From the NCBI GenBank assembly GCA_951828385.1, contig OX639973.1, positions 434,001-498,000 on the forward strand: 64,000 bases of DNA, in the 5' to 3' direction. The notes beneath the pieces are model-generated. The model had not been told where the DNA came from and ran no database searches. It was given only the letters and a program-made list of their open reading frames with translations. The first letter of the stretch is position 1, and each line of letters starts with the position of its first letter. A program made the position numbers and the translations under genes. This DNA comes from an uncultured Poribacteria bacterium (GTDB lineage: Bacteria; Poribacteria; WGA-4E; WGA-3G). Positions 1 through 64,000 of the stretch are shown piece after piece.

Positions 1-453
1 GACACGGCAAGCGTCGGCAAAATGCTGTCGGGGCGGAAGTTTGTAAAGCATCGCTTGGGTTGTGGTTACGACGATGCTCCGTTCTCGCTGTAGCAGCCCT
101 TGGAGACAGCGCATCCGGTCTGCGACAGTGTTTTTAGGCGGCGCGATCCCGTCAAAAATTTTGCGGTGCCAACTGGGGAAGAAATTAATACCGGACTGTG
201 GGGCAGTGGTGGGTGTTGTTTGTAAAGCGGGGTACGCTCGGTATGTACAGATTTCCTCCATCACCTGTTCGGCTTCACGATGTGAGGGCAGCACAATTAG
301 GAAGGATTTCTTCGGAAACTCGTCAATTAGCGTTGCGAGGAGATAGGCAGTCGATGCGTTTGCCAATCCTCTCAGCCAAGGGAGTTTCTTGCCGTCTTTG
401 AGGCGCGCCACCAACGTTTGGTAATTTTCTGTTTCACGTAAAAGTTCTATCAC
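1..453 (-). CDS. mfd: Transcription-repair coupling factor Mfd, N-terminal part (cut by window edge)
   Basis: The reverse strand is open for 151 codons from a GTG at 453 to the window edge, and the gene continues beyond position 1. The translation contains PWLRGLANASTAYLLATL, then a Rossmann-like strand SFLIVLPSHREAEQVMEEI, and further on FFPSWHRKIF and SIVVTTTQAML. This is the layout of the UvrB-homology module at the Mfd N-terminus, which binds UvrA and couples stalled RNA polymerase to excision repair. The helicase motifs would lie outside the window. I chose GTG because AAGGA sits 7 nt upstream at 461-465; the frame stays open further upstream but without another good ribosome site. It follows the DUF3108 gene by about 60 nt on the same strand. 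UvrB itself is less likely because the FFPSW/APP region fits Mfd better. Confidence 0.75.
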   Translation of the reverse strand, partial: MIELLRETENYQTLVARLKDGKKLPWLRGLANASTAYLLATLIDEFPKKSFLIVLPSHREAEQVMEEICTYRAYPALQTTPTTAPQSGINFFPSWHRKIFDGIAPPKNTVADRMRCLQGLLQRERSIVVTTTQAMLYKLPPRQHFADACRV

Positions 454-514
454 TTCTATTTCCTTGACAAGCCACCAGCGGTTTTGCGGCTCCAAAACGT
501 TTGTTATGTAAGTT

Positions 515-1285
515 CTAATTTGCTATTTCAATGTCGGTTAAAGTGGCTTTTATCGCACCTATTTTGCTCTTTGTCTCAATTTTGACAGGTAACCGTCGTT
601 CATCATCAGTAATCCAGAAGCGGCCGCCTTCTGAGGTTCGTAACACAATTGTTCTAACATTGCCTAATTTTTTATTTTTAACGAACTCTCTGCGTTCAAC
701 GGTGAGTGTCGCTTTCAGAACCTTTCCTTTAACGAGCAGCGGGAAGAAATAGGTTTCACCGAGCACAAATTGCTTAGACCGTAGGAAGTAGATAAGCGAG
801 AGTTCATCTTGTGTGCCGGGCGGTATTTCGAGTACTTTTGCCTCACGTTTTTCCGGTACTTTTGGTTTTGGACGCGAGACCTTTTCATATTCCGCTTTAC
901 CGTCACGGAAATTAATTTTGACAACCGCTTGATATTTTCGGTCCTGCACATAATTCTGAAAGCGGACCGGCGAAAGTGTTGTCGGATTAAAGTGCGTTTC
1001 CTGCTCGCTTCGGAATTTATAGAACCTGAAAAGTGCCCGAGTTTTCATTTCAGATTGGATACGATAAACATCTGCACCATTAACGACTTGTTCTTCAACA
1101 ATCCAGTCTGTCCGTTTGCCAGCGGGCAATTTTTTCAAACTAATATTGTATGTTAATTTTTCACCGACTTGAAGGGGGCTCGGGACAATGTCCTCGGCAT
1201 CAACAAGAAACAGAGAATCATCGCTTAAGGCGATGTTCCCGATGAAGAGCAGCGCAAAGATTATTAGGTATTTTGCATAACGCAC
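515..1285 (-). CDS. DUF3108 family exported protein
   Basis: This 256-residue protein begins with a signal peptide (MRYAKYLIIFALLFIGNIALS) and continues as a beta-rich domain with VGEKLTYNISL near residue 42 and LPVKIETKSKIGAIKATL near the C-terminus. These segments match DUF3108, a family of periplasmic or outer-envelope proteins of unknown function in Gram-negative bacteria. It starts about 50 nt after the DUF5683 gene and is followed by mfd, so the four genes from 2816 down to the window edge probably form one transcript. No catalytic motif is visible. The family assignment is from remembered sequence character and would be settled by a Pfam search. Confidence 0.72.
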   Translation of the reverse strand: MRYAKYLIIFALLFIGNIALSDDSLFLVDAEDIVPSPLQVGEKLTYNISLKKLPAGKRTDWIVEEQVVNGADVYRIQSEMKTRALFRFYKFRSEQETHFNPTTLSPVRFQNYVQDRKYQAVVKINFRDGKAEYEKVSRPKPKVPEKREAKVLEIPPGTQDELSLIYFLRSKQFVLGETYFFPLLVKGKVLKATLTVERREFVKNKKLGNVRTIVLRTSEGGRFWITDDERRLPVKIETKSKIGAIKATLTDIEIAN

Positions 1286-1336
1286 GCTTTTGTCCTCGCA
1301 ATAGGTGTGTTGAGATAAAAGTCTTCTGCGGCGATT

Positions 1337-2002
1337 TTAGAATCTATGGGTAAAAACCAGAGATTGAAGACCACTCCCTGTTTGTTGCACCTGCAGCGAA
1401 AATCTTCGATTATTATAGGCTTCAGCGGTTTTCGGTGCATCAAGGATATTCCAGATATGGATGCCGATGCCTGTTGCGAGGAAAATACCGCTGAAAAATG
1501 CATGATTTTTCATGCGCGTACGCCCTTGGTCATACGTTAAGAATTCACCCGTTCGGACATCTTGGAATCCGGTCTCAAAGACCCCTTGTTCGTTATAATG
1601 CAGGGCGCGAGCGATGTTATACCCAGCAAGTGCGAAAGTGCTTAACTCAACAGTTAGGAACAACGTCGCTTTAGTATAATTACCGGCATAAGCCTGTCCC
1701 AATCCGGGCATAAAAGTTGATAACCGCTTTGCTTTTTGGAGGTCAAGTTCAGGGTAGTACCGCTCTGGATGCGACCGAAATAGTGCGTAATTCGGTTCCG
1801 TCTCAGGTTCATCCACATAACTCGGAACAAACGGTAAAGGTCTTTGGCTGGCGGTGTCGGATTTCGTATTCGCAGCGGTATCGGTTTCATCCGTTGCTGT
1901 TTGAGCGTTGACGTCACCAAACCCAATGCTGAGAAAGAGCATAAACGCCAAAAGTATGTAAAATAGAGGTGGTATTTGCACCACCTCTCTATCCTTTTTC
2001 AT
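1337..2002 (-). CDS. DUF5683 family membrane-associated protein
   Basis: This 221-residue protein has an N-terminal hydrophobic segment (PPLFYILLAFMLFLSIGFG) followed by a polar, threonine-rich linker. A conserved core then reads KAKRLSTFMPGLGQAYAGNY, typical of DUF5683/TM2-like proteins, in which the PGLGQxY turn separates membrane helices. Two more hydrophobic stretches follow (TLFLTVELSTFALAGYNIA and FFSGIFLATGIGIHIWNIL). The function of the family is unknown. It lies 17 nt after the FN3 lipoprotein gene and about 50 nt before the DUF3108 gene, all on the minus strand, which suggests a cell-envelope operon. Confidence 0.7.
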   Translation of the reverse strand: MKKDREVVQIPPLFYILLAFMLFLSIGFGDVNAQTATDETDTAANTKSDTASQRPLPFVPSYVDEPETEPNYALFRSHPERYYPELDLQKAKRLSTFMPGLGQAYAGNYTKATLFLTVELSTFALAGYNIARALHYNEQGVFETGFQDVRTGEFLTYDQGRTRMKNHAFFSGIFLATGIGIHIWNILDAPKTAEAYNNRRFSLQVQQTGSGLQSLVFTHRF

Positions 2003-2018
2003 GAAGTTTCACTCCTTA

Positions 2019-2816
2019 TCAAGGACGTTTGAGAGAGGGTGCCAATTGTACGTTTCCTGGATCGGTCTGGTATGCCCAATCGAAAACGACTGCATCCTCA
2101 TAAAGTTCACGCACGTGAATCTTTGCGAAGTTATTATCTGGCGTATTGATGGCATAGACGTGCCCCTCAATGAGTTCAACAAATAGCTCTACATATCCTT
2201 CTTTCGGCACTATATCTACGGCATCAAGGTTCTCGTGGTACCCCAAGTCTTGCATGAACGTTTCATTGTCAGAGTAGAGGTAAGTCGCATTGCGTTCAGC
2301 ATCGAACGCAAAATAGATATCCGTTGCCGGGGTGTCCCATGAAAGACTCCCTTTTTCGGGTCGCGAGAAATCGAAACCGCTTCTTTCGGGGAAAATATTA
2401 TAATCATCAAGCGTAATATTTCGTCCTTCTGGACGCGGCGTATCCCAAGCGTCTTCGGGACTGAGTTCGCTTTCATTTTCGTGAATGTCATAAGCGGAAA
2501 CAGCGTAGAAGTAGGTTTCTCCGTTTCGGACAGTTTTGTCTACATAACGGGTTGTGTTTTCTGATACGTCTGCGAGACTATCAAAATTGGTGCCGTCTTG
2601 TCCGCGCCACACCTCATAACCTGCTAAGTCATATTCACCGTTCGGGTACCACTCAATGATAACCTGTTCGTCGCCTGTGATAGTCCTGACTCCGCGTGGC
2701 ACAGCGGGGGGCTCATTATCTCTATCGTCCTCAGTATCAATATAACATCCACTGATACCACCAAACATCAGTGCGACTAATAGCAGTGTGAGAATCTCGT
2801 TGATTTTGGTTAACAT
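2019..2816 (-). CDS. FN3-domain lipoprotein
   Basis: I place the start at ATG 2816 because GGAGG lies 10 nt upstream and because translation from there gives a good lipoprotein signal (MLTKINEILTLLLVALMFGG followed by ISGC); a longer frame to 2891 lacks this. After the lipid-anchored Cys comes an acidic linker and one fibronectin type III domain (PPAVPRGVRTITGDEQVIIE to YFYAVSAYDIHENESELSP). The remaining 130 residues are beta-rich and unrecognised. The protein is probably tethered at the outer envelope and binds a partner or carbohydrate. It is the first gene of the minus-strand group ending in mfd. Confidence 0.72.
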   Translation of the reverse strand: MLTKINEILTLLLVALMFGGISGCYIDTEDDRDNEPPAVPRGVRTITGDEQVIIEWYPNGEYDLAGYEVWRGQDGTNFDSLADVSENTTRYVDKTVRNGETYFYAVSAYDIHENESELSPEDAWDTPRPEGRNITLDDYNIFPERSGFDFSRPEKGSLSWDTPATDIYFAFDAERNATYLYSDNETFMQDLGYHENLDAVDIVPKEGYVELFVELIEGHVYAINTPDNNFAKIHVRELYEDAVVFDWAYQTDPGNVQLAPSLKRP

Positions 2817-2976
2817 GTATCTATATCCTCCAGAGTTTATGTTTAAACCCTGTAACGGATATACTCCTAAATAGGTTGACAGGTTCTTCATTAAATATTA
2901 TCACAAAAGCCTTGAGAATGCAAGACAAAATTTTTTAGAGGCAGTCAGCGGTCAGAATTCGGTTGTAAGAATTAGT

Positions 2977-3025
2977 ACCGTAGGTTGGGTTGAAGGGTGT
3001 TGAAAAGGTTTTTTCTGACCTACGA
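2977..3025. repeat. Solo end of a GTAGGTTGGGTTGAAC-type element
   Basis: The stretch beginning CCGTAGGTTGGGTTGAAGGG matches the left end of the two longer copies at 8816 and 30056. The rest of the element is missing, so this is a partial or solo copy just upstream of the sixA promoter. Confidence 0.5.
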
Positions 3026-3036
3026 AATATCTGTAA

Positions 3037-3065
3037 TTGACACCCCGACTTGGTTGTGATACGAT
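3037..3065 (+). promoter_or_regulatory. Sigma70-type promoter for sixA
   Basis: TTGACA at 3037-3042 and TACGAT at 3060-3065 are separated by 17 nt. The predicted transcript starts about 25 nt upstream of the AGGAG ribosome site and the sixA ATG. Confidence 0.6.
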
Positions 3066-3095
3066 GTAAGAAAAAGATAAGGAGCAACAGCAACA

Positions 3096-3593
3096 ATGAA
3101 AACCCTTCTCATCATGCGACACGCAAAATCCAGCTGGAATTATCCAGAACTCTCTGACTACGATCGTCCGCTCAATGCACGCGGGAAGCGAGACGCGCCA
3201 CGCATGGGTAAACACTTGCGTCAAGAAGGATTAATCCCGGATCGGATTCTCACTTCATCGGCAAAACGGGCGCGAAAGACAGCGAGTAAAGTGGCAAAAG
3301 CGTGTGGTTACACAGGAAAAGTGAAAAAGTTAGATGCGCTTTATGATACTGTTCCGGGGGTCTACTTTGAGGTATTACAAGCACTGCCGGACAAATATCA
3401 ACGCGTCATGGTATTTGGACACAACCCAACGATGGAGCAACTCGTGAATTACCTGACGGAACGAATAGAACGGATGCCGACAGCGGCCCTGGCACACATT
3501 GAACTCCCGATTCAACATTGGAACGCACTCGATTTATATACAAAAGGAACATTGGTCAATTTATGGACTCCCAAAACGCTTTTTTCCGATTGA
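3096..3593 (+). CDS. sixA: SixA-type phosphohistidine phosphatase
   Basis: This 165-residue protein is a single histidine-phosphatase domain. It opens with the catalytic LLIMRHAKSSW (RHA in place of the common RHG, as in SixA), continues with LTSSAKRARKTA, and has the second catalytic histidine in VMVFGHNPTMEQL. SixA-like enzymes remove phosphate from histidines of phosphotransfer proteins; the substrate here is unknown. AAGGAG lies 10 nt upstream of the ATG. The reading frame overlaps the next gene by about 30 nt, so the two are likely co-transcribed. Confidence 0.85.
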   Translation: MKTLLIMRHAKSSWNYPELSDYDRPLNARGKRDAPRMGKHLRQEGLIPDRILTSSAKRARKTASKVAKACGYTGKVKKLDALYDTVPGVYFEVLQALPDKYQRVMVFGHNPTMEQLVNYLTERIERMPTAALAHIELPIQHWNALDLYTKGTLVNLWTPKTLFSD

Positions 3594-4954
3594 ACAACTT
3601 GTCTATCCTGCTTTTGGGCCTGCTTTTGGGTGCTTGCGTCCTCTTCAGAACGGCATCTGCTGAAATTCCGGTCGCGACGGCTATAGACGGACAATTTCTC
3701 CCGTGGGTTGTGGACGATGGTGAGGGAGGTGTTGTCGTTATGTGGGAGGATTACCGTACTGGAAAGGATTGGGATGTCTATGCACAGCGCGTTGATGCTA
3801 CAGGGAAAACGCGTTGGGAACAGAATGGTGTGGCGATATGCACGGCAGATAGAAATCAACGTCGGTTACGGATGATTCGACACGACAGACACGCCATTGT
3901 TGTATGGAACGACAGACGCGACAGAAGCAACTGGGATATCTATGCCCAAGCGATTAATCTCAATGGCGAGATTCTCTGGCAAACAGATGGTATTCCGATC
4001 TGTATAAATACAGCAGACCAGTCAACACAAGCAATTATGAGCGATGGCGAAGGGGGTGCTATCTGCGTCTGGGAAGATGAACGCCGGAGTTCTGAATTTC
4101 AAGACCTCTATATCCAACGGATCACTGCTGCAGGCGAACCGATGTGGGCACCTAACGGCATCCCTGTTTTTCCATCGGAATCTCTACAGAGCGATCCGAT
4201 TCTCGTCGCTGATGGTATCGGTGGGTTCTATGTGATTTGGTGGGACGTTATCGGTTATGACGCGTGGCATATCATGGCCTATCGGCTGAGTTTAGATGCG
4301 AAGCCGTTGTGGGATGCTCCGATCCTTGTTTCTCCGATGGCGGGCATGCAAGGTGAACCGCGTGTGATTCCCGATGGTGAAGGTGGCATTATTGTGCTGT
4401 GGCAGGTGTATGAAAATTTTATCAACGACCAACTCTATGCGCAGCGGGTTTCTTCTGACGGTCGGAAATTGTGGCAGGAGACAGGCGTACCTATCTGTAC
4501 GACCGAAGGTATCCAGAAGCACGCCTCGGTCGTCGGTGATGGGAGTGGGGGCTTCATCACTGTCTGGAGAGATGAACGCGATATCTATTCCGATCTGTAT
4601 ATACAGCACGTCCGTGCGGATGGCACACCCGTTTGGGAGCAAGAAGGTATTCCGCTTTGCACCGCAGGTGGTCATCAGGACAAACCGTCTATTGTAATGA
4701 CTGAGGAGGGGCAATTTTTTGTGGCGTGGCTGGATTACCGAGAAGATTTCGGTGAGGAGAGCCGCGACGCTATCTATGGGCAGTTGATTGATTTAGAAGG
4801 TAAACTGTTGTGGGATAAGGACGGCGTGGCTATCTCTACGAGCCAAGGGGAACACTATCCCCCGTTTGTGGTATCTGTTGAAAATGGAAAATGGATGGTC
4901 GTTTGGAGCAACACGCAAGAAGACAATGGCGATATTTATCTTGAGCGGTTTTAG
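3563..4954 (+). CDS. Secreted repeat protein, probable beta-propeller
   Basis: I start at ATG 3563, inside the end of sixA, because this gives a signal peptide (LLLGLLLGACVLFRTASA). The mature part consists of repeats of about 45-50 residues of the form DGEGGxxVxWxDxR followed by DIYAQRVxxxGxxxWxxxGxxIC, for example DGEGGVVVMWEDYRTGKDWD and DGEGGAICVWEDERRSSEF. About eight units fill the protein, consistent with a beta-propeller. No catalytic residues are evident. A role in binding or surface display is inference. The frame from 3518 is also open but would lack the signal peptide at its N-terminus. Confidence 0.72.
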   Translation: MDSQNAFFRLNNLSILLLGLLLGACVLFRTASAEIPVATAIDGQFLPWVVDDGEGGVVVMWEDYRTGKDWDVYAQRVDATGKTRWEQNGVAICTADRNQRRLRMIRHDRHAIVVWNDRRDRSNWDIYAQAINLNGEILWQTDGIPICINTADQSTQAIMSDGEGGAICVWEDERRSSEFQDLYIQRITAAGEPMWAPNGIPVFPSESLQSDPILVADGIGGFYVIWWDVIGYDAWHIMAYRLSLDAKPLWDAPILVSPMAGMQGEPRVIPDGEGGIIVLWQVYENFINDQLYAQRVSSDGRKLWQETGVPICTTEGIQKHASVVGDGSGGFITVWRDERDIYSDLYIQHVRADGTPVWEQEGIPLCTAGGHQDKPSIVMTEEGQFFVAWLDYREDFGEESRDAIYGQLIDLEGKLLWDKDGVAISTSQGEHYPPFVVSVENGKWMVVWSNTQEDNGDIYLERF

Positions 4955-4983
4955 GTAATTGCCTTCTTCAGCATAAAGAGAAT

Positions 4984-5005
4984 GGCGAGGCACAGGGACC
5001 TCGCC
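4984..5005. terminator. Hairpin between convergent genes
   Basis: GGCGAGG at 4984-4990 pairs with CCTCGCC at 4999-5005 around an 8-nt loop. It lies between the converging genes ending at 4954 and 5018 and could terminate transcription from both sides; it may equally be one of the REP hairpins of this genome. Confidence 0.5.
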
Positions 5006-5017
5006 TATCGGAAATAA

Positions 5018-8000
5018 TTACTTTTGCAGTTTCAAATCGCCCCATTTCGTTGTGAGCTTACCGACTGCGGATACATATCCTCTCATCCGAACGGTTGCCA
5101 ACTGCTTGCGATCCCCGGCGTGCGAAATATCCTCTATCTGGTAGTAATAGACGACATTCGGTTTAGCAGTGGTGTCTGTCCATGTGTAGGTGTGGCGTTC
5201 ACTTGTTGTGCCTGCGCCTTGAATTAGTTGAGGGTTGACGATCTTGAATTCGCCGTCCTTTGTTTCACTGCGTAGGATGTTGAATCCCGCATTGTCTAAC
5301 TCTGATTCGGTAATCCACTTGATGCTAACGCCTGCATCGGTGAGTTCGGCTCGGAAACGGGATAGCGAGACCGGCAACGCGCCACCACTTTCAATACCGG
5401 GAGCCCCGATGTCGTCTGGGTGCCCATAATAGGTAGTCGTACTGGTAGCCAGATTCGTGTTTACAGCAGAAATCCAGCCAGATGCATCAGTCCCAAGGCG
5501 AGGCACCCCATGGTCGTGGATGCGAATCATTGAGGCCCGTGTCTCTTCCTCTGTAAGACTTTTTGGTAGGAACCAAGCTGGCTTATCGTCAGTGTTTGTT
5601 TTGCCATCAAGATTTCCGACCTCGTCTCTCGTTTCCCCTGCTGCATTACTCAGTTTCAGATAGAAACCTTCTTCACTTAGCACCATATCCTGAAGATTCG
5701 GATGTTGATTGCTAAGGTTGTAAATCTGTTCGTTCTGAAAATGATTTGAAGCCCGGTCTTGTTTTGAGATGATCAAGAGTGTTTCCTGCGGTTCAACAGT
5801 TCCGTCTTTAAAGGTGAGTGTGGCATTAATGCGTCCCTTAAAGTTCGTTGAGCGTCGGTTTTGAATCTCTAATGTCCATCCCTTTAGATTTACAGGGTGT
5901 GTATCCGAGCGATTATAAAGTTCTATCCACTGTGGTAGACTTCCTCCCTTTGAAGCAACCATAATTTCACTTATGGCGATTTTATCACTATCATCAATAG
6001 GTTGTTGCGAGAGGAACGGTGTAATTTCCCACAGTCGAACCTTATTGTCATTGCTGCCACTGACAAGTCTCATGCCATCAAGACTGAAGACCATAGCCGT
6101 CACGCTCACATCTCTGGTGAGCGTTTTTTTCTCTTGACCTGTGCGTGGATCCCATAATCGGATGGTTCTGTCCCAACTGCCACTCGCAAGGGTTTGACTG
6201 TCGGGACTAAACGCAACTGATGTAACGGTATCTCCATGTTCTGTGATAGATCTTATGTGTCGTCCTGTTTTTGCATCCCACAACCGGATGGTATTGTCTC
6301 CTCCACCACTTCCACTTACGAGTATTGTTCCATCGGGGCTAAACGCAACGGCATTAACCCAACCGGCTTGTTCGGTGAGAGTGCTTTGAAGTAGTCCAGT
6401 GCGTGGATCCCACAACTGGATGGCACCTTCCCTACTACCACTTGCGAGTGTTAACCCATTAGGACTGAAGGCTATTGACCTGATTCTCGTTCTCCCAGTG
6501 AGAGTCCTTTCAAGTTGTCTGGTTCTTACGTTCCACAACCGAATCGTTCGGTCTGCACTCGCACTTGCGAGGGTTTCTCCGTCAGGAGAGAACAAGACAG
6601 ACTCAATTCCGTCAGAATGTGCCTTGATCCTTCCAATAAGTTCTCCGGTACGGACGTTCCATAATAAAATCGTTTTGTCCCAACCGGCACTTGCGAGCGT
6701 TTCTCCATCCGGACTGAATGTAACACTCATTATATTTTCTGTATGCCCTATAAGGGTAGTTTCGAGTTGTTGGGTGCGTAGATTCCACAATCGGATGGTT
6801 TTATCCCAACTGGCACTTGCGAGCGTTTGCCCATCCGGACTGAACGCAACAGACCAAACAACCTTCGTGTGTCCTTCAAAAATCGTCCGGAGTGGACCGG
6901 TTGCTACCTCCGTGGCCTTCGATGGCAACTCTATCTCTGTTAGGAGATGTTCCAGAACACCAATTCCTTTTTCCTGATATTCATCCTCAATGCTAAGCTG
7001 CCTAGCATCGGTCAGCCACTTCTGAACTTCTGCTGCCTTGAAGGTCTTAACGGCTTGTCGCGGCAAAGAAGATACGCTTCCTGCAACCAAAAGTATATCA
7101 ACGATATTCACAATCCTATCTTTGTTAATATCTGCTGGATTCGCCCCACGGTGTCCGTAACGTGAGGCAATCGGTGTCAAATCCGAGAGGTCCACAATAC
7201 CATCCGTGTTAACATCTAAGGTGTCTTGGCTTGGAGGTCCTCCGATAAGTACCCGTCCTACTTGTTCTTCAGCACGAAACACAGCAATGTCTTTACCAGT
7301 GTGATCTTGGATGAGCCAGACAGCACCAACCCAGGTAGAGAAATGCCAATTGTTGCGGGAATCAATACGCTGACGGAAGTTTCTCCTACCATCAGCGTCG
7401 AAAAAATAGAGCGAAATCTCTGTGCCTGTAAGGTTCACAAAGATAAGATCTGTCTCTGTCCGATGACGGTTCTCTCTTGCGGCTGAATTCAGCAGGCGAG
7501 GCAGCTCGCTCGGATCGTGCAATTTTAAGTTCGCCCACTTGCCGTCGCCATCGCTATCTGGATCCTCCAGTTGTCTCTCAAGTTCTAATAACCTTACCGG
7601 TCGTTGATATCTGGGTGCTTCCTGTGGATCGAACCCTTGGAGGTGCGGGAGATGTGTCCGAGTCGCGGGTGGCGTGTATCGCCAATCGCCATCGCCAAAA
7701 ACTTCAGTCATCAATTCCGCAAGGCGCGGATCATATTTTCTCAACGCTGACCGCGTCGGAGCAACATTCCAGTTTGGATCAGCGTCATCAAACCAAGAGT
7801 CGACTCCTTCTGCCCAATACTCCACCGTGTTTGTGCCAGCATAGCGATTCTGATACAACCCCTCCGATATTGCCATATTATAGAGTCCTTTCACTCGATT
7901 ATTAAACGTTGGATCAATCCCACTGAATCCCCAGTCCTGGAACAGATGACCAAAATTATGAATCGGTGAGGCGGATTTACCAATTAGACTTTCTTCGGCT

Positions 8001-8455
8001 TTACTCGTTATTGGACAACCTTTACAATGTACAGCACGATGACTTACATCCCAAAAAAAACTAAGACGACCCGTGTTGCTTTCTGGCATATCAGAGGTAT
8101 GTTTGTTATGAGGAACTATGACAAAGCGTACCGTGCGCTCTGCCATTATCTTTAGAACATCTGGACGATGCCCAATCATCTGATAGATGATCCATGCGAC
8201 TTCCTTTAGGGCGTAAGGACTTACCTCTGCTGATGCCAACACTGGGAATCCTCTAACATTGATCCATTGTTGATAATAGGGATCTAATTGAAAAAAGTCC
8301 TGGACAACCGCTGGAGGCGGAACAGGTTCAGGGATGTTAGTCGCATCAAACGGGACGTTGGCAAAAGGCACCTGCTGGGCAAAGCCATTAGCGGAAAATA
8401 TAAGCAACGTCACAAGAATGAGAAGCGTGAGTATGGACGATAGTATTTTTTTCAT
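5018..8455 (-). CDS. Secreted multidomain protein: zincin-like, dockerin-like, seven WD40 repeats, lamin-tail domain
   Basis: The 1145-residue protein starts with a signal peptide (MKKILSSILTLLILVTLLIF). Residues of roughly 30-290 resemble a zinc metallopeptidase fold, with SPIHNFGHLFQDWG where HExxH is expected and NTVEYWAEGVDSWFDD further on; the glutamate of HExxH is replaced by Asn. Next come two dockerin-type calcium loops (DVNTDGIVDLSDL and DINKDRIVNIVDIL), then seven WD40 repeats (each xxxSPDGxxLASxSxDxTIRLWN), enough for a complete propeller. A lamin-tail-like domain follows (ISEIMVASKGGSLPQWIELY), and then an FN3-like segment. The C-terminus reads GKLTTKWGDLKLQK, similar to the end of the LamG protein at 13261. 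GGAG precedes the ATG. The function is unknown; export and a scaffolding role are inferred from the domains. Confidence 0.8.
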   Translation of the reverse strand: MKKILSSILTLLILVTLLIFSANGFAQQVPFANVPFDATNIPEPVPPPAVVQDFFQLDPYYQQWINVRGFPVLASAEVSPYALKEVAWIIYQMIGHRPDVLKIMAERTVRFVIVPHNKHTSDMPESNTGRLSFFWDVSHRAVHCKGCPITSKAEESLIGKSASPIHNFGHLFQDWGFSGIDPTFNNRVKGLYNMAISEGLYQNRYAGTNTVEYWAEGVDSWFDDADPNWNVAPTRSALRKYDPRLAELMTEVFGDGDWRYTPPATRTHLPHLQGFDPQEAPRYQRPVRLLELERQLEDPDSDGDGKWANLKLHDPSELPRLLNSAARENRHRTETDLIFVNLTGTEISLYFFDADGRRNFRQRIDSRNNWHFSTWVGAVWLIQDHTGKDIAVFRAEEQVGRVLIGGPPSQDTLDVNTDGIVDLSDLTPIASRYGHRGANPADINKDRIVNIVDILLVAGSVSSLPRQAVKTFKAAEVQKWLTDARQLSIEDEYQEKGIGVLEHLLTEIELPSKATEVATGPLRTIFEGHTKVVWSVAFSPDGQTLASASWDKTIRLWNLRTQQLETTLIGHTENIMSVTFSPDGETLASAGWDKTILLWNVRTGELIGRIKAHSDGIESVLFSPDGETLASASADRTIRLWNVRTRQLERTLTGRTRIRSIAFSPNGLTLASGSREGAIQLWDPRTGLLQSTLTEQAGWVNAVAFSPDGTILVSGSGGGDNTIRLWDAKTGRHIRSITEHGDTVTSVAFSPDSQTLASGSWDRTIRLWDPRTGQEKKTLTRDVSVTAMVFSLDGMRLVSGSNDNKVRLWEITPFLSQQPIDDSDKIAISEIMVASKGGSLPQWIELYNRSDTHPVNLKGWTLEIQNRRSTNFKGRINATLTFKDGTVEPQETLLIISKQDRASNHFQNEQIYNLSNQHPNLQDMVLSEEGFYLKLSNAAGETRDEVGNLDGKTNTDDKPAWFLPKSLTEEETRASMIRIHDHGVPRLGTDASGWISAVNTNLATSTTTYYGHPDDIGAPGIESGGALPVSLSRFRAELTDAGVSIKWITESELDNAGFNILRSETKDGEFKIVNPQLIQGAGTTSERHTYTWTDTTAKPNVVYYYQIEDISHAGDRKQLATVRMRGYVSAVGKLTTKWGDLKLQK

Positions 8456-8815
8456 GCATATTTCTCCTTTTTGGGAAGTTAATTTTAGGTTATGTTTAGA
8501 CTTTATCGTAAAGTCCGCAATTATTTCGACATTAAGGAAGGCGGGGATTGAATCCTCGCCAGCAGAGGTGAGGGTTCCCTTATCCCTAAAACCTTGTTCG
8601 TAGCAACTTGGGTTAGGTATAATCAGTCATTTTTTTTATATTTAAATTAGAAAATTGTAAAACCTATATATAACTAATATTGTATGGTATTTTTTAGGGA
8701 AAAACAAATAAATTTAATAAAATTACGTGAGTTTGATAATTAAATGTCGGTTGGGGAATAAAACACACCATAGGTGTCAATTTAGTAGACTTTCAGTGGC
8801 TTCCTCTTGAAGTCT
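8456..8815. other. AT-rich intergenic stretch without recognised genes
   Basis: Upstream of the WD40 gene I see no convincing coding frame. The segment from about 8620 to 8760 is strongly AT-rich and probably holds the promoter of the WD40 gene, but no single promoter stands out. Confidence 0.4.
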
Positions 8816-9065
8816 GGTAGGTTGGGTTGAACGGTGTTGAGGAGTTGGATATTGATATGTGCCAAACACACTTGAAAGTCAATGTCCTGCCATATCCATT
8901 CAAAAACGGAGTGAAACCCAACTTTACGCTGTCAGCATCACGGAATCTTCAAAGCCAAAGCGTTGGGTTTCTCTCGGTTTTCTGTTTGGCGTGCCCTCTC
9001 TGGTGCGGATTGAGCCTTGTGTTAGTTTTCAGCGTTTTGGTGGAATCCGTTCAACCCAACCTACC
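8816..9065. mobile_element. MITE-like element, copy A (about 250 bp)
   Basis: The left end reads GGTAGGTTGGGTTGAACGG and the right end CCGTTCAACCCAACCTACC, so the ends are inverted repeats of about 19 bp. An internal inverted pair (GTGAAACCCAACTTTA and GTTGGGTTTCTCTCGGTTTT) lies between them. A second copy at 30056-30291 has the same ends and internal pair with different filler. No transposase is encoded, so mobilisation would be in trans. Confidence 0.7.
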
Positions 9066-9192
9066 GGCTGACAACGTAATTTTTCTCTGGGGACACGGGG
9101 TCTTCGGTTCCAAACGTTCTCATTGCTTTTCCTCATCGGTGGGAGTAATATGACATTATAGTAAAACCTATAGTTAATTGGGCACTCTCAAA

Positions 9193-9225
9193 CAGTCTGA
9201 ATACCTATAACAGGTATTCAGACTG
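9193..9225. repeat. Perfect 14-bp stem palindrome
   Basis: CAGTCTGAATACCT pairs exactly with AGGTATTCAGACTG across a 5-nt loop. It is directly followed by a GTAG-footed REP hairpin (CACAGGCTAACAGCCTATG then CTAC). It may serve as a terminator or a paired REP; no U-tract is obvious. Confidence 0.5.
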
Positions 9226-9324
9226 GCACAGGCTAACAGCCTATGCTACAAAGATGTCCACTTATTTATGGGCTTCACTATAAGTGTATCCTATTGAGAG
9301 CAATAAAGTCAACTTCCCATTTCC

Positions 9325-11187
9325 CTATGCTTCTCGCCTCATTTCAATGAGATGCGCGCCTTCGAGCCCCGCGCGCACATCTTCATCATAACTCGTTACG
9401 ATGACTTGGTGTTCTTCGGCGAGTTGATGAATGAAATCTACCATCAATGTTTTCCGTTCGCCGTCTAAATGGAGGGTTGGATCGTCGAACACGAAGAACC
9501 CGGGGTTGCCTAAAACTTTGGCGAGGGCAACTTTGAAACAGAGGTATAGGAACATCTTCTCGCTACCGCTGAGCAACATGAGACTCCGATCTGCACCATC
9601 TATATTAAGGGAGGGAAGTAGATGATCGCGTTGTAAGTCGACGCGCGTTTGCCCCTCATTCCCGCCGGAAGTAGAAAAGAGTTGCATCTTGTCGAGCCAG
9701 TGATGCAATTCGTCCTCAGCGGGTTTGAGGATTTGCCGTTGGAGTGCTTCAATAGTCTTGTCAATCCCGGTGCAGGCGAGTTCTATGCTCAGGAGTGTCC
9801 TTTCAACTTTCGCTGCGTCTCTGTTGACCCGTTGGAGCGCGCCGAGTCTGTCTAAACGGACGGCTTCCTCCTGTTTGAGTTTGCCGAGTCGTTCACGCTC
9901 GCTATCAATCTGTGCCTTCAATTGCGGTTTATCAAGCGTTGCGGGGATCTGTTCGCTCTGTTGGACCCCTCTTTCACTCAACCGGGATGTAAGTGCTTCA
10001 AGTTCAGTCTGAATCTTATCAATCTCTTTGGCGCGTTGTTGACATTGCGTTGAAAGTGTTTGCAAAGTCTGGAGGCGTTGTTCGAGTTCGCGCCGGCTCT
10101 TTAAATTTTCAGTTTCCGTTTCTAACGCTTGTTTGTGTGTCACCAACTCGGCACTGCGTTGCGATTTCTCTTCCGCTTTTTCATCTACAATCCGTTGTAC
10201 GACTTCTTGTTCAACCTGCTGATAACAGGTCGGACAGTGCTGTTCGTCACTTTCAATGAGTGTTCGGAGCGTGTTACATACACTCGTTAGCGCTGCGATT
10301 TCGGATTCAAGGCGACCGGTCCGTTGTATCAGTTTATCTCGTTTTGCTTCTAATCCGGAGGCTTCCTGAATCGCAGTTTCGATATCAGTTATTATCTCTC
10401 GTAGCTGCCCAATATCGTTAAAACCGCCCAGTGCCTCATTCTGCTGTTGTGTAAGGGTGTCCAACTGCTTTTGTAAACGGCTCTGATGCTGCACCCACTC
10501 TGCGATGAGTGCGGAATCGCCGGTCTCAGCACCATAAGCGGCTTCTAAGTCTTTTAACTTTGCTTCAATCCGTGTGATCTCGGCTTCGTTTACATTTTGT
10601 GCATTGAACCGGAGACTATTCTGATGGGCGCGAATTCTGCCTTGTTCACGTTTCGCGATACGACGTGTATCAATGAACCGCTGCCGGACCTGTATGAGTC
10701 TGTCAATACCGAGGAGGGTATGGAGAATATCGCGCCGCGTGGTGGACTGACGCGCAAGAAATTCAAAAATTTCGCCCTCACGGAGGAAAGTCGTAAGTGC
10801 GAGTTGTTCATGCATAATACCGAACCGTTCTTGCAACAACGCCTCTGTTACCCTGACCCGTTTCTCATCGAAAAGTACCTGCCACGCGCCGTTTTTTTCA
10901 CTACGGAGCTGGATCCGTTTACCGGTGGCTCTGAAGAGTTGGTAGCGTTCGCCATTCACGACGAATTGGAGCCCTGCAGTGCCGCTATAGGCTTTAGCAC
11001 TCTTGATGGCTGAAGCATCAACGCGCGGTACAATCGGTTTCCCCGTCAGCGTGAAGAAAATAGCGTTGACAAGCGTGCTTTTCCCACTGAAATTGGGACC
11101 AAAGATGAGATTGATGCCGTCATGCAGCTCAAAATCTTGCTGTTGGAAACAACCGAAAGTCTTAAGGCGTATCCGTTCGAGCAGCAT
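9325..11187 (-). CDS. Rad50/SbcC-like ATPase with zinc hook
   Basis: ATG 11187 is preceded by AGGGG, and the resulting 620-residue protein is a compact SMC-type ATPase. It has a Walker A motif (LIFGPNFSGKSTLVNAIFF) near the N-terminus, coiled coils around a CPTC zinc hook (EQHCPTCYQQ) in the middle, and a C-terminal half with the ABC signature (MLLSGSEKMFLYL) and Walker B (FFVFDDPTLHLDG). It is shorter than classical Rad50/SbcC. Such ATPases pair with an Mre11-like nuclease in end processing; none is adjacent here, although a 68-codon gene ends one nucleotide upstream and is probably translated with it. A role in DNA repair or defence is inference. Confidence 0.82.
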   Translation of the reverse strand: MLLERIRLKTFGCFQQQDFELHDGINLIFGPNFSGKSTLVNAIFFTLTGKPIVPRVDASAIKSAKAYSGTAGLQFVVNGERYQLFRATGKRIQLRSEKNGAWQVLFDEKRVRVTEALLQERFGIMHEQLALTTFLREGEIFEFLARQSTTRRDILHTLLGIDRLIQVRQRFIDTRRIAKREQGRIRAHQNSLRFNAQNVNEAEITRIEAKLKDLEAAYGAETGDSALIAEWVQHQSRLQKQLDTLTQQQNEALGGFNDIGQLREIITDIETAIQEASGLEAKRDKLIQRTGRLESEIAALTSVCNTLRTLIESDEQHCPTCYQQVEQEVVQRIVDEKAEEKSQRSAELVTHKQALETETENLKSRRELEQRLQTLQTLSTQCQQRAKEIDKIQTELEALTSRLSERGVQQSEQIPATLDKPQLKAQIDSERERLGKLKQEEAVRLDRLGALQRVNRDAAKVERTLLSIELACTGIDKTIEALQRQILKPAEDELHHWLDKMQLFSTSGGNEGQTRVDLQRDHLLPSLNIDGADRSLMLLSGSEKMFLYLCFKVALAKVLGNPGFFVFDDPTLHLDGERKTLMVDFIHQLAEEHQVIVTSYDEDVRAGLEGAHLIEMRREA

Positions 11188-11188
11188 A

Positions 11189-11395
11189 TTAGTTGCCCCT
11201 TTTCTCATGGATAAGATCATAAAGCATTTGGGCTCTGACCTTTTCGCGTCCGTTTTTTAGCGTGAATTCAAACGCGTTCACAATTGCTTCAAGTTCAGCG
11301 GGCCCTAAAGTCCTATACTTTTCATCACGTTGAAGAAGTGCCTCAATTTCTTTTCTGTAGATATTCAGCGTTTCATTTTCAAGGGAGATGTCCAT
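11189..11395 (-). CDS. Small conserved-looking protein coupled to the Rad50-like ATPase
   Basis: This 68-residue charged, helical protein (MDISLENETLNIYRKEIEAL at the N-terminus) ends just before the start of the Rad50-like gene, so the two are translationally coupled. I do not recognise a family. Its size and position suggest a small partner of the ATPase, but this rests on context only. It begins 15 nt downstream of the aminotransferase stop, so a transcript from 12612 could cover all three genes. Confidence 0.6.
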   Translation of the reverse strand: MDISLENETLNIYRKEIEALLQRDEKYRTLGPAELEAIVNAFEFTLKNGREKVRAQMLYDLIHEKRGN

Positions 11396-11409
11396 ATCGG
11401 TGTCTCTTT

Positions 11410-12612
11410 TTAAATTTTCGTTTTGATCTGCATCAAGCGTTCGGCGGCTTCAGCGAGGATATCATCCGCCATGCTGAACATAAATCTGAACTTTGTTTTG
11501 CCGAGCTGTGGACGACTGTAGAAACTGGAACCGGGGACACCGCCTACCCCAATTTCCTTCACTAACCAGTGCGCGAAGGTTGTATCATCGGGAAACCCAA
11601 ACCCGGTAATGTCCGTCATAATGTAATATGCGCCCTCCGGTTGATGGCAAAGGAATCCGGCTTCTGTGAGGTCATTCACGAGACGTTTGCGATTCTTATC
11701 ATATTTCGCTACCAACTCTTTATGGTAACTTGATGGCAGATTGAGAGCGACGACCCCGGCACGCTGAAGCGGATGCGGCGCGCCGACGGTGAGGAAGTCG
11801 TGCATTTTTCGGATCGCATTGGTTAAAACCTCGGGTGCGATGACATAGCCCAACCGCCATCCTGTCATAGAGTACGCTTTGCTCAACCCTGACACGGTAA
11901 TCGTCCGATCTCGCATCTGTGGCAGGGAGCCGATGCTGATATGGGGCTTTTCATCGTAGATCATGTGTTCGTAGATTTCATCGGTAATCGCGAGACAGTC
12001 ATAGGCACAGCAGAGATCTGCAATTTCTTGCAGTTCGTCACGCGTAAATACCTTGCCGAGGGGGTTGTTTGGGGTATTTATGATAATCGCTTTTGTGTTA
12101 GCAGAGAAGGCATCTTGGAGTTCTGCAGGATCATAAGTAAAGTGGACAGTACCGTCAGGTGCTGGTGTCTCTTGCAATGCGACATAGACCGGCTTTGCAC
12201 CAGAGATGATCGTATCCGGTCCGTAGTTTTCATAAAAGGGTTCAAAGATGATAATTTCGTCGCCAGCGTTGATGATGGCGAGAAGCGAGGAAAGCATGCC
12301 TTCAGTGGAACCGCAGGTGACAGTGACGTTTTTATTCGGATCTGTCGGGATGTCGTTAAACGTCGTCATCTTCTGGGCGATTGCTTCTCGAAAGGACGGT
12401 GCGCCCCATGTGATGCTATACTGATTATATCCTTCTTGGATCGCTTCAATCGCGGCGGTTTTGACTTCGGGAGGCGGTTGATACGCTGGCGTGCCTTGAG
12501 AAAGGTTAATCGCATTGTAGCGCAGACAGAGCTGCGTCATGCCACGGATGACGGATTCACTGAAACGGGTAGATTTGTCTGAGAGTTTAGATTGTAGTGA
12601 AATTTTGGACAT
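11410..12612 (-). CDS. Class I/II pyridoxal-phosphate aminotransferase
   Basis: This 400-residue protein has all fold-type I aminotransferase signatures: INLSQGTPAYQPPPEV near the N-terminus, CGSTEGMLSSLLAII, INTPNNPLGKVF, ITDEIYEHMIY, the PLP-lysine motif SGLSKAYSMTGWRLGY, and a C-terminal arginine region (KFRFMFS). The overall pattern is that of methionine/kynurenine/aspartate-type enzymes that move an amino group to a 2-oxo acid; the exact substrate cannot be read from sequence. It lies 30 nt downstream of the O-methyltransferase gene on the same strand. Confidence 0.88.
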   Translation of the reverse strand: MSKISLQSKLSDKSTRFSESVIRGMTQLCLRYNAINLSQGTPAYQPPPEVKTAAIEAIQEGYNQYSITWGAPSFREAIAQKMTTFNDIPTDPNKNVTVTCGSTEGMLSSLLAIINAGDEIIIFEPFYENYGPDTIISGAKPVYVALQETPAPDGTVHFTYDPAELQDAFSANTKAIIINTPNNPLGKVFTRDELQEIADLCCAYDCLAITDEIYEHMIYDEKPHISIGSLPQMRDRTITVSGLSKAYSMTGWRLGYVIAPEVLTNAIRKMHDFLTVGAPHPLQRAGVVALNLPSSYHKELVAKYDKNRKRLVNDLTEAGFLCHQPEGAYYIMTDITGFGFPDDTTFAHWLVKEIGVGGVPGSSFYSRPQLGKTKFRFMFSMADDILAEAAERLMQIKTKI

Positions 12613-12642
12613 CCTCTCTCAATGTTAATACACAAGAACGTA

Positions 12643-13194
12643 CTACAACTCGGTTTTATAGCTCAAAATGACACCATCATCTAACGGGATATCGACAGAA
12701 TGTAGTGTTGGCGTGTTAAAGACGAATTCGACATAGTCCGGCATTTCGTCGCGCATGGTTACGGTGTCATCAGCGACAATTAAACCCCTCGGACGGATGT
12801 TCGGCAACGCCAATTCCAGATAGCGTCGATACTCGCCTTTTTCTGCGTCAAGGAACACAAGGTCGAAGGTTGTGTCACATTTCGGGATTTCGTCGAGTGC
12901 GTTTCCGATGCGGACCTCAACGATACTGTCAAGTCCGGCTTCCTGAAGGTGTGCCTTTGCTTCAGCTGCACGTGTTGGATCAAACTCCAGCGTGATGAGC
13001 CTACCGCCTGTCTTTTTCAGGGCTGCGGCGAGATAGATGGTGGAGTATCCGTTACTTGTTCCGACTTCAAGGACGTTTCGCGCCTGAATGGATTGGATAA
13101 GAATAGAGAGAAATTGCCCGTTCTCGGGCGCGATATTGGTATACTGTTTCGCTGTTTTTTCGAGCCGTTTTAGAACGGGTTCGTATTGTTCCAT
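12643..13194 (-). CDS. Class I SAM-dependent O-methyltransferase
   Basis: This 183-residue protein carries the SAM-binding motif NVLEVGTSNGYSTIYLAAAL, an acidic motif II (LITLEFDPTRAAEAKAHL), and VFLDAEKGEYRRYLE, which in catechol-type O-methyltransferases supplies a metal or SAM ligand. Length and motifs fit the Methyltransf_3/24 group. The acceptor is unknown. It is the upstream neighbour of the aminotransferase and is probably co-transcribed with it. Confidence 0.85.
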   Translation of the reverse strand: MEQYEPVLKRLEKTAKQYTNIAPENGQFLSILIQSIQARNVLEVGTSNGYSTIYLAAALKKTGGRLITLEFDPTRAAEAKAHLQEAGLDSIVEVRIGNALDEIPKCDTTFDLVFLDAEKGEYRRYLELALPNIRPRGLIVADDTVTMRDEMPDYVEFVFNTPTLHSVDIPLDDGVILSYKTEL

Positions 13195-13222
13195 AGTGTT
13201 TCAGGGCTTAAAGATAAGGAGA

Positions 13223-13245
13223 GAGGCGACAAAAATTGCCGCCTC
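13223..13245 (-). terminator. Probable terminator hairpin
   Basis: GAGGCG and CGCCTC form a stem around an AT-rich loop just downstream of the LamG gene (stop at 13261 on the minus strand). A clear T-tract is missing, so this is tentative. Confidence 0.4.
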
Positions 13246-13260
13246 ATTTCAGTTATTCAG

Positions 13261-14043
13261 TTAGCGAAGTTTCTTAATTTTGCCCCAAGACGTGGCGAGT
13301 TTGTCCTTCGGATTAACAGCCAAGAACTCATCAGCACCCATCTCCATGCTCTGTTCCATTTCATCATCAGAAAGCGCACGGTTCCAGAGGCGCACCTCGT
13401 CAACCATACCGGGCCATGCTTCACCGGACCATGTCCCGATCTGAATTCGGCTCGTAGCCCCTGCGGGTGCTACCGGATTATTGGAATCCTGCTCGTGGGT
13501 TACCTTGCCATCCACGTAAATTTTGACCTTGCCTTTGTTATCCGATGTGTGGGTATAGGAGAGGTAATACCATTTCCCAGTATCCAAGCCGGTTTTGTTA
13601 TCGTTAATGTCCAAGAACCCACCACCGGCACCGTTTGTCCAAACCTTGATGCCGTTTTGGGGATTCATCCCGTAGCCGAATCCGATATGTCTTCCACCAC
13701 CGCCCATACGGGTGCCGAAAACAATAGCGTGTGCGCTCGGCAGTCGGTTGAGATTAACCCAAGCGGCTTGTGTGATTTCATCTTCAATGTGAAAAACTGC
13801 GTCATCTTCAATTGCGACAAAATCGCTGGATGCGCTAAATTCGAGTGCTTTCCCAAATTTGCCATCAACCCATTTTGCGCCGCCGTTGAGTTCACCGTCA
13901 AAGCCGTTTTCTGAGAAATCTTCGGTTGCTTTACCGTTTCCTTCGTCAAGTGGCATGTACAAGACAAGCCCTTCGAGCAAATCGGCAGTGGCAAAAGTGG
14001 TGCATACCGATACAAGGAATAAGATTAGAAATAGTTGTTTCAT
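13261..14043 (-). CDS. Secreted LamG/concanavalin-like domain protein
   Basis: The 260-residue protein has a signal peptide (MKQLFLILFLVSVCTTFATA) and one LamG-like jelly-roll domain (LVLYMPLDEGNGKATEDFSE through WPGMVDEVRLWNRALSDDEM). Such domains bind glycans or proteins. The C-terminal tail reads VNPKDKLATSWGKIKKLR, similar to the tail of the WD40 protein at 5018, which hints at a shared export or anchoring signal. It stands alone between the O-methyltransferase and SMP-30 genes. Confidence 0.82.
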   Translation of the reverse strand: MKQLFLILFLVSVCTTFATADLLEGLVLYMPLDEGNGKATEDFSENGFDGELNGGAKWVDGKFGKALEFSASSDFVAIEDDAVFHIEDEITQAAWVNLNRLPSAHAIVFGTRMGGGGRHIGFGYGMNPQNGIKVWTNGAGGGFLDINDNKTGLDTGKWYYLSYTHTSDNKGKVKIYVDGKVTHEQDSNNPVAPAGATSRIQIGTWSGEAWPGMVDEVRLWNRALSDDEMEQSMEMGADEFLAVNPKDKLATSWGKIKKLR

Positions 14044-14135
14044 AAGTTACCTCCATAGAGATTGTAATTAATATGTACAATATTACCACAAATCGGGCAA
14101 TTTGTCAAGACTTCGGTATTATAGAAAAAAAGTAT

Positions 14136-14972
14136 CTATTGGAACAGCTGCCAACTCCTGCCCGGTAGATCTGCACGAAACACCTCTACATTTCCACGGT
14201 CTGCCATTGTGACGTAGCACGTGCGTCCATCTGGCCCCCCGAAAGCAATATTCGTGCAAAGCTTCCCTGTTAACTGTACTTCCAGTACCACCTCGCCTCC
14301 GGGTGATAATTTTGCGACCGTTCCTTTGCCGTGCCGAGTGATATAGAGATTGCCTTCAATATCACACCGCATCCCGTCCATATTGAAATCAGGAAACTGA
14401 ATCAGTAACCGTTTGTTGCTAACTTCTCCTTCGGCGGACAGGTCATACGCCCAGACGTTGCGTTGTGCGGATTCGTTGACGTATAGTACTTTTTCATCCG
14501 GACTCACTTCAATCCCATTTGTCGTACCCATGTCCGCTTCCAAGAGCGTTACCTTTCCATCGGTATCCACACGCCAGATTTGTCCGGTTGAGGCTCCCCA
14601 ATTCGGATCACTGGCATAGAGAATATCGTTCGCGCCGATAGCGATGTCATTGGGTTGATTCATTGCCGGTTCATGTGCATGGACGCTGATTTCCCGCGTA
14701 TTCATATCCACCTTGAGAACATTGTGATTGGTATAATCCGCGATAAACATGAAACCCTCGCTGTTGAAACGGATGCCGTTGCCGATGCTACCGGTCGGTA
14801 GTTCCACAAAAACACTTGCCGTCCCATCAGGCGTTACTTTACCGATGGTGTGTTGTCTTGCGTAGTTGACAGCGTATAAATTGCCTGCTGCGTCGCAGGC
14901 AGGTCCCTCAATCCCGGATGTAAATCCGTTGAGAGGTGTGAATTCCTGAGCGACAAAAAGTTCTTCGTTCAT
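14136..14972 (-). CDS. SMP-30/gluconolactonase family protein
   Basis: This 278-residue protein is a six-bladed propeller of the SMP-30 family. The expected metal ligands are visible: Glu in GIEGPACDAAGNLYAVNY, Asn in TNGIEVSPDEKVLYVNES, and Asp in the DGMRCDIEGNLYITRHG region. These enzymes open sugar lactones such as gluconolactone with a divalent metal. No signal peptide is seen, so it is probably cytoplasmic. It begins 17 nt after the FIST gene on the same strand. Confidence 0.85.
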   Translation of the reverse strand: MNEELFVAQEFTPLNGFTSGIEGPACDAAGNLYAVNYARQHTIGKVTPDGTASVFVELPTGSIGNGIRFNSEGFMFIADYTNHNVLKVDMNTREISVHAHEPAMNQPNDIAIGANDILYASDPNWGASTGQIWRVDTDGKVTLLEADMGTTNGIEVSPDEKVLYVNESAQRNVWAYDLSAEGEVSNKRLLIQFPDFNMDGMRCDIEGNLYITRHGKGTVAKLSPGGEVVLEVQLTGKLCTNIAFGGPDGRTCYVTMADRGNVEVFRADLPGRSWQLFQ

Positions 14973-14989
14973 TGTTTAACTCCATGAAT

Positions 14990-16162
14990 TTAGTTTGCGC
15001 TACAAAGTACAAACACGCCAGTATACGCGTGTGCGAAGTTATGTCCACCAATGGGTGCGAACTCTGAATTCCCGAAGAACCCGATAACAGGTAGCCCGGG
15101 AAATTTTTCTTGGATAACGCTGATGTCGTGATTTGCGGTGCCATAAAGCCCTTTGCCACGCCCTAAGCAGTTAAAGTAGAGTCCAAACGCGGGGGGTTGC
15201 TCCCGGGTTTTCTCAGCCAATTGTGCGATAATTACCTGAATTTCTTCTGCAGCTGCAAGTGGGTTCCGCAGATGGAACTGCACCAACTGTCCCTCTTTTA
15301 CTTCTTCGGATATAGCAATAGCAGCATGTTGCTCATTAATACCGACAAGATTGCGAATCAGAAAATCGCCGCGGGTCGGATTTTCGTTTGTATCATCCAT
15401 CGCAATCCCGACGAAGACAGTGCCGCCTGACCGGCGAATATCGTCCTGCGTTAGCAGTTGCAACGCGCCTTTAAAGTTTTCCAACGCTGGTTCACCGTCT
15501 AACTCAAAGATGACGCGCCCGTCGGCTTTTGTGACCTCACGCGGTTTGCCAATAGGTTGACAGCCCTGTGCGACCCCAATTTCCGTGCTGAAATTTCCGC
15601 TTAAAAGAAGCCCTGCGACACCACCCTCCGTTGCTTTTGTGCCTTGCCAATGGTACATCTGTGCGCCGGTTCCGTCGCCCGAAACAGCAGCACCCACCAC
15701 AGGCAGCGCAGCACTGTCCCCACCGATATGCTTTATGAGCTCCGCCGGATTCACAGCACGAATATCTGGAAAAATTACCAGCAGTGAACCGTCGCGTAGT
15801 TCTGTTTGAATACGTTCCTGTATCTGTTCGCCAACCTCGGATTCCGTTCCTTGTGCAGTAAAAGAGACTGCGGAAAGTTGTTCACCGCGGAGAACCATCA
15901 CAGCAAGGGTAGGTTCTTCTTCAAACTCACCCGCAGAAGTCAAGATGCTCATCCCCGTACACCCGACGAGTTCCTCACAACTGGAGTTGGCGTGAACTGC
16001 CTGATATAACTGTTCATATTCCGTTTGATAGTTAATGGTTGCGAATACGATGGCGATGTCGGCTTTAGCAATACCAGCGTTCCCCATTGCCAGGCGTGTT
16101 GCGTGCTCCGCTGCTTCGGCAGTGGAGAGGTCATGTGAATGTCCCACACCTACATGAATCAT
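14990..16162 (-). CDS. FIST N/C domain sensory protein
   Basis: This 390-residue protein has a FIST N-terminal domain (MIHVGVGHSHDLSTAEAAEH, then ELVGCTGMSILTSAGEFEEE) and a FIST C-terminal domain (PPAFGLYFNCLGRGKGLYGT, then LPVIGFFGNSEFAPIGGHNF). FIST domains are thought to bind small ligands such as amino acids in signal transduction. There is no attached kinase or regulator domain, so this is a stand-alone sensor. It heads a two-gene unit with the SMP-30 gene. Confidence 0.85.
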   Translation of the reverse strand: MIHVGVGHSHDLSTAEAAEHATRLAMGNAGIAKADIAIVFATINYQTEYEQLYQAVHANSSCEELVGCTGMSILTSAGEFEEEPTLAVMVLRGEQLSAVSFTAQGTESEVGEQIQERIQTELRDGSLLVIFPDIRAVNPAELIKHIGGDSAALPVVGAAVSGDGTGAQMYHWQGTKATEGGVAGLLLSGNFSTEIGVAQGCQPIGKPREVTKADGRVIFELDGEPALENFKGALQLLTQDDIRRSGGTVFVGIAMDDTNENPTRGDFLIRNLVGINEQHAAIAISEEVKEGQLVQFHLRNPLAAAEEIQVIIAQLAEKTREQPPAFGLYFNCLGRGKGLYGTANHDISVIQEKFPGLPVIGFFGNSEFAPIGGHNFAHAYTGVFVLCSAN

Positions 16163-16348
16163 TTTTTCTCACCCACCTTTTTCTTTTATGATACAGCACC
16201 TACGAGAAAAGGTCAACCTTTTGTGTCTAAAAACTCAGGGTTATGCACCTACCGGGCCGGGTCCGCCAAAATTTGGGTAGAAAACCGAGAGCTAAAACAC
16301 CCCTACGAAAACATCCCCATATTTTTTCAATTTACGATAAATAGCTTT

Positions 16349-16356
16349 AAAGCGAA
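16349..16356. repeat. Left target-site duplication of the IS4-type element
   Basis: AAAGCGAA occurs here and again at 18020-18027, directly flanking both ends of the element, as an 8-bp direct repeat. Confidence 0.75.
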
Positions 16357-16440
16357 AATTCATTTACCCCCATTTTCTTTTTAAGGGTTGTGTTGTAAAG
16401 GGTATTGATAGAAAAGTATAGGGAAGTTAGGGATGTCGTG

Positions 16441-16508
16441 ATAAAATACCTCCATACAGAAACAAAAATTTTTACAGGAAGTGTAAAAAATGTATGGAGG
16501 TATTTTAT
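16441..16508 (+). promoter_or_regulatory. Stem-loop that hides the transposase ribosome site
   Basis: Positions 16441-16458 and 16491-16508 are perfect 18-bp inverted repeats around a 32-nt loop. The right arm contains the GGAGG (16496-16500) of the transposase. RNA read in from outside the element would fold and block translation, whereas a transcript starting in the loop would not. This foldback control is known from other IS4-family elements; here it is inferred. Confidence 0.6.
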
Positions 16509-16511
16509 GAA

Positions 16512-17949
16512 ATGCGGATATACCCCAAATGGGTCCATCCAAAGAAAATGATAACACATTTTTCAGAAGTTTTCAAGGATGTTGATGTCAAAGGGTGTGT
16601 AAATATTTTGGCAGCGTTCCCTTATAGAGGCGGTTTTACCCCGATTGATACCTCGCCACCCCACATAGCACTCCGCTGGAGTGCAGCTACGGACGATATT
16701 GGTTTCTATAGATATATCACGCCTCCGGCGTGAAGAAGTCTTTATCTTTAAAGATACCTCTTTGCTCCAGCGGAGCAATATATCTATAGAAAAAGATTCT
16801 CACCTGCTCTTGCACTCCAGCGGAGTGCTATGTAAACAAACCTGTCCTATCAAAAAATTAAGGAAACCGTGACAAAAACTTTACACACCCGATGTCAAAA
16901 AAACGAGCCTGCGAAATCTACTGTTCGTTATCTTGGCAGTCGCTGTTGCGAAAACGTTTCGCATCAACGCCATCGCCGCGCGTCTGCCGATCGTCGTGAA
17001 AAAAGAGAAGTCGAAACAAAAACGGTTGCTTCGGTTCCTTGAAACACCTTTACCCCTTGATGCGCTGATGGAGGCGTGGTGTCTTTTCGTCTGTCGCTGG
17101 GTCTGGACAAGGACACAACATTACTTCTATGTGCTCATTGATGAGACCGACCTCCCTAACGGTTGGAAAGCACTCGTGGCATCTATCCCGTTTAGAAACC
17201 GTGCTATACCTATCTTTTGGTTAGTTTATGAAGATCAAGAGATCCGAAACATGACCTATAAAAGTCATAATACTCTCATTCAGGACTTCTGTCTGAAAGT
17301 CAATGATCTGACACTCAGTGTTCTCGGAACTCAAAAACAGAAACCCTTGTTCGTCTTTGATCGAGGGTTCGCACGCGCACAATACGTCATTGGCTTTCTC
17401 AGGTCAAAGCACATCGCCTTCGTCATGCGTATCTGTCGCAACGTCGGTATCACCCACCAAGGCAACACAAAGAAACTTGATGACACGGACACCGGCGGCT
17501 ATTCAAACGTCCTTTATCATCAAAAACACCAGATACCGCTCAACCTTTATGTCTACAGAGACCCGACTTTCAAAGAACCTATGTATCTCATCTCAAATGT
17601 CTATCAAGACGCTGAAATCCTTCACTGCTACAAACGCAGAATGCAGATCGAACACGGATTCAGAGACATCAAAACGCGCTTCGGATTCCGACATATCGTT
17701 TTGAAAAAAACCGAGAAAGCACGCATCGCACTTTTATGGTTCATTGCCTGTCTAACTTATGGACTCACCTTTCTCTGTTATGAGAAAGCCATACAACCCG
17801 TCGCAGCGCATCGCAATACGAAACGCAAACTTCATGCTGTTATTACTCTGATTAAGGATGTTTTGACGCAGACTTGGACTTCTCAAGCACTTCTGACTTC
17901 TCTTGAAGACTGTCGATGCAGAGGCGACACATGCTTAGCAACCTATTGA
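16512..17949 (+). pseudogene. IS4-family transposase gene split by a MITE
   Basis: The N-terminal part starts at ATG 16512 after GGAGG and reads MITHFSEVFKDVDVK up to 16592. The frame resumes at 16900 as KTSLRNLLFVILAVAVAKTF and runs to 17949. Removing the 298-bp insert and one copy of its 9-bp duplication restores a single frame of about 380 residues. DDE residues are visible in LIDETDLP, FVFDRGFA and the IS4 YREK signature YKRRMQIEHGFRDIK. The gene is therefore inactive unless the insert is excised. An internal start at about 16933 would give only a truncated protein. Confidence 0.82.
16593..16890. mobile_element. 298-bp MITE inside the IS4 transposase
   Basis: The ends are the 11-bp inverted repeats GGGTGTGTAAA and TTTACACACCC, flanked by the 9-bp duplication GATGTCAAA (16584-16592 and 16891-16899). 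The inside is packed with short palindromes such as GCACTCCGCTGGAGTGC, TCACGCCTCCGGCGTGA and GCACTCCAGCGGAGTGC. It encodes nothing recognisable. The 9-bp duplication and end sequence differ from those of the host element, so a different transposase moved it. Confidence 0.85.
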
Positions 17950-18019
17950 CTTTCTCGCACACACAACAACCTATAACAACTATAATCTATACTCACAAAA
18001 AAATGGGGGTAAATGAATT

Positions 18020-18027
18020 AAAGCGAA
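18020..18027. repeat. Right target-site duplication of the IS4-type element
   Basis: Second copy of AAAGCGAA; see 16349-16356. Confidence 0.75.
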
Positions 18028-18196
18028 AAAAGATGCATGAAAACAGGGTATGTGATATACTAAATTATTGAACTTATTTACGGTGGGTTGAACAATTGAT
18101 ACACCATTCACCTACATTTCGGTTTGGAAGCCTAAGTCTTTAGACTTGGGAGGAAAAACCGCCTGAGTGCATTAGACCCAACGGTTGAAAAAAGAT

Positions 18197-18225
18197 TTGA
18201 CACTGGATTAAAAAAGTAGTATAAT
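18197..18225 (+). promoter_or_regulatory. Consensus promoter of the tnpB transcript
   Basis: TTGACA at 18197-18202 and TATAAT at 18220-18225 match the sigma70 consensus at all 12 positions, with 17 nt between them. The predicted start at about 18232 is the first base of the structured leader. Confidence 0.8.
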
Positions 18226-18230
18226 GAGAG

Positions 18231-18310
18231 TATCAGGTTGGCAAGTCTAACAAGCGTAACCGCAAGGTTGCGGACTTGCCTCCCACTTGTTAGGGGATAA
18301 AATCCTGATA
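18231..18310 (+). ncRNA. Structured, possibly pseudoknotted 5' leader of tnpB
   Basis: Complementary pairs nest and cross in this 80-nt leader. TATCAGG (18231-18237) pairs with CCTGATA (18304-18310). GGCAAGTC (18240-18247) pairs with GACTTGCC (18273-18280). CGTAACC and GGTTGCG form a hairpin with a GCAA tetraloop (18255-18272). TAACAAG (18248-18254) can pair with CTTGTTA (18286-18292), crossing the second helix to give a pseudoknot. The tnpB ATG is 12 nt downstream. The function is unknown; control of tnpB or a guide-type RNA are options. Confidence 0.5.
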
Positions 18311-18321
18311 CCTGATCATCC

Positions 18322-19632
18322 ATGAATATAACTTTTAGGTGCCCTGTGTATCCGACACAAACACAGGAACAAACATTATTACGGTGGTTAGACCACCTTT
18401 GTGAACTTCAGAACTCTGCTCGCCATGATCGCAAGGTTGCGTGGGAGACTGAAGGTGAACGGGTGTCTTGCTACGCTCAGCAACAGAAGTTGACAGTGGC
18501 TCGTAAAAAATATGCCGACTTCCGTGAAGTGCCCCAAGATATGCAAGTGTGTATTTTGGAACGCACGGACAAAGCTTACGACGGTTTCTATAGCCGGTGC
18601 GAAGCCGGTGCTGCGAAAAAAGGCTATCCAAGACACCATAAACGGATTAGGTCTATGTCGTGGAAACTTCGCAAATATCCGAAAGTTGTTCAGCGAAAGA
18701 CAAAAGACAGAGAGAAAAAAGTTGTAAAAGTTCGCCAGACGCCTATCCGTGAAACAGCATGGAAACACGACCGACTCAAAGTGCCGGGTTTAGGTGAAGT
18801 CAAGATATACATGCCCCGCCCGTTAGAAGGCGATCCGAAAGAAGTGTCGCTGGTAAAAAAAGCGAGTGGCTGGTATGCTCATATCTCCTGTGAACTGCCC
18901 GATACACCGAAAGTTGAACCGACCCATGCGATTGCTGTTGATGTAGGCACAACGCACTATCTCACAACTTCCGATGGTGAAAAAGAGGACAACCCGCGCT
19001 GGTATCGCCAAGCAGAAGGTCTGACCCAGAAACACTCTAAAGACCTGTCTCGTAAGAAAAAAGGTAGCCACCGTAGAAAGAAACAACAACACAAACTCGC
19101 TTTACACCACGAGCGAACAGTCAATAAACGCCAAGACTTTATCGGCAAACTCGTCTATAAACTCTACCACCACGAGAAAAACAATGTATTAGTGGCAGAG
19201 AACTTACGCGTATCTAACATGGTAAAGAACCAACACCTCAGTAAGAGTATCAGCGATGTATCTTGGGCAACCTTCTTTAAGTGGTGTGGAGACATGGTTT
19301 CCGAAAGAGACGGTTTCCACTTCCACAAAGTTGACCCCAAGCATACCTCGCAAACATGTTCTTCCTGTGGTCAGAAGTCGCCAAAGAAACTTTCGTTGGC
19401 GATACGCACTTTTGGATGTCAGTTTTGTGGCACGGTTTTAGACCGAGACCACAACGCTGCGATAAACATACTTCTTAGGGCAGCTGCTGCCCTTCGTGGA
19501 GAGCGGTGGGTTACCACCCTCGAAGAAACGAGAAACAAGAACGAAGCACGAGACAAAGGCTTTCAGAACGCAACACAGTTAACGTTGTTTGACGCTCTTA
19601 ACAAGCCCAAGTCTTTAGGCTTGGGTAGTTGA
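18322..19632 (+). CDS. tnpB: TnpB RNA-guided nuclease (IS605 OrfB family)
   Basis: This 436-residue protein has the full TnpB layout. An N-terminal helix-turn region (MNITFRCPVYPTQTQEQTLL) is followed by the RuvC catalytic residues: Asp in IAVDVGTTHYLTTSDG, Glu in VLVAENLRVSNMVK, and Asp in LDRDHNAAINIL. A zinc finger lies between the last two (CSSCGQ and CQFCG). TnpB cleaves DNA guided by an RNA from the right end of the element and promotes retention of the transposon. The last codons (KSLGLGS) are encoded by the right-end hairpin itself. No tnpA is present. Confidence 0.9.
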   Translation: MNITFRCPVYPTQTQEQTLLRWLDHLCELQNSARHDRKVAWETEGERVSCYAQQQKLTVARKKYADFREVPQDMQVCILERTDKAYDGFYSRCEAGAAKKGYPRHHKRIRSMSWKLRKYPKVVQRKTKDREKKVVKVRQTPIRETAWKHDRLKVPGLGEVKIYMPRPLEGDPKEVSLVKKASGWYAHISCELPDTPKVEPTHAIAVDVGTTHYLTTSDGEKEDNPRWYRQAEGLTQKHSKDLSRKKKGSHRRKKQQHKLALHHERTVNKRQDFIGKLVYKLYHHEKNNVLVAENLRVSNMVKNQHLSKSISDVSWATFFKWCGDMVSERDGFHFHKVDPKHTSQTCSSCGQKSPKKLSLAIRTFGCQFCGTVLDRDHNAAINILLRAAAALRGERWVTTLEETRNKNEARDKGFQNATQLTLFDALNKPKSLGLGS

Positions 19633-19674
19633 CCATAGTTCAGAGAAGCCTACGTAATTTGGAGGAAATGGAAT

Positions 19675-20508
19675 TTGTCAGCCGAACTTCTTAATGGGAG
19701 CCGCCTTGCGCAGCGTGTCCGGAGCCGGATCCGGCGAAAACTCAAAAAACTTACATTTACCCCTGGACTCGCTGTTGTGCAAGTCGGCGATGACCCAGCA
19801 TCAACGCTCTACATTAAACACAAACAACGCGATTGTGAGAAGGTTCATTTTCATTCCGAAGTCCACCGCCTACCACCAGACATTACCCAAGAAACCCTGA
19901 TCGAGCATATTGAAACCTTGAATGCCCGACCGGATATCCACGGGATGTTGGTACAAATGCCGCTGCCGGTGCATATAGATAAAGAGGCAGTTATTGATAC
20001 CGTTATGCCGCACAAAGATGCGGACGGATTAAACCCGGTCAATTTAGGGAATCTCCTTATTAACCGCGAGGGTGTGACACCGTGTACACCAACGGGTATC
20101 ATTCGGCTTATTGAATTGACGGGTGAAAAGATAGAAGGCACACATGCAGTCTGTATTGGTAGAAGCCCACTTGTCGGAAAACCGGTGGGATTGATGTTGT
20201 TGAACCGGAATGCGACCGTCACGTATTGCCACTCTCGAACGGCGGACCTCAAAGCAGAAGCCCGCAAAGCGGACATTCTTGTCGTCGCTATCGGCAGACC
20301 TGAATTCATCACTGCGGATATGGTGAAACCGGGGGCGATTGTTATTGATGTCGGTATTAATCATGTAAACGGACGGGCTATCGGTGACGTTCAATTTGAG
20401 GCAGTTAGAGAAGTGGCTGCGTTTATCACACCGGTTCCGGGGGGCGTGGGTCCTATGACGCGCGCAATGTTGTTAGAAAACACGCTGAAATTAGCGATTG
20501 GAGGCTAA
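19675..20508 (+). CDS. folD: Bifunctional methylenetetrahydrofolate dehydrogenase/cyclohydrolase
   Basis: The TTG at 19675 is the start, since GGAGG (19661-19665) lies 9 nt upstream and the product then has normal length (277 residues). The folate site is visible as DPASTLYIKHKQRDCEKV with the catalytic lysine, followed by HGMLVQMPLPVHID, and the NADP site as GRSPLVGKPVGLMLL, with the C-terminal TPVPGGVGPMTRAMLLENTL. FolD interconverts methylene-, methenyl- and formyl-tetrahydrofolate. The gene follows the IS605-type element by only about 40 nt, so its native promoter may have been displaced. An SDR gene begins 3 nt after its stop. Confidence 0.93.
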   Translation: MSAELLNGSRLAQRVRSRIRRKLKKLTFTPGLAVVQVGDDPASTLYIKHKQRDCEKVHFHSEVHRLPPDITQETLIEHIETLNARPDIHGMLVQMPLPVHIDKEAVIDTVMPHKDADGLNPVNLGNLLINREGVTPCTPTGIIRLIELTGEKIEGTHAVCIGRSPLVGKPVGLMLLNRNATVTYCHSRTADLKAEARKADILVVAIGRPEFITADMVKPGAIVIDVGINHVNGRAIGDVQFEAVREVAAFITPVPGGVGPMTRAMLLENTLKLAIGG

Positions 20509-20511
20509 ACT

Positions 20512-21276
20512 ATGGCATTTCCAGGATTTGAGTTGAAGGATAAAGTGATGTTAATTACCGGTTCCGGTAAAGGCATCGGTAGAGGCATAGCCCTTGCCGC
20601 CGCCCAGATGGGCGCGAAAGTCATTTTGAACAGCCGTACGCTGTCTGATCTTGAGACAGTCGCGAACGAGATTCGCGACAACGGTGGTGAAGCGGAGTCC
20701 GTCGTGTTTGATGTCAGTGATCTGGCACAGGTTGCTCAAGGCGCGCAAGCCGCGATTGACGTATGGGGTAGAGTGGATGTGCTTGTCAATAACGCCGGTA
20801 CGAACCGTCCGAAACCAGCACTCGAGTTAACCGAAGAGGATTGGGATGCGATCTACGATCTGAATCTCAAAGGTCTGTTCTTCTTGACACAAACGCTTGT
20901 CAAACCGATGATCGCCCGCGAAAGCGGGAAGATTATCAATATCTCTTCAACGATGGGATTGGTAGGCGGTCCGCTGCGTACTGCCTATTCGGGAAGCAAG
21001 GGTGGTGTTGTTCTGTTAACGAAAGGACTCGCAGTTGAATGGGCGCCGCATAACGTCACAGTGAACGCTGTCGCCCCAGCGTTTACACGGACACCGCTCG
21101 CGGATGTGCTACTGCAACGTAAAGAGTTTTATGAAGATGTTGTCCGCCGTATTCCGATGGGACGTGTCGGTGAGGTGGATGAAGTCGTCGGTGCTGTGCT
21201 ATTTTTAGCATCAGATGCCGCGAACTGGGTGACAGGCCAAACAATCGCAGTTGATGGTGGCTGGGTTGCGTGGTAA
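20512..21276 (+). CDS. SDR family oxidoreductase (gluconate 5-dehydrogenase-like)
   Basis: This 254-residue classical short-chain dehydrogenase has the cofactor motif TGSGKGIGRGIALA, NNAGTNRP, the catalytic Ser in IINISSTMG, YSGSKGG with Tyr and Lys, and a C-terminal GQTIAVDGGWVAW. The NSRT segment after the second strand suggests NADP use. It is likely co-transcribed with folD (3-nt gap), although a metabolic link is not obvious. The substrate is unknown; the overall pattern resembles gluconate/3-oxoacyl reductases. Confidence 0.85.
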   Translation: MAFPGFELKDKVMLITGSGKGIGRGIALAAAQMGAKVILNSRTLSDLETVANEIRDNGGEAESVVFDVSDLAQVAQGAQAAIDVWGRVDVLVNNAGTNRPKPALELTEEDWDAIYDLNLKGLFFLTQTLVKPMIARESGKIINISSTMGLVGGPLRTAYSGSKGGVVLLTKGLAVEWAPHNVTVNAVAPAFTRTPLADVLLQRKEFYEDVVRRIPMGRVGEVDEVVGAVLFLASDAANWVTGQTIAVDGGWVAW

Positions 21277-21484
21277 TTCACGCGCTTCAGCGAACTCATA
21301 TTAATGCGACTCAGGCTTGCACGCAATTATATAAATAGCGTCTTTAAGGTAGGGCGCTTTCTTTTAGCGGGATTTACGTATTGTTAATTTATCTTCAAGC
21401 AAAATTGATAAACTTTGTGTGAGTCCCATCTTAAAAAATTAAAAAATAAACAGATAGGGGAAACTCTACTCTGGAGGAATAAAT

Positions 21485-23704
21485 ATGAGAAACTTTCTTG
21501 TGCTCGCAAGCATCGCCATGTTGGTTCTCGGCCAGTTTGGTTGTTCTTCTGATGAGGAGCAGACAGAAGTCGAGAATCCTGCGGTCATTGATGAAGCATC
21601 GGCATTTAGCGGCGCGCCGCTCTTAGGCGATGTCGTCCTCGAAAATATGTATGAGGACGAAGCGCGACAGCTGACAGATAAAACACCCGCCCAAATTGTC
21701 ACAGTGATAGAAGGCACAAACAGGGTTGTCCTTGATGCACAATTCCGTGGGATTCGAGATTTCGGGCTCGGCTATCCAATCTATGAATTTGAACTCATGG
21801 ATGAAATGGCGGAAGCGATGGGTGGCATCGCCCAGGGTATGTCTGGGAGTCCGGTCGGTCCTCCTGGACGGATTATGGGGGCACTCGCTTATGGTGATGC
21901 CTTCACCAGGGCACCGAGTCGCTTTTGGGTAACGCCAATTGATGCAATGGAAGCTGCGATCCACCACCAAACCTTTGGCGAAATGTTGGCAGCAGAACGT
22001 GCGCCAGCGGCTCCAGGAGGGGGTATCCAAGCGGCATATACACCGGTGAAGACCCCACTCATGATCTCTGGGATACAAGCCCATAGACTTGAACAGCTTT
22101 CATCACATCTGGAAGGCTCCCGCTTCGATTTTCTCCAATTATTTGCCGATATTGGGGATGCTGCCGCAGCGCCGCCGACGGTGACGACAAGACTCGCCGC
22201 TGGCGATATGATCGGTGTGGCTGTATCAACAGGCGATGTCGTCAACAGCATTGGTTTCGGAACGGTGACACAAGTCTACGATGATGGTACATTTGTAGCG
22301 TTCGGACACCCGATGGTCGGTGCTGGCAAGTCGGCATTACCGGTTTACCGCGCCGTTACCAACGGTATCGTTTCCAACTTACAGATACCCTACAAATCTT
22401 CATCTGCTTATGGAAATCCGATCGGAACAATCACCAAGGACCTCACCCCAGCGATTGTTGGCGAACTGGGTACGGTGCCGTCAATGATTCCGGTGAAGGT
22501 TGCTTATCAAGCAGGCAACGGTCCGATAGTAGAGAAAAATCACAAGGTAGCTTATGGTCAGGAATCGTTCTTGCCTATTGTTGTGGCTCTTACGATGGAT
22601 TCCGTCCGTCAGGAAATAAGTTCTGCTACAGTGGACGGAACTATCACGCTCAAGTTCAAAGAGACAGAAACTGTCTACACGGAATCGTTTCGGAGTGCGT
22701 CTTCGGATCCGTTTTTCGATGTGCTGCTAAACATTGACCGGCTCGTCTACGCTTTCACAGACACGCTTTCAAACAGTGCGGGGCAAGCCACATTGAGGGA
22801 TGTGTCAATTTCTCTCCACGATAAACCGCAAATTATGTTGGCGGATATTCACAAGGTTATTGTTCCGGAGGAGGGGATCACACCTGGTGAAGATCTCACG
22901 GTTTCAGTTGTACTACTTCCGCACTGGAGCGCAGCGGGTGACGAGCGGACGATTCAGCGCGAGGTTACACTTGAGGTTCCGGAGGATTTCCCGGCCGGCG
23001 ATGCACGCCTCACTGTAACTTCTGGGAACGCTTTCGGCCCGCCCGATCCATTCTTTGGTCCCGATTCCTTTGACTTCGATGGACCAGGCGAAGAACCAAA
23101 GCCGTTGCCTGAGAATCTGGAGGAACTCATCAAACAGATAGAGGAAGCGCAGATAGATCCAAGCGAAATCACAATAACGCTTGAGTCGTTGGGACCTCCT
23201 CCAGACGCGTTTCCGCCTGAAGAATTCCCACCACCAGACATTTTCCCACCAGAAGGCCTACCCTTCCCTGAAGACGGTGAGATGCCCAAAGATGGTGAAA
23301 TACCTGAAGATGGTGAAATACCTGAAGATGGTGAAATACCTGAAGATGGTGAGATGCCTGAAGATGGTGAAATGCCTGAAGACGGTGAGATGCCTGAAGA
23401 CGGTGAAATACCTGAAGACGGTGAGATTCCACCAGATTTACCATTTCCTGAAGACTTTCCACCCTTAGATGAATTCCCATTCCCACCGGATTTCGGACCC
23501 CCACCGACTGTCGAAACTACAATTAATATTGACGGGTTTATTGTGATTGGTCTCAAAGGTGCCTCCGTCACAATAATAGGTGAAGAAATGGTAGATGGCA
23601 TGATTCCAGAGGAAATCGTTGATGGTATGCTGCCAGAAGAAATTGGGGAACCCGTGGAACCGGTAGAACCCGCGGAGCCTGCGGACCCCGCGGAAGAGGA
23701 ATAA
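21485..23704 (+). CDS. SpoIVB-type (S55) serine-peptidase-like lipoprotein with acidic repeats
   Basis: GGAGG precedes the ATG. The 739-residue protein has a lipobox ending in Cys20 (LVLGQFGC). The next 450 residues resemble the S55 peptidase domain of SpoIVB: GIAQGMSGSPVGPPGRIMGA holds the probable active-site Ser and FVAFGHPMVGAG the probable His. A beta-rich region follows, then a proline/acid-rich tail with nine tandem copies of PEDGE(I/M), encoded by an 18-bp repeat at 23267-23428. The protein is probably anchored in the envelope. Peptidase activity is inferred from motifs and the substrate is unknown. Confidence 0.78.
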   Translation: MRNFLVLASIAMLVLGQFGCSSDEEQTEVENPAVIDEASAFSGAPLLGDVVLENMYEDEARQLTDKTPAQIVTVIEGTNRVVLDAQFRGIRDFGLGYPIYEFELMDEMAEAMGGIAQGMSGSPVGPPGRIMGALAYGDAFTRAPSRFWVTPIDAMEAAIHHQTFGEMLAAERAPAAPGGGIQAAYTPVKTPLMISGIQAHRLEQLSSHLEGSRFDFLQLFADIGDAAAAPPTVTTRLAAGDMIGVAVSTGDVVNSIGFGTVTQVYDDGTFVAFGHPMVGAGKSALPVYRAVTNGIVSNLQIPYKSSSAYGNPIGTITKDLTPAIVGELGTVPSMIPVKVAYQAGNGPIVEKNHKVAYGQESFLPIVVALTMDSVRQEISSATVDGTITLKFKETETVYTESFRSASSDPFFDVLLNIDRLVYAFTDTLSNSAGQATLRDVSISLHDKPQIMLADIHKVIVPEEGITPGEDLTVSVVLLPHWSAAGDERTIQREVTLEVPEDFPAGDARLTVTSGNAFGPPDPFFGPDSFDFDGPGEEPKPLPENLEELIKQIEEAQIDPSEITITLESLGPPPDAFPPEEFPPPDIFPPEGLPFPEDGEMPKDGEIPEDGEIPEDGEIPEDGEMPEDGEMPEDGEMPEDGEIPEDGEIPPDLPFPEDFPPLDEFPFPPDFGPPPTVETTINIDGFIVIGLKGASVTIIGEEMVDGMIPEEIVDGMLPEEIGEPVEPVEPAEPADPAEEE
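23267..23428 (+). repeat. 18-bp tandem repeat, nine units, inside the S55-like gene
   Basis: Nine consecutive 18-bp units (CCTGAAGACGGTGAGATG and close variants) encode PEDGEM/PEDGEI. The unit is a multiple of three, so copy-number changes would vary tail length without breaking the frame. Confidence 0.85.
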
Positions 23705-23755
23705 TTCCGAAGCCGACTGTAAGGGCAGGTCCCTGTGCCTGTCTCATTTTAATTC

Positions 23756-23785
23756 GTCTGGGCAGGTCTACATGTCTGCCCAGAC
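23756..23785. terminator. Strong hairpin between convergent genes
   Basis: GTCTGGGCAG and CTGCCCAGAC pair around a 10-nt loop between the genes ending at 23704 and 23795. It is suitable as a bidirectional terminator, or it may be a REP. Confidence 0.55.
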
Positions 23786-23794
23786 TTCCCACCT

Positions 23795-24928
23795 CTACTT
23801 CTTTTTAGTTTCACGGACAACAGATTGCTGTTTCACATAGCACTTCACAACATCAATAATCAGTGCTATATCGTTTCGGGCAGATTCGAGTGAAGTGTAG
23901 CACGTCTCATCTTCCGTGATGCATGCGTGGAAATGGCGCAATTCCCGAACAAAAGCACTTTCCCATTCAATAGCGGGGGTCTTGCTATAGGTTGTGCCAT
24001 CTGCATCTATTCCGTGTATCGTTACCTCTGACAGGATACCGCGTGAAAAACCGGTCGGATATGAAACGATAACCCGTTTGTTATCGCCGTAGATTTCTAA
24101 GGTCTCTTTAAAGTCCCAGAGATCTGGTAAGTCTACCCATGTCGCGACGCAGCGCGCGCCGTTGGGATAGGCAAACACAATGCTCACGCCACGTCCATCA
24201 GACCAAACTTCCGCACTAATGACTTCGCTCGGTGAGCCGAGCATTACCCGTAAGCTATAGATGTCGTGGATCATGCTGCCTGCAAGTAGGTAGAACACCC
24301 GTGCTGCCTTGTTTTGGACATCGGTTTCAAGTCCGGCTTGTGATAACACGTCTCCGATGGCTTCTGCTTGTGCTTTTTCACGCGCTGCGCCTGCTGGTTT
24401 AAATGCATCGGGTGAAACATCGTTAAACCGCTCAACATCAAACTGGCTCAGGTGTAAACTGTTATTGGGATGGAGATGATTGATCTGAACAAAGCGATAA
24501 CTGTCCATCGTATCGACTTCGCGCTTAGCGAATTGGAAAGCCGGGTCATGCACCTTCATATAACCGGCTTGTGCAACAGTGCCAGCCTTACGTTGTGCCG
24601 TTAGCATCGCATCCATTTCTTGAAATGAGAAGCAGACGGGTTTCTCAATAAAGACATGTTTCCCGGCTGCAAACGCGGCGAGTGCGACTTCGGTCTTCGG
24701 GTCACCGTGGCAGAGTAGAACCGCCTCCACATCTGTCGCTAACAATTCCGTGTAATCTGTTACGAATTGCGGTACATGGAAACGCTTCGCGACTGCTTCT
24801 GCGGCACCGTGAGAGAGATCACAGACAATTGGCACTTCAAATTCACGATGGAGTGCGGTAAGATTGGGAAGATGATGTACCTGTGCGATTGCGCCACATC
24901 CGATAACACCTATTCGTACACGACTCAT
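23795..24928 (-). CDS. Gfo/Idh/MocA family oxidoreductase
   Basis: This 377-residue protein begins with the NAD(P)-binding Rossmann motif IGVIGCGAIAQVHHLPNL and carries the family signature EKPVCFSFQEMD with the conserved Lys. The C-terminal alpha/beta domain (YLLAGSMIHDIYSLRVMLG) includes the usual histidine. These enzymes oxidise or reduce sugars and inositols; the substrate is unknown. It is transcribed divergently from the membrane-protein gene at 25185. Confidence 0.88.
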   Translation of the reverse strand: MSRVRIGVIGCGAIAQVHHLPNLTALHREFEVPIVCDLSHGAAEAVAKRFHVPQFVTDYTELLATDVEAVLLCHGDPKTEVALAAFAAGKHVFIEKPVCFSFQEMDAMLTAQRKAGTVAQAGYMKVHDPAFQFAKREVDTMDSYRFVQINHLHPNNSLHLSQFDVERFNDVSPDAFKPAGAAREKAQAEAIGDVLSQAGLETDVQNKAARVFYLLAGSMIHDIYSLRVMLGSPSEVISAEVWSDGRGVSIVFAYPNGARCVATWVDLPDLWDFKETLEIYGDNKRVIVSYPTGFSRGILSEVTIHGIDADGTTYSKTPAIEWESAFVRELRHFHACITEDETCYTSLESARNDIALIIDVVKCYVKQQSVVRETKKK

Positions 24929-25117
24929 AAATTCTAACCTCCAGTAGATAACGCTTTCGATATGCGTTTATCGTATCACGTACACGAAATAGATGCAATT
25001 TTTAGTTTTTAGTTTTCAATTTTCAGTTATCGGTTGTCAGTAAGCGTCGCGATCGGGAGATCGTGCGTACAGGAAGGACGGAAGGATGGAAGATGGTGTA
25101 GAGGTTTGTGTTATGGT

Positions 25118-25146
25118 TTGACAATAAATGTGAAAACCTACATAAT
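25118..25146 (+). promoter_or_regulatory. Sigma70-type promoter
   Basis: TTGACA at 25118-25123 and CATAAT at 25141-25146 with a 17-nt spacer lie about 40 nt upstream of the membrane-protein start. Confidence 0.65.
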
Positions 25147-25184
25147 AAAGCAATAAAGTCAATTGTAAGATGGAGGCTATAGAT

Positions 25185-26801
25185 ATGGATATGGCAATTA
25201 TTCCGTGGGAAATGGTACTTCTGTGTGGATTGTCTCTCTGTGTTGGATGGGGGATCCGTGGGAACTTTGGACATGAATATGGTGCGGCACTTGCGGGTGC
25301 GCTCGCTGCGATAGCAATCGCCTTACTCTCTGGACGAGAGGATTGGTGGCGGCATGTTCATTACTTTGCGCTGTTCGGTGCGATCGGTTGGTCTTTCGGT
25401 GGGAGTATGTCCTATATGATGGTTGTCGGGTATAGCCATTCGTCGCAGTCATTGACTGTGTTTTATGGGTTCGCGAATTTATTTGCTATCGGTTTCTTGT
25501 GGGCAGCCCTTGGTGGTGCCGGAACTGCCCTGCCAGCGTTCCTGACGCATAGCCAACTGTCTCTCCTCTTTACACCGATCGCGGCAGTATTCATCGGTTG
25601 GTCGCTTCAGGCAGTGATCATCGACTGGGTTTTAGCACCGAAACGGATGCAACGGCATGAAAGTCCGCTGTATTGGTATGATACGGACTGGGTGGCAGCA
25701 CTGGTTGCGATCATCGCTGCACTCATCGTCGCGCTGTTCCGTGGGGGTTTGGATATAGGTACGAACCTCGTGCTGTATATGGGTATCAGTTGGTTCGCTG
25801 GATTTTTGTTGCTCGTCAATGTTTGTCGCCTCCGTATGACACCGCCGCGTGGGGACAACTGGGCAGGTTGTGTCGGTATGGTTATCGGAATGTTGGGGTA
25901 CTGCTGGCGTTATGAACTCAGCGGTGTCGCTTTTGCGACCTTGATGACAGGTTTTACGGGTGGTATCGCGTTTTCATTTGGACAATTACTGAAACTCATC
26001 TACATCTGGCTGGGTAACAAAACGAATTTGCACACGAACTGGCATAGCGTGATGGAGCAGACGCAAGGTTTTCTTTTCGGTATCGGGATCGCGATAACAT
26101 TCGGCTTGCTTCTTAACAAAGCACCGCTCTTAGAAATCAATGCAAATTTACCACAGTGGACAGAAATCTTCGCTGTGTTCTGTGTGCTGATTCTACTGAC
26201 GTACGTCAATTATCGGAAGGCAGCGGGGACATGGGTGGATCTGGTCGAGGGTTTACCTGAACGATTTTTTGGATTGCCTGTTGTCGGTTGGTTTCGACAT
26301 TCAAGGGGATGGATTGGATGGTTTGAACTTTTCTACATAGGTCTCGGTATCGCCTGTGTCTGGCTTTTGTCGGGGCATTTTCGAGAACCTCTCGCTTTCA
26401 TTCCGACGAGTTGGTTAGGAAAGGGACAACTCCTCTATTTCGTATTTATATGGTGGGTGGTTATTTTCAACTTTGAACGCGCTTTGGTCGGTTTTAGTCC
26501 ACATCGTCTGACGACAGAAGGCGTAATCACGCTCAATGCGATTATTTGTACCGTGCTGATAGCATTGGGTCCACAGATGGTCCCGAAACAGACGGGCAGT
26601 CTCTTTTTGTTCAATGACTGGGTTTGGCAGACCTTGATCTGGGGGATAGTTGTGCTGGTAGGGACGACAGTTATTTTCTGGGGTATCAAGCATTTGCTTT
26701 ACGGAAAAGAACATGCAGGCGGCGCGGCACTCCACATCCGTTTCGGAGCGGATTCCAACGCGCCGAAGGCGAAACCAAAGGCGGGGGAACAGCATCCGTA
26801 A
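25185..26801 (+). CDS. Polytopic membrane protein of unknown function
   Basis: I prefer ATG 25185, 8 nt after GGAGG, to the ATG at 25170 that overlaps this ribosome site. The 538-residue product has about a dozen hydrophobic segments, for example VLLCGLSLCVGWGIRGNFG, ALAGALAAIAIALLSG, YFALFGAIGWSFGGSMSYMM and WVVIFNFERALVGF. Small and aromatic residues (WGIRGNFGHEYG, GWSFGGSMSYMMVVGYSH) cluster in the first helices, as if lining a binding site. I do not recognise the family. It stands alone downstream of a good promoter. Confidence 0.7.
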   Translation: MDMAIIPWEMVLLCGLSLCVGWGIRGNFGHEYGAALAGALAAIAIALLSGREDWWRHVHYFALFGAIGWSFGGSMSYMMVVGYSHSSQSLTVFYGFANLFAIGFLWAALGGAGTALPAFLTHSQLSLLFTPIAAVFIGWSLQAVIIDWVLAPKRMQRHESPLYWYDTDWVAALVAIIAALIVALFRGGLDIGTNLVLYMGISWFAGFLLLVNVCRLRMTPPRGDNWAGCVGMVIGMLGYCWRYELSGVAFATLMTGFTGGIAFSFGQLLKLIYIWLGNKTNLHTNWHSVMEQTQGFLFGIGIAITFGLLLNKAPLLEINANLPQWTEIFAVFCVLILLTYVNYRKAAGTWVDLVEGLPERFFGLPVVGWFRHSRGWIGWFELFYIGLGIACVWLLSGHFREPLAFIPTSWLGKGQLLYFVFIWWVVIFNFERALVGFSPHRLTTEGVITLNAIICTVLIALGPQMVPKQTGSLFLFNDWVWQTLIWGIVVLVGTTVIFWGIKHLLYGKEHAGGAALHIRFGADSNAPKAKPKAGEQHP

Positions 26802-26837
26802 CAGATGTAATGAAAAAGATGAGGTAGGAAATCTATT

Positions 26838-26912
26838 TTTAAGAGCCGGTGCGGTTAGGAAACCGCACCTACCTTGGTTGGAAACAGGGCGAGGTTGGGA
26901 AACCTCGCCTAC
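26838..26912. repeat. Two adjacent REP hairpins with GTAG feet
   Basis: GTGCGGTTAGGAAACCGCAC followed by CTAC, and GGCGAGGTTGGGAAACCTCGCC followed by CTAC, lie between the convergent genes. Read on the minus strand each is GTAG plus hairpin. Confidence 0.6.
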
Positions 26913-26916
26913 AATT

Positions 26917-28068
26917 TTAGTCATGTGTATGCCGTTGTCGATACACCTGTCCGCCTTTGACGACGACAACCGGTTCCAACTTCTGTTTTCCAACCCTAAT
27001 TTCACCTCGTGCATCAATCAATTGGAATTCCCCTTCGCGGCGTTCAAAGATGACGGCATCGCCCCACGCGTCAACAGCCAACGTTCCGACCTGTCCGGGC
27101 ATCAGTATGGTTTCGGCGGGGATACTGGTCACTTTCGCCAAAGCATCATCAAGCGACATACCGAGATATAGGAACTTGTTAACGACATTCACGAGGTCAT
27201 AGACGGGACCGTTGACGTTGTAGACGTGTAGATCGGAGGAGATGGTTGTGGGTTCCACGCCTTGCGCCATCGCTTTCTGAACGACATCCCAACTGAAAGA
27301 CCCCGCACCGTGTCCAACGTCAAAGATAACGCCACGTTCAATCGCTGCATGGACAGCATCCCGAATTCTACCGTTTTCATCTAAAATACCGCACGGCATA
27401 TCGTGAAAGCAGTGCGTCAGAATATCACGTTCACCCATGAGTGCCAATATATCGTCAATAGACGCACACCACGCGTCTTGTGGATGCACCATTATCGGGA
27501 GCCCTGCGGCATCGGCGGCTTCACGTGCCCTGTGCAACGGCAGCATGCCTGCCCGCGCGCCGACAATACTCTCTCGTGTCAACCGGACCTTGACCCCTAA
27601 AATGATGTCGCGATGTTGTTCAATCATTCGGCACGCTTTTCCGACATCTGCATAGTCGGGGTTTTCTAACTCGCCAATTTCCTGCGTGAGCATGCCTTGC
27701 GATGAGATATTCAGTTGCGCGAGGATGCGCGTATCACTGACATCAATGACGTATTTACGGAACCCCGGAAACGTGTCTGCGCCTGCTGAACCAGCATCAA
27801 CGACTGTTGTCGCGCCGCGTGCTAAGCATGTCGGATCGGGTTCAATCCCGAAGTGGCTTACACCGTAGAAGACATGTACGTGTAAGTCGATAAGCCCGGG
27901 TGTGACGAAACACCCGGCTGCATCCAACACCTCCCTCGCTTCGGATGTCGGTATATCGTCGCTGATTGCTGAGACGCGTCCGTTCGCGAATGCCACATCT
28001 TTGCGCGTATGGATGCCCTGCGCGGGATCAACGACGGTTCCATTTTTTATGAGGAGTTCATAGCGCAT
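26917..28068 (-). CDS. Amidohydrolase/deacetylase family metallohydrolase
   Basis: Translation from ATG 28068 (GGAGG 8 nt upstream) gives 383 residues. Metal-site motifs of the amidohydrolase superfamily are visible: LIDLHVHVFYG (HxH), LGVKVRLTRESIVG with the probable carboxylated Lys, IMVHPQDAW, ILTHCFHDMPCG, and ISSDLHVYNVNGP with the catalytic Asp. The pattern resembles EF_0837-type deacetylases and dihydroorotase-like enzymes that cleave N-acyl or cyclic amide bonds. The substrate is unknown. The frame is open further upstream, but without a ribosome site. Confidence 0.85.
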   Translation of the reverse strand: MRYELLIKNGTVVDPAQGIHTRKDVAFANGRVSAISDDIPTSEAREVLDAAGCFVTPGLIDLHVHVFYGVSHFGIEPDPTCLARGATTVVDAGSAGADTFPGFRKYVIDVSDTRILAQLNISSQGMLTQEIGELENPDYADVGKACRMIEQHRDIILGVKVRLTRESIVGARAGMLPLHRAREAADAAGLPIMVHPQDAWCASIDDILALMGERDILTHCFHDMPCGILDENGRIRDAVHAAIERGVIFDVGHGAGSFSWDVVQKAMAQGVEPTTISSDLHVYNVNGPVYDLVNVVNKFLYLGMSLDDALAKVTSIPAETILMPGQVGTLAVDAWGDAVIFERREGEFQLIDARGEIRVGKQKLEPVVVVKGGQVYRQRHTHD

Positions 28069-28105
28069 GCCGGAAGCCTCCATATATATAGTTGCAGCCC
28101 ATAGC

Positions 28106-28330
28106 CACAAACTGGGAAGTTTGTGCTACAAGGGTGCTCATAGTTCACAAACTGGAAGTTTGTGCTACGAGGGTGCTCATAGTTCACAAACTGGGAAGTT
28201 TGTGCTACGAGGGTGCTCATAGTTCACAAACTGGGAAGTTTGTGCTACGAGGGTGCTCATAGTTCACAAACTGGGAAGTTTGTGCTACGAGGGTGCTCAT
28301 AGTTCACAAACTGGGAAGTTTGTGCTACAA
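28106..28330. repeat. 40-bp tandem repeat, six units, each with a REP hairpin
   Basis: Units begin at 28106, 28146, 28185, 28225, 28265 and 28305. Each contains the palindrome CACAAACTGGGAAGTTTGTG followed by CTAC and a constant spacer. The second unit lacks one G. The array fills most of the gap between the PhyH and amidohydrolase genes. Confidence 0.85.
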
Positions 28331-28385
28331 GCTACAAGTCGGCGGGCTTGCAGAGCGCGCCGACCAGAGATTTACGTGTTGCTTA

Positions 28386-29894
28386 CTAATGTGTGCTTTG
28401 GCGATTTGTGACGGGACACCAGCGTGCCATCAGTAGATAATCAAACAGTGCGGATTCCGCTTCGGGGGTGTCGATGCGCTTCAGGGCGTGGATCGTGTTG
28501 TCTCGGACATAGCGATCTTCGTCCCAAAGGGCTTTCGCCAGCACGGGAACTGCGTCGTTTGCGGCGGGTCCAATCTGTGCCAATGCTAATGCTGCTTCAA
28601 AGCGTGCTTGTTTGTCGTCATCGTCCGCAACCATATCGGTTAAGTGCGGCACGGCAGGCGCGGCGGTTGACCCGAGACTTCCAAAAGCTTCGGGGAGATA
28701 GCGGCGGACTTCAGCACATTCGTCTTTCATCCGTTCCATCAACGCTGGAATCGCCGGTTCCGCTGCGTCCCCTATCTGTGCTAAGGCATAACTAACTTCA
28801 ATCCGAACGGCATCCGCTGTGTGCTGTAATGCCTCACTTAAGGCGGGGACTGCTGGCGCGCCGACTGCGGCCAATGCGTAAGCTGCCATCCGTCGGGTGG
28901 GTCCGTTCTCATCACCGAGTGTCTCAATGAGTTGCGGAACAGACGGTTCGCCGATCGCGCCGAGTGCGTAAGCGGCGTTCAAACGGACGGGTTCATAATC
29001 ATCACGTAACGCTTGGATGAGATGCGGTACGACCCCTGCAGCGGATTCGCCTAACGCGCCGAGTTCATCAGCGGCGCGGGAACGGAGCGCGGCATCATCG
29101 CCGCCTAACGCTGTGATATGGTCTGTGAGGTTTCCATGGGTTGGCTGTGTCGCATCTCCGTTGGCCTCGCCTGCCATCCAGTTCCAAATATGCCGCCATG
29201 TGCCTTGATGCGCTGGGGTCGCTGGGTTGATGTCTTCGGATGTCCACTGCGGATCCGTCACGTTCCACTCCGGTGCTTGGGGTGCGTCCATCCGGATGAA
29301 TTGGAACTTCATCATATAGCGCGTCTTGTCCGTCTGGTTCGCCATGGCGCGATGCCAGAGGTCGAAGTGGATAATCGTTAGGGTGCCAGCCTCGCCGCTG
29401 AGTGCTAATTCACCCTCGTTATTTTCGGTGATTCGGGTGCTGTAATACTGCGTTCCCGGTAGGACTGCCGAGGGTCCGATTTCGAGCGGCGAGTCTTGCG
29501 GGTAGTAGAACGCCATCGCCCAACGCGGACAGTGGTGGCGCACCTTCTGATAGCCCCAGTAACTATCCTTATGGAATCCTTGTCCATCACTGTGTGGACG
29601 GTTTTGATGCGGATGCCGATGGGAATGCATGACGTAATTCTCGCCGAGGATACTTGTGAATGCGCCACGGACAGTGGGATCCTCAAAAACCGCTTGCAGT
29701 TCGGGGACACGCGGCAAGATGTTGTTCCCTAAATTCCCCTCTTTTTCGGTGTATTCCTGCGTTTTACGATAGATAGTCTCATGAAAACTGCGTGGCAGAT
29801 CGGTTTTTATGGTGAGATGTCCATTCACAATAAAATCGCGTATCTGCGCATCGGTCAGTTTGTGGCTGTCGCTTAAATGCGGGTTCGCTTGCAT
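28386..29894 (-). CDS. Phytanoyl-CoA-dioxygenase-like oxygenase fused to HEAT repeats
   Basis: ATG 29894 has GGGAG 8 nt upstream. The N-terminal 240 residues are a PhyH-type Fe(II)/2-oxoglutarate oxygenase: the HxD motif lies in GFHKDSYWGYQ and the distal His in HFDLWHRAMAN, followed by a conserved Arg region (KTRYMMKFQF). Residues of about 255-490 are six or seven HEAT/PBS-lyase-type repeats (AADELGALGESAAGVVPHLI, NAAYALGAIGEPSVPQLIET, MAAYALAAVGAPAVPALSEA and so on). The oxygenase probably hydroxylates a small molecule or a protein, and the HEAT arm could recruit the target. Stand-alone PhyH proteins are common; this fusion is less usual. Confidence 0.85.
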   Translation of the reverse strand: MQANPHLSDSHKLTDAQIRDFIVNGHLTIKTDLPRSFHETIYRKTQEYTEKEGNLGNNILPRVPELQAVFEDPTVRGAFTSILGENYVMHSHRHPHQNRPHSDGQGFHKDSYWGYQKVRHHCPRWAMAFYYPQDSPLEIGPSAVLPGTQYYSTRITENNEGELALSGEAGTLTIIHFDLWHRAMANQTDKTRYMMKFQFIRMDAPQAPEWNVTDPQWTSEDINPATPAHQGTWRHIWNWMAGEANGDATQPTHGNLTDHITALGGDDAALRSRAADELGALGESAAGVVPHLIQALRDDYEPVRLNAAYALGAIGEPSVPQLIETLGDENGPTRRMAAYALAAVGAPAVPALSEALQHTADAVRIEVSYALAQIGDAAEPAIPALMERMKDECAEVRRYLPEAFGSLGSTAAPAVPHLTDMVADDDDKQARFEAALALAQIGPAANDAVPVLAKALWDEDRYVRDNTIHALKRIDTPEAESALFDYLLMARWCPVTNRQSTH

Positions 29895-30055
29895 GATCAA
29901 ATCTCCCTTTTGTCAAAATAGAGGTGCTGCTATTTTACTTGACGCGGATTTATTTGTCATCTGTTTTAATTTAGTTGTCAGTTATCAGTACGATTTTTCT
30001 GCGAAAAATCTTTCGGTTAATGGTTGTCAGGACTCCATAAGTGTTAATTTAGGAA

Positions 30056-30291
30056 CGTAGGTTGGGTTGAACGGAACAGAGAAGACAGATGTAGGGGCAA
30101 ATACCTCTCAAGTCCAACATGTTGTCATATACACCCAAAATGTAGTGAAACCCAACTTTAGACCGCCATAGTCCCGGAAACCGCTAAGACGTTGGGTTTC
30201 ACTCGGTTTTTGTTGCCCTAACATTTATGGAGCAGGTTGATTCTTTTCTGACTTTCCAGGGTTTTGGGGTATCTGTTCAACCCAACCTACG
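30056..30291. mobile_element. MITE-like element, copy B (about 236 bp)
   Basis: The ends CGTAGGTTGGGTTGAACGG and GTTCAACCCAACCTACG are inverted repeats, with an internal pair GTGAAACCCAACTTTA and GTTGGGTTTCACTCGGTTTT. This is the same design as copy A at 8816, with diverged filler. Confidence 0.7.
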
Positions 30292-30393
30292 ATGCTATTT
30301 CATCTGGCCTGTGGTTTGTGTGATAAGAGAGGGTCGGTTTTCAGTTGCAGTCCTGATGCGGGGGAGAGAGAAGGTATCAAGGCGGATACCTTT

Positions 30394-31230
30394 TTAATGA
30401 ACCATTGATCCGCCAGCGACAGGTATAGATAGACCTGTTAGAAAGTTTGATTGTTCTGACGCTAAAAAAGATACGGTATTCGCAACGTCTGTTCGGGTTG
30501 CGAGTCTGCCGAGTGGAACTAAACCGGATCTGTTCTGTATGAGTTCCTCATACTTATCTCTGAATTGCTCGTTACTCTCAGTGAGCGCGTTCACAAGTTG
30601 GGTAACACGTTCTGTATCCACTAAGCTTGGGCAAACAGCATTTGCGGTTATCTGATGCGGCGCGAGTTCAAGTGCAAGTGCTTGCGTGAGTCCTATAATA
30701 GCAAACTTTGAAGCACTATACGCGGCGTATTTAGGCATCGCTTCTTTTCCGACTACAGAAGATATATTGATGATCTTACCGGGTATATTTTTTTCTATAA
30801 AATGGCGAGCGACGGCTTGGGAGGTAAGAAATGTGCCTTTAGCGTTTATTTTGATGACTCTATCCCACTCTTTTTCATCTAAGTCAACAGCAAGCACCCG
30901 GTCTTTGCCCGGTTTAGAGCCAGCATTATTCACAAGTATATCTATTCTACCGAACTTCAGTACTATTTTTTCTACCATGGCGGCGACTTTATCTGGGTTT
31001 GTAATATCTGCTACAAACCCGAAGGCGCGTTTACCGAGCGATTCTATTTCACTCACGACATCTTGTAGCCCCAGCCATTCAGATTCATCTAAGTGATACG
31101 GCTTTTCGACAACATCATTAACGACGACATCAGCCCCATCTTTTGCTAACCTCACTGCAATCGCGCGCCCTAAGCCAAACTCGCCTGCAGCACCCGTTAC
31201 GAGGGCAATCTTCCCATTTAGATCACTCAT
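30394..31230 (-). CDS. SDR family oxidoreductase
   Basis: ATG 31230 has GGAG 7 nt upstream. This 278-residue short-chain dehydrogenase has the cofactor motif VTGAAGEFGLGRAIAVRLA (one or two residues longer than the usual TGxxxGxG), DITNPDKVA, NNAGSKPGKD, catalytic Ser in INISSVVGKE, and YSASKFA with Tyr and Lys. The C-terminus ends GLSIPVAGGSMVH. Substrate unknown. It is monocistronic, with the MITE copy B downstream. Confidence 0.85.
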   Translation of the reverse strand: MSDLNGKIALVTGAAGEFGLGRAIAVRLAKDGADVVVNDVVEKPYHLDESEWLGLQDVVSEIESLGKRAFGFVADITNPDKVAAMVEKIVLKFGRIDILVNNAGSKPGKDRVLAVDLDEKEWDRVIKINAKGTFLTSQAVARHFIEKNIPGKIINISSVVGKEAMPKYAAYSASKFAIIGLTQALALELAPHQITANAVCPSLVDTERVTQLVNALTESNEQFRDKYEELIQNRSGLVPLGRLATRTDVANTVSFLASEQSNFLTGLSIPVAGGSMVH

Positions 31231-31675
31231 ATACAATCTCCAGCTGTTTCTTAACGCCGGTTAATCGGCGTTCTTATATTTACTTAGGCTCTCTTTCCAC
31301 AAAATATCTTTCATTTAAATGGGAAGGCATAGGGGAACAAGGCATGTTCCTATTAACGACATAATGTTTTCTAAGTTTCACTTCAACTGGGAAAGCGCGG
31401 CGGAGAGTAGTTATCGGTTTTCAGGACTCAGTTATCCGTAGAAGTCGCGCGCAGAGAACTCTTAATGGGGTATTAGAGATATTGGGTTGTTTGTTTACTC
31501 TTTTTTTTCTGAATCGCGGATTCTCGCAGATTTCACAGATTTCGCGGATTTTAAGACATCTTCCTGTGAAATCATGGCTTCTCCATCGGAGTTGAAAACC
31601 TTTTCTACAAAAGTGTGGAAGCCATTCCTGCCAAAAACTTTACACACTCATTGAAATAGTCAATGGCTAACTGCC
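31231..31675. other. Intergenic stretch with a dispersed repeat
   Basis: No gene is seen. A 45-bp repeat at 31509-31553 (TCTGAATCGCGGATTCTCGC and on) recurs at 39952-39998 with one or two changes. CTTTACACACTC near 31640 resembles the end of the MITE at 16593 and may be a decayed copy. Confidence 0.5.
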
Positions 31676-31784
31676 ATTTCATTCCCTTCAAACGGGAAAG
31701 CATATCTGAACTTTCCCGCCACCGCCGCCTTTGCCATAAAGTCCGCCGTTTCAACTCCCTTCAAACGGGAAGGTACGTGTGAAC
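31676..31784 (-). CRISPR. Two decayed CRISPR repeats at the old end of array 1
   Basis: At 31676-31710 and 31748-31784 the cores ATTCCCTTCAAACGGGAAAG and ACTCCCTTCAAACGGGAAGG match the array repeat, but both ends are altered. They lie beyond a small ORF and mark the oldest, trailer end of the array. Confidence 0.65.
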
Positions 31785-31820
31785 GCATTTAACATCTAAG
31801 TTTATTTATTCTATCTATGT

Positions 31821-32093
31821 CTATAAATGGTCATTAACCCAGTCTTCCCCCATCAATATTTTTGCAGACCGAAGAAGACGGGACACAAAAACATGGCAAG
31901 GGTGTGCAACACCATAACCACAGTATTCTATTTTCCATGCGAAAGAAGAGTTATAAAGACGAATGAGCCTCGTTGCAGCCTCCTCATTACTCATGCCTCC
32001 ACTTCGCAATCCCTGAAAAATGCTTAGTGCACCCCTTCTGTACATCCCTAACTGCTCATGCAACTCAGAAGACATAACATCTTTCAAACTCAT
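31821..32093 (-). CDS. Small protein of unknown function embedded in the trailer of array 1
   Basis: ATG 32093 has GGAGG 7 nt upstream; the frame is open further but runs through a CRISPR repeat, so the short form (90 residues) is preferred. The protein (MSLKDVMSSELHEQLGMYRR at the start) is mostly helical and has three cysteines. I do not recognise it. It lies between decayed repeats (31748 and 32134) and on the strand of crRNA transcription, so it could be read from the array transcript. Confidence 0.55.
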   Translation of the reverse strand: MSLKDVMSSELHEQLGMYRRGALSIFQGLRSGGMSNEEAATRLIRLYNSSFAWKIEYCGYGVAHPCHVFVSRLLRSAKILMGEDWVNDHL

Positions 32094-32133
32094 AATCATT
32101 CCTCCTTTTTTGGTTGTAAGAAATATCTGAGCA

Positions 32134-35100
32134 GTTTCCATTCCGTTCAAACGGGAAAGTGGATTCATCAGAGTCTTTCGTACCACAAACTTCCAGTTTG
32201 TGTTCTTTGGAAGTTTCACTTCCGTTCAACCGGGAAAGCGGATTCAGAGTGACATCTGGCAGTCCATTAGCACCTGTTTTGTACTGTTTCAATTCCCTTC
32301 AAACGGGAAAGTGGATTCAGAGCAAACGGGTTCACAGGAGCGACCGGGTAAACTGTGTGTTTCAATTCCCTTCAAACGGGAAAGTGGATTCAAAGGAGAA
32401 GTTGCTGTGGATATACTAACAAGCGACTATGAGTTTCAATTCCCTTCAAACGGGAAAGTGGATTCAGAGAGGAGGAAAAAATTTATGTTATGATTATGTG
32501 ATTATGTTTCAATTCCCTTCAAACGGGAAAGTGGATTCAGAGATATTGATGGCGATGACGATGATGATAGTGTCAACGGCAACGTTTCAATTCCCTTCAA
32601 ACGGGAAAGTGGATTCAGAGTCGGACCTATCCCCAACTTTGACGACCAAATATATGGGTTTCAATTCCCTTCAAACGGGAAAGTGGATTCAGAGCTTGGC
32701 TTCACTTACAATTGTGAATACAAACCGCTTAAAGTTTCAATTCCCTTCAAACGGGAAAGTGGATTCAGAGACGATGATGATGTGAATAACGAGCATCTCG
32801 TTGAAGTGTTTCAATTCCCTTCAAACGGGAAAGTGGATTCAGAGTTGAGATACCGCAATTGAAGTGGGTATCGAACACTTAACGTTTCAATTCCCTTCAA
32901 ACGGGAAAGTGTATTCAGAGGCCGATGAATGGATAGAGAGTCGCCAGTCGGTGGAGCGTTTCAATTCCCTTCAAACGGGAAAGTGTATTCAGAGGAAACT
33001 GGCTTTAATTGCCATTACTGCGATAATTGTTTCAATTCCCTTCAAACGGGAAAGTGTATTCAGAGTAAACGGAAGCACTAACGGCGGGGCTTCAGCCCGA
33101 CTACATGTTTCAATTCCCTTCAAACGGGAAAGTGTATTCAGAGACAAATTCTCGCTCTTGTCGTTCCGAGTAACGCTAAAGGGGGTTTCAATTCCCTTCA
33201 AACGGGAAAGTGTATTCAGAGCTATCATTCCGAGTAACGCTAAAGGGGCGCGGTTTCGTTTCAATTCCCTTCAAACGGGAAAGTGGATTCAGAGATTCTT
33301 GGTGCGGTCAATATCGAACAAGGAAAGATGGTTTCAATTCCCTTCAAACGGGAAAGTGGATTCAGAGTTTTGAGTTTGTTTTCTGCAACGATGTCTTTCG
33401 GGGGAGTTTCAATTCCCTTCAAACGGGAAAGTGGATTCAGAGGCAGACAAAACCGGCACGCTCGCGGGGTACCCAAAGTTTCAATTCCCTTCAAACGGGA
33501 AAGTGGATTCAGAGAGGTGAAAGAGATCGAATCCGAACCAACCCGCGTGTATTGGTTTCAATTCCCTTCAAACGGGAAAGTGGATTCAGAGGTAACGCGT
33601 AGCGACCACGAAACTGCCAATTGTGTGTTTCAATTCCCTTCAAACGGGAAAGTGGATTCAGAGCGGCGACCTCAGGAATAGAACAAATGAGGAAACTAAA
33701 GTTTCAATTCCCTTCAAACGGGAAAGTGGATTCAGAGGATATGAGAAGATCAGGAATAAAAAGAAAATAAGATGTTTCAATTCCCTTCAAACGGGAAAGT
33801 GGATTCAGAGGATAATATCCTTTTCTAAAGATCCAGGTATGTACCGTTTCAATTCCCTTCAAACGGGAAAGTGGATTCAGAGAGGAAGCAACAGTCACCA
33901 CCCTTGAAGGAATAGAGGTGACAAAGTTTCAATTCCCTTCAAACGGGAAAGTGGATTCAGAGTTTATATCCCCATTAAGGTTATAGTAGGGATTGTGTTG
34001 ATTGTTTCAATTCCCTTCAAACGGGAAAGTGGATTCAGAGAACTTCGAGTTAGTGCGTGCCAAGAGGGACGAAGCGTTTCAATTCCCTTCAAACGGGAAA
34101 GTGGATTCAGAGAGCAGTATCTTCAACTTCTTGAGGGGTTTCAGATTCGTTTCAATTCCCTTCAAACGGGAAAGTGGATTCAGAGCTCGTGTACGACTCT
34201 TTCTTTACCTGGATAACGGATGGCTGTTTCAATTCCCTTCAAACGGGAAAGTGGATTCAGAGCCGGAACCCTTGGAACCAGAGCCAACGCCAGAGCCGGG
34301 TTTCAATTCCCTTCAAACGGGAAAGTGGATTCAGAGGTATAGTAATGTTTAGTTTAGACACAGCCGCTAAAGCGGGTTTCAATTCCCTTCAAACGGGAAA
34401 GTGGATTCAGAGGTGCTTTTGCCATTTGATCCTCCTCCTGGACACATCAAGTGTTTCAATTCCCTTCAAACGGGAAAGTGGATTCAGAGTGAGAGTGTTT
34501 CTGACGCTCTCGTAGATGTAGGGCAACTGTTTCAATTCCCTTCAAACGGGAAAGTGGATTCAGAGTTCTTGACATAGATATCTGGATTAATGTGGCAAAG
34601 TTTGGTTTCAATTCCCTTCAAACGGGAAAGTGGATTCAGAGGTAATGCTTACGGACATGGTTTGGAGCAGATGGTAAATTGTTTCAATTCCCTTCAAACG
34701 GGAAAGTGGATTCAGAGTACTTCCGGGACTGCCGCTTGACGATGGGTTAGAAGTTTCAATTCCCTTCAAACGGGAAAGTGTATTCAGAGGTCGTTATGTC
34801 GTCAAAATCAATAGGCGAACGCGTACGTTAATGTTTCAATTCCCTTCAAACGGGAAAGTGTATTCAGAGAGTTCTTAAAAAATAGAATAGAACACAGGAG
34901 GGTAAAAGTTTCAATTCCCTTCAAACGGGAAAGTGTATTCAGAGGGGACGCAAGGTTCCGCAATCGTTATGGGCGGTATAGCGTTTCAATTCCCTTCAAA
35001 CGGGAAAGTGTATTCAGAGACTTACTTGGACAAGAGATCTGTCCGGTTCTTTGACCACAAGGTTTCAATTCCCTTCAAACGGGAAAGTGTATTCAGAGCG

Positions 35101-36515
35101 ATATTGATGCGGTGGTGGACTCCGGAATGGAACGGGTTTCAATTCCCTTCAAACGGGAAAGTGTATTCAGAGGCAGACACAGGTCTTGAAATCACACCTG
35201 CGCAGCGAGCAAGAGTTTCAATTCCCTTCAAACGGGAAAGTGTATTCAGAGACATGATAAGGCAGAGTCTCGCCAATCGGTGCTTGTTTCAATTCCCTTC
35301 AAACGGGAAAGTGTATTCAGAGCCGGTCGAAGTTGAAGTCGATTTTTTGCTGAATACCAGTTTCAATTCCCTTCAAACGGGAAAGTGTATTCAGAGCAGC
35401 TTTATCTCGATAACAACATCCAAATTAACAGTTTCAATTCCCTTCAAACGGGAAAGTGTATTCAGAGACATGGATAAAAAGTCGGTCCGGTTTTTTGATC
35501 ACAAAAGTTTCAATTCCCTTCAAACGGGAAAGTGTATTCAGAGATATTGATGGCGAGCATAGCGTCACCGCTTACAGTTTCAATTCCCTTCAAACGGGAA
35601 AGTGTATTCAGAGGCAGAGCCGGAATGGGTGGAGATACCCACACGAACGTTTCAATTCCCTTCAAACGGGAAAGTGTATTCAGAGGATATTCTTGTTGGG
35701 TTCATGAGATTAAATGCTTAAGAAGTTTCAATTCCCTTCAAACGGGAAAGTGTATTCAGAGTTAATCCTTAAGACCGCCACCAGCAGGTGGCAAAGGAAG
35801 AGTTTCAATTCCCTTCAAACGGGAAAGTGTATTCAGAGAAACAATTGACCCTATCTTTGAGTAAGGAGGGAAATATTATGAGTTTCAATTCCCTTCAAAC
35901 GGGAAAGTGTATTCAGAGTCAATGATCTCGGCATTGTGGCCGGGGTTAATCCAACGGGTTTCAATTCCCTTCAAACGGGAAAGTGTATTCAGAGTGGTTA
36001 AGCCAAGCGAAACAAGTTTGGAATTACGTTTCAATTCCCTTCAAACGGGAAAGTGTATTCAGAGTCTAAATCAAGCAGTCATACCGCCTCGGTGGTATAA
36101 GGTTTCAATTCCCTTCAAACGGGAAAGTGTATTCAGAGTGAGCATGTTGAGCTTTCTGACGAGGATGAAATCATGTTTCAATTCCCTTCAAACGGGAAAG
36201 TGTATTCAGAGACTAATATTAGCAACCAGCGCCAGCGCAGCCGCAGTCACTGCTCAAAGTTTCAATTCCCTTCAAACGGGAAAGTGTATTCAGAGTCGCC
36301 AATCAGCAGCTTTTCCGAACACAGGTCCACACCGCGCGTTTCAATTCCCTTCAAACGGGAAAGTGTATTCAGAGACTGGTACTACGGCCTTAGACCAAAC
36401 ATCTTTCGTTTCAATTCCCTTCAAACGGGAAAGTGTATTCAGAGCATTTTATGCGGAGTGGTATCTCAAGGGGTCTCAGTTTCAATTCCCTTCAAACGGG
36501 AAAGTGTATTCAGAG
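32134..36515 (-). CRISPR. CRISPR array 1: 57 good repeats plus two decayed ones
   Basis: Repeats of 37 bp begin at 32286 and recur every 70-84 bp up to 36479, with spacers of about 33-47 bp. Decayed copies are at 32134 and 32213. On the plus strand the repeat starts GTTTCAATTCCCTTCAAACG and ends in GGATTCAGAG or GTATTCAGAG. The minus strand is the transcribed one: the leader with its promoter is on the right, decay is on the left, and the minus-strand repeat ends in ATTGAAAC, the usual 8-nt 5' tag of type III crRNAs. The stem TTCCC/GGGAA is the likely Cas6 substrate. The G/T variant changes in blocks: 8 G, 5 T, 20 G, 24 T from left to right. Confidence 0.97.
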
Positions 36516-36778
36516 AGACCCTATTTTAAGCTCAGTGGGTCCGTGGCTCCGTACGCCCAAAACCAAACGAGAAGTTCGCACGCCTCTTTTTGACCCTAAA
36601 ATTGAGGTAAAAACGCAATAAACCTTGATAGACATTGGCACAAACGAGAATTTCTGCGGAAAATACCGAGAAATACAGACAGTATTTGGGTTTTCGCGCT
36701 TCTCGAACTGATGATTTGCCGGACAGACAAATCTCGTTTGCTGTTATTAAGTATAACATTAATTGAGAAAAATGTCAA
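36516..36778 (-). promoter_or_regulatory. Leader and promoter of array 1
   Basis: On the minus strand TTGACA (36773-36778) and TATACT (36750-36755) with a 17-nt spacer form a strong promoter, 235 nt before the first repeat. The block next to the repeat (GGTCCGTGGCTCCGTACG, then CCAAAACCAAACG) is conserved at the same place next to arrays 2 and 3. Confidence 0.85.
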
Positions 36779-36824
36779 ATTTTTTCGAGATAGATTTACT
36801 TTCTTGACGATGGATAAAGGGCGA

Positions 36825-36910
36825 GGTGACCTCGCCCCTACGGATTGTGCCCGGAAGTGCTTGCTGAACCGACGACAAGTTTCAGGGCGAGGTGACCTCG
36901 CCCCTACGGA
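36825..36910. repeat. Two copies of a GTAG-footed REP hairpin
   Basis: GGGCGAGGTGACCTCGCCC followed by CTAC occurs at about 36826 and 36887, between the array 1 leader and the end of cas1. Confidence 0.65.
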
Positions 36911-36978
36911 TTGTGCGTTTATCGGCGGTCGGAAGTATGGCAGAAACAGGATGCGCCTGCCTAAGCCCTATTTCGCAT

Positions 36979-37971
36979 TTAGGCACGAACACGAAACGGC
37001 TTGTATACTGATTCTTCCTCCATAATCACGCGTGCGAGATGTCGGACTTGCAGTTCAATTGCGCGAAGGTAAGTCGTTTTCTCGTTGCGGGTTGGGTGTT
37101 GGAACGTCTGTTGCATCCGTCCATAGTAACCCGTAAGAAATCGGTCCAGGGCGGTTTTCGTAAAGCGGATGCCTGTGTCTGTCTGCTCAAAATCATCTAA
37201 CTGCACTCGGTTGCGGTTGACGAGTGAAAGCACATATCCATCTACGATAATCTGTCGGAACTCCTCCATGAGGTCGGATGCTAATGCGGCGTGTCCGTGC
37301 TTGGGTTGGTGGAAATATCCACAGTAGGGGTCTAAGCCGACGACATTTGTGAATGCATAAACATGGTTGTGTAGGAGCGTATAACCGAGTGAAAGCATGG
37401 CGTTGATTGGATCCGGCGGTGGTCGGAACTGCCGCGTTGTGAAGCCCCAATCGTGTGCCAGAAATTGTCGGAACGCCCGATAATGCGCGGCTGCTCCGGC
37501 ACCTTCGTATCCGAGCAGCGATTCCAAATTTTTAGCACGTTCAAGTTTTTCCAAAGCCTGACGCGCAGTGCGCGTTGCCGATTCCACCTCTGCATTTTGG
37601 GTGCGTTGCCGTTGCGAAAACCGGATGGCGTTCGTGAGTTTGCCTCGGACGAAACATTTCGCTAATTCGAGGCACCGTGACGGCTCTGCAGCAACTGCGT
37701 ATTGATGCTTTCGGATAAGTGTATCCTTGGCGTAGGGCGGTTGAAGTTTTCCCTTGTATTTTCCGCGTGAAGAGAGGAAAGAGACCGGAATGTTTTTGTT
37801 AAGTAGGTATCCTATCGTTGGTGTCGTGATGTGTCCGTTGCCGAAGATGACGACCTCGTCGAGTTGGACAATTGGAATTTCCTGAAGGACATCTCGCCCT
37901 TTTTTCACGATAACTTGGTTTCCAGATTTATGGAGTGCTGCGCCTTGTTGGGTGATGTATAGAATTGCCAT
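36979..37971 (-). CDS. cas1: CRISPR-associated endonuclease/integrase Cas1
   Basis: ATG 37971 has AGGAGG 7 nt upstream and gives 330 residues; a longer open frame lacks a ribosome site. Cas1 hallmarks are present: N-terminal beta domain (AILYITQQGAALHKSG), the catalytic Glu in LLGYEGAGAAAHYRAF, and the histidine/acid site in LDPYCGYFHQPKHGHAALAS followed by DLMEEFR. Cas1 integrates new spacers together with Cas2. It is downstream of the RT and close to the leader of array 1, so this array is the likely acquisition site. It is separate from, not fused to, the RT. Confidence 0.95.
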   Translation of the reverse strand: MAILYITQQGAALHKSGNQVIVKKGRDVLQEIPIVQLDEVVIFGNGHITTPTIGYLLNKNIPVSFLSSRGKYKGKLQPPYAKDTLIRKHQYAVAAEPSRCLELAKCFVRGKLTNAIRFSQRQRTQNAEVESATRTARQALEKLERAKNLESLLGYEGAGAAAHYRAFRQFLAHDWGFTTRQFRPPPDPINAMLSLGYTLLHNHVYAFTNVVGLDPYCGYFHQPKHGHAALASDLMEEFRQIIVDGYVLSLVNRNRVQLDDFEQTDTGIRFTKTALDRFLTGYYGRMQQTFQHPTRNEKTTYLRAIELQVRHLARVIMEEESVYKPFRVRA

Positions 37972-38040
37972 TTTATGCCTCCTATTGTTCTGTCCATCTT
38001 TAAGTTGTAGGTAGATTGGTTCGTAGTAGTGCGATTTATC

Positions 38041-38285
38041 GCACGTCTGCTGCTCAGAAACGGGCAATCAATTGCCCTACTACAAACGGATATTTGTTAG
38101 CGGATAAGTGTCTACATATTATCGCACGTCTGCTGCTCAGAAACGGGCAATCAATTGCCCTACTACAAACGGATATTTGTTAGCGGATAAGTGTCTACAT
38201 ATTATCGCACGTCTGCTGCTCAGAAACGGGCAATCAATTGCCCTACTACGAACGGGGCCCTTGTCGTTGTGGGATTTATCGCACG
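38041..38285. repeat. 83-bp tandem REP units (three copies)
   Basis: Units start at 38041, 38124 and 38207. Each includes a GTGCGATTTATCGCAC-type half and GGGCAATCAATTGCCC followed by CTAC. They fill the gap between the RT and cas1 genes. Confidence 0.8.
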
Positions 38286-38373
38286 TTGAGAAAATACCGA
38301 ATTTAAAAATTAATCTTCATAAAGTTTGTGTTACAGTATTGGGTTTGCGTTGCTACAAATCGTTTTGCACAGA

Positions 38374-39792
38374 CTAACAGTCTATGCTACACTTCGCTTT
38401 TTTCTGTGTGCCGCGTTTTTTGAAACGTTCACTGAGTTGTGTGGCAATATTCCTACCATTCTGGGTTGCATGTTGTCCGGCCCGTTTGACTTGAACGGCT
38501 CCTTGTTTCACGGTACGCTGGAGCTGATTCTGTAAGTTTTTTGCTCGGGATTCAGGGATGGGTTGATAACACCCATCCGCGTCAAAGATGTGTCCGAGAA
38601 ATTCAATCCCGTTGTCGAAATCTGCGATGTGCGTCTTTTTGGGGTTCAATTCTAATTTGAGCGTCGCGAGTTGTTTTTGGGCATGTTGAAGTGCGTGTCG
38701 TGCTCTGCCTTCGCTTCGACAGAGGAGGAGCAGATCGTCTGCGTATCGTACCATACGTATGCCCGCCCGATGCATCGCCTTGTCAAATGGGTGCAGATAG
38801 ATATTTGCCAACAACGGTGAGAGGGGTGACCCTTGAATGATGCCTATTTTCCGCGGACGGCTCATCCGCTCTTTCACGATGCTTCCGACAGTCGGTGCGG
38901 CGAGTGCTGCTACTACCAAAGGAGCGATGATGAGTAGTTGCTTAGTGGCAAGTGGCTTCCAGAGTCGTTTAGCATTGGCAAGGAGCAAGAGAAGTCCATC
39001 CCGTCCTAAGTTCGTCAGCATCTCCTTTCCGGTGTGCGCTAACGGCGCAGCGTGTGTCGCAATTTCGGGTTCGTCAACAGCCCACTCGTCTTCTATTACT
39101 GTGTTTTGATATTCGTTGTCGTGTCCATAATTAGGTGTACGCTGTAGGATCTGGTTAATCACCTGCTCAACGCCTTCACCGACGTGGTGTAATGTGCTTT
39201 CAATATGCGTGCTCCATGTTGGAAGTTTAGGCGGTTGTAAAATACCGCCCATATCCAACCACATCTGAATGAGCCGAAGGATCAGCGGTTCTTCCAACGA
39301 TGCTCGAAGAAAACGCATCAGGAGGTGTGTATCCATTCTGTCGAAGAAGTTCTCAATGTCGGCATGGACGGCCCATTGGTAACCTTCTGCGCGGATAGCG
39401 GTAACTTGTGCGATGGCGTGTGGTACGCCGCGATTAGGGCGGTAGGCGAAGCTGCACTCCAGAAATTTGGCTTCGTAGATCGGTGAGATGAGATCGCAAA
39501 CGGCGCGTTGAACGATCCGATCTTTCAGTGCCAACACAGAGAGTTCGCGTGTGCTGCCGTTTGCTTTTTTCATCGTGAACTTCTGAACCGGAAGCGGGTA
39601 ATAGCGTTCTTCCGCAATTTCACGTGAAAGTTGCCGGAGATGTTTTGTAAGGTTTGTTTCAAACTGTTGGATGGTAACGCCGTCGCTGCCGGGGCCACCT
39701 TTGTTGGCACGGACTTTTCGCCATGCGGCGTGTAATGTTTCAGGGTGACAGAGTTGGGTCGCAAGTGAAGGGTTCGACATATAATCAAGCAT
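38374..39792 (-). CDS. CRISPR-associated reverse transcriptase with internal insertion
   Basis: ATG 39792 has AAGGAG 7 nt upstream (472 residues). The RT core resembles group II intron RTs: RANKGGPGSDGV, the YYPLPV and LSVLALKDRIVQRAV region, FLECSFAYRPNRG, motif A VHADIENFFDRMD (Asp145), motif B IGIIQGSPLSPLLANIYLH, and YADD (350-353). Motifs A and B are about 175 residues apart rather than roughly 60, so some 115 residues are inserted, including a hydrophobic stretch at 285-306. There is no maturase or endonuclease domain and no intron RNA is seen nearby. Between cas2 and cas1, it probably allows spacer capture from RNA; this is known for RT-Cas1 systems and inferred here. Confidence 0.88.
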   Translation of the reverse strand: MLDYMSNPSLATQLCHPETLHAAWRKVRANKGGPGSDGVTIQQFETNLTKHLRQLSREIAEERYYPLPVQKFTMKKANGSTRELSVLALKDRIVQRAVCDLISPIYEAKFLECSFAYRPNRGVPHAIAQVTAIRAEGYQWAVHADIENFFDRMDTHLLMRFLRASLEEPLILRLIQMWLDMGGILQPPKLPTWSTHIESTLHHVGEGVEQVINQILQRTPNYGHDNEYQNTVIEDEWAVDEPEIATHAAPLAHTGKEMLTNLGRDGLLLLLANAKRLWKPLATKQLLIIAPLVVAALAAPTVGSIVKERMSRPRKIGIIQGSPLSPLLANIYLHPFDKAMHRAGIRMVRYADDLLLLCRSEGRARHALQHAQKQLATLKLELNPKKTHIADFDNGIEFLGHIFDADGCYQPIPESRAKNLQNQLQRTVKQGAVQVKRAGQHATQNGRNIATQLSERFKKRGTQKKAKCSIDC

Positions 39793-40306
39793 AGAAAATC
39801 TCCTTTTTGTTTCTACACGCGTTGATACTGCGCTTTGTTGAAGACCGAGGAATTGCATTGTGTTCATTGGGAAAACGAGCGGACATTAAGCAGACGATTG
39901 TATAGAGTCTGCAACCGTTGAAAAGGATAGTAAAAAATTGACGATTATTTTTTCTGAATCGCGGATTCTCGCGGATTTCACAGATTTCGCGGATTTTATA
40001 GTAGACTTCATAATTACTTAGACACTCGTATAGTAGCGTGAACTGTGAAGTCACGTTTTATACTGCCACAGGCTAACAGCCTATGCTACAAGGAAAGCAC
40101 AAACTAAAAGTTTATGCTACATGCGAAGATTTATTTTTTAGAGTAAATTCCGTAATTACTTAGACACTTGTATCGTCATGTGAACTGTGAAGTCATGTTT
40201 TATACTGCCACAGGCTAACAGCCTATGCTACAAGGGAGGGATGTAGAGCGTGTTGTTGTGAAGGTACTGGAAGCGCGAGCACAGGTCGCGGGAAATAGCA
40301 CGGGTG
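39793..40306. other. Intergenic stretch with several short repeats
   Basis: No gene is seen. It holds the second copy of the 45-bp repeat (39952-39998), two REP hairpins (CACAGGCTAACAGCCTATG then CTAC at about 40067 and 40209), and a directly repeated segment around 40013-40060 and 40150-40200 (TAATTACTTAGACACT...GTGAACTGTGAAGTCA). Confidence 0.55.
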
Positions 40307-41734
40307 CTACGGCATCGAAGGGTTCGTGAAAAGTGGCGATTCGAGCATTTCAAGAAGCACCCGTTTGCGACGGTGCCGTTCTCGAAGTACTTTTAGATAA
40401 GCCTTCCATTCGCTGTCCTGGTCGAGGTGCTGATAGAGTTTCTGTGCTTCGGTCAGGTAGTGCTGAACTGTCTTATAGTCCGTGCGTTTCCGTGAGGTCA
40501 GCACCTGTTCGATTAGTCCTTGATAGAGCATAATAGCGGTTTCTGGGCGGTGCCCTTCCACTAACGTGAGGATTTGCTTCGTGAAATTCGGGATACGGTT
40601 CGCAAGTGGATTTTTGAGAATATCCCAGTATTCCTCAATCGTGAGTGAGAATTCTTCGAGTGCCTCCCATACCGTATCCTCATCCTGACGTTCGAGAAGA
40701 AAATTGATAAAAGCAGCGGCAGCCTCTTCGCGTCGCGCGAGTCGGAAGGCTGCTGCGATCTGTTCGTTGTTAAGATGGAGGTACAATAAAAGTTGAACGT
40801 GTGTCTGCCGATCGCGGCTTTCATCGAGGCGTTGTTCAATTGCCGTTTGGAGGTCGGTTATGTCTTGTGTAACGGAAAGCTGCTTGAGAAGGTGGATGAG
40901 GTGTGGTGTGAAAGCGGCTTCTGCCTCGAAGCTGAGTTCCAATAGCGGTTGGTGGTATTCACAAAGTGCGGTCGATTCCTGTAATGTGTCGGCGATCTGG
41001 CCGAACTGCGTTGTGCATGTACGGACGAATCGTGGCAATTCGGCACTTTGAAGTGTATCTTCGTAACGGACAATAGATTGGTGTATTAAGGCATAGAGGA
41101 TTGACAATGCGAATTCCGTTGCGCCTGCTTGTGCCAGCGATTCAGCATGTTTTCCGAGTTCTGTCAGCTGCTCGATGACCTTGTGGAGTTGATGCTGTTC
41201 GAGAAATCCATCCCCGAAAAGGCGATCAATCTGTTCGCGGTAGGCTGTGGTTGTCGCGGATACGACTGCAGTGGATGCTGATGCTGTAGGTGTTTCTCGG
41301 AATTGGGACTCTGTTACGCCGTCTGTGTATGTTTTCACGATCGGCACCAACGCGGGTTCGCGTTTGAGGAGTTCGGAAATAATGTGTAAAAGGGTTGCCC
41401 TCGGTTTCTCAGCAATCGCTGTCAGTACGGGTTCTACGGAATGGATCTCGTCTATTTCATGAACGTAGGTGAGTAGCAGTGCAACGATGTGTTTACAGTC
41501 GCCACCCCAATCGTATGGACAGGAACACTCCGCGTCAGCGATACCTGTGGGTGTCAATTCCACAGAGACGCGATAGGGGGTGAATTCTGAGCCTTGGCAG
41601 GTTGCGGAGAGCGTCCAGTCGTGAAAGATGGCATTTTCGATGGCTTCATCGTAGAAATAGCCCTCACCGCGTGAAAAGACTGCCTTTGTGCATCGCTCTT
41701 GAATCTGGTCTTCGGTAATGTTCGGATATTGCAT
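40307..41734 (-). CDS. SWIM zinc-finger protein in the cas2-RT-cas1 cassette
   Basis: ATG 41734 begins 1 nt after the cas2 stop, so translation is coupled. The 475-residue protein has a SWIM zinc finger (Cys70, Cys72, Cys80, His82; CSCPYDWGGDCKH) after a short beta region, and the remaining 390 residues are almost entirely helical, with TPR/HEAT-like segments. SWIM domains bind DNA or protein partners. Its position within the adaptation genes suggests a role in spacer acquisition or in regulating it; this is inference from context. No nuclease or ATPase motif is visible. Confidence 0.8.
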   Translation of the reverse strand: MQYPNITEDQIQERCTKAVFSRGEGYFYDEAIENAIFHDWTLSATCQGSEFTPYRVSVELTPTGIADAECSCPYDWGGDCKHIVALLLTYVHEIDEIHSVEPVLTAIAEKPRATLLHIISELLKREPALVPIVKTYTDGVTESQFRETPTASASTAVVSATTTAYREQIDRLFGDGFLEQHQLHKVIEQLTELGKHAESLAQAGATEFALSILYALIHQSIVRYEDTLQSAELPRFVRTCTTQFGQIADTLQESTALCEYHQPLLELSFEAEAAFTPHLIHLLKQLSVTQDITDLQTAIEQRLDESRDRQTHVQLLLYLHLNNEQIAAAFRLARREEAAAAFINFLLERQDEDTVWEALEEFSLTIEEYWDILKNPLANRIPNFTKQILTLVEGHRPETAIMLYQGLIEQVLTSRKRTDYKTVQHYLTEAQKLYQHLDQDSEWKAYLKVLRERHRRKRVLLEMLESPLFTNPSMP

Positions 41735-41735
41735 G

Positions 41736-42011
41736 TTAGACCACAATCGTTTCGGGAGCTGTCGTTACATCTCCAACAGCGGGGACTTCAATCCGTCCGA
41801 CACAGGCGCGACATAAGGCGTAGTACCGAACGGCATCCTCGTCGGGATGGATAACGCTGCTAACGGCTTGTTTCATCTGCTCGAATTGGGATCGGGTGAG
41901 ATGCGCTTCAAAGACGCTATATTGGACGCGGGTGCCGAACCCTTTGAGTACTTTGGCGAGCTGGTTGCGTCTCTGGTCGTCTGGGATATCGTAAGAGATG
42001 ACATAGAACAC
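41736..42011 (-). CDS. cas2: CRISPR-associated endoribonuclease/adaptor Cas2
   Basis: The GTG at 42011 has GGAGG 8 nt upstream and gives a 91-residue product, normal for Cas2; an open frame from 42053 would add 14 charged residues. The core is FYVISYDIPDDQRRNQLAKV with the conserved first-strand Asp, then GTRVQYSVFEAHLTRSQFEQ and DAVRYYALC. Cas2 bridges two Cas1 dimers in the integrase complex. It is the first gene of the adaptation operon. Confidence 0.93.
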   Translation of the reverse strand: MFYVISYDIPDDQRRNQLAKVLKGFGTRVQYSVFEAHLTRSQFEQMKQAVSSVIHPDEDAVRYYALCRACVGRIEVPAVGDVTTAPETIVV

Positions 42012-42088
42012 CGAATTGACCTCCGTTGCTTTTTTCGGTTTCGTTTTGTTCAACGCAACCTACAATTTACATACGCCGAACTCACGTT

Positions 42089-42118
42089 AGGATAGCAGTC
42101 CTGTCGTTCGTTTGTCAA
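42089..42118 (-). promoter_or_regulatory. Probable promoter of the adaptation operon
   Basis: On the minus strand TTGACA (42113-42118) and TATCCT (42089-42094) are 18 nt apart, about 75 nt upstream of cas2. The -10 is imperfect. Confidence 0.5.
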
Positions 42119-42263
42119 GAAAAAATTATTTGAAAATAGGTTTTGGATGTGGTATTATGTCCATTATCGTAAAATCTATAATTATCTTTACAGTATGGTT
42201 TGTAGTCGTGCGATTTTGCGGCGTACTCGCCCAAATGCGAAGTGTATTATGCACGTTCTCCCA

Positions 42264-42465
42264 GGTTCGTAGTAGTGCGATTCATCGCACGTTTGAAGGT
42301 CAAAAACGGGCAATGAATTGCCCTACTACATAAGGTCTAACTCATAAATAGGTTCGTAGTAGTGCGATTCATCGCACGTTTGAAGGTCAAAAACGGGCAA
42401 TGAATTGCCCTACTACATAAGGTCTAACTCACAAACAGGTTCGTAGTAGTGCGATTTATCGCACG
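42264..42465. repeat. 87-bp tandem REP units
   Basis: Units start at 42264, 42351 and 42438. Each has GTAGTAGTGCGATTCATCGC plus CACG, and the first two also have GGGCAATGAATTGCCC followed by CTAC. They lie directly upstream of the RAYT gene. Confidence 0.8.
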
Positions 42466-42480
42466 TTGTCGAAGATAAAC

Positions 42481-43083
42481 ATGTACAATTATCGTAAACA
42501 AACATCTGAACAGCAAACTGAAACCTTGCGCCAACGCCGGATAAGCAGTTTACCATTGCATGAACCACCCCACTTTCGCCTTGCCAAAGGTTGGTTTCTG
42601 ATTACCGCTGCGACTTACGAACACAAGCGATATTTCCATACCGAAGAAGAGCGCGCATGGCTCCTTGGCGAACTAAGAAAAGAGCTTCAAATCGTTAAGG
42701 TCCCTATAAGCAGTTGGGTTATATTGCCAAATCATTATCATCTATTAGTTCAATGTCATCCGCTTTCGGTTATCAGTCGTCCTTTACGCAAGGTTCATGC
42801 GCGTACAGCACGTGAACTCAATCGGCGTGCTGGACTGACAGGACGAAAAATTTGGCACCTTTTTAGCGATCGACAGATTCGTAATGAACGACATTACTAC
42901 ACCACACTGAACTATATCCACTACAATCCTACAAAGCATGATTACGCGAAAAAACCTGCAGACTGGGCTTGTTCAAGTGTTCATTGGTATGAAAAACATT
43001 TTGGCATTGAATGGCTGCGAGATCTTTGGCGAACTTATCCTATTCGTGATTATGGCAAAGGTTGGGATTGGTTAAGTAAGTGA
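42481..43083 (+). CDS. REP-associated tyrosine transposase (RAYT, Y1/IS200-like)
   Basis: This 200-residue protein (ATG 42481; a TTG at 42466 is also in frame) has the HUH motif in WVILPNHYHLLVQCHPL and a downstream Tyr region (YTTLNYIHYNPTKHDYAKKP), as in TnpA_REP proteins. These enzymes nick single-stranded DNA next to REP hairpins and probably spread them. REP units with GTAG at the hairpin foot flank the gene on both sides and occur all over the window. Its last codons are included in the tandem repeat that follows. Confidence 0.88.
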   Translation: MYNYRKQTSEQQTETLRQRRISSLPLHEPPHFRLAKGWFLITAATYEHKRYFHTEEERAWLLGELRKELQIVKVPISSWVILPNHYHLLVQCHPLSVISRPLRKVHARTARELNRRAGLTGRKIWHLFSDRQIRNERHYYTTLNYIHYNPTKHDYAKKPADWACSSVHWYEKHFGIEWLRDLWRTYPIRDYGKGWDWLSK

Positions 43084-43535
43084 TGCCCTTGAACAATAGA
43101 AAATCGTTTGTAGTAGTGCGATTTATCGCACGTCCAAACGGCAAAGGTTAGGACTGGTTAAGTAAGTGATGCCCTTGAACAATAGAAAATCGTTTGTAGT
43201 AGTGCGATTTATCGCACGTCCAAACGGCAAAGGTTAGGACTGGTTAAGTAAGTGATGCCCTTGAACAATAGAAAATCGTTTGTAGTAGTGCGATTTATCG
43301 CACGTCCAAACGGCAAAGGTTAGGATTGGTTAAGTAAGTGATGCCCTTGAACAATAGAAAATCGTTTGTAGTAGTGCGATTTATCGCACGTCCAAACGGC
43401 AAAACGGGCAATGAATTGCCCTACTACGAACCAGAACACTTTTTGAGACGCAATGGGCAATGAATGGTTGCCCTACTACAAACCAAGATACCTTTCAGAG
43501 ACAGAACGGGCAATGAATTGCCCTACTACAAACCA
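43054..43535. repeat. 86-bp tandem repeat that copies the RAYT 3' end, plus REPs
   Basis: The unit (TGATGCCCTTGAACAATAGA at 43081, 43167, 43253 and 43339) joins the last codons of the RAYT gene, a spacer, and the REP GTAGTAGTGCGATTTATCGC. Four units are followed by three GGGCAATGAATTGCCC-type REPs up to about 43535. Confidence 0.82.
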
Positions 43536-43547
43536 AATGGGTGTGAT

Positions 43548-43751
43548 ATGCCTGAATTCATCAGCTCTCCAATATTTTTGATAATTGCAGCGATACTCGC
43601 CATTTTTCTCCTGATTGCTATTGTGAAGGGCGCGCTCCGTCTCTTCATCTGGATCGCTATTATTGCGGTGATTCTTATCGGGCTCGGTATTGTGACCCGG
43701 TCTGAGGTGCGCGATTGGTTTGAGAATCTCCTCAAGACGGTAACGGGATAG
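43548..43751 (+). CDS. Small membrane protein
   Basis: From ATG 43548 this 67-residue protein has two hydrophobic helices (FLIIAAILAIFLLIAIV and LFIWIAIIAVILIGLGIV) and a short charged tail ending in ENLLKTVTG. No family is recognised and the ribosome site is weak. It converges on cas6 with a 10-nt gap. Confidence 0.5.
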   Translation: MPEFISSPIFLIIAAILAIFLLIAIVKGALRLFIWIAIIAVILIGLGIVTRSEVRDWFENLLKTVTG

Positions 43752-43761
43752 ACGTTGGGAC

Positions 43762-44748
43762 TCAGTTTATCGGTGGCGGGTTGTCTCTCGATCCACAGAT
43801 GCGGTACTGTCCAAACCCAAATGCTGTATGATGCCCGATGTGTAAATACTCGCCGAGATAGATAAAGGGCAGAAACGGCTCCAGCTCACCTTCAAAACGG
43901 ACTTTGCCGATAAACCCACCCATCGGCACGGATTTCTCTGTGCGGTAGGAGTAGCGGTCCTTTCTGAGCCAATTCAAACGGAGTTTATGCGTGACAGCAC
44001 CGGCAGCTTCAATTAAGACAGGCGCGTCTACGTCCAAATCCTCGCCACAATGGAAATAACTCAGGAACCGGATACGCCGGAGCAGGTTGCGGAGAAGATT
44101 TTCAAACGTTAGTTCACTCGACCACTTTCCGTTGACCTTGATACTGGTGGGTGTGATAAATTCGAGTTCAATCGCATCGGCGGTGTGCGGTGCGGCTTGC
44201 ATCACATCGTCGAGTTGGAGCATCAGTCCGTCGTCTGTTAGCATCTCGGTCTCTGCGGTGTAAATGGTCTGAGGTTGATGGCTGCCATGCGCCGGTAAAC
44301 TTTCGACTTTATTGAGTTGACACTGCCCGCGTTTATCTCGGAGTCCGATGCGTCGCTTGCCTATCTGATCGAAGGTAAATACCATCCACGGTAACAGGTT
44401 GATTGCCTCACCGATGAGTGTTAGATTACAGGTGAAGGTGTCGCCCGGTTCGTATTCAAGTTGTCCGGTGCGCGGTGGTTCGAGGATGAACGGGTGCGGT
44501 GCGAAGGGTTGACCGCGGAGGATAATGCTATCCTCCGGTACAGGCGTTTCAAAGCATTTGGAGTAGACGCATCGATCCGGGAACTGGCACCGTTCCTCAC
44601 ATTCTCTCGTGGTCTCGACGCATGTGATGTGTCGTAGGATATATCCGAATCTGCCGCGGAAGACGTTGCCTTTGTGTCGTGGCATCTTCAGCGGTTCTTG
44701 GGCGGTATAGGTGAAGCGGTAGCGTGCGAATTGGAAGTTTTTGAGCAT
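43762..44748 (-). CDS. cas6: CRISPR pre-crRNA endoribonuclease Cas6
   Basis: This 328-residue protein fits the Cas6 family with the PF10040-type C-terminal domain: it ends FIGKVRFEGELEPFLPFIYL, then GEYLHIGHHTAFGFGQYRI, with the glycine-rich loop near the C-terminus. The N-terminal ferredoxin-like domain starts FQFARYRFTYTAQEPL and has a Cys cluster (CEERCQFPDRCVYSKC) that could bind zinc. Cas6 cuts the repeat after the TTCCC/GGGAA stem to leave the ATTGAAAC tag. It is the last gene of the effector operon, 7 nt after the Card1-like gene. It is the only intact cas6 here, so it must serve all arrays unless another lies elsewhere. Confidence 0.88.
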   Translation of the reverse strand: MLKNFQFARYRFTYTAQEPLKMPRHKGNVFRGRFGYILRHITCVETTRECEERCQFPDRCVYSKCFETPVPEDSIILRGQPFAPHPFILEPPRTGQLEYEPGDTFTCNLTLIGEAINLLPWMVFTFDQIGKRRIGLRDKRGQCQLNKVESLPAHGSHQPQTIYTAETEMLTDDGLMLQLDDVMQAAPHTADAIELEFITPTSIKVNGKWSSELTFENLLRNLLRRIRFLSYFHCGEDLDVDAPVLIEAAGAVTHKLRLNWLRKDRYSYRTEKSVPMGGFIGKVRFEGELEPFLPFIYLGEYLHIGHHTAFGFGQYRICGSRDNPPPIN

Positions 44749-44755
44749 GGTATGT

Positions 44756-45853
44756 TTACGTCCAACCGAAAGCAGTGCGTATGTATTGATGAAATGTTTG
44801 CTGGAGGCGATACCACGTATCCTTTCCCCAGATTTCTAAAGACAGGCTTGGATGCCCCGTTTCTTCTTTCAATTCGGCTTGGATAAGCTGCTGTGCTTTT
44901 CGCGAAGCCCCACACAACACGATGGCACGTGCTTCAATACCACCAAGTTGCCGCATTCGTAAAATAGCCTCCATCCCTTTTTGCTTCACCCGGGCGTGTT
45001 CATAGGCAAGGGTACACGAAACGACAACGGTTTGGTAGCCGAGGACTGCAACCACGTCGAGTTCAAACGGTTTCCCGCTTGTATCTGGGGCATCAGCTCG
45101 CCGGACATATACTTTATGGAAAAGTCTATAGTTGCTTCGATCCAAGCACTGTCGAGAAATGTTTGTTAAGGCACCCTGAAAGGCAGCATACGCGCCATAC
45201 TCAAGCAGTTCGGGACTCGTGAAATATCCGTTACGGAGTGCTACCCTCCCCTGAGTCACCTGTTCAGCACTGAGGGTTCCAGGAGCAGGACAATTTCTCG
45301 TTTGATTGTTACCCAATTCATCCCAGTATTCATAAGGAAATGGACCGAGTTCAAAACCGTTGAGTTCAGCAATCCGCTGCAGACAAGGCTCGACTCCCTT
45401 GCGCGTATCTGAGACTAAGGCATTTCCGTTCTGATCTATGAGGGTCGCGCCTGCGTCGGCACGTGGATCCAGATAGGAGGTTTCTACGTCGATATTTCTC
45501 GATAAAAGGGACATTTTAAATATTTCTGCCGCCGCGACGGTTTCAACGCACATCACCTTTGTACCACCGGTATAATGTACGTGAATGTGAGTGGTATTAT
45601 CGGGTAAATTGTCCTTGAGATTCCGTGTTATGTCGTTGCGTACAGTAGATGGATTTCCCGACACTGTTTCGACTGTATCAACAGCGGATACGTCGCGACT
45701 GTATTTCAGCAGTCGGTCCCGTTCGGGTTTTGTTTCTTTCGTATGCACGAGTCGTACATGAATAGGGTGTCGCAGGTTATCTTTCAAATAATGGAGTGCC
45801 ACCCAGACCGGTAATGGATTGGTGCCAACTGTTAGCATGAGGAGCGTTCCCAT
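44756..45853 (-). CDS. Card1/Can2-like CARF protein with altered nuclease motif
   Basis: This 365-residue protein has an N-terminal CARF domain (MLTVGTNPLPVWVAL; ligand loop HYTGGTKVMCVET at about 94-106) and a C-terminal PD-(D/E)xK-like domain of the DUF1887 type. Family members are cyclic-oligoadenylate-activated DNA/RNA nickases with an ExD...(E/S)xK site. Here Glu264 and Asp266 (FELDVVAV) are in place, but the usual Lys is replaced: the strand reads VVVSCTLAYE. The nuclease may be dead, use another Lys, or act only as a cyclic-oligoadenylate sink. GGAGG lies 11 nt upstream of the ATG. Confidence 0.78.
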   Translation of the reverse strand: MGTLLMLTVGTNPLPVWVALHYLKDNLRHPIHVRLVHTKETKPERDRLLKYSRDVSAVDTVETVSGNPSTVRNDITRNLKDNLPDNTTHIHVHYTGGTKVMCVETVAAAEIFKMSLLSRNIDVETSYLDPRADAGATLIDQNGNALVSDTRKGVEPCLQRIAELNGFELGPFPYEYWDELGNNQTRNCPAPGTLSAEQVTQGRVALRNGYFTSPELLEYGAYAAFQGALTNISRQCLDRSNYRLFHKVYVRRADAPDTSGKPFELDVVAVLGYQTVVVSCTLAYEHARVKQKGMEAILRMRQLGGIEARAIVLCGASRKAQQLIQAELKEETGHPSLSLEIWGKDTWYRLQQTFHQYIRTAFGWT

Positions 45854-45874
45854 GAGGGCAGTTTCCTCCGTTTT

Positions 45875-45985
45875 CTACAAATTTTGCCGGCCGCCGAAAA
45901 TGTTGTGCTTGTGTTGTAGTATTTTCAGCGGTTCTTGGATCGTATAGGTGGAGCAGTAGCGTACGAATCGGAAGTTTTGAAGCAT
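45875..45985 (-). pseudogene. Remnant of a second cas6 (5' end only)
   Basis: ATG 45985 opens a 36-codon frame reading MLQNFRFVRYCSTYTIQEPL, which lines up with the start of the intact Cas6 (MLKNFQFARYRFTYTAQEPL). Similarity continues weakly and then stops. It sits upstream of the Card1-like gene, so an older cas6 copy was present or the 5' end was duplicated. Confidence 0.75.
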
Positions 45986-46147
45986 AGATGGAGTTTGAAA
46001 GTCTTTATTCCACGCTCATGTCAAAAAAAAATAAGTGCGATTATTTTTCCGAAAGCAGGCACCACGTGGGGTCTAAATCTTCATTAGCACATAGTCTTTA
46101 CATGAGCGGAAAGTCTTTATTTCACAGACTCTACTAAAATCTTGCCA

Positions 46148-47152
46148 TTAGTTTACGCAAGGCAACAAACTTGTAGCGACGTATTCCGCTTGTGCAGGTG
46201 TCGTTGCCGTTGTGAAAACTTTAAGCGTTAGTCCTTTACTTGTGTTACGGATAAAAAAAGTAATCGAATGATCGTCATTAACGCGGTGTTGTTGGTTGAT
46301 TTGAGAGTTCCAGTCTGTAGTTGCAATTCGATTGACGAAAGGACTGTAACACATCCGAGCAGCAATTGTTCGCAGTCTCTCTTGATCTGTGCTCTTGATG
46401 CTGTGGGAAGGCATACTAATTTTCTTTTCGCTAGGCGGAGTCGTTGATGCTTCTGGTGCTGTTTCAACCTCGCTCAAAATTGTCAATAGATCTTTGCCTG
46501 TTTGTGTAGGTTTTCCATCTGCGTCTATTAATTCATTTTCACGAAGTAAATCGGCGACATTTGCTTGATCCTTAGCGGCCTCACCTTGTAAAACGCTTGT
46601 AATTTGGCTCATATATGGAAAGAGACCAACTACGGGAATCGAAACAAGTTCCAGGCGGACATCTGGATGAAGTGCCTCGCGCCGTGCTTCAGGTGAATTC
46701 TTTAGTTCCTCATAATCGAGTCTTTTCCCCTCAATCTCTTCAGGAACAAGGACATGGTACAATCCCTTGGTGCCAAAAAGTTGTGCAACAATTGCCATCG
46801 CAGCGGACATTGTTTTTCGCCCCCCTGCTATGCTGACGTATACATTATCACCGCGTTTGCGATATGTGTTCAGAAATGTTGTCGCCAATTTGATGAACTC
46901 AAGGTTGTCTTGTGGTGTCGAAATGTCCTCACTTATAATTGAAGCGGGAATTAGTTCAATTTCCCCGTGGTAGGTATCAATAAAGTCAGTATATAGAAGA
47001 GGTACGTATGTGTCAATAATTCTTTCGTTTGAAGTAGAGAGAAGGACTACGGTGTTGATTTGAATCCCAATGTTTCCAAGCGCATCAATGGTTTCTGTGA
47101 CAACAGCTGGTGATAATCCCAATGATGATAGGAGCACGTTCTTTTTCGGCAT
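46148..47152 (-). CDS. CARF-domain protein, possible ring nuclease or regulator
   Basis: This 334-residue protein begins with a CARF/Rossmann domain (NVLLSSLGLSPAVVTETIDA) with the nucleotide-loop motif VSIAGGRKTMSAAMAIV at about 106-122, as in the NE0113-type CRISPR proteins (some relatives degrade cyclic oligoadenylate). Residues of about 190-230 look like a winged helix (VADLLRENELIDADGKPTQT). The C-terminal 100 residues are unrecognised. No HEPN motif is seen. It may degrade the second messenger, or regulate transcription in response to it. AAGGA lies upstream of the ATG. Confidence 0.72.
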   Translation of the reverse strand: MPKKNVLLSSLGLSPAVVTETIDALGNIGIQINTVVLLSTSNERIIDTYVPLLYTDFIDTYHGEIELIPASIISEDISTPQDNLEFIKLATTFLNTYRKRGDNVYVSIAGGRKTMSAAMAIVAQLFGTKGLYHVLVPEEIEGKRLDYEELKNSPEARREALHPDVRLELVSIPVVGLFPYMSQITSVLQGEAAKDQANVADLLRENELIDADGKPTQTGKDLLTILSEVETAPEASTTPPSEKKISMPSHSIKSTDQERLRTIAARMCYSPFVNRIATTDWNSQINQQHRVNDDHSITFFIRNTSKGLTLKVFTTATTPAQAEYVATSLLPCVN

Positions 47153-47249
47153 TTCTATGTTTCCTTTTTCAATTCTCGCTCGCGAGTCTCAGTAATCACA
47201 GCACATAACTACACGTTTACCTACAAACACGTGATGAACTAAAGCCCTG

Positions 47250-48368
47250 CTAAATCGTCGGTTTTAATCGTGTTTGCTTGTGAAACTCCTTCTCCTTTTC
47301 ACCCTCAAACCAATCATACCTTGGATAATGGATTGGTGTTCTGGGGTCGTCGGTAGAATAAATCAACATTGCACGTAGTTCTTGCATCGTTTGATCAGTT
47401 CGGCGGCGGAACGATGCAGTGCGCTTATCAAGTTCTGTAGCGAGTGCCCCGCTTTCTAGTGCTGCTGGAGTACTGCCGCCTCGGTAACGTGCTGCCGCAG
47501 CCGTCCGCAGCTCCATCTTTGTTATGCACATTTGAACAGAACCAGCCCCATGGGGTTTAGCCCCTCCGATTTTGTGGTGTAGCGGCCCCTCAAATGTAAA
47601 GGGCGGTTCGCCCTGATCCGTGCCAAGTGCTGCTGGACTTAGGGTGACAGAAACATTTTCCTCAAGCACCATGCAGTAGAGCAGCAAATTCAGTTCATTT
47701 TTGCGTAGATTCGTAAAGTCCACTGTAAATTGAAAGCATGTACCAGATGGAGCAGGTCTAACACGATTCGTTTGGGTGATACCAGAATGTGGAGGAACGA
47801 GCTCTTGGATCTCTGGATGATGGTGGTAAAATTTGCGTTTGTTCCTCTGTGTTGGATAAAAAGCACCGTGACTCGGCTTGGGCTGTCCAACAGCGACTTG
47901 ATACTGTTGCCACTGATTCGGGGGACTAACTTGCGTGGATATCTCCCCATCGCTAAAGTGAATCAAGCCGGCGACAACATCCCCGCCGTTCAAGTAACCA
48001 AATGTTCTCGAAACGATGTCAAAACGCGCAACGTCGCTTATATCGCGTCGTGCCTTTTCTAATTGATGTGGGTCATCAACCTGCGGGCCTGGGAATGGAA
48101 CGGTAGCATTCCCAACAACTTCAGCCAACGAACGTACCACGCCTTTGAGCGAAGTGGATGGGATGTAAGGTTTCTGGTTACCTTTATAGCGCACAAATTC
48201 ACCGTGACCATCACCAATAATCAATGGTGTCAGTGCTTCAAGTTCACACCAGATGCGACCCGAAACGCCGTTTAGCGTGTGATGATAGTTCGGTACGTCG
48301 TGTTCAATAGGTTGATCGCTAACAGTCACCCAACGATAAGGGTTCCAAAAATTTTCACCTTGAGGCAT
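47250..48368 (-). CDS. RAMP-superfamily protein (TIGR03986-like, Cas7 group)
   Basis: This 372-residue protein has RAMP signatures: the N-terminal ALTPLIIGDG strand, the glycine loop IPSTSLKGVVRSLAEVV, and the C-terminal GGAKPHGAGSVQM loop. The extended N-terminus (NFWNPYRWVTV) and size match the TIGR03986 group of type III systems. It is probably a backbone subunit of the effector complex. Its start overlaps the stop of the Csx19-like gene, so translation is coupled. Confidence 0.8.
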   Translation of the reverse strand: MPQGENFWNPYRWVTVSDQPIEHDVPNYHHTLNGVSGRIWCELEALTPLIIGDGHGEFVRYKGNQKPYIPSTSLKGVVRSLAEVVGNATVPFPGPQVDDPHQLEKARRDISDVARFDIVSRTFGYLNGGDVVAGLIHFSDGEISTQVSPPNQWQQYQVAVGQPKPSHGAFYPTQRNKRKFYHHHPEIQELVPPHSGITQTNRVRPAPSGTCFQFTVDFTNLRKNELNLLLYCMVLEENVSVTLSPAALGTDQGEPPFTFEGPLHHKIGGAKPHGAGSVQMCITKMELRTAAAARYRGGSTPAALESGALATELDKRTASFRRRTDQTMQELRAMLIYSTDDPRTPIHYPRYDWFEGEKEKEFHKQTRLKPTI

Positions 48369-49006
48369 TATTCTTCCTCCTCAGACGGTTCAAGATCACA
48401 CAAGCGCGAAAAATGGATCGCGCCGGTGTCGTCTCGCCACTGCTCCACAAGGACTTTCACTCTACTCGGATTTCCAGGAATCGGATACCGGAAACGATGT
48501 GGGATGCGTAGTTCAATCCATTCTTTCGGTGTTCTCTCAGTTTGTTGTCCCCACAAGAAAAAACGATCCTCGTGTAGTTGTAGATCGTTCAAGCTGTTCG
48601 AATGGTCCTCTAATGCTGTGCCCACCCAATCGGTGTTTCCGAGAAAGACAACACGATAGCACGCTTCACCGAGGGCAGGAATCGTACGCCAACGGAGTTC
48701 GCCTGCAGGATCAAACAATCGTCCGGCGGTGGATCGCGTCAAACAGTCGTAGGCAGGTTCTTTTTCTTCAACCGACTTCTGGGCTATTCCGCACCAATGT
48801 AAGGCGTTGACGCGAGGTTCTTCATTGTTTATAGATTTCTCTGGTACAACGAGCTCTGATGTCCAATCCCACCAATCAAAAGTCCAGCCGTCGGGTGCTT
48901 CCAGCCACACATAGCCAGGCCGCTTGACATTATTAGGTTGGAGATTTGCAATCAGTTCTATGAACTGATCTTGTGTTAAATCTGCAGTTTTCAAGAAGGC
49001 CGTCAT
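48368..49006 (-). CDS. csx19: Csx19-like type III-D protein
   Basis: This 212-residue protein contains AGRLFDPAGELRWRTIPALG, followed by YRVVFLG, which resembles the Csx19/TIGR03984 family found in type III-D loci. It has no catalytic motif. In III-D complexes Csx19 is a structural subunit. It overlaps both neighbours by a few bases (ATGA type), so it is part of a tightly coupled operon. Family assignment is from remembered motif character. Confidence 0.65.
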   Translation of the reverse strand: MTAFLKTADLTQDQFIELIANLQPNNVKRPGYVWLEAPDGWTFDWWDWTSELVVPEKSINNEEPRVNALHWCGIAQKSVEEKEPAYDCLTRSTAGRLFDPAGELRWRTIPALGEACYRVVFLGNTDWVGTALEDHSNSLNDLQLHEDRFFLWGQQTERTPKEWIELRIPHRFRYPIPGNPSRVKVLVEQWRDDTGAIHFSRLCDLEPSEEEE

Positions 49007-49959
49007 GATGCTCCCTCCTGCTCAGCAAGATTTTCAGGTAATCTGGGTGCATAGTTTGAACACGCTAAAAAATTCTCAAAGGCTGGAATTAACACTTGTA
49101 GCTGATTGGACCAATCATCGCTCAAATCGTACTGTTGCCGCAATCCGCGTCCTTGAGGCTTAGGTAAATTAATAGGATTTTTGGGGGACCAATCGTGTAA
49201 CTGATAGGCAGACTGCTCTTCAGGCGTAACTAATTGGTGTAAACCTTCTAACTGATGTACTGCACGCACATAGGTTAGCATATACGAAGGAACGGTAATA
49301 CGGACACGCCCCAGTCCTCTGCTCCGCCCCGAACCAATAGTAATGATTGCATCTTCCATATCCATCAACAGCAAGTTAAGGGCAGCCAATTGCCAGAGCT
49401 CAAAATTCGTCAATCGTAACTCGGCTTCAAATTTGCCACCCACCAGTACCTGCAGGTCAAACAGAACCCCTGGCACTGTTCCGCCTGTAAACCGGTTAAT
49501 TCCGACACCGTCGCGAGATTCAAGCGTGGGGTTTTCAGAGGGATAGGCATCCCCAATACTGAAACGACCACCAAACTTTAGCGATCCGAACATCCGGCAC
49601 ACCGCACACGAATTGGCGTAGAGCGATGATGTTGTGTTTCCGCTCGCAACATACCCACAACCGTAGGAGTGCTCTTCCGATGGCACAGGGATTGGGATGC
49701 TTCCTCTTTTCTTGTCATCATAGTAAGGCACACATACACGACCTGGATGCAAAGTGCGGGCGATGCGCTCCAGATGACCGCGCAGCGCGCCTTTGAGAGA
49801 ACTCCCAGGGAAATAATAGACTCGCTTGCCATCTTTAAAGGTTGACACCGGCACCATATCCGCGCCATCTATCGTGGCGTAACCACTTTTAATTAGCACC
49901 GGATCCACAGGTTCAAGGGTGATCTTTACATCCGCCTGGCAAAGCCATTTACGTAACAT
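49003..49959 (-). CDS. RAMP-superfamily protein (Csm3/Cas7-like)
   Basis: This 318-residue RAMP has the glycine loop YFPGSSLKGALRGHLERI, a Cys motif CAVCRMFGSLKFGG common to Csm3-like proteins, and IGSGRSRGLGRVRI as the C-terminal glycine-rich loop. Asp31 or Asp34 (IDGADMV) lies where Csm3 proteins carry the catalytic Asp that cuts target RNA. It is probably a Cas7 backbone subunit. It starts 2 nt after the preceding RAMP gene. Confidence 0.83.
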   Translation of the reverse strand: MLRKWLCQADVKITLEPVDPVLIKSGYATIDGADMVPVSTFKDGKRVYYFPGSSLKGALRGHLERIARTLHPGRVCVPYYDDKKRGSIPIPVPSEEHSYGCGYVASGNTTSSLYANSCAVCRMFGSLKFGGRFSIGDAYPSENPTLESRDGVGINRFTGGTVPGVLFDLQVLVGGKFEAELRLTNFELWQLAALNLLLMDMEDAIITIGSGRSRGLGRVRITVPSYMLTYVRAVHQLEGLHQLVTPEEQSAYQLHDWSPKNPINLPKPQGRGLRQQYDLSDDWSNQLQVLIPAFENFLACSNYAPRLPENLAEQEGAS

Positions 49960-49961
49960 GG

Positions 49962-50822
49962 TTAGTCCTCCTCAGTTTTGCCCACAGGATTTGGGTTTTG
50001 CTGACTGTTAGCAGTAGACTGCAGTTGCTGCTCGATCCGATCCCTAAAGTAGGTTTCCCAATCTCCCAAAGAGTTCAGACGCTCCTCTGTCTTTTTTCCT
50101 GTAAGGAACTTCAACTGTTGGACCGGGTCGGTCATATCAACGCCAGAAAGTTTGATTTCCTCAAGATGGAAACGTCCAAGACCACGGCTCGTAAAGCCGC
50201 CAATGCTACTACCAGCATGCCATTCAAACAACGCAGCACCGAGAAGGGCACGGTCTGCATCGGTCAGGTTTTCCAAATCAATACAGAGTTGAAACCGGCT
50301 GCTCGGCGGAACAACTTCATAGTCGTATTTGAGGCCATCCACAGCAGTTCGGCTATCCCGGTCGATCACTACGCCATCGCGTACCTGTACAACGGATGCC
50401 CGGTCGTTAAGCGTTCCATCACTTACCCACAATCGTCCAGCCTTCACCGGAGAACCAAAAAGTTTACACACATCGCAAGTATGATCGTCAATCCATTGAA
50501 GGCGATTATTCAACCCTTTTTGGAATGTGCTTTGATAGCTTGCCCGAACCTTGCTGTAGTATTTAATGTCGCTCGTGCAATCGATGCCGCTCGCCGCTTG
50601 ATTCAACAAACAAGCACTCAGCCCAAGGGCATGCGACAGCGTTTCGCAGGTGCTTCGCAATTTCCCCTTCAGAGAGGAACCGGGGAGAATGGGTTCCCCA
50701 GTTGTAGTGAGCATCACTCCTAAATCGCTCATGGTTTCGCCCTCTTTACCAGATCCGACACGCCATGCCGTATCAAAGACCAAGGATGCCGTGAGGCGAA
50801 CTTTTTCGTTTAACTGAAACAT
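49962..50822 (-). CDS. Csm3-like Cas7 RAMP protein
   Basis: This 286-residue protein is the closest here to a canonical Csm3. It has RVGSGKEGETMSDLGVM with Asp33 in the loop that holds the catalytic Asp of Csm3/Cmr4, then LPGSSLKGKLRSTCETL, CDVCKLFGSPVKAGRL, VRDGVVIDRDSRTA, and the C-terminal GSSIGGFTSRGLGRFHL. It should form the crRNA-binding filament and cut bound target RNA at regular spacing. The gap to the previous gene is 63 nt. Confidence 0.87.
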   Translation of the reverse strand: MFQLNEKVRLTASLVFDTAWRVGSGKEGETMSDLGVMLTTTGEPILPGSSLKGKLRSTCETLSHALGLSACLLNQAASGIDCTSDIKYYSKVRASYQSTFQKGLNNRLQWIDDHTCDVCKLFGSPVKAGRLWVSDGTLNDRASVVQVRDGVVIDRDSRTAVDGLKYDYEVVPPSSRFQLCIDLENLTDADRALLGAALFEWHAGSSIGGFTSRGLGRFHLEEIKLSGVDMTDPVQQLKFLTGKKTEERLNSLGDWETYFRDRIEQQLQSTANSQQNPNPVGKTEED

Positions 50823-50885
50823 GTCATCATTACTCCTATTACAGATCAGACTGCCTTGAAGGGTTCAGTCTACGTTTCAAAAAGA

Positions 50886-51491
50886 TTATTCAACGAGATT
50901 CGCCTGTTGAAAGGCAGTCTGCATTGCACCTCCATCTTGGCTATTGCTTTGGTCCTGTTGTGCCAGTTCATCCGCTTCGTTTGCACTTTCACTTGCTAAC
51001 TGTTCCATTTCCGCTTTCGCGATACAGTACAGACAATGCGTGCAAAAACGCTCGAAAAACGCTGGAATATGCTCATTATCCCACTGTTCAAACCATTCGT
51101 CTCGACGCTCTCTGATTTCCCTTCGTTCTCTACGCGACATATCGGATATATTCTGCAGGTTTGCTGGAATACGGGAGTCGCGTTCTTGGATCACAGACCA
51201 ATTGAAAGTTGTCCCGTTGCAAAGATTGACTACCAGCGTCCAGAACTCAATTTCAGACTCTAGTCTCTGCTGTGCATTTTTGGATGCCGTCTCACATTTA
51301 CGTTCAGCACGCTTGCGCTGATGGTCAGCAAAGACTTTGACTTTTTCGGGTTCTTGCCTTGCAATTTGGCGGAGTCCATAAATCTGTGCCGCCTTTATAG
51401 GAAATTCGTCGGCTCCATCTAACAGTTGATGCAGCTGTTTAACCGCCTGTTGACAGTAGACAGTATCAGATAACAAATCAACGAGTGTCAT
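50886..51491 (-). CDS. Unrecognised helical protein in the III-D operon
   Basis: ATG 51491 overlaps the previous stop (ATGA) and has GGAGG 7 nt upstream; it gives 201 residues. The protein is helical and highly charged (KRAERKCETASKNAQQRLES, RRERREIRERRDEWFEQWD) with a short FCTHCLYCIAK motif near residue 155. I do not recognise a family. Its place among complex subunits suggests an accessory or small subunit, but no function can be read from sequence. Confidence 0.65.
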   Translation of the reverse strand: MTLVDLLSDTVYCQQAVKQLHQLLDGADEFPIKAAQIYGLRQIARQEPEKVKVFADHQRKRAERKCETASKNAQQRLESEIEFWTLVVNLCNGTTFNWSVIQERDSRIPANLQNISDMSRRERREIRERRDEWFEQWDNEHIPAFFERFCTHCLYCIAKAEMEQLASESANEADELAQQDQSNSQDGGAMQTAFQQANLVE

Positions 51492-51946
51492 GCGTTGTCC
51501 TCCATTTGATCGCGCGCAACCCGGTAGAGATATTGACCGACCACGGTCCGCACCCATCCCCGGGCAAGGCGTAAACGCAAAGTCATCTGTTTCATCCCCG
51601 CTTCAGATAACTCGCTTTGCTCGCCAGAATCATCAGGGACAAATTTTTGACTTGTGTCACGCAGCTCCTTTAATCCGTTCAAGACATTGTCTCCCAAATT
51701 CCTCCACTGCGGTTTATCCTTGTCCTCTTTGCCCATCTGATTCTTCACAAAATCTTCAATATCAGCAAACCGCGTGGCAGAACAGGTAATTTGCTGAAGA
51801 TTGCGGATCTGTGTGTTGATTCTGTTATTCGTTTTGTCGTAACCGAACACTTCAAAAAAACAATCACCGAGTTCGGAAAATGTATCGCGTTTATTATCAA
51901 TATAGCAATCGACTTTTTGAATCAACTCGTTGTCCAAAACGTTCAC
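51488..51946 (-). CDS. Unrecognised small protein, possible small (Cas11-type) subunit
   Basis: This 152-residue, mostly helical protein (MNVLDNELIQKVDCYIDNKR at the start, MTLRLRLARGWVRTVVGQYL near the end) overlaps csx10 by 4 nt at its start and the next gene at its end. Its length and helical character are like those of small subunits of type III complexes (Csm2/Cmr5), but sequence similarity is not evident. The assignment is from position only. Confidence 0.55.
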   Translation of the reverse strand: MNVLDNELIQKVDCYIDNKRDTFSELGDCFFEVFGYDKTNNRINTQIRNLQQITCSATRFADIEDFVKNQMGKEDKDKPQWRNLGDNVLNGLKELRDTSQKFVPDDSGEQSELSEAGMKQMTLRLRLARGWVRTVVGQYLYRVARDQMEDNA

Positions 51947-53193
51947 GGTTTCACCTCCTGTTGTTTACAATACCGACGATGAAAGTCATCTGACACAATT
52001 ACTGTCCCAAAACCTTCATTGCGCCGCACCCCTACGCCTTCTTCAGATAAAGTTTTGAGTTGCTGGATGAGTGCTGCGCGTTCCTCAGGTGCGCCCTTAA
52101 AACAGTAAATATAGGCTGACCCGCGTGCTACCATCCACTCGTCTTGCCGCGGTAAGCCGTGCGCTGCATTCCAACCGCGCAGCCGCTCATGTTTGGTGAC
52201 TGCTGTTATCCAACGCATCCTACCTCCTGTCAACAGTTGATGAGTGGGGCGGGCTGTCATCGGAAATGCTTCATCAACTGAAGGCATCGCAGGTAACCAC
52301 GGAATCATATCAGCAGGATCGATGGTGTAGCGCAGAAAACGGTCCATCAGCACAGCACCGGTCGGAAACGAAAGACTAAAGTAGAAATCATCGGGAGTGA
52401 TTTCGGGAACAGAAAGCGGAGATGAGTTAAGAAATGTAATCAATTCGCTGCTCCACTGTTCCCAATTTCCTTCATCTGCTGAATTCTCTGCATCTATAGG
52501 TTCTCCTAACTGTAAACAGACATCTCCGTAGCCTCGCGTGCGGTGGTGTCCGATTGAGATACGGGAATCTTCAGCTTTCAAGAGAATTTCCAGCTTTGTG
52601 AATGCTTTATCGTCCGCCATGAGCCAACCTGACAAATCTTTTTTTTCGCACGAGGGCAACAGTGCCTCAAGGGTGTATAATATAGACTCGGCAGCAGTGT
52701 TGGTATGACGGTCAATACCGACATGTGCTGCAACGTGGTGTTTGTCGTTGGTATTCTCAGATAAGCATCCGTTGTTTTCATGCCAAAAGCCGTGATGTCC
52801 CTTTAAATCCGCTCTACATTCAGATCTCCCACATTGCCGCCATGTAGTTTCGGCATTTTCTGGTAAGTTGCCCTCCGTATGATGTTGCGCGATCCGGTAC
52901 CACAGTTGGTCCACCAAGGCATGCTTTATACCTTCGCGTTTACAAGCAGCAGCTGTCAAAGGAAATATTTCCGGACCGGGATCCAACGGACCGAAACGAC
53001 AAGCCCCTTCATCCAAAAACAGATGTTTGAAAGTATCGTCTACTTTTCCATGCTGCTGCAAATAGACAGATGCCAGAGCACCGCGAACCGATGTACCAGC
53101 CAGGGACCGTACGCTTCCAGAACGTTCGGATTGCCTATCGCGTTTGATGGCCACCGGTGCAAGTAATTTTGCTGTTATAGGAACTTTTTTCAT
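51943..53193 (-). CDS. csx10: Csx10 (Cas5-like RAMP of type III-D)
   Basis: This 416-residue protein opens with a RAMP strand (ITAKLLAPVAIKRDRQSERS) and GTSVRGALASVYL, has a zinc-like cluster (WRQCGRSECRADLKGHHG), then HVGIDRHTNTAAESILYTLE, SIGHHRTRGYGDVCLQL, and the C-terminal loop GVRRNEGFGTVIV. This set matches Csx10, the Cas5 equivalent that caps the crRNA 5' tag in subtype III-D. It overlaps both neighbouring genes by 4 nt. Confidence 0.82.
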   Translation of the reverse strand: MKKVPITAKLLAPVAIKRDRQSERSGSVRSLAGTSVRGALASVYLQQHGKVDDTFKHLFLDEGACRFGPLDPGPEIFPLTAAACKREGIKHALVDQLWYRIAQHHTEGNLPENAETTWRQCGRSECRADLKGHHGFWHENNGCLSENTNDKHHVAAHVGIDRHTNTAAESILYTLEALLPSCEKKDLSGWLMADDKAFTKLEILLKAEDSRISIGHHRTRGYGDVCLQLGEPIDAENSADEGNWEQWSSELITFLNSSPLSVPEITPDDFYFSLSFPTGAVLMDRFLRYTIDPADMIPWLPAMPSVDEAFPMTARPTHQLLTGGRMRWITAVTKHERLRGWNAAHGLPRQDEWMVARGSAYIYCFKGAPEERAALIQQLKTLSEEGVGVRRNEGFGTVIVSDDFHRRYCKQQEVKP

Positions 53194-53960
53194 GATGTTT
53201 GTCCCTCACGTAAATCATCAATCCACCCTATCAAATCTTCACCTTTGAATTCGATGATGGCTTCTTGGAAATTTTGAAGGGCATTATCCAATGAGATATG
53301 GCAGCCGTTCCAAAGCAATGACTCTTCTCTGATTTTAATATTGCATCGCCCCAAGCCAACACTTTTGTCACCACCTAAGCAATCAAGGAGTGGTAGGGTA
53401 AGCAACAAAAGTGCATACTCATACGGAAATCCACCATCATATTGAGTCAGAGCCCCAGCAGGATGCCGCCCGCGGATTGTTCCTCGTAGGTTAATTTCCG
53501 CTTCTACGAGTTCAGTCGTAAATAGATGCTGCTCCATGACAGTTCCCGTGACGCGATCCATAGCGGTTCGTGTCTGGACAGATGTCGTTTTTTCTCCATC
53601 AGACGAGACAGGCATTGCATTCGTCACAAATAGGCATTCTCCTTGGTAACGACTGCCAAACAACCGATCAACGATGAGTTTTGAGTTCGCCAAGGGGGTA
53701 AAATGAGCTAATAGATTCTGTTCATCATCCTTTGTGGCAGCATGTGGGTTAATTGCTTCAAGATCCAGGGCAAGAGCCAATCGCTCGCATTGGTAACGCA
53801 GTACTCCTTTGAGCTGCGAACCCGGAACAAAAGGGTCCCGATTAACGCCCTCCATGCGTCGCAGCAACCGATCCGAAACTGCAGACTGATAACCGCTGCC
53901 GACGTGCCAACGTCCTTTCCAAACAATCTCGTAGCACAAATCCAGACGTTGAGGTCCCAT
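53190..53960 (-). CDS. RAMP-superfamily protein (Csm3/Cas7-like)
   Basis: This 256-residue protein reads WKGRWHVGSGYQSAVSDRLL near the N-terminus, with Asp30 at the place of the Csm3 catalytic Asp. It continues with VPGSQLKGVLRYQCERL, VQTRTAMDRVTGTVMEQHLF, and DKSVGLGRCNIKI as the glycine-rich loop. It is probably a second catalytic Cas7 subunit. It lies between cas10 and csx10; the gap to cas10 is 14 nt. Confidence 0.83.
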   Translation of the reverse strand: MGPQRLDLCYEIVWKGRWHVGSGYQSAVSDRLLRRMEGVNRDPFVPGSQLKGVLRYQCERLALALDLEAINPHAATKDDEQNLLAHFTPLANSKLIVDRLFGSRYQGECLFVTNAMPVSSDGEKTTSVQTRTAMDRVTGTVMEQHLFTTELVEAEINLRGTIRGRHPAGALTQYDGGFPYEYALLLLTLPLLDCLGGDKSVGLGRCNIKIREESLLWNGCHISLDNALQNFQEAIIEFKGEDLIGWIDDLREGQTS

Positions 53961-53974
53961 ATATCAACTCCTTT

Positions 53975-55603
53975 CTACTTAGAAAATAAACGGTAGGCAT
54001 CAACTAAATCTGCAACACATAGCAAACGTCGATCGTCCTTTTTAAACCACGGAAACTCAAAACTATATCCTTCGGGGCACATACTGTCAATTGATTCCCA
54101 CAAGGCACGCCGTTGAGAACGGTCTTGTCCATGTTGACATCGCGCAAAAATCTCTTGAATACGCCAAGAAGTTTGAATCCAGTTGAGTGACAGTGCCGCT
54201 TCGTGCAGTTCATGCAATTTGCTGTGCGGGAAGCCAGCTGCTCTTAACTCTTGAATATTCTTGCGCAGCTGCTCCAATTGCTGACAAGACAACGGCCGAA
54301 GCGTGCGCGGATCTGTCGCATCCGCTTCCACCAGATAAGTTTCCTTACGTACTTGTGCTAAAGCATAACTGTTCGCACCTGCAACAACATGGAAGTCAAT
54401 GCGTGAAACACCATCTGCTTCGCTATGTGAATAGAGGTTATCTTTTCTTTTTGCATTCTTCAGCAATTCTTCTGCAAGATCCAACAATAGATAGAACGGG
54501 TAGTTGCTCTTCGCAATAGCAACGCCACAGGAGATAGTGAAACCTTCATTGTTGGACTGATTGTGAAAGAATTCTTTCGTTCTTCCATCTTCTATATTAT
54601 CGATCTTCTCTTGTGTTAGTCGCTGGAACGTTTCTGTTGCTTGTTGCGCGAAATCAAGGGAGCGGTCAGCTGGCAAAGCAACCAACAAATCATCGCCGCC
54701 CAAGAGCAAAATATCAGCAGGTAAAAATTTAAAAGGTTTTTGATTCTTGAGTGCTTCTTGCACATTGTTAATTTCGGATTTGGAAACTTGATTGAGTGCA
54801 GTGAAGCATGCCTCTCTAATGCTTTCATCGACGATTCTACTAAATTGGCGGTAGGTTTCCGGCAAATCTAATGTCTTGATAATTTTGCCCATACCGTTTC
54901 CATCGGCGTAAACCAGCCCGATGTAACCGTCCCATGATGAACAATCTCCTATATCCGTTAGACTCTTACACCGGAGTTTATCCCAATATTCACCTGATGG
55001 CCACGATTGCCCACGCGTTTTCAGGTGCTCCATCCACTGTGCCCAAAGCCCATGTAGACGCGCATCACTGCCATATTGTCTTTTTTCATAACTAGCATGA
55101 GACAATATATTACCATCATTATTATCAATGTCAGCCGCTGGTAAATGTGAGGCAGATTTGCACTCCATCATAAGTGGTATTAAGGCAGTACTGCGCTGAC
55201 TGCTTGCAAACTCGCGTTGGCAGCGTAGTTGGAAATGTGCCATCTGTACTGCCTCGGTATAGTCGGTATAGGATGTATTGTCTTTAAGCGGAGCAATACC
55301 GTAAACAACACCAACTTCACCAGTGCTTTGCTCGCGGATATGTTGAACCATGCTTTCACAAGCCATCTTTACATCAGCCTGATCAGATTCGTGAATTAAG
55401 AACTGTGCCGAACCACCGTTCGCGTAAATGCATTCCACATGCTCTCTACCAAGTTGGTCAGCCAAACACCGTTCTGTTTCAACTCGATTTAACTGATCCA
55501 ACCGAGCACTGGCACCCCGGACCTCATTCAAAGGGTCGGTGCCGAATACATAATTCTTGATGGAAGGGGTATCAATTACAACGACAAACGTTTCGCATGC
55601 CAT
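53975..55603 (-). CDS. cas10: Cas10 without HD domain, cyclase motif intact
   Basis: This 542-residue protein has two palm domains. The first carries a degenerate site (YANGGSAQFLI, 60-70). The second has YADGNGMGKIIK (232-243) and LLLGGDDLLVAL (299-310), the GGDD motif that makes cyclic oligoadenylate from ATP, followed by ISCGVAIAKSNYPFY. No N-terminal HD nuclease domain is present; the protein starts directly with the first palm. HD-less Cas10 is usual in subtype III-D. Target-RNA binding by the complex should switch on the cyclase, feeding the three CARF proteins of this locus. Confidence 0.9.
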   Translation of the reverse strand: MACETFVVVIDTPSIKNYVFGTDPLNEVRGASARLDQLNRVETERCLADQLGREHVECIYANGGSAQFLIHESDQADVKMACESMVQHIREQSTGEVGVVYGIAPLKDNTSYTDYTEAVQMAHFQLRCQREFASSQRSTALIPLMMECKSASHLPAADIDNNDGNILSHASYEKRQYGSDARLHGLWAQWMEHLKTRGQSWPSGEYWDKLRCKSLTDIGDCSSWDGYIGLVYADGNGMGKIIKTLDLPETYRQFSRIVDESIREACFTALNQVSKSEINNVQEALKNQKPFKFLPADILLLGGDDLLVALPADRSLDFAQQATETFQRLTQEKIDNIEDGRTKEFFHNQSNNEGFTISCGVAIAKSNYPFYLLLDLAEELLKNAKRKDNLYSHSEADGVSRIDFHVVAGANSYALAQVRKETYLVEADATDPRTLRPLSCQQLEQLRKNIQELRAAGFPHSKLHELHEAALSLNWIQTSWRIQEIFARCQHGQDRSQRRALWESIDSMCPEGYSFEFPWFKKDDRRLLCVADLVDAYRLFSK

Positions 55604-55630
55604 ACTGTTGGCATCTCCTTTCTACCTATT

Positions 55631-57400
55631 TTAGTTATCAAGCCAATGACAATCGCTTTGGACAAATGGATCCCGATCTTGATCCTCTGGGGAACGGCGG
55701 TCAATCAGGACGAAACGTCGTACCGGCCGATCCAACTTTTGTGCTTCCTCAACCAGCTGCTGCACAATGATGCCCATCAGTGTTGTACCACCTGTCATGT
55801 TGGCAACAATCTCGTCAGCCCCCAACAGATGGCGGCGGGCCTGATCCACTGCCTTCGTGATTTCGTCAAAACCTCCGTGTGGGTCCACCAATTCAATTGA
55901 CTCGATATGCCCTGCAAAGTCGGCATACTTGGCAGCATCATTAATACTGCTGACAGATGCCGATGAACAAACGACCATACAGGTATTAGCCGGATGTGTA
56001 ACCTTCAATGCCGAAAACAACACGCCGGGTCGTGTTCCTTGCGGCGAGATCAGCAACTTTCCCCGACTACCCCCCAGCGGTGGCAGTTCAGTTCTACCTT
56101 GTCTCAAACCGTTCCAAAAATCCCGAACATCTTTAAGGAAGTCAGGAGGTTCTTCAAACGCTTCTACACGCATCGCGTGATGGTGAAGAACATTACGGAG
56201 TGCATTTCCCAACTGATCCCAAAACCGCCCGAATTCTCTTTGTTCAGGTGTGATAGTGGTTCTGAAAGCCGGAGTTCGAGCAAATGCTCCGATCGCACCA
56301 ATGCGGCGTGTATACCGTTCACGCACTTCGCGGTTCAACCATTCCTGAATATCTGGACTGTTTCTTGACTTCCAAATTGCCCAAGAGACGATCCACTCGC
56401 GCATCAAACCTACCGCTAAAGAGAGTTGATCCCGATCTAAGTAAATATCAATCATGCGCGCTTGACGTTCCAACTCATCTGCTTCTAAAACGACGGTTCG
56501 TTTCCAATCTCCAGTTTTCTTTGGGCGTTTTTCAAATGCCGATTCTTCTGCTGCAATAGCGATAACCTCATTTAGTTCGGCAAACAGCGGAGGAAAACCT
56601 ACACTATCTACGGTGGTCGATTTCTGAATTGCATCAATGAGTTCCTTACTGGCTTTTCCCAATTCCAGAGGCAAAGCAGATTCATAACCGAATGCATAAC
56701 TTTCAAGCGAATCAACAGAATTTCCAACTTGGCCGGCCTGCGCCGCAAGTATCTTCCCTGCTTCCGTGTCACCGGACTTGAATAGTTGTTTTCTTTCATC
56801 ATTTAGCTCGTCTGCCAGAGGCTGAAGGAGTTGCGCCATAGGCATAGTTGTCCCTTGGTCACGAAACATCTGCACAGCATGGAACCACTCCGGCAGTTCC
56901 AGTAACAGCTGCAAGTCGATAATAGGCTTAGGCGCGCCCTGCGGAGGACCTTCTATCATCCCGTAATATGCTCCGCGAATTTTGACACTCCGGAGCGATT
57001 TCAGGTAAAGCACCAAAGCGTAAAAGATAAATGGAAAATGTCGGAACCCTTGGGTGACATCAAGTGTTAGATCCGCACCTTCTGGAATACGCTTAGCAAC
57101 AGATTCAAGAATCTGACGAATTTCATCACTGCTATTTCCATCAGGAATTTCAACAATTTCAGGACTAAACTTGAGTGTCTGACAGATTCCTGCGCGAAAA
57201 GGTTGCCACGTTTCACGTTTAGCACCTACTGTAACGACAGTGACAACATGATTCGGCAACTGTGTCTTATCAAGAAGTTGTACTAAAGCGAGTGGAGTGA
57301 GGCCTGCTGTGGCTTTTTTGCCATTCCACTCGTATTCCGTTTCAATCGCTCGCATACCCAAACTGGTCAGTAGAACATGTTCCTTATTTGATGTTGCCAT
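55631..57400 (-). CDS. CARF-HEPN-CARF protein (TM1812/Csx1-type N-terminus)
   Basis: ATG 57400 is preferred because AGAGAGG lies 9 nt upstream; a TTG two codons earlier is too close to it. The 589-residue protein has an N-terminal CARF domain of the TM1812/TIGR02221 type (VLLTSLGMRAIETEYEW, then LTLDVTQGFRHFPFIFYALV), a helical middle with the HEPN RNase motif RxxxxH (ALRNVLHHHAMRVEA, Arg402 and His407), and a C-terminal Rossmann domain with VANMTGGTTLMGIIVQQL, which looks like a second CARF. It is the first gene of the effector operon and a likely cyclic-oligoadenylate-activated RNase. Confidence 0.78.
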   Translation of the reverse strand: MATSNKEHVLLTSLGMRAIETEYEWNGKKATAGLTPLALVQLLDKTQLPNHVVTVVTVGAKRETWQPFRAGICQTLKFSPEIVEIPDGNSSDEIRQILESVAKRIPEGADLTLDVTQGFRHFPFIFYALVLYLKSLRSVKIRGAYYGMIEGPPQGAPKPIIDLQLLLELPEWFHAVQMFRDQGTTMPMAQLLQPLADELNDERKQLFKSGDTEAGKILAAQAGQVGNSVDSLESYAFGYESALPLELGKASKELIDAIQKSTTVDSVGFPPLFAELNEVIAIAAEESAFEKRPKKTGDWKRTVVLEADELERQARMIDIYLDRDQLSLAVGLMREWIVSWAIWKSRNSPDIQEWLNREVRERYTRRIGAIGAFARTPAFRTTITPEQREFGRFWDQLGNALRNVLHHHAMRVEAFEEPPDFLKDVRDFWNGLRQGRTELPPLGGSRGKLLISPQGTRPGVLFSALKVTHPANTCMVVCSSASVSSINDAAKYADFAGHIESIELVDPHGGFDEITKAVDQARRHLLGADEIVANMTGGTTLMGIIVQQLVEEAQKLDRPVRRFVLIDRRSPEDQDRDPFVQSDCHWLDN

Positions 57401-57431
57401 TACCAATTGCCTCTCTTTCTTAAGATGATTG

Positions 57432-57459
57432 AGTATATCAAATTTCGGAAAAAAGTCAA
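57432..57459 (-). promoter_or_regulatory. Promoter of the III-D effector operon, leader-like
   Basis: On the minus strand TTGACT (57454-57459) and TATACT (57432-57437) lie 16 nt apart, with a T-run just after the -35, as in the three CRISPR leader promoters. The transcript would start about 25 nt before the first gene. Confidence 0.75.
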
Positions 57460-57530
57460 GTTAAATTTGGGAAAAATCAGGATCATTCAATTTTAAGAAA
57501 TTATTAGGTTTCACGTCTTTTTTCAAGTAT

Positions 57531-57558
57531 CCGGTTCGGTTAGGAAACCGAACCTACC
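57531..57558. repeat. GTAG-footed REP hairpin
   Basis: GGTTCGGTTAGGAAACCGAA followed by CCTACC forms a perfect hairpin with CTAC at its foot, upstream of the effector operon promoter. Confidence 0.65.
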
Positions 57559-57559
57559 G

Positions 57560-58000
57560 GGCCTGGGGGTGAAAATTCGATTGAAAAATGGACAATTGAA
57601 TGACCCTGGGGAAAAAATCAGAGTTATTCAGTTTTCGGTTTTTTATTTTTTGAATGCACCTTACATTTGGGCGAGTACGCCGCAAATCTCGGATTACAGC
57701 GGTTTTTGTGTGTTTGTGGTTTCACGTTTTTAGTTTGGTACGGATGGCATCTATGCAGAATAATGGCGAAAATGAAACCACTCGAATTTCATAGTTTTCA
57801 TAGCAAAATGTATTTAGAGAGTGGTGTGAAACGGCGTAAATGCTTTCTATTATTGGGTTCTTGGGAGTTAAAACAAAAAGTATTTGGCGGGGTGCTATGA
57901 AATTTTACATCTGTAGCGGAAAGTGATTCAACACGAAATCGTCTTTTATCGTGTGTCTGATAAATACGATTTTTTGGATGTGGTCTCATGACAGCGGTTA
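57560..58000. other. Intergenic stretch, no gene seen
   Basis: Short frames here have no ribosome site or recognisable product. The region separates the III-D operon promoter from the decayed repeat at 58001. Confidence 0.4.
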
Positions 58001-58025
58001 GTTTCAATTCCCTTCAAACGAGAAC
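58001..58025 (-). CRISPR. Orphan CRISPR repeat fragment
   Basis: GTTTCAATTCCCTTCAAACG followed by AGAAC matches the first 20 bases of the array repeats exactly, then diverges. No spacer or leader is next to it. Confidence 0.75.
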
Positions 58026-58029
58026 GCGC

Positions 58030-58228
58030 ATGTATCTGTACTAAGAGTTCTAACCTTTGTATCAATTGCTGAAATTTTTGTCTCAACGTCTTCAACTTTT
58101 GTATCCACGTGTTCGTGGACTCAGATCCCTGATTGGTATATCTTCTCAACAATTGTATCAATTGCCGACTGTGATTGTGCCAACACGGTAGAAGTAATAA
58201 AAAGGACACAGGAAACCCCGAGGCACAT
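58030..58228 (-). pseudogene. Decayed small secreted coiled-coil gene
   Basis: ATG 58228 opens a frame with a signal-peptide-like start (MCLGVSCVLFITSTVLAQSQ) that hits TGA after 35 codons. The same frame continues beyond the stop with heptad-like VDTKVEDVETKISAIDTKV. I read it as a decayed gene next to the orphan repeat; the family is unknown. Confidence 0.4.
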
Positions 58229-58602
58229 CGCCCGTCCATTTAAGTAACATTATGAATCTCCTAAACTTCAGTTTCAGTAGTAAACTGACATTGGACAGTG
58301 GCACGTTGGTCATTTCTTCAGTTTTGCCACGCTTGAATCTCACACTTTAGCGTCTCTTAATCTGGTATACGCCTGAAAGACATTGCTGACTTAGCGCGGA
58401 AAGTTTAATCTCAGCCATGTTGAGCCAACTACCATGCTTCAGCGTATTCAGCAGATATTTGCGAAATCACTGCTCATGCGTTTGTTAGTGATTTCAACGT
58501 GCCAAAACCTCCGAAGCAGGGCAAAGATCGTCAACAGATTGCTACAGACTACTAGACATTAGTAAGGAGTTCATCACAAACTAAATTGTTTCGATTTTTT
58601 TG
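58229..58602. other. Intergenic stretch, nothing recognised
   Basis: No convincing frame, hairpin or repeat is seen between the decayed coiled-coil gene and the 3' end of the patatin gene. Confidence 0.4.
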
Positions 58603-60132
58603 CTATGCTGACCTTAATAACTGATCGCAAACTTTTTTAAATTCGGCACTTCCAATCAATTTATCTGCCAAACTTCTAAGACTCGTGGTATTGTCTTCAG
58701 AGGCGTTATCCATGTAAGTCCCCACTTGATCAAGAGGAGGACATAAGCGAATATAATTATCTCCCAAGAAACTAAGAGTTTGATAGTCAACAATAGATCT
58801 TTCATCGTTAAATATCGTATCCAGTGAGGTAGAAATTTCCTTTACTTTCTCCCAATTCCCCCCCTCAGCGGAACCAATCTCTGGAATAAGTTTACCAGCT
58901 CCGAGCGATAAAACAAATATATCGGAGCATTTAAGGTGCTGGAAGGCTTCCTCCTCGGATATTATTCTTTTCGCCTCCTCATAAGCAGACGCGGAGGTGT
59001 TGATAAATCCCGCACCATCAACTAAGCTTCGAGTTTTAGGGCCAATGGAAAGTCGAAATGGTTCAAAATATGTGAATGTAGCAGATGTTCCCCATGCAGC
59101 ATGCTTCATTTCCACAATAGAATGTTCCGGTTCCCAACTTTTAAGGAAAAAAGGAGTACCAGCTTCAATATCATAATAGGTAACCATAGTTTTCGTTTTT
59201 TCAAGAACGTCACCAAGCGTTGCATCGTGAAAATAAGTATCAAAAACGTTTTCAGGACCTCGTAATAAGTTATCTTCTTTGGCCGGAGAGTCTTCTTTGA
59301 GTTTCTCGTAAATCTCAACGAAATCCCTCGCTTTATAATGAGGTTCACCATTATCGTTTCTCGTACTCAAACCTAGCGCGATCATTCCACCTATTGATGT
59401 TCCGGTGATAAGATCAAAATTACCTGCCGTAGGTAGACCTGTCTTGTTTTCAATTTCTGAGAGAACAATTGCAGGAATGGTCCCGCCGATGCCCGCACCA
59501 ATTGACAAAACATTGAAAGTGTTTCGCTTAGGTGTATTTTGTCTACAACGCGGTGGTTGATAGTGCTTATAACGGACACCAATAGCGTATGGATCCTGTC
59601 GTAGCATCTCCAAGAATTCCTGAGATGAGTACTCAACTAAACATCTCAGAGACTGTAAATTTCCTGGAAGTCTTGCAATGACGACACTAGACTTTTGTCC
59701 ATCAATCAACCAGAGAGCTGTAATAGAAAACGCAGGTATTTCAAGAATATGCACCAAACGGTCAACCTCTATCTCTGCATCAACCCAACGAATAGCATTA
59801 TCAACTGTCTTGGCAAGATCACCTTTTAATACTTGCTTAACAGACCAATCTGAAACGTCTTTATCAAGTACTATAGAACGTGCCACCGCTTCTGGTTTGC
59901 CAGAAATCCATATTTGAGAGTGCCAACGGTGTGTGTCCTGCGCGAGTTCTAATAAATTATCGTTACCTGTATCAATCGCATCAGTAGGCAAAAACCAGAT
60001 AGGTAATGTCTCTCTCAACTCTGCCGGAGGTTGGCTTTGCGTCACACTGTTATCAAGTGATGGGTACAATCTACCAACTTGTTCGGCAATAGTATCCAGG
60101 GCACCATCCGCTAACTCTTGAGCGTGAGCCAT
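58603..60132 (-). CDS. Patatin-like phospholipase with N-terminal domain of unknown function
   Basis: ATG 60132 has GGAGG 8 nt upstream and begins 5 nt after the protease stop, so the two genes are coupled. The 509-residue protein has about 200 N-terminal residues I do not recognise, then a patatin domain: VLSIGAGIGGTIPAIVLSEI (oxyanion region), LITGTSIGGMIALGL with nucleophile Ser246, and SLVDGAGFINTSASAYEEA with catalytic Asp372. Patatins hydrolyse membrane phospholipids, and related ones are cell-suicide effectors in CBASS (CapV). Both catalytic residues are intact. It lies upstream of the III-D operon; a defence role is inference. Confidence 0.82.
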   Translation of the reverse strand: MAHAQELADGALDTIAEQVGRLYPSLDNSVTQSQPPAELRETLPIWFLPTDAIDTGNDNLLELAQDTHRWHSQIWISGKPEAVARSIVLDKDVSDWSVKQVLKGDLAKTVDNAIRWVDAEIEVDRLVHILEIPAFSITALWLIDGQKSSVVIARLPGNLQSLRCLVEYSSQEFLEMLRQDPYAIGVRYKHYQPPRCRQNTPKRNTFNVLSIGAGIGGTIPAIVLSEIENKTGLPTAGNFDLITGTSIGGMIALGLSTRNDNGEPHYKARDFVEIYEKLKEDSPAKEDNLLRGPENVFDTYFHDATLGDVLEKTKTMVTYYDIEAGTPFFLKSWEPEHSIVEMKHAAWGTSATFTYFEPFRLSIGPKTRSLVDGAGFINTSASAYEEAKRIISEEEAFQHLKCSDIFVLSLGAGKLIPEIGSAEGGNWEKVKEISTSLDTIFNDERSIVDYQTLSFLGDNYIRLCPPLDQVGTYMDNASEDNTTSLRSLADKLIGSAEFKKVCDQLLRSA

Positions 60133-60137
60133 TCTGT

Positions 60138-60692
60138 TTACCTCCAAATTTCAGTCCAAGTGCAGGTCCATGCGCCTTCCCCATAGGCATTGAGCAACTC
60201 CGAATAAGCCACAATCCTAGATGCTTTGTCCTTCGGATCATTCACATGGACAAATTCTTCTGTATCAACAATGCGCCATCCACGAATGATAACTAGGTGC
60301 CCCGTCTCTTTATTTTTCCAGGAGAAGAAAACTTCAATCGGGCGATCAGCATCAAGTTCTGATTGCAATTTGGAAAAAGCCACATTTTTACCTACAAATT
60401 CACTATGAATACACTTACTTGAATAAAGATTTGACACATCCTCTATATTACAGGGCTGGTTGCAGTCTGGACTAGCAGGATTTGAACAACATTCAGACTT
60501 ACCAAAGAGCTCATTCGCTAACTCACATTGCTGTATCCCAGATTCGCCATAATAGCAAAGAATCATTTCAGTACAAGCAGCCCAGCACCAATTAGATTGT
60601 TCTTGTTTTATCTGAGGAACATTTATAATTTTCGCGTTAGGAAGTGGTTTCCTAAAATCAATTGATTTCCCTTTTTTAATTCCTAAGGGCAC
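60138..60692 (-). CDS. Papain-like cysteine protease (C39_2/AvrRpt2-like)
   Basis: The GTG at 60692 has AAAGGA 7 nt upstream. The 184-residue protein has the papain-like site: Gln30 and Cys36 in QEQSNWCWAACTEMILCYYG, His132 in TGHLVIIRGW, and Asn151/Asp152 in HVNDPKDK. The spacing of Gln and Cys (six residues) equals that in papain. An insert with several cysteines (CELANELFGKSECC) may form disulfides or bind metal. No signal peptide is present. It is the first gene of a two-gene unit with the patatin and may activate or control it; that link is inference. Confidence 0.8.
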   Translation of the reverse strand: MPLGIKKGKSIDFRKPLPNAKIINVPQIKQEQSNWCWAACTEMILCYYGESGIQQCELANELFGKSECCSNPASPDCNQPCNIEDVSNLYSSKCIHSEFVGKNVAFSKLQSELDADRPIEVFFSWKNKETGHLVIIRGWRIVDTEEFVHVNDPKDKASRIVAYSELLNAYGEGAWTCTWTEIWR

Positions 60693-60779
60693 CTCATTTT
60701 CCTTTCACTGTAGTTAAAAAATCGCTTAGATAGCGAGTAGAAAAATAAAAACATTGGATAAAACCTAATGCAATAAAAG

Positions 60780-60939
60780 TACCTACACAGACTCTCAAGT
60801 CTAAACTGATAGTTTGTTCCTATGTAGTGCAATTCATTGCGCCTTGAGTTTTCCGTGCGATAAATCGCACGATCCAAGGCGCGTAAATCTCGCCACTACG
60901 AACTACTTGTCACTTTAGACTTGAGAGTTTATGTAGGTA
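60780..60939. mobile_element. MITE-like inverted-repeat element with REP core (160 bp)
   Basis: Both ends start TACCTACA in inverted orientation and the pairing extends for about 33 bp with few mismatches (left TACCTACACAGACTCTCAAG, right the complement of TACCTACATAAACTCTCAAG). The core holds a REP-like palindrome (GTGCGATAAATCGCAC). It lies upstream of the protease-patatin unit. Confidence 0.65.
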
Positions 60940-60980
60940 AAAACTTGAATATTGTGCTAAGGAACGGTAATAGTCTGCAC

Positions 60981-61301
60981 CTAGGTCAGGCGCGGATATT
61001 GAGGTAGAAGAAAAAAACTGCACATACAATTAACATGGTTAATAAGTATCAGATGAGTGCTAGTCCAATAGATCCAGTTCTCAACGTTACGTCCTGACAA
61101 AAGAGGTTTACGTGGAGAGTTAAACAGAAGGGATCGCAAATGGAGAGTATTAGAGGGTGAAAGCATTAACTCTCCGGTAAGGTTGTGTGGCACAAGTAAT
61201 AGCGTGGCGATAAAATTCATAGCAGCACGATAGAAAGAACCCAATCGAGAGGCAGGAAAATTTATTATTTTGATGTAAGAATCAACGTTTTTATTTCGCA
61301 T
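60981..61301 (-). CDS. Possible small hypothetical protein
   Basis: A 106-codon frame starts at ATG 61301 with AAAGGG upstream. The product has one weakly hydrophobic stretch (AAMNFIATLLLVPHNLTG) and no recognisable domain. It may be spurious; the region is otherwise non-coding. Confidence 0.25.
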   Translation of the reverse strand: MRNKNVDSYIKIINFPASRLGSFYRAAMNFIATLLLVPHNLTGELMLSPSNTLHLRSLLFNSPRKPLLSGRNVENWIYWTSTHLILINHVNCMCSFFLLPQYPRLT

Positions 61302-61442
61302 GATTGTCCCTTTGTTAGGTTTTGGATAGAGACTATTCCCTAATTGATACGAATTATACTATGGTTTTGTTTCCATTACCCACCAACGGAAACCGCAGGC
61401 AAAATAGACCAAGCACTAAATTGCATGTCCCCGATGCGGAAG

Positions 61443-61711
61443 GTTTCAATCCTTTTCTAACAAGAAGACACGGCGAGATACCGGACGATGTTTCCGCAAA
61501 ATCCGGCAAGAAAATGAGTTTTCAATTCCCTTCAAACGGGAAAGTGGAGGCAAATACACAAAAACCCTTAAAGATCGGGAGTCAGAAAAAGGTTTTGTTT
61601 CCATCCTCTTCTAACAGGAAAGTGTATCCCAAGAAGAAGATTACAGCTCCATAGAAAAATATGCAAGTTGTATTGTTTCGATTCCCTTCAAACGGGAAAG
61701 GGTATCTAAAG
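61443..61711 (-). CRISPR. CRISPR array 2, decayed
   Basis: Repeat-like units begin at 61443, 61519, 61597 and 61675. The last (GTTTCGATTCCCTTCAAACG and on) is nearly intact, and the others are increasingly altered to the left. Another trace may lie near 61360. As with the other arrays, decay increases away from the right-hand leader. Confidence 0.75.
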
Positions 61712-62194
61712 ATATCCCATTGTTGACACTGACGGGCCGTGGTTTCGTACTCCAAAACCAAACGCGAACTACACAAGGCTTTTTTTCAGCAAAATTTATC
61801 GCAAATCCGCAAACCCACGTGTACATCCTATACTCCGCACTTCTAATTTCGTTTTTTAGTATTTATTTCCTGAACCCTTGTGGTTCCAACATTCAGCAAA
61901 CAATGTCCGGTGGATGAGAGAAAAAGATATATGCGAAATGAACGCCTCATTCGCATCTCCAAATGTCCTTATCCTGTTCGGATCCTTGTGTGACGTGGGT
62001 TTGTCTAAAAATACCAAAATGCGTCAAAACAAGTGCGGAGTGTGGGGTACATTAAAACATAAACGATTTTTTATTAAAAACGGCTCAGAAACAAGATACT
62101 GTCTGCTTTTTTTTTGTAATTTATACCGCGCTTGTTTTTGATCGACAAATCGCGTGTATTTTGTAAGTATACCCTAAATGGGAAAAAATGTCAA
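61712..62194 (-). promoter_or_regulatory. Leader of array 2, split by a MITE
   Basis: The repeat-proximal block (GGGCCGTGGTTTCGTACTCC then AAAACCAAACG) and the promoter (minus strand TTGACA at 62189-62194, TATACT at 62166-62171, 17-nt spacer) match the other two leaders. The distance between promoter and first repeat is 455 nt instead of about 240, because of the 220-bp insert at 61827-62046. Confidence 0.82.
61827..62046. mobile_element. 220-bp MITE inserted in the array 2 leader
   Basis: The ends CCTATACTCCGCACTT and AAGTGCGGAGTGTGGG are 16-bp inverted repeats with two mismatches. They are flanked by the 6-bp duplication GTACAT (61821-61826 and 62047-62052). Removing the insert and one duplication restores the leader sequence seen next to array 3. 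It encodes nothing recognisable. Confidence 0.8.
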
Positions 62195-62292
62195 GTTTTT
62201 TATCATATAATCATATACGCAACTTTGGACAACGCTAAAAATTTAGGTAAAAGTGGTGACCTCGGTCCGGTCGTAATGACGACTAAAGATAA

Positions 62293-63374
62293 TTTTCAAT
62301 TCCCTTCAAACGGGAAAGTGGATCCAAAGCCTGGGTACCACGCCTCTCGGAGACAAGCACTCACCCACTGTTTCAATTCCCTTCAAACGGGAAAGTGGAT
62401 CCAAAGAAACCTGAAGCAGTTACCACAGATGAAGAAGGCAAGTTTCAATTCCCTTCAAACGGGAAAGTGGATCCAAAGCTTATAGCTTGAATTTTATATG
62501 TTAATGCTAATTTATGTTTCAATTCCCTTCAAACGGGAAAGTGGATCCAAAGAGAAGGGAACACTGAAGGTGGCGTTTACGCTGCCAAGAGTTTCAATTC
62601 CCTTCAAACGGGAAAGGGTATCCAAAGTTGGCCGGCGGCATTTTAATTGGTGTTGGGATTGCTGTGTTGTTTCAATTCCCTTCAAACGGGAAAGGGTATC
62701 CAAAGGAAAAATTCCAACGGGGACCAAGGTGCCCTGTTTGCTTTAATGTTTCAATTCCCTTCAAACGGGAAAGTGGATCCAAAGCACGTGTGTCCGTAAT
62801 TAACAACCTCGGCATCGTGGGTTTCAATTCCCTTCAAACGGGAAAGTGGATCCAAAGGGGGCAAGAAGTCCGACTATGGACGGATAACAAAGGTTTCAAT
62901 TCCCTTCAAACGGGAAAGTGGATCCAAAGTTAGTTAGCGGAACTGGTAAGAGAAGAAAGATTAAGTTTCAATTCCCTTCAAACGGGAAAGTGGATCCAAA
63001 GATTGGTAACTGCGTACGCAGACGGCTCTTCTCCGAGTTTCAATTCCCTTCAAACGGGAAAGTGGATCCAAAGAGTGGTCGATGTGGGAAAGGCGCCGAT
63101 ATGGATATTTTGTTTCAATTCCCTTCAAACGGGAAAGTGGATCCAAAGCTAAACAGGATGCCCTCGCAGCAGCTCAAGCAATTATCGGTTTCAATTCCCT
63201 TCAAACGGGAAAGTGGATCCAAAGCATGTAGTTAAAAACTCTCCAGCAGCGTCAGGAAAACGGTTTCAATTCCCTTCAAACGGGAAAGTGGATCCAAAGT
63301 TATGGATACCAATTCGTGCGGTTGGCGTAGTAGAATTGTTTCAATTCCCTTCAAACGGGAAAGTGGATCCAAAG
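62293..63374 (-). CRISPR. CRISPR array 3: 15 repeats
   Basis: Repeats of 37 bp start at 62293 (first base altered), 62370, 62442, 62516, 62591, 62669, 62748, 62821, 62893, 62965, 63037, 63112, 63188, 63263 and 63338. They share the first 20 bases with array 1 (GTTTCAATTCCCTTCAAACG) but end in GTGGATCCAAAG, or GGGTATCCAAAG in units 5 and 6. On the transcribed minus strand they also end in ATTGAAAC, so the same Cas6 and tag should serve both arrays. Confidence 0.96.
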
Positions 63375-63643
63375 AGCCCCTGTTTTAAGCCCAGTGGGGC
63401 CGTGGCTCCGTACGTCCAAAACCAAACGCAAACTGCACGAGGTAATTTTTGAGCGAAATTTTAGCCCTAAAATCCCGCAAACCCACGTGTGCATTGACCC
63501 AAACGCGATTTTTTTGTAAAATCGGCTCAGAAGTCAGGTGACGACTGGGTTCTTGGGCAATTTTTACTGTGTCCGTACGCAATTGGTGGATCGCGTTTGT
63601 GGTTGTTATTATAAAGTATACGCTAAATCTGGAAAAAAGTCAA
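63375..63643 (-). promoter_or_regulatory. Leader and promoter of array 3
   Basis: On the minus strand TTGACT (63638-63643) and TATACT (63615-63620) with a 17-nt spacer lie about 240 nt before the first repeat. The repeat-proximal block GGGGCCGTGGCTCCGTACG, then CCAAAACCAAACG, is shared with arrays 1 and 2. Confidence 0.85.
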
Positions 63644-63942
63644 TTTTTTTTCGCAGTCAACATAAACTCAATGAAGATTATAGTAGATTCCGAAAATATT
63701 TGCACACTTTTGTTCCAACCGGCAAGGGGACCTTGAAGAAACACCCAAGCAAATAAACCTTACAGGACTGAAGAGGAGTCTGAAGGAAACCTCAAGGGTT
63801 CCGCGGAGTATCCGGTTCGGTTGGGAATGCAGATCGCAAATGTAAAGCATTCTCACTGCAAGGCACTCTTAACCGATAACTGAAAGCGCAGCGTACCGAT
63901 AACCGATAACTACTAATGAATGGGTCTGTGTAGCTATTTTCC
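63644..63942. other. Intergenic stretch upstream of the edge promoter
   Basis: No gene is seen. Short sequences such as ACCGATAACT recur here and elsewhere in the window (for example near 25020 and 31420 as AGTTATCGGTT). Confidence 0.35.
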
Positions 63943-63992
63943 TTGACACGAATTGATTTCTGATTTAATTTAGTGTGTAATAAAATCGGAGG
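63943..63992 (+). promoter_or_regulatory. Promoter and ribosome site of a gene beyond the window
   Basis: TTGACA at 63943-63948 and TAATTT at 63966-63971 are 17 nt apart, and GGAGG lies at 63988-63992, 8 nt from the window end. A plus-strand gene must begin immediately after position 64000. Confidence 0.6.
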
Positions 63993-64000
63993 TAAAACTT

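Follow-up and report, generated by a model that had tools for sequence, protein, structure and literature searches.

An orphan tnpB gene of an uncultured Poribacteria bacterium is preceded by a consensus promoter and a compact, pseudoknotted leader RNA, and the same fold precedes hundreds of other genes in sponge-associated Poribacteria. Judged from its sequence, the leader is likely a mobile promoter-plus-RNA cassette for control in cis. Translation is the simplest target, and a 5′ helix with two registers the likely switch. The window analysed here, 64,000 nucleotides in length, belongs to a 6.66-Mb genome in a single contig, whose leader-bearing close relatives are Candidatus Poribacteria.

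The tnpB gene (18322–19632; all features given here lie on the + strand) encodes a 436-aa protein with OrfB_IS605 and Cas12f1-like_TNB domains (Pfam, 2.1e-17 each). It sits in a 1527-bp element at 18107–19633, delimited by the ends of similarity to two 96–97% identical copies elsewhere in the genome. No tnpA lies within these borders, which bears out an earlier note on this DNA that had called the gene an orphan; in its TnpB domains, matching end hairpins and missing tnpA, the element is a tnpB-only IS200/IS605-like element. The imperfect hairpin at the left end (CGGTTT..CCTAAGTC TTTA GACTTGGG..AAACCG; 18120–18161), read from the sequence, stands 5′ of the promoter and shares its core with the right-end hairpin (CCCAAGTC TTTA GGCTTGGG; 19606–19625), which was placed by sequence and by the two-copy comparison. 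The right-end hairpin is the usual site of TnpB guide RNA 3′ ends. Viewed by eye, the outer stem of the left-end hairpin shows compensated variation among copies (CGGTTT/AAACCG, CGGGCA/TGCCCG and CGGTGTC/GACACCG), and reads CGGACT/AGTCCG at locus L228. A DDE_Tnp_1 transposase gene (16933–17949) lies just 5′ of the element.

Upstream of tnpB, a −35 hexamer TTGACA (18197–18202) and a −10 hexamer TATAAT (18220–18225), separated by a 17-nt spacer, match the sigma-70-type consensus at 12 of 12 positions; the consensus promoter reported earlier is therefore real, and it is the only perfect site found. The structured leader RNA spans 92 nt (18230–18321) and ends at the tnpB start codon, as delimited by its fold, its match to a covariance model and covariation. 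Folded from 18230, it reaches −37.6 kcal/mol (z = −4.6), with none of 200 shuffles as good, and covariance model R1 matches it with an E-value of 1.3e-25, a rough figure given that our models were short-calibrated.

The leader adopts a three-way junction with a 7-bp bulge-to-loop pseudoknot. H1 (18230–18237/18304–18311) closes the junction of two arms, one formed by H2 and H4 with a 7-nt bulge between them, the other by H5, whose loop pairs with the bulge to form H3. The 5′ strand of H1, GUAUCAGG (18230–18237), carries the heptamer UAUCAGG and lies at or adjoining the predicted transcription start, according to pairing, covariation and −10 phasing. The H2 arm (GGCAAGUC/GACUUGCC; 18240–18280, with strands at 18240–18247/18273–18280) encloses the bulge strand and H4, and 99–100% of its cells in the alignment are paired. 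The bulge provides the 5′ strand of H3, UAACAAG (18248–18254; 97.3% of cells paired), and H4 is a hairpin, CGUAACC GCAA GGUUGCG (18255–18272, with strands at 18255–18261/18266–18272), in which 99.5% of cells are paired and all 7 pairs change on both sides. These helices, H1 to H4, are the four complementary pairs that had been noticed before, and the crossing pair among them is H3 (18248–18254/18286–18292). A fifth helix had been missed: H5 (UCCC/GGGA; 18281–18297, with strands at 18281–18284/18294–18297), which covaries in three sets of leaders and holds the 3′ strand of H3, CUUGUUA (18286–18292), in its loop. The GNRA cap described for one hairpin is present here as the GCAA loop of H4 but is not a family-wide trait, as GCUU, ACUU and UCUC loops occur too.

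Covariation had been named as the check on these helices, and compensatory changes were found in all three sets of leaders. Across 12 leaders of the window genome, 95.6% of cells are paired, with double changes at 21 of 34 pairs. The set from other Poribacteria comprises 80 distinct leaders, with 95.4% of cells paired; its alignment was fitted to a model containing H1, H2, H4 and H5 but not H3, which tilts the result towards the included helices. In this set 25 of 34 pairs show double changes (17.8 in shuffles), comprising 433 double-change cells against 134.5 in shuffles, and sliding the alignment by one column destroys the signal; leaders recombine within and between genomes, so that such sequence counts are not independent events. 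Each of the four inner H3 pairs is changed on both sides in 39–50 of the 80 sequences. A second sequence class (class II; 95 distinct leaders) has double changes at 20 of 27 pairs, in 129 cells against 45.6 in shuffles. The 84 sequences were retrieved with a DNA pattern in which portions of H2, H5 and the H3 flanks are fixed, so that only freely varying positions count as evidence, among them the whole of H1 and H4 and the four inner pairs of H3. G-U cells outnumber A-C cells by 99 to 28 overall, and by 59 to 2 in H4; selection therefore acts on the RNA of the sense strand. The structure is thus conserved by compensatory changes, as in cis-regulatory leaders. Divergent variants (L330, L336 and L340) keep the same architecture at 39–51 identical positions of 90–95. 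In another family of the order (L330, L332, L322 and L317, the last in G067), the architecture is likewise kept while the sequence and the tandem repeat differ.

The 5′-terminal heptamer is complementary to two tandem heptamers, the second of which stops 4 nt short of the AUG, and covariation extends to all three strands. By complementarity and covariation, heptamer 1 (CCUGAUA; 18304–18310) is the partner of the 5′ heptamer in register a, and heptamer 2 (CCUGAUC; 18311–18317) its alternative partner in register b. In 72 of 80 leaders the two segments that best match the 5′ heptamer lie exactly 7 nt apart, and in 72 of 80 both 3′ heptamers match it at 6/7 positions or better, across 12 different core sequences. 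Register b has 92.6% of its cells paired and 81 double changes (21.6 in shuffles), a signal that collapses with a one-column slide, and 93 of 95 class II leaders hold two non-overlapping copies of their own motif. The two 3′ heptamers hardly differ from each other, so the registers are almost equal in cost: with the pseudoknot ignored in the energies, the modelled difference averages +1.5 kcal/mol (sd 3.3, n = 69). The −10 hexamer ends 4–5 nt 5′ of the leader in 72 of 79 relatives, so the transcript start is expected at the 5′ heptamer. As in riboswitches, there is an alternative pairing that includes the start region; what the covariation shows is conserved complementarity in register b, not switching itself, and this register could be a side effect of repeat duplication that recombination between copies maintains. 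The three-strand design would make for a simple and directly testable switch.

Like other cis-regulatory leaders, the RNA lies between promoter and start codon. Most leaders have the start codon directly after heptamer 2 and 4 further nucleotides, and before the genes of one family of small membrane proteins (M family) it lies off this usual distance. A Shine–Dalgarno-like tetramer at −20 to −4 occurs in 0 of 65 class I (tnpB-type) leaders and in 15 of 60 class II leaders; as a yardstick, it occurs at the first ATG of 20 of 33 window ORFs, taken with unverified starts, and at 12% of all window ATGs.

We favour, with some reserve, a translational control RNA that acts in cis and whose 5′ end would alternate between the two heptamers as pairing partners. 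The earlier suggestion that the structure may control tnpB translation gains ground, at the level of sequence, from the covariation, the position between promoter and AUG, the missing Shine–Dalgarno motif and the asymmetry of G-U over A-C. The cassette's own strong promoter would transcribe the leader, and the leader would set the translation level of the next gene. H2, H4, H5 and the pseudoknot H3 would form a compact core, which the 5′ heptamer would close through heptamer 1, or leave by shifting one heptamer along to heptamer 2, itself in the usual Shine–Dalgarno place 4 nt 5′ of the AUG. The equilibrium could be shifted by any factor acting in favour of the core, be it a ligand, a protein, the ribosome or a second RNA, and the start site could thereby become accessible or masked. 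We infer the action on translation, the role of the registers as on and off states, and the existence of a sensed signal.

The main rival to this account holds that the leader is an mRNA stabiliser or insulator, with a 5′ fold that shields the transcript from 5′ attack and permits even, low, Shine–Dalgarno-free translation with no switching. A 5′ end inside a helix, a very stable fold and the lack of ligand evidence all suit such a role, but it leaves unexplained why a second heptamer, at constant spacing from the AUG, should covary with the 5′ end, and we consider it rather unlikely.

The genes downstream are diverse. Class I leaders are mostly found 5′ of tnpB, including genes whose TnpBs share only 27–34% identity. 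Others precede the M family genes (L227–L235), for which Pfam gave no clear family; the M family gene is followed by MvaI/BcnI and methylase genes at L161, and by a methylase-HNH gene at L195. Further class I leaders stand 5′ of a GIY-YIG/NUMOD3 gene (L321) and, on a viral contig, 5′ of a gene matching an intron-like endonuclease family (L248). That 54-kb viral contig carries two leaders, L247 and L248, one of them 5′ of tnpB.

Among class II downstream ORFs, 35 encode a small N family (L352–L434) with a signal peptide, a coiled coil and a membrane segment recognised by eye. No single Pfam domain covers this family, which gives scattered weak matches to coiled-coil and septum-type models; DivIC is matched in 6 of 35 (best 7.6e-06), probably through coiled-coil similarity. 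Thirteen of the 51 other class II ORFs are N6/N4 DNA methylases, and D12 methylase, BglII, DpnII, MvaI/BcnI, HNH, SNF2/ResIII and AbiTii have one or two matches each. In a control set of 111 ORFs on Poribacteria contigs, the methylase family does not appear among the 25 commonest, so that at most about one is expected. Assuming one control methylase, the enrichment gives a Fisher p of ~1e-6, although at least 6 of the 13 methylases form one orthologous family and the independent number is smaller. About 13 further ORFs make up an O family of small proteins (L376, L400, L418 and L430–L432 among them), Pfam-scanned only inside a mixed ORF set. SNF2/helicase-type genes follow the leaders at L382, L377, L429 and L435, two scanned members matching SNF2-rel_dom and ResIII, and these loci are possibly further defence operons.

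Taken more broadly, and tentatively, one RNA switch that moves from gene to gene with its promoter might control a Poribacteria regulon of genes that cut or modify DNA, namely solo TnpBs, homing-type nucleases, restriction-modification systems and AbiTii, together with small membrane proteins, sensing a common signal such as infection or stress by the shift of heptamer register. The leader would in this way link selfish RNA-guided nucleases to host defence genes via an apparent shared control.

This spread of genes also bears on the proposal, made before, that the RNA is a second guide scaffold, or else a TnpB-bound decoy for autoregulation by TnpB and its guide RNA. The leader shares with TnpB omega RNA (reRNA) the tie of a structured RNA to tnpB, and most class I leaders do stand 5′ of that gene. 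TnpB omega RNA overlaps the tnpB 3′ end and the right end of the element. The window-type leader, in contrast, lies 5′ of the gene and is not restricted to tnpB, since the same RNA precedes methylase, restriction enzyme, AbiTii, GIY-YIG/NUMOD3 and membrane-protein genes, as well as TnpBs of such low identity. A guide would not be expected after it, and the element has a 3′ end of the ordinary kind. HEARO/IscB omega RNA resembles it in lying 5′ of the gene in an IS200/IS605-like element, but the comparison suggested by the earlier note went against kinship: RF02033 does not match the leader, and its one 15-bit match, to the right end of the element on the other strand, is at chance level (E 2.6). 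A scaffold or decoy role is therefore very improbable.

In the window genome, nearly all tnpB genes without tnpA carry the leader and tnpA-coupled ones are without it, an association for which a Fisher test on 38 leader-bearing tnpB genes or fragments, counted by hand, serves as a guide only. Of 12 leaderless tnpB loci re-examined by ORF reading, 11 have a tnpA or remnants of one (serine or Y1 type), while L256 shows neither a tnpA nor a remnant. Unlike the tnpA-coupled copies in the same genome, the window element has its own promoter and leader, which raises the question of tnpB expression without a tnpA partner. The conserved structure might act as single-stranded DNA in transposition, being inside the element and near the left-end hairpin, but the sense-strand bias of G-U over A-C, the occurrence of leaders upstream of chromosomal-type genes with no visible element ends, and the leaderless tnpA-coupled copies make this a far-fetched reading. 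An array of DNA-binding repressor sites, made up of an inverted heptamer and two direct ones located at the start site and the start codon, would suit the heptamer at the predicted start site, but is hardly credible given 12 different cores that are all compensated, as expected of pairing and not of a protein site, and a remaining fold that covaries too.

Model R1 has 41 matches in the window genome and matches 49 of 85 genomes of the phylum, with 38 of 38 in the genus and 0 of 12 outside the order; it has no match in a small sample of 14 genomes from other phyla. Model R2, for class II, matches 52 of the 85 genomes, all of one family, and has 10 matches in the window genome. A pattern scan of GTDB contigs returned Poribacteria only, among the matches listed, apart from L158 (Mediterraneibacter), which we rejected as a chance match (16.6 bits, E 0.046). 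Among the matches listed and the genomes scanned, the RNA family is thus found only in Poribacteria, mostly in one family. The structured RNA 5′ of tnpB, once regarded as unusual, is real but no isolated oddity, as its 41 R1 copies attest.

Rfam 15 gave no match over the window at the gathering threshold; at relaxed thresholds the best hit to the leader was Afu_190 (E 0.48; 19 against 35 bits), with nothing credible there or in scans of the other leader loci. A literature search through listings rather than full texts, in which subscription journals are scarcely covered, returned no account of a leader of this type. In topology and helix order, HDV-, twister- and pistol-like ribozymes and THF-like riboswitches do not fit, and Rfam gave no match to them. 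Some genomes carry dozens of copies, and the leaders together make up a large RNA family for which we found no counterpart in Rfam or the literature. In translational riboswitches and structured leaders (such as THF, preQ1 and ribosomal protein leaders), a junction or pseudoknot core stands directly before the start codon. Our leader resembles them in having its core directly 5′ of the start codon and competing pairings that include the start region. It differs from them in that its alternative pairing partner is a tandem copy of the 3′ strand, that nucleases, methylases and small membrane proteins rather than a metabolic pathway lie downstream, and that Rfam gives no match.

Two kinds of insertion recur within the leaders. 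The H4 loop of L035, L037, L038, L046, L049, L053, L169, L194 and L197 holds a G+C-rich hairpin cassette of 26–29 nt, near-identical across leaders of different elements and species, as if swapped between copies. GGAAACC or its complement GGTTTCC is a recurrent insertion in one helix arm, in H2 and the junction of L034, L042, L011, L020, L052, L138, L147 and L157, where pairing is sometimes broken.
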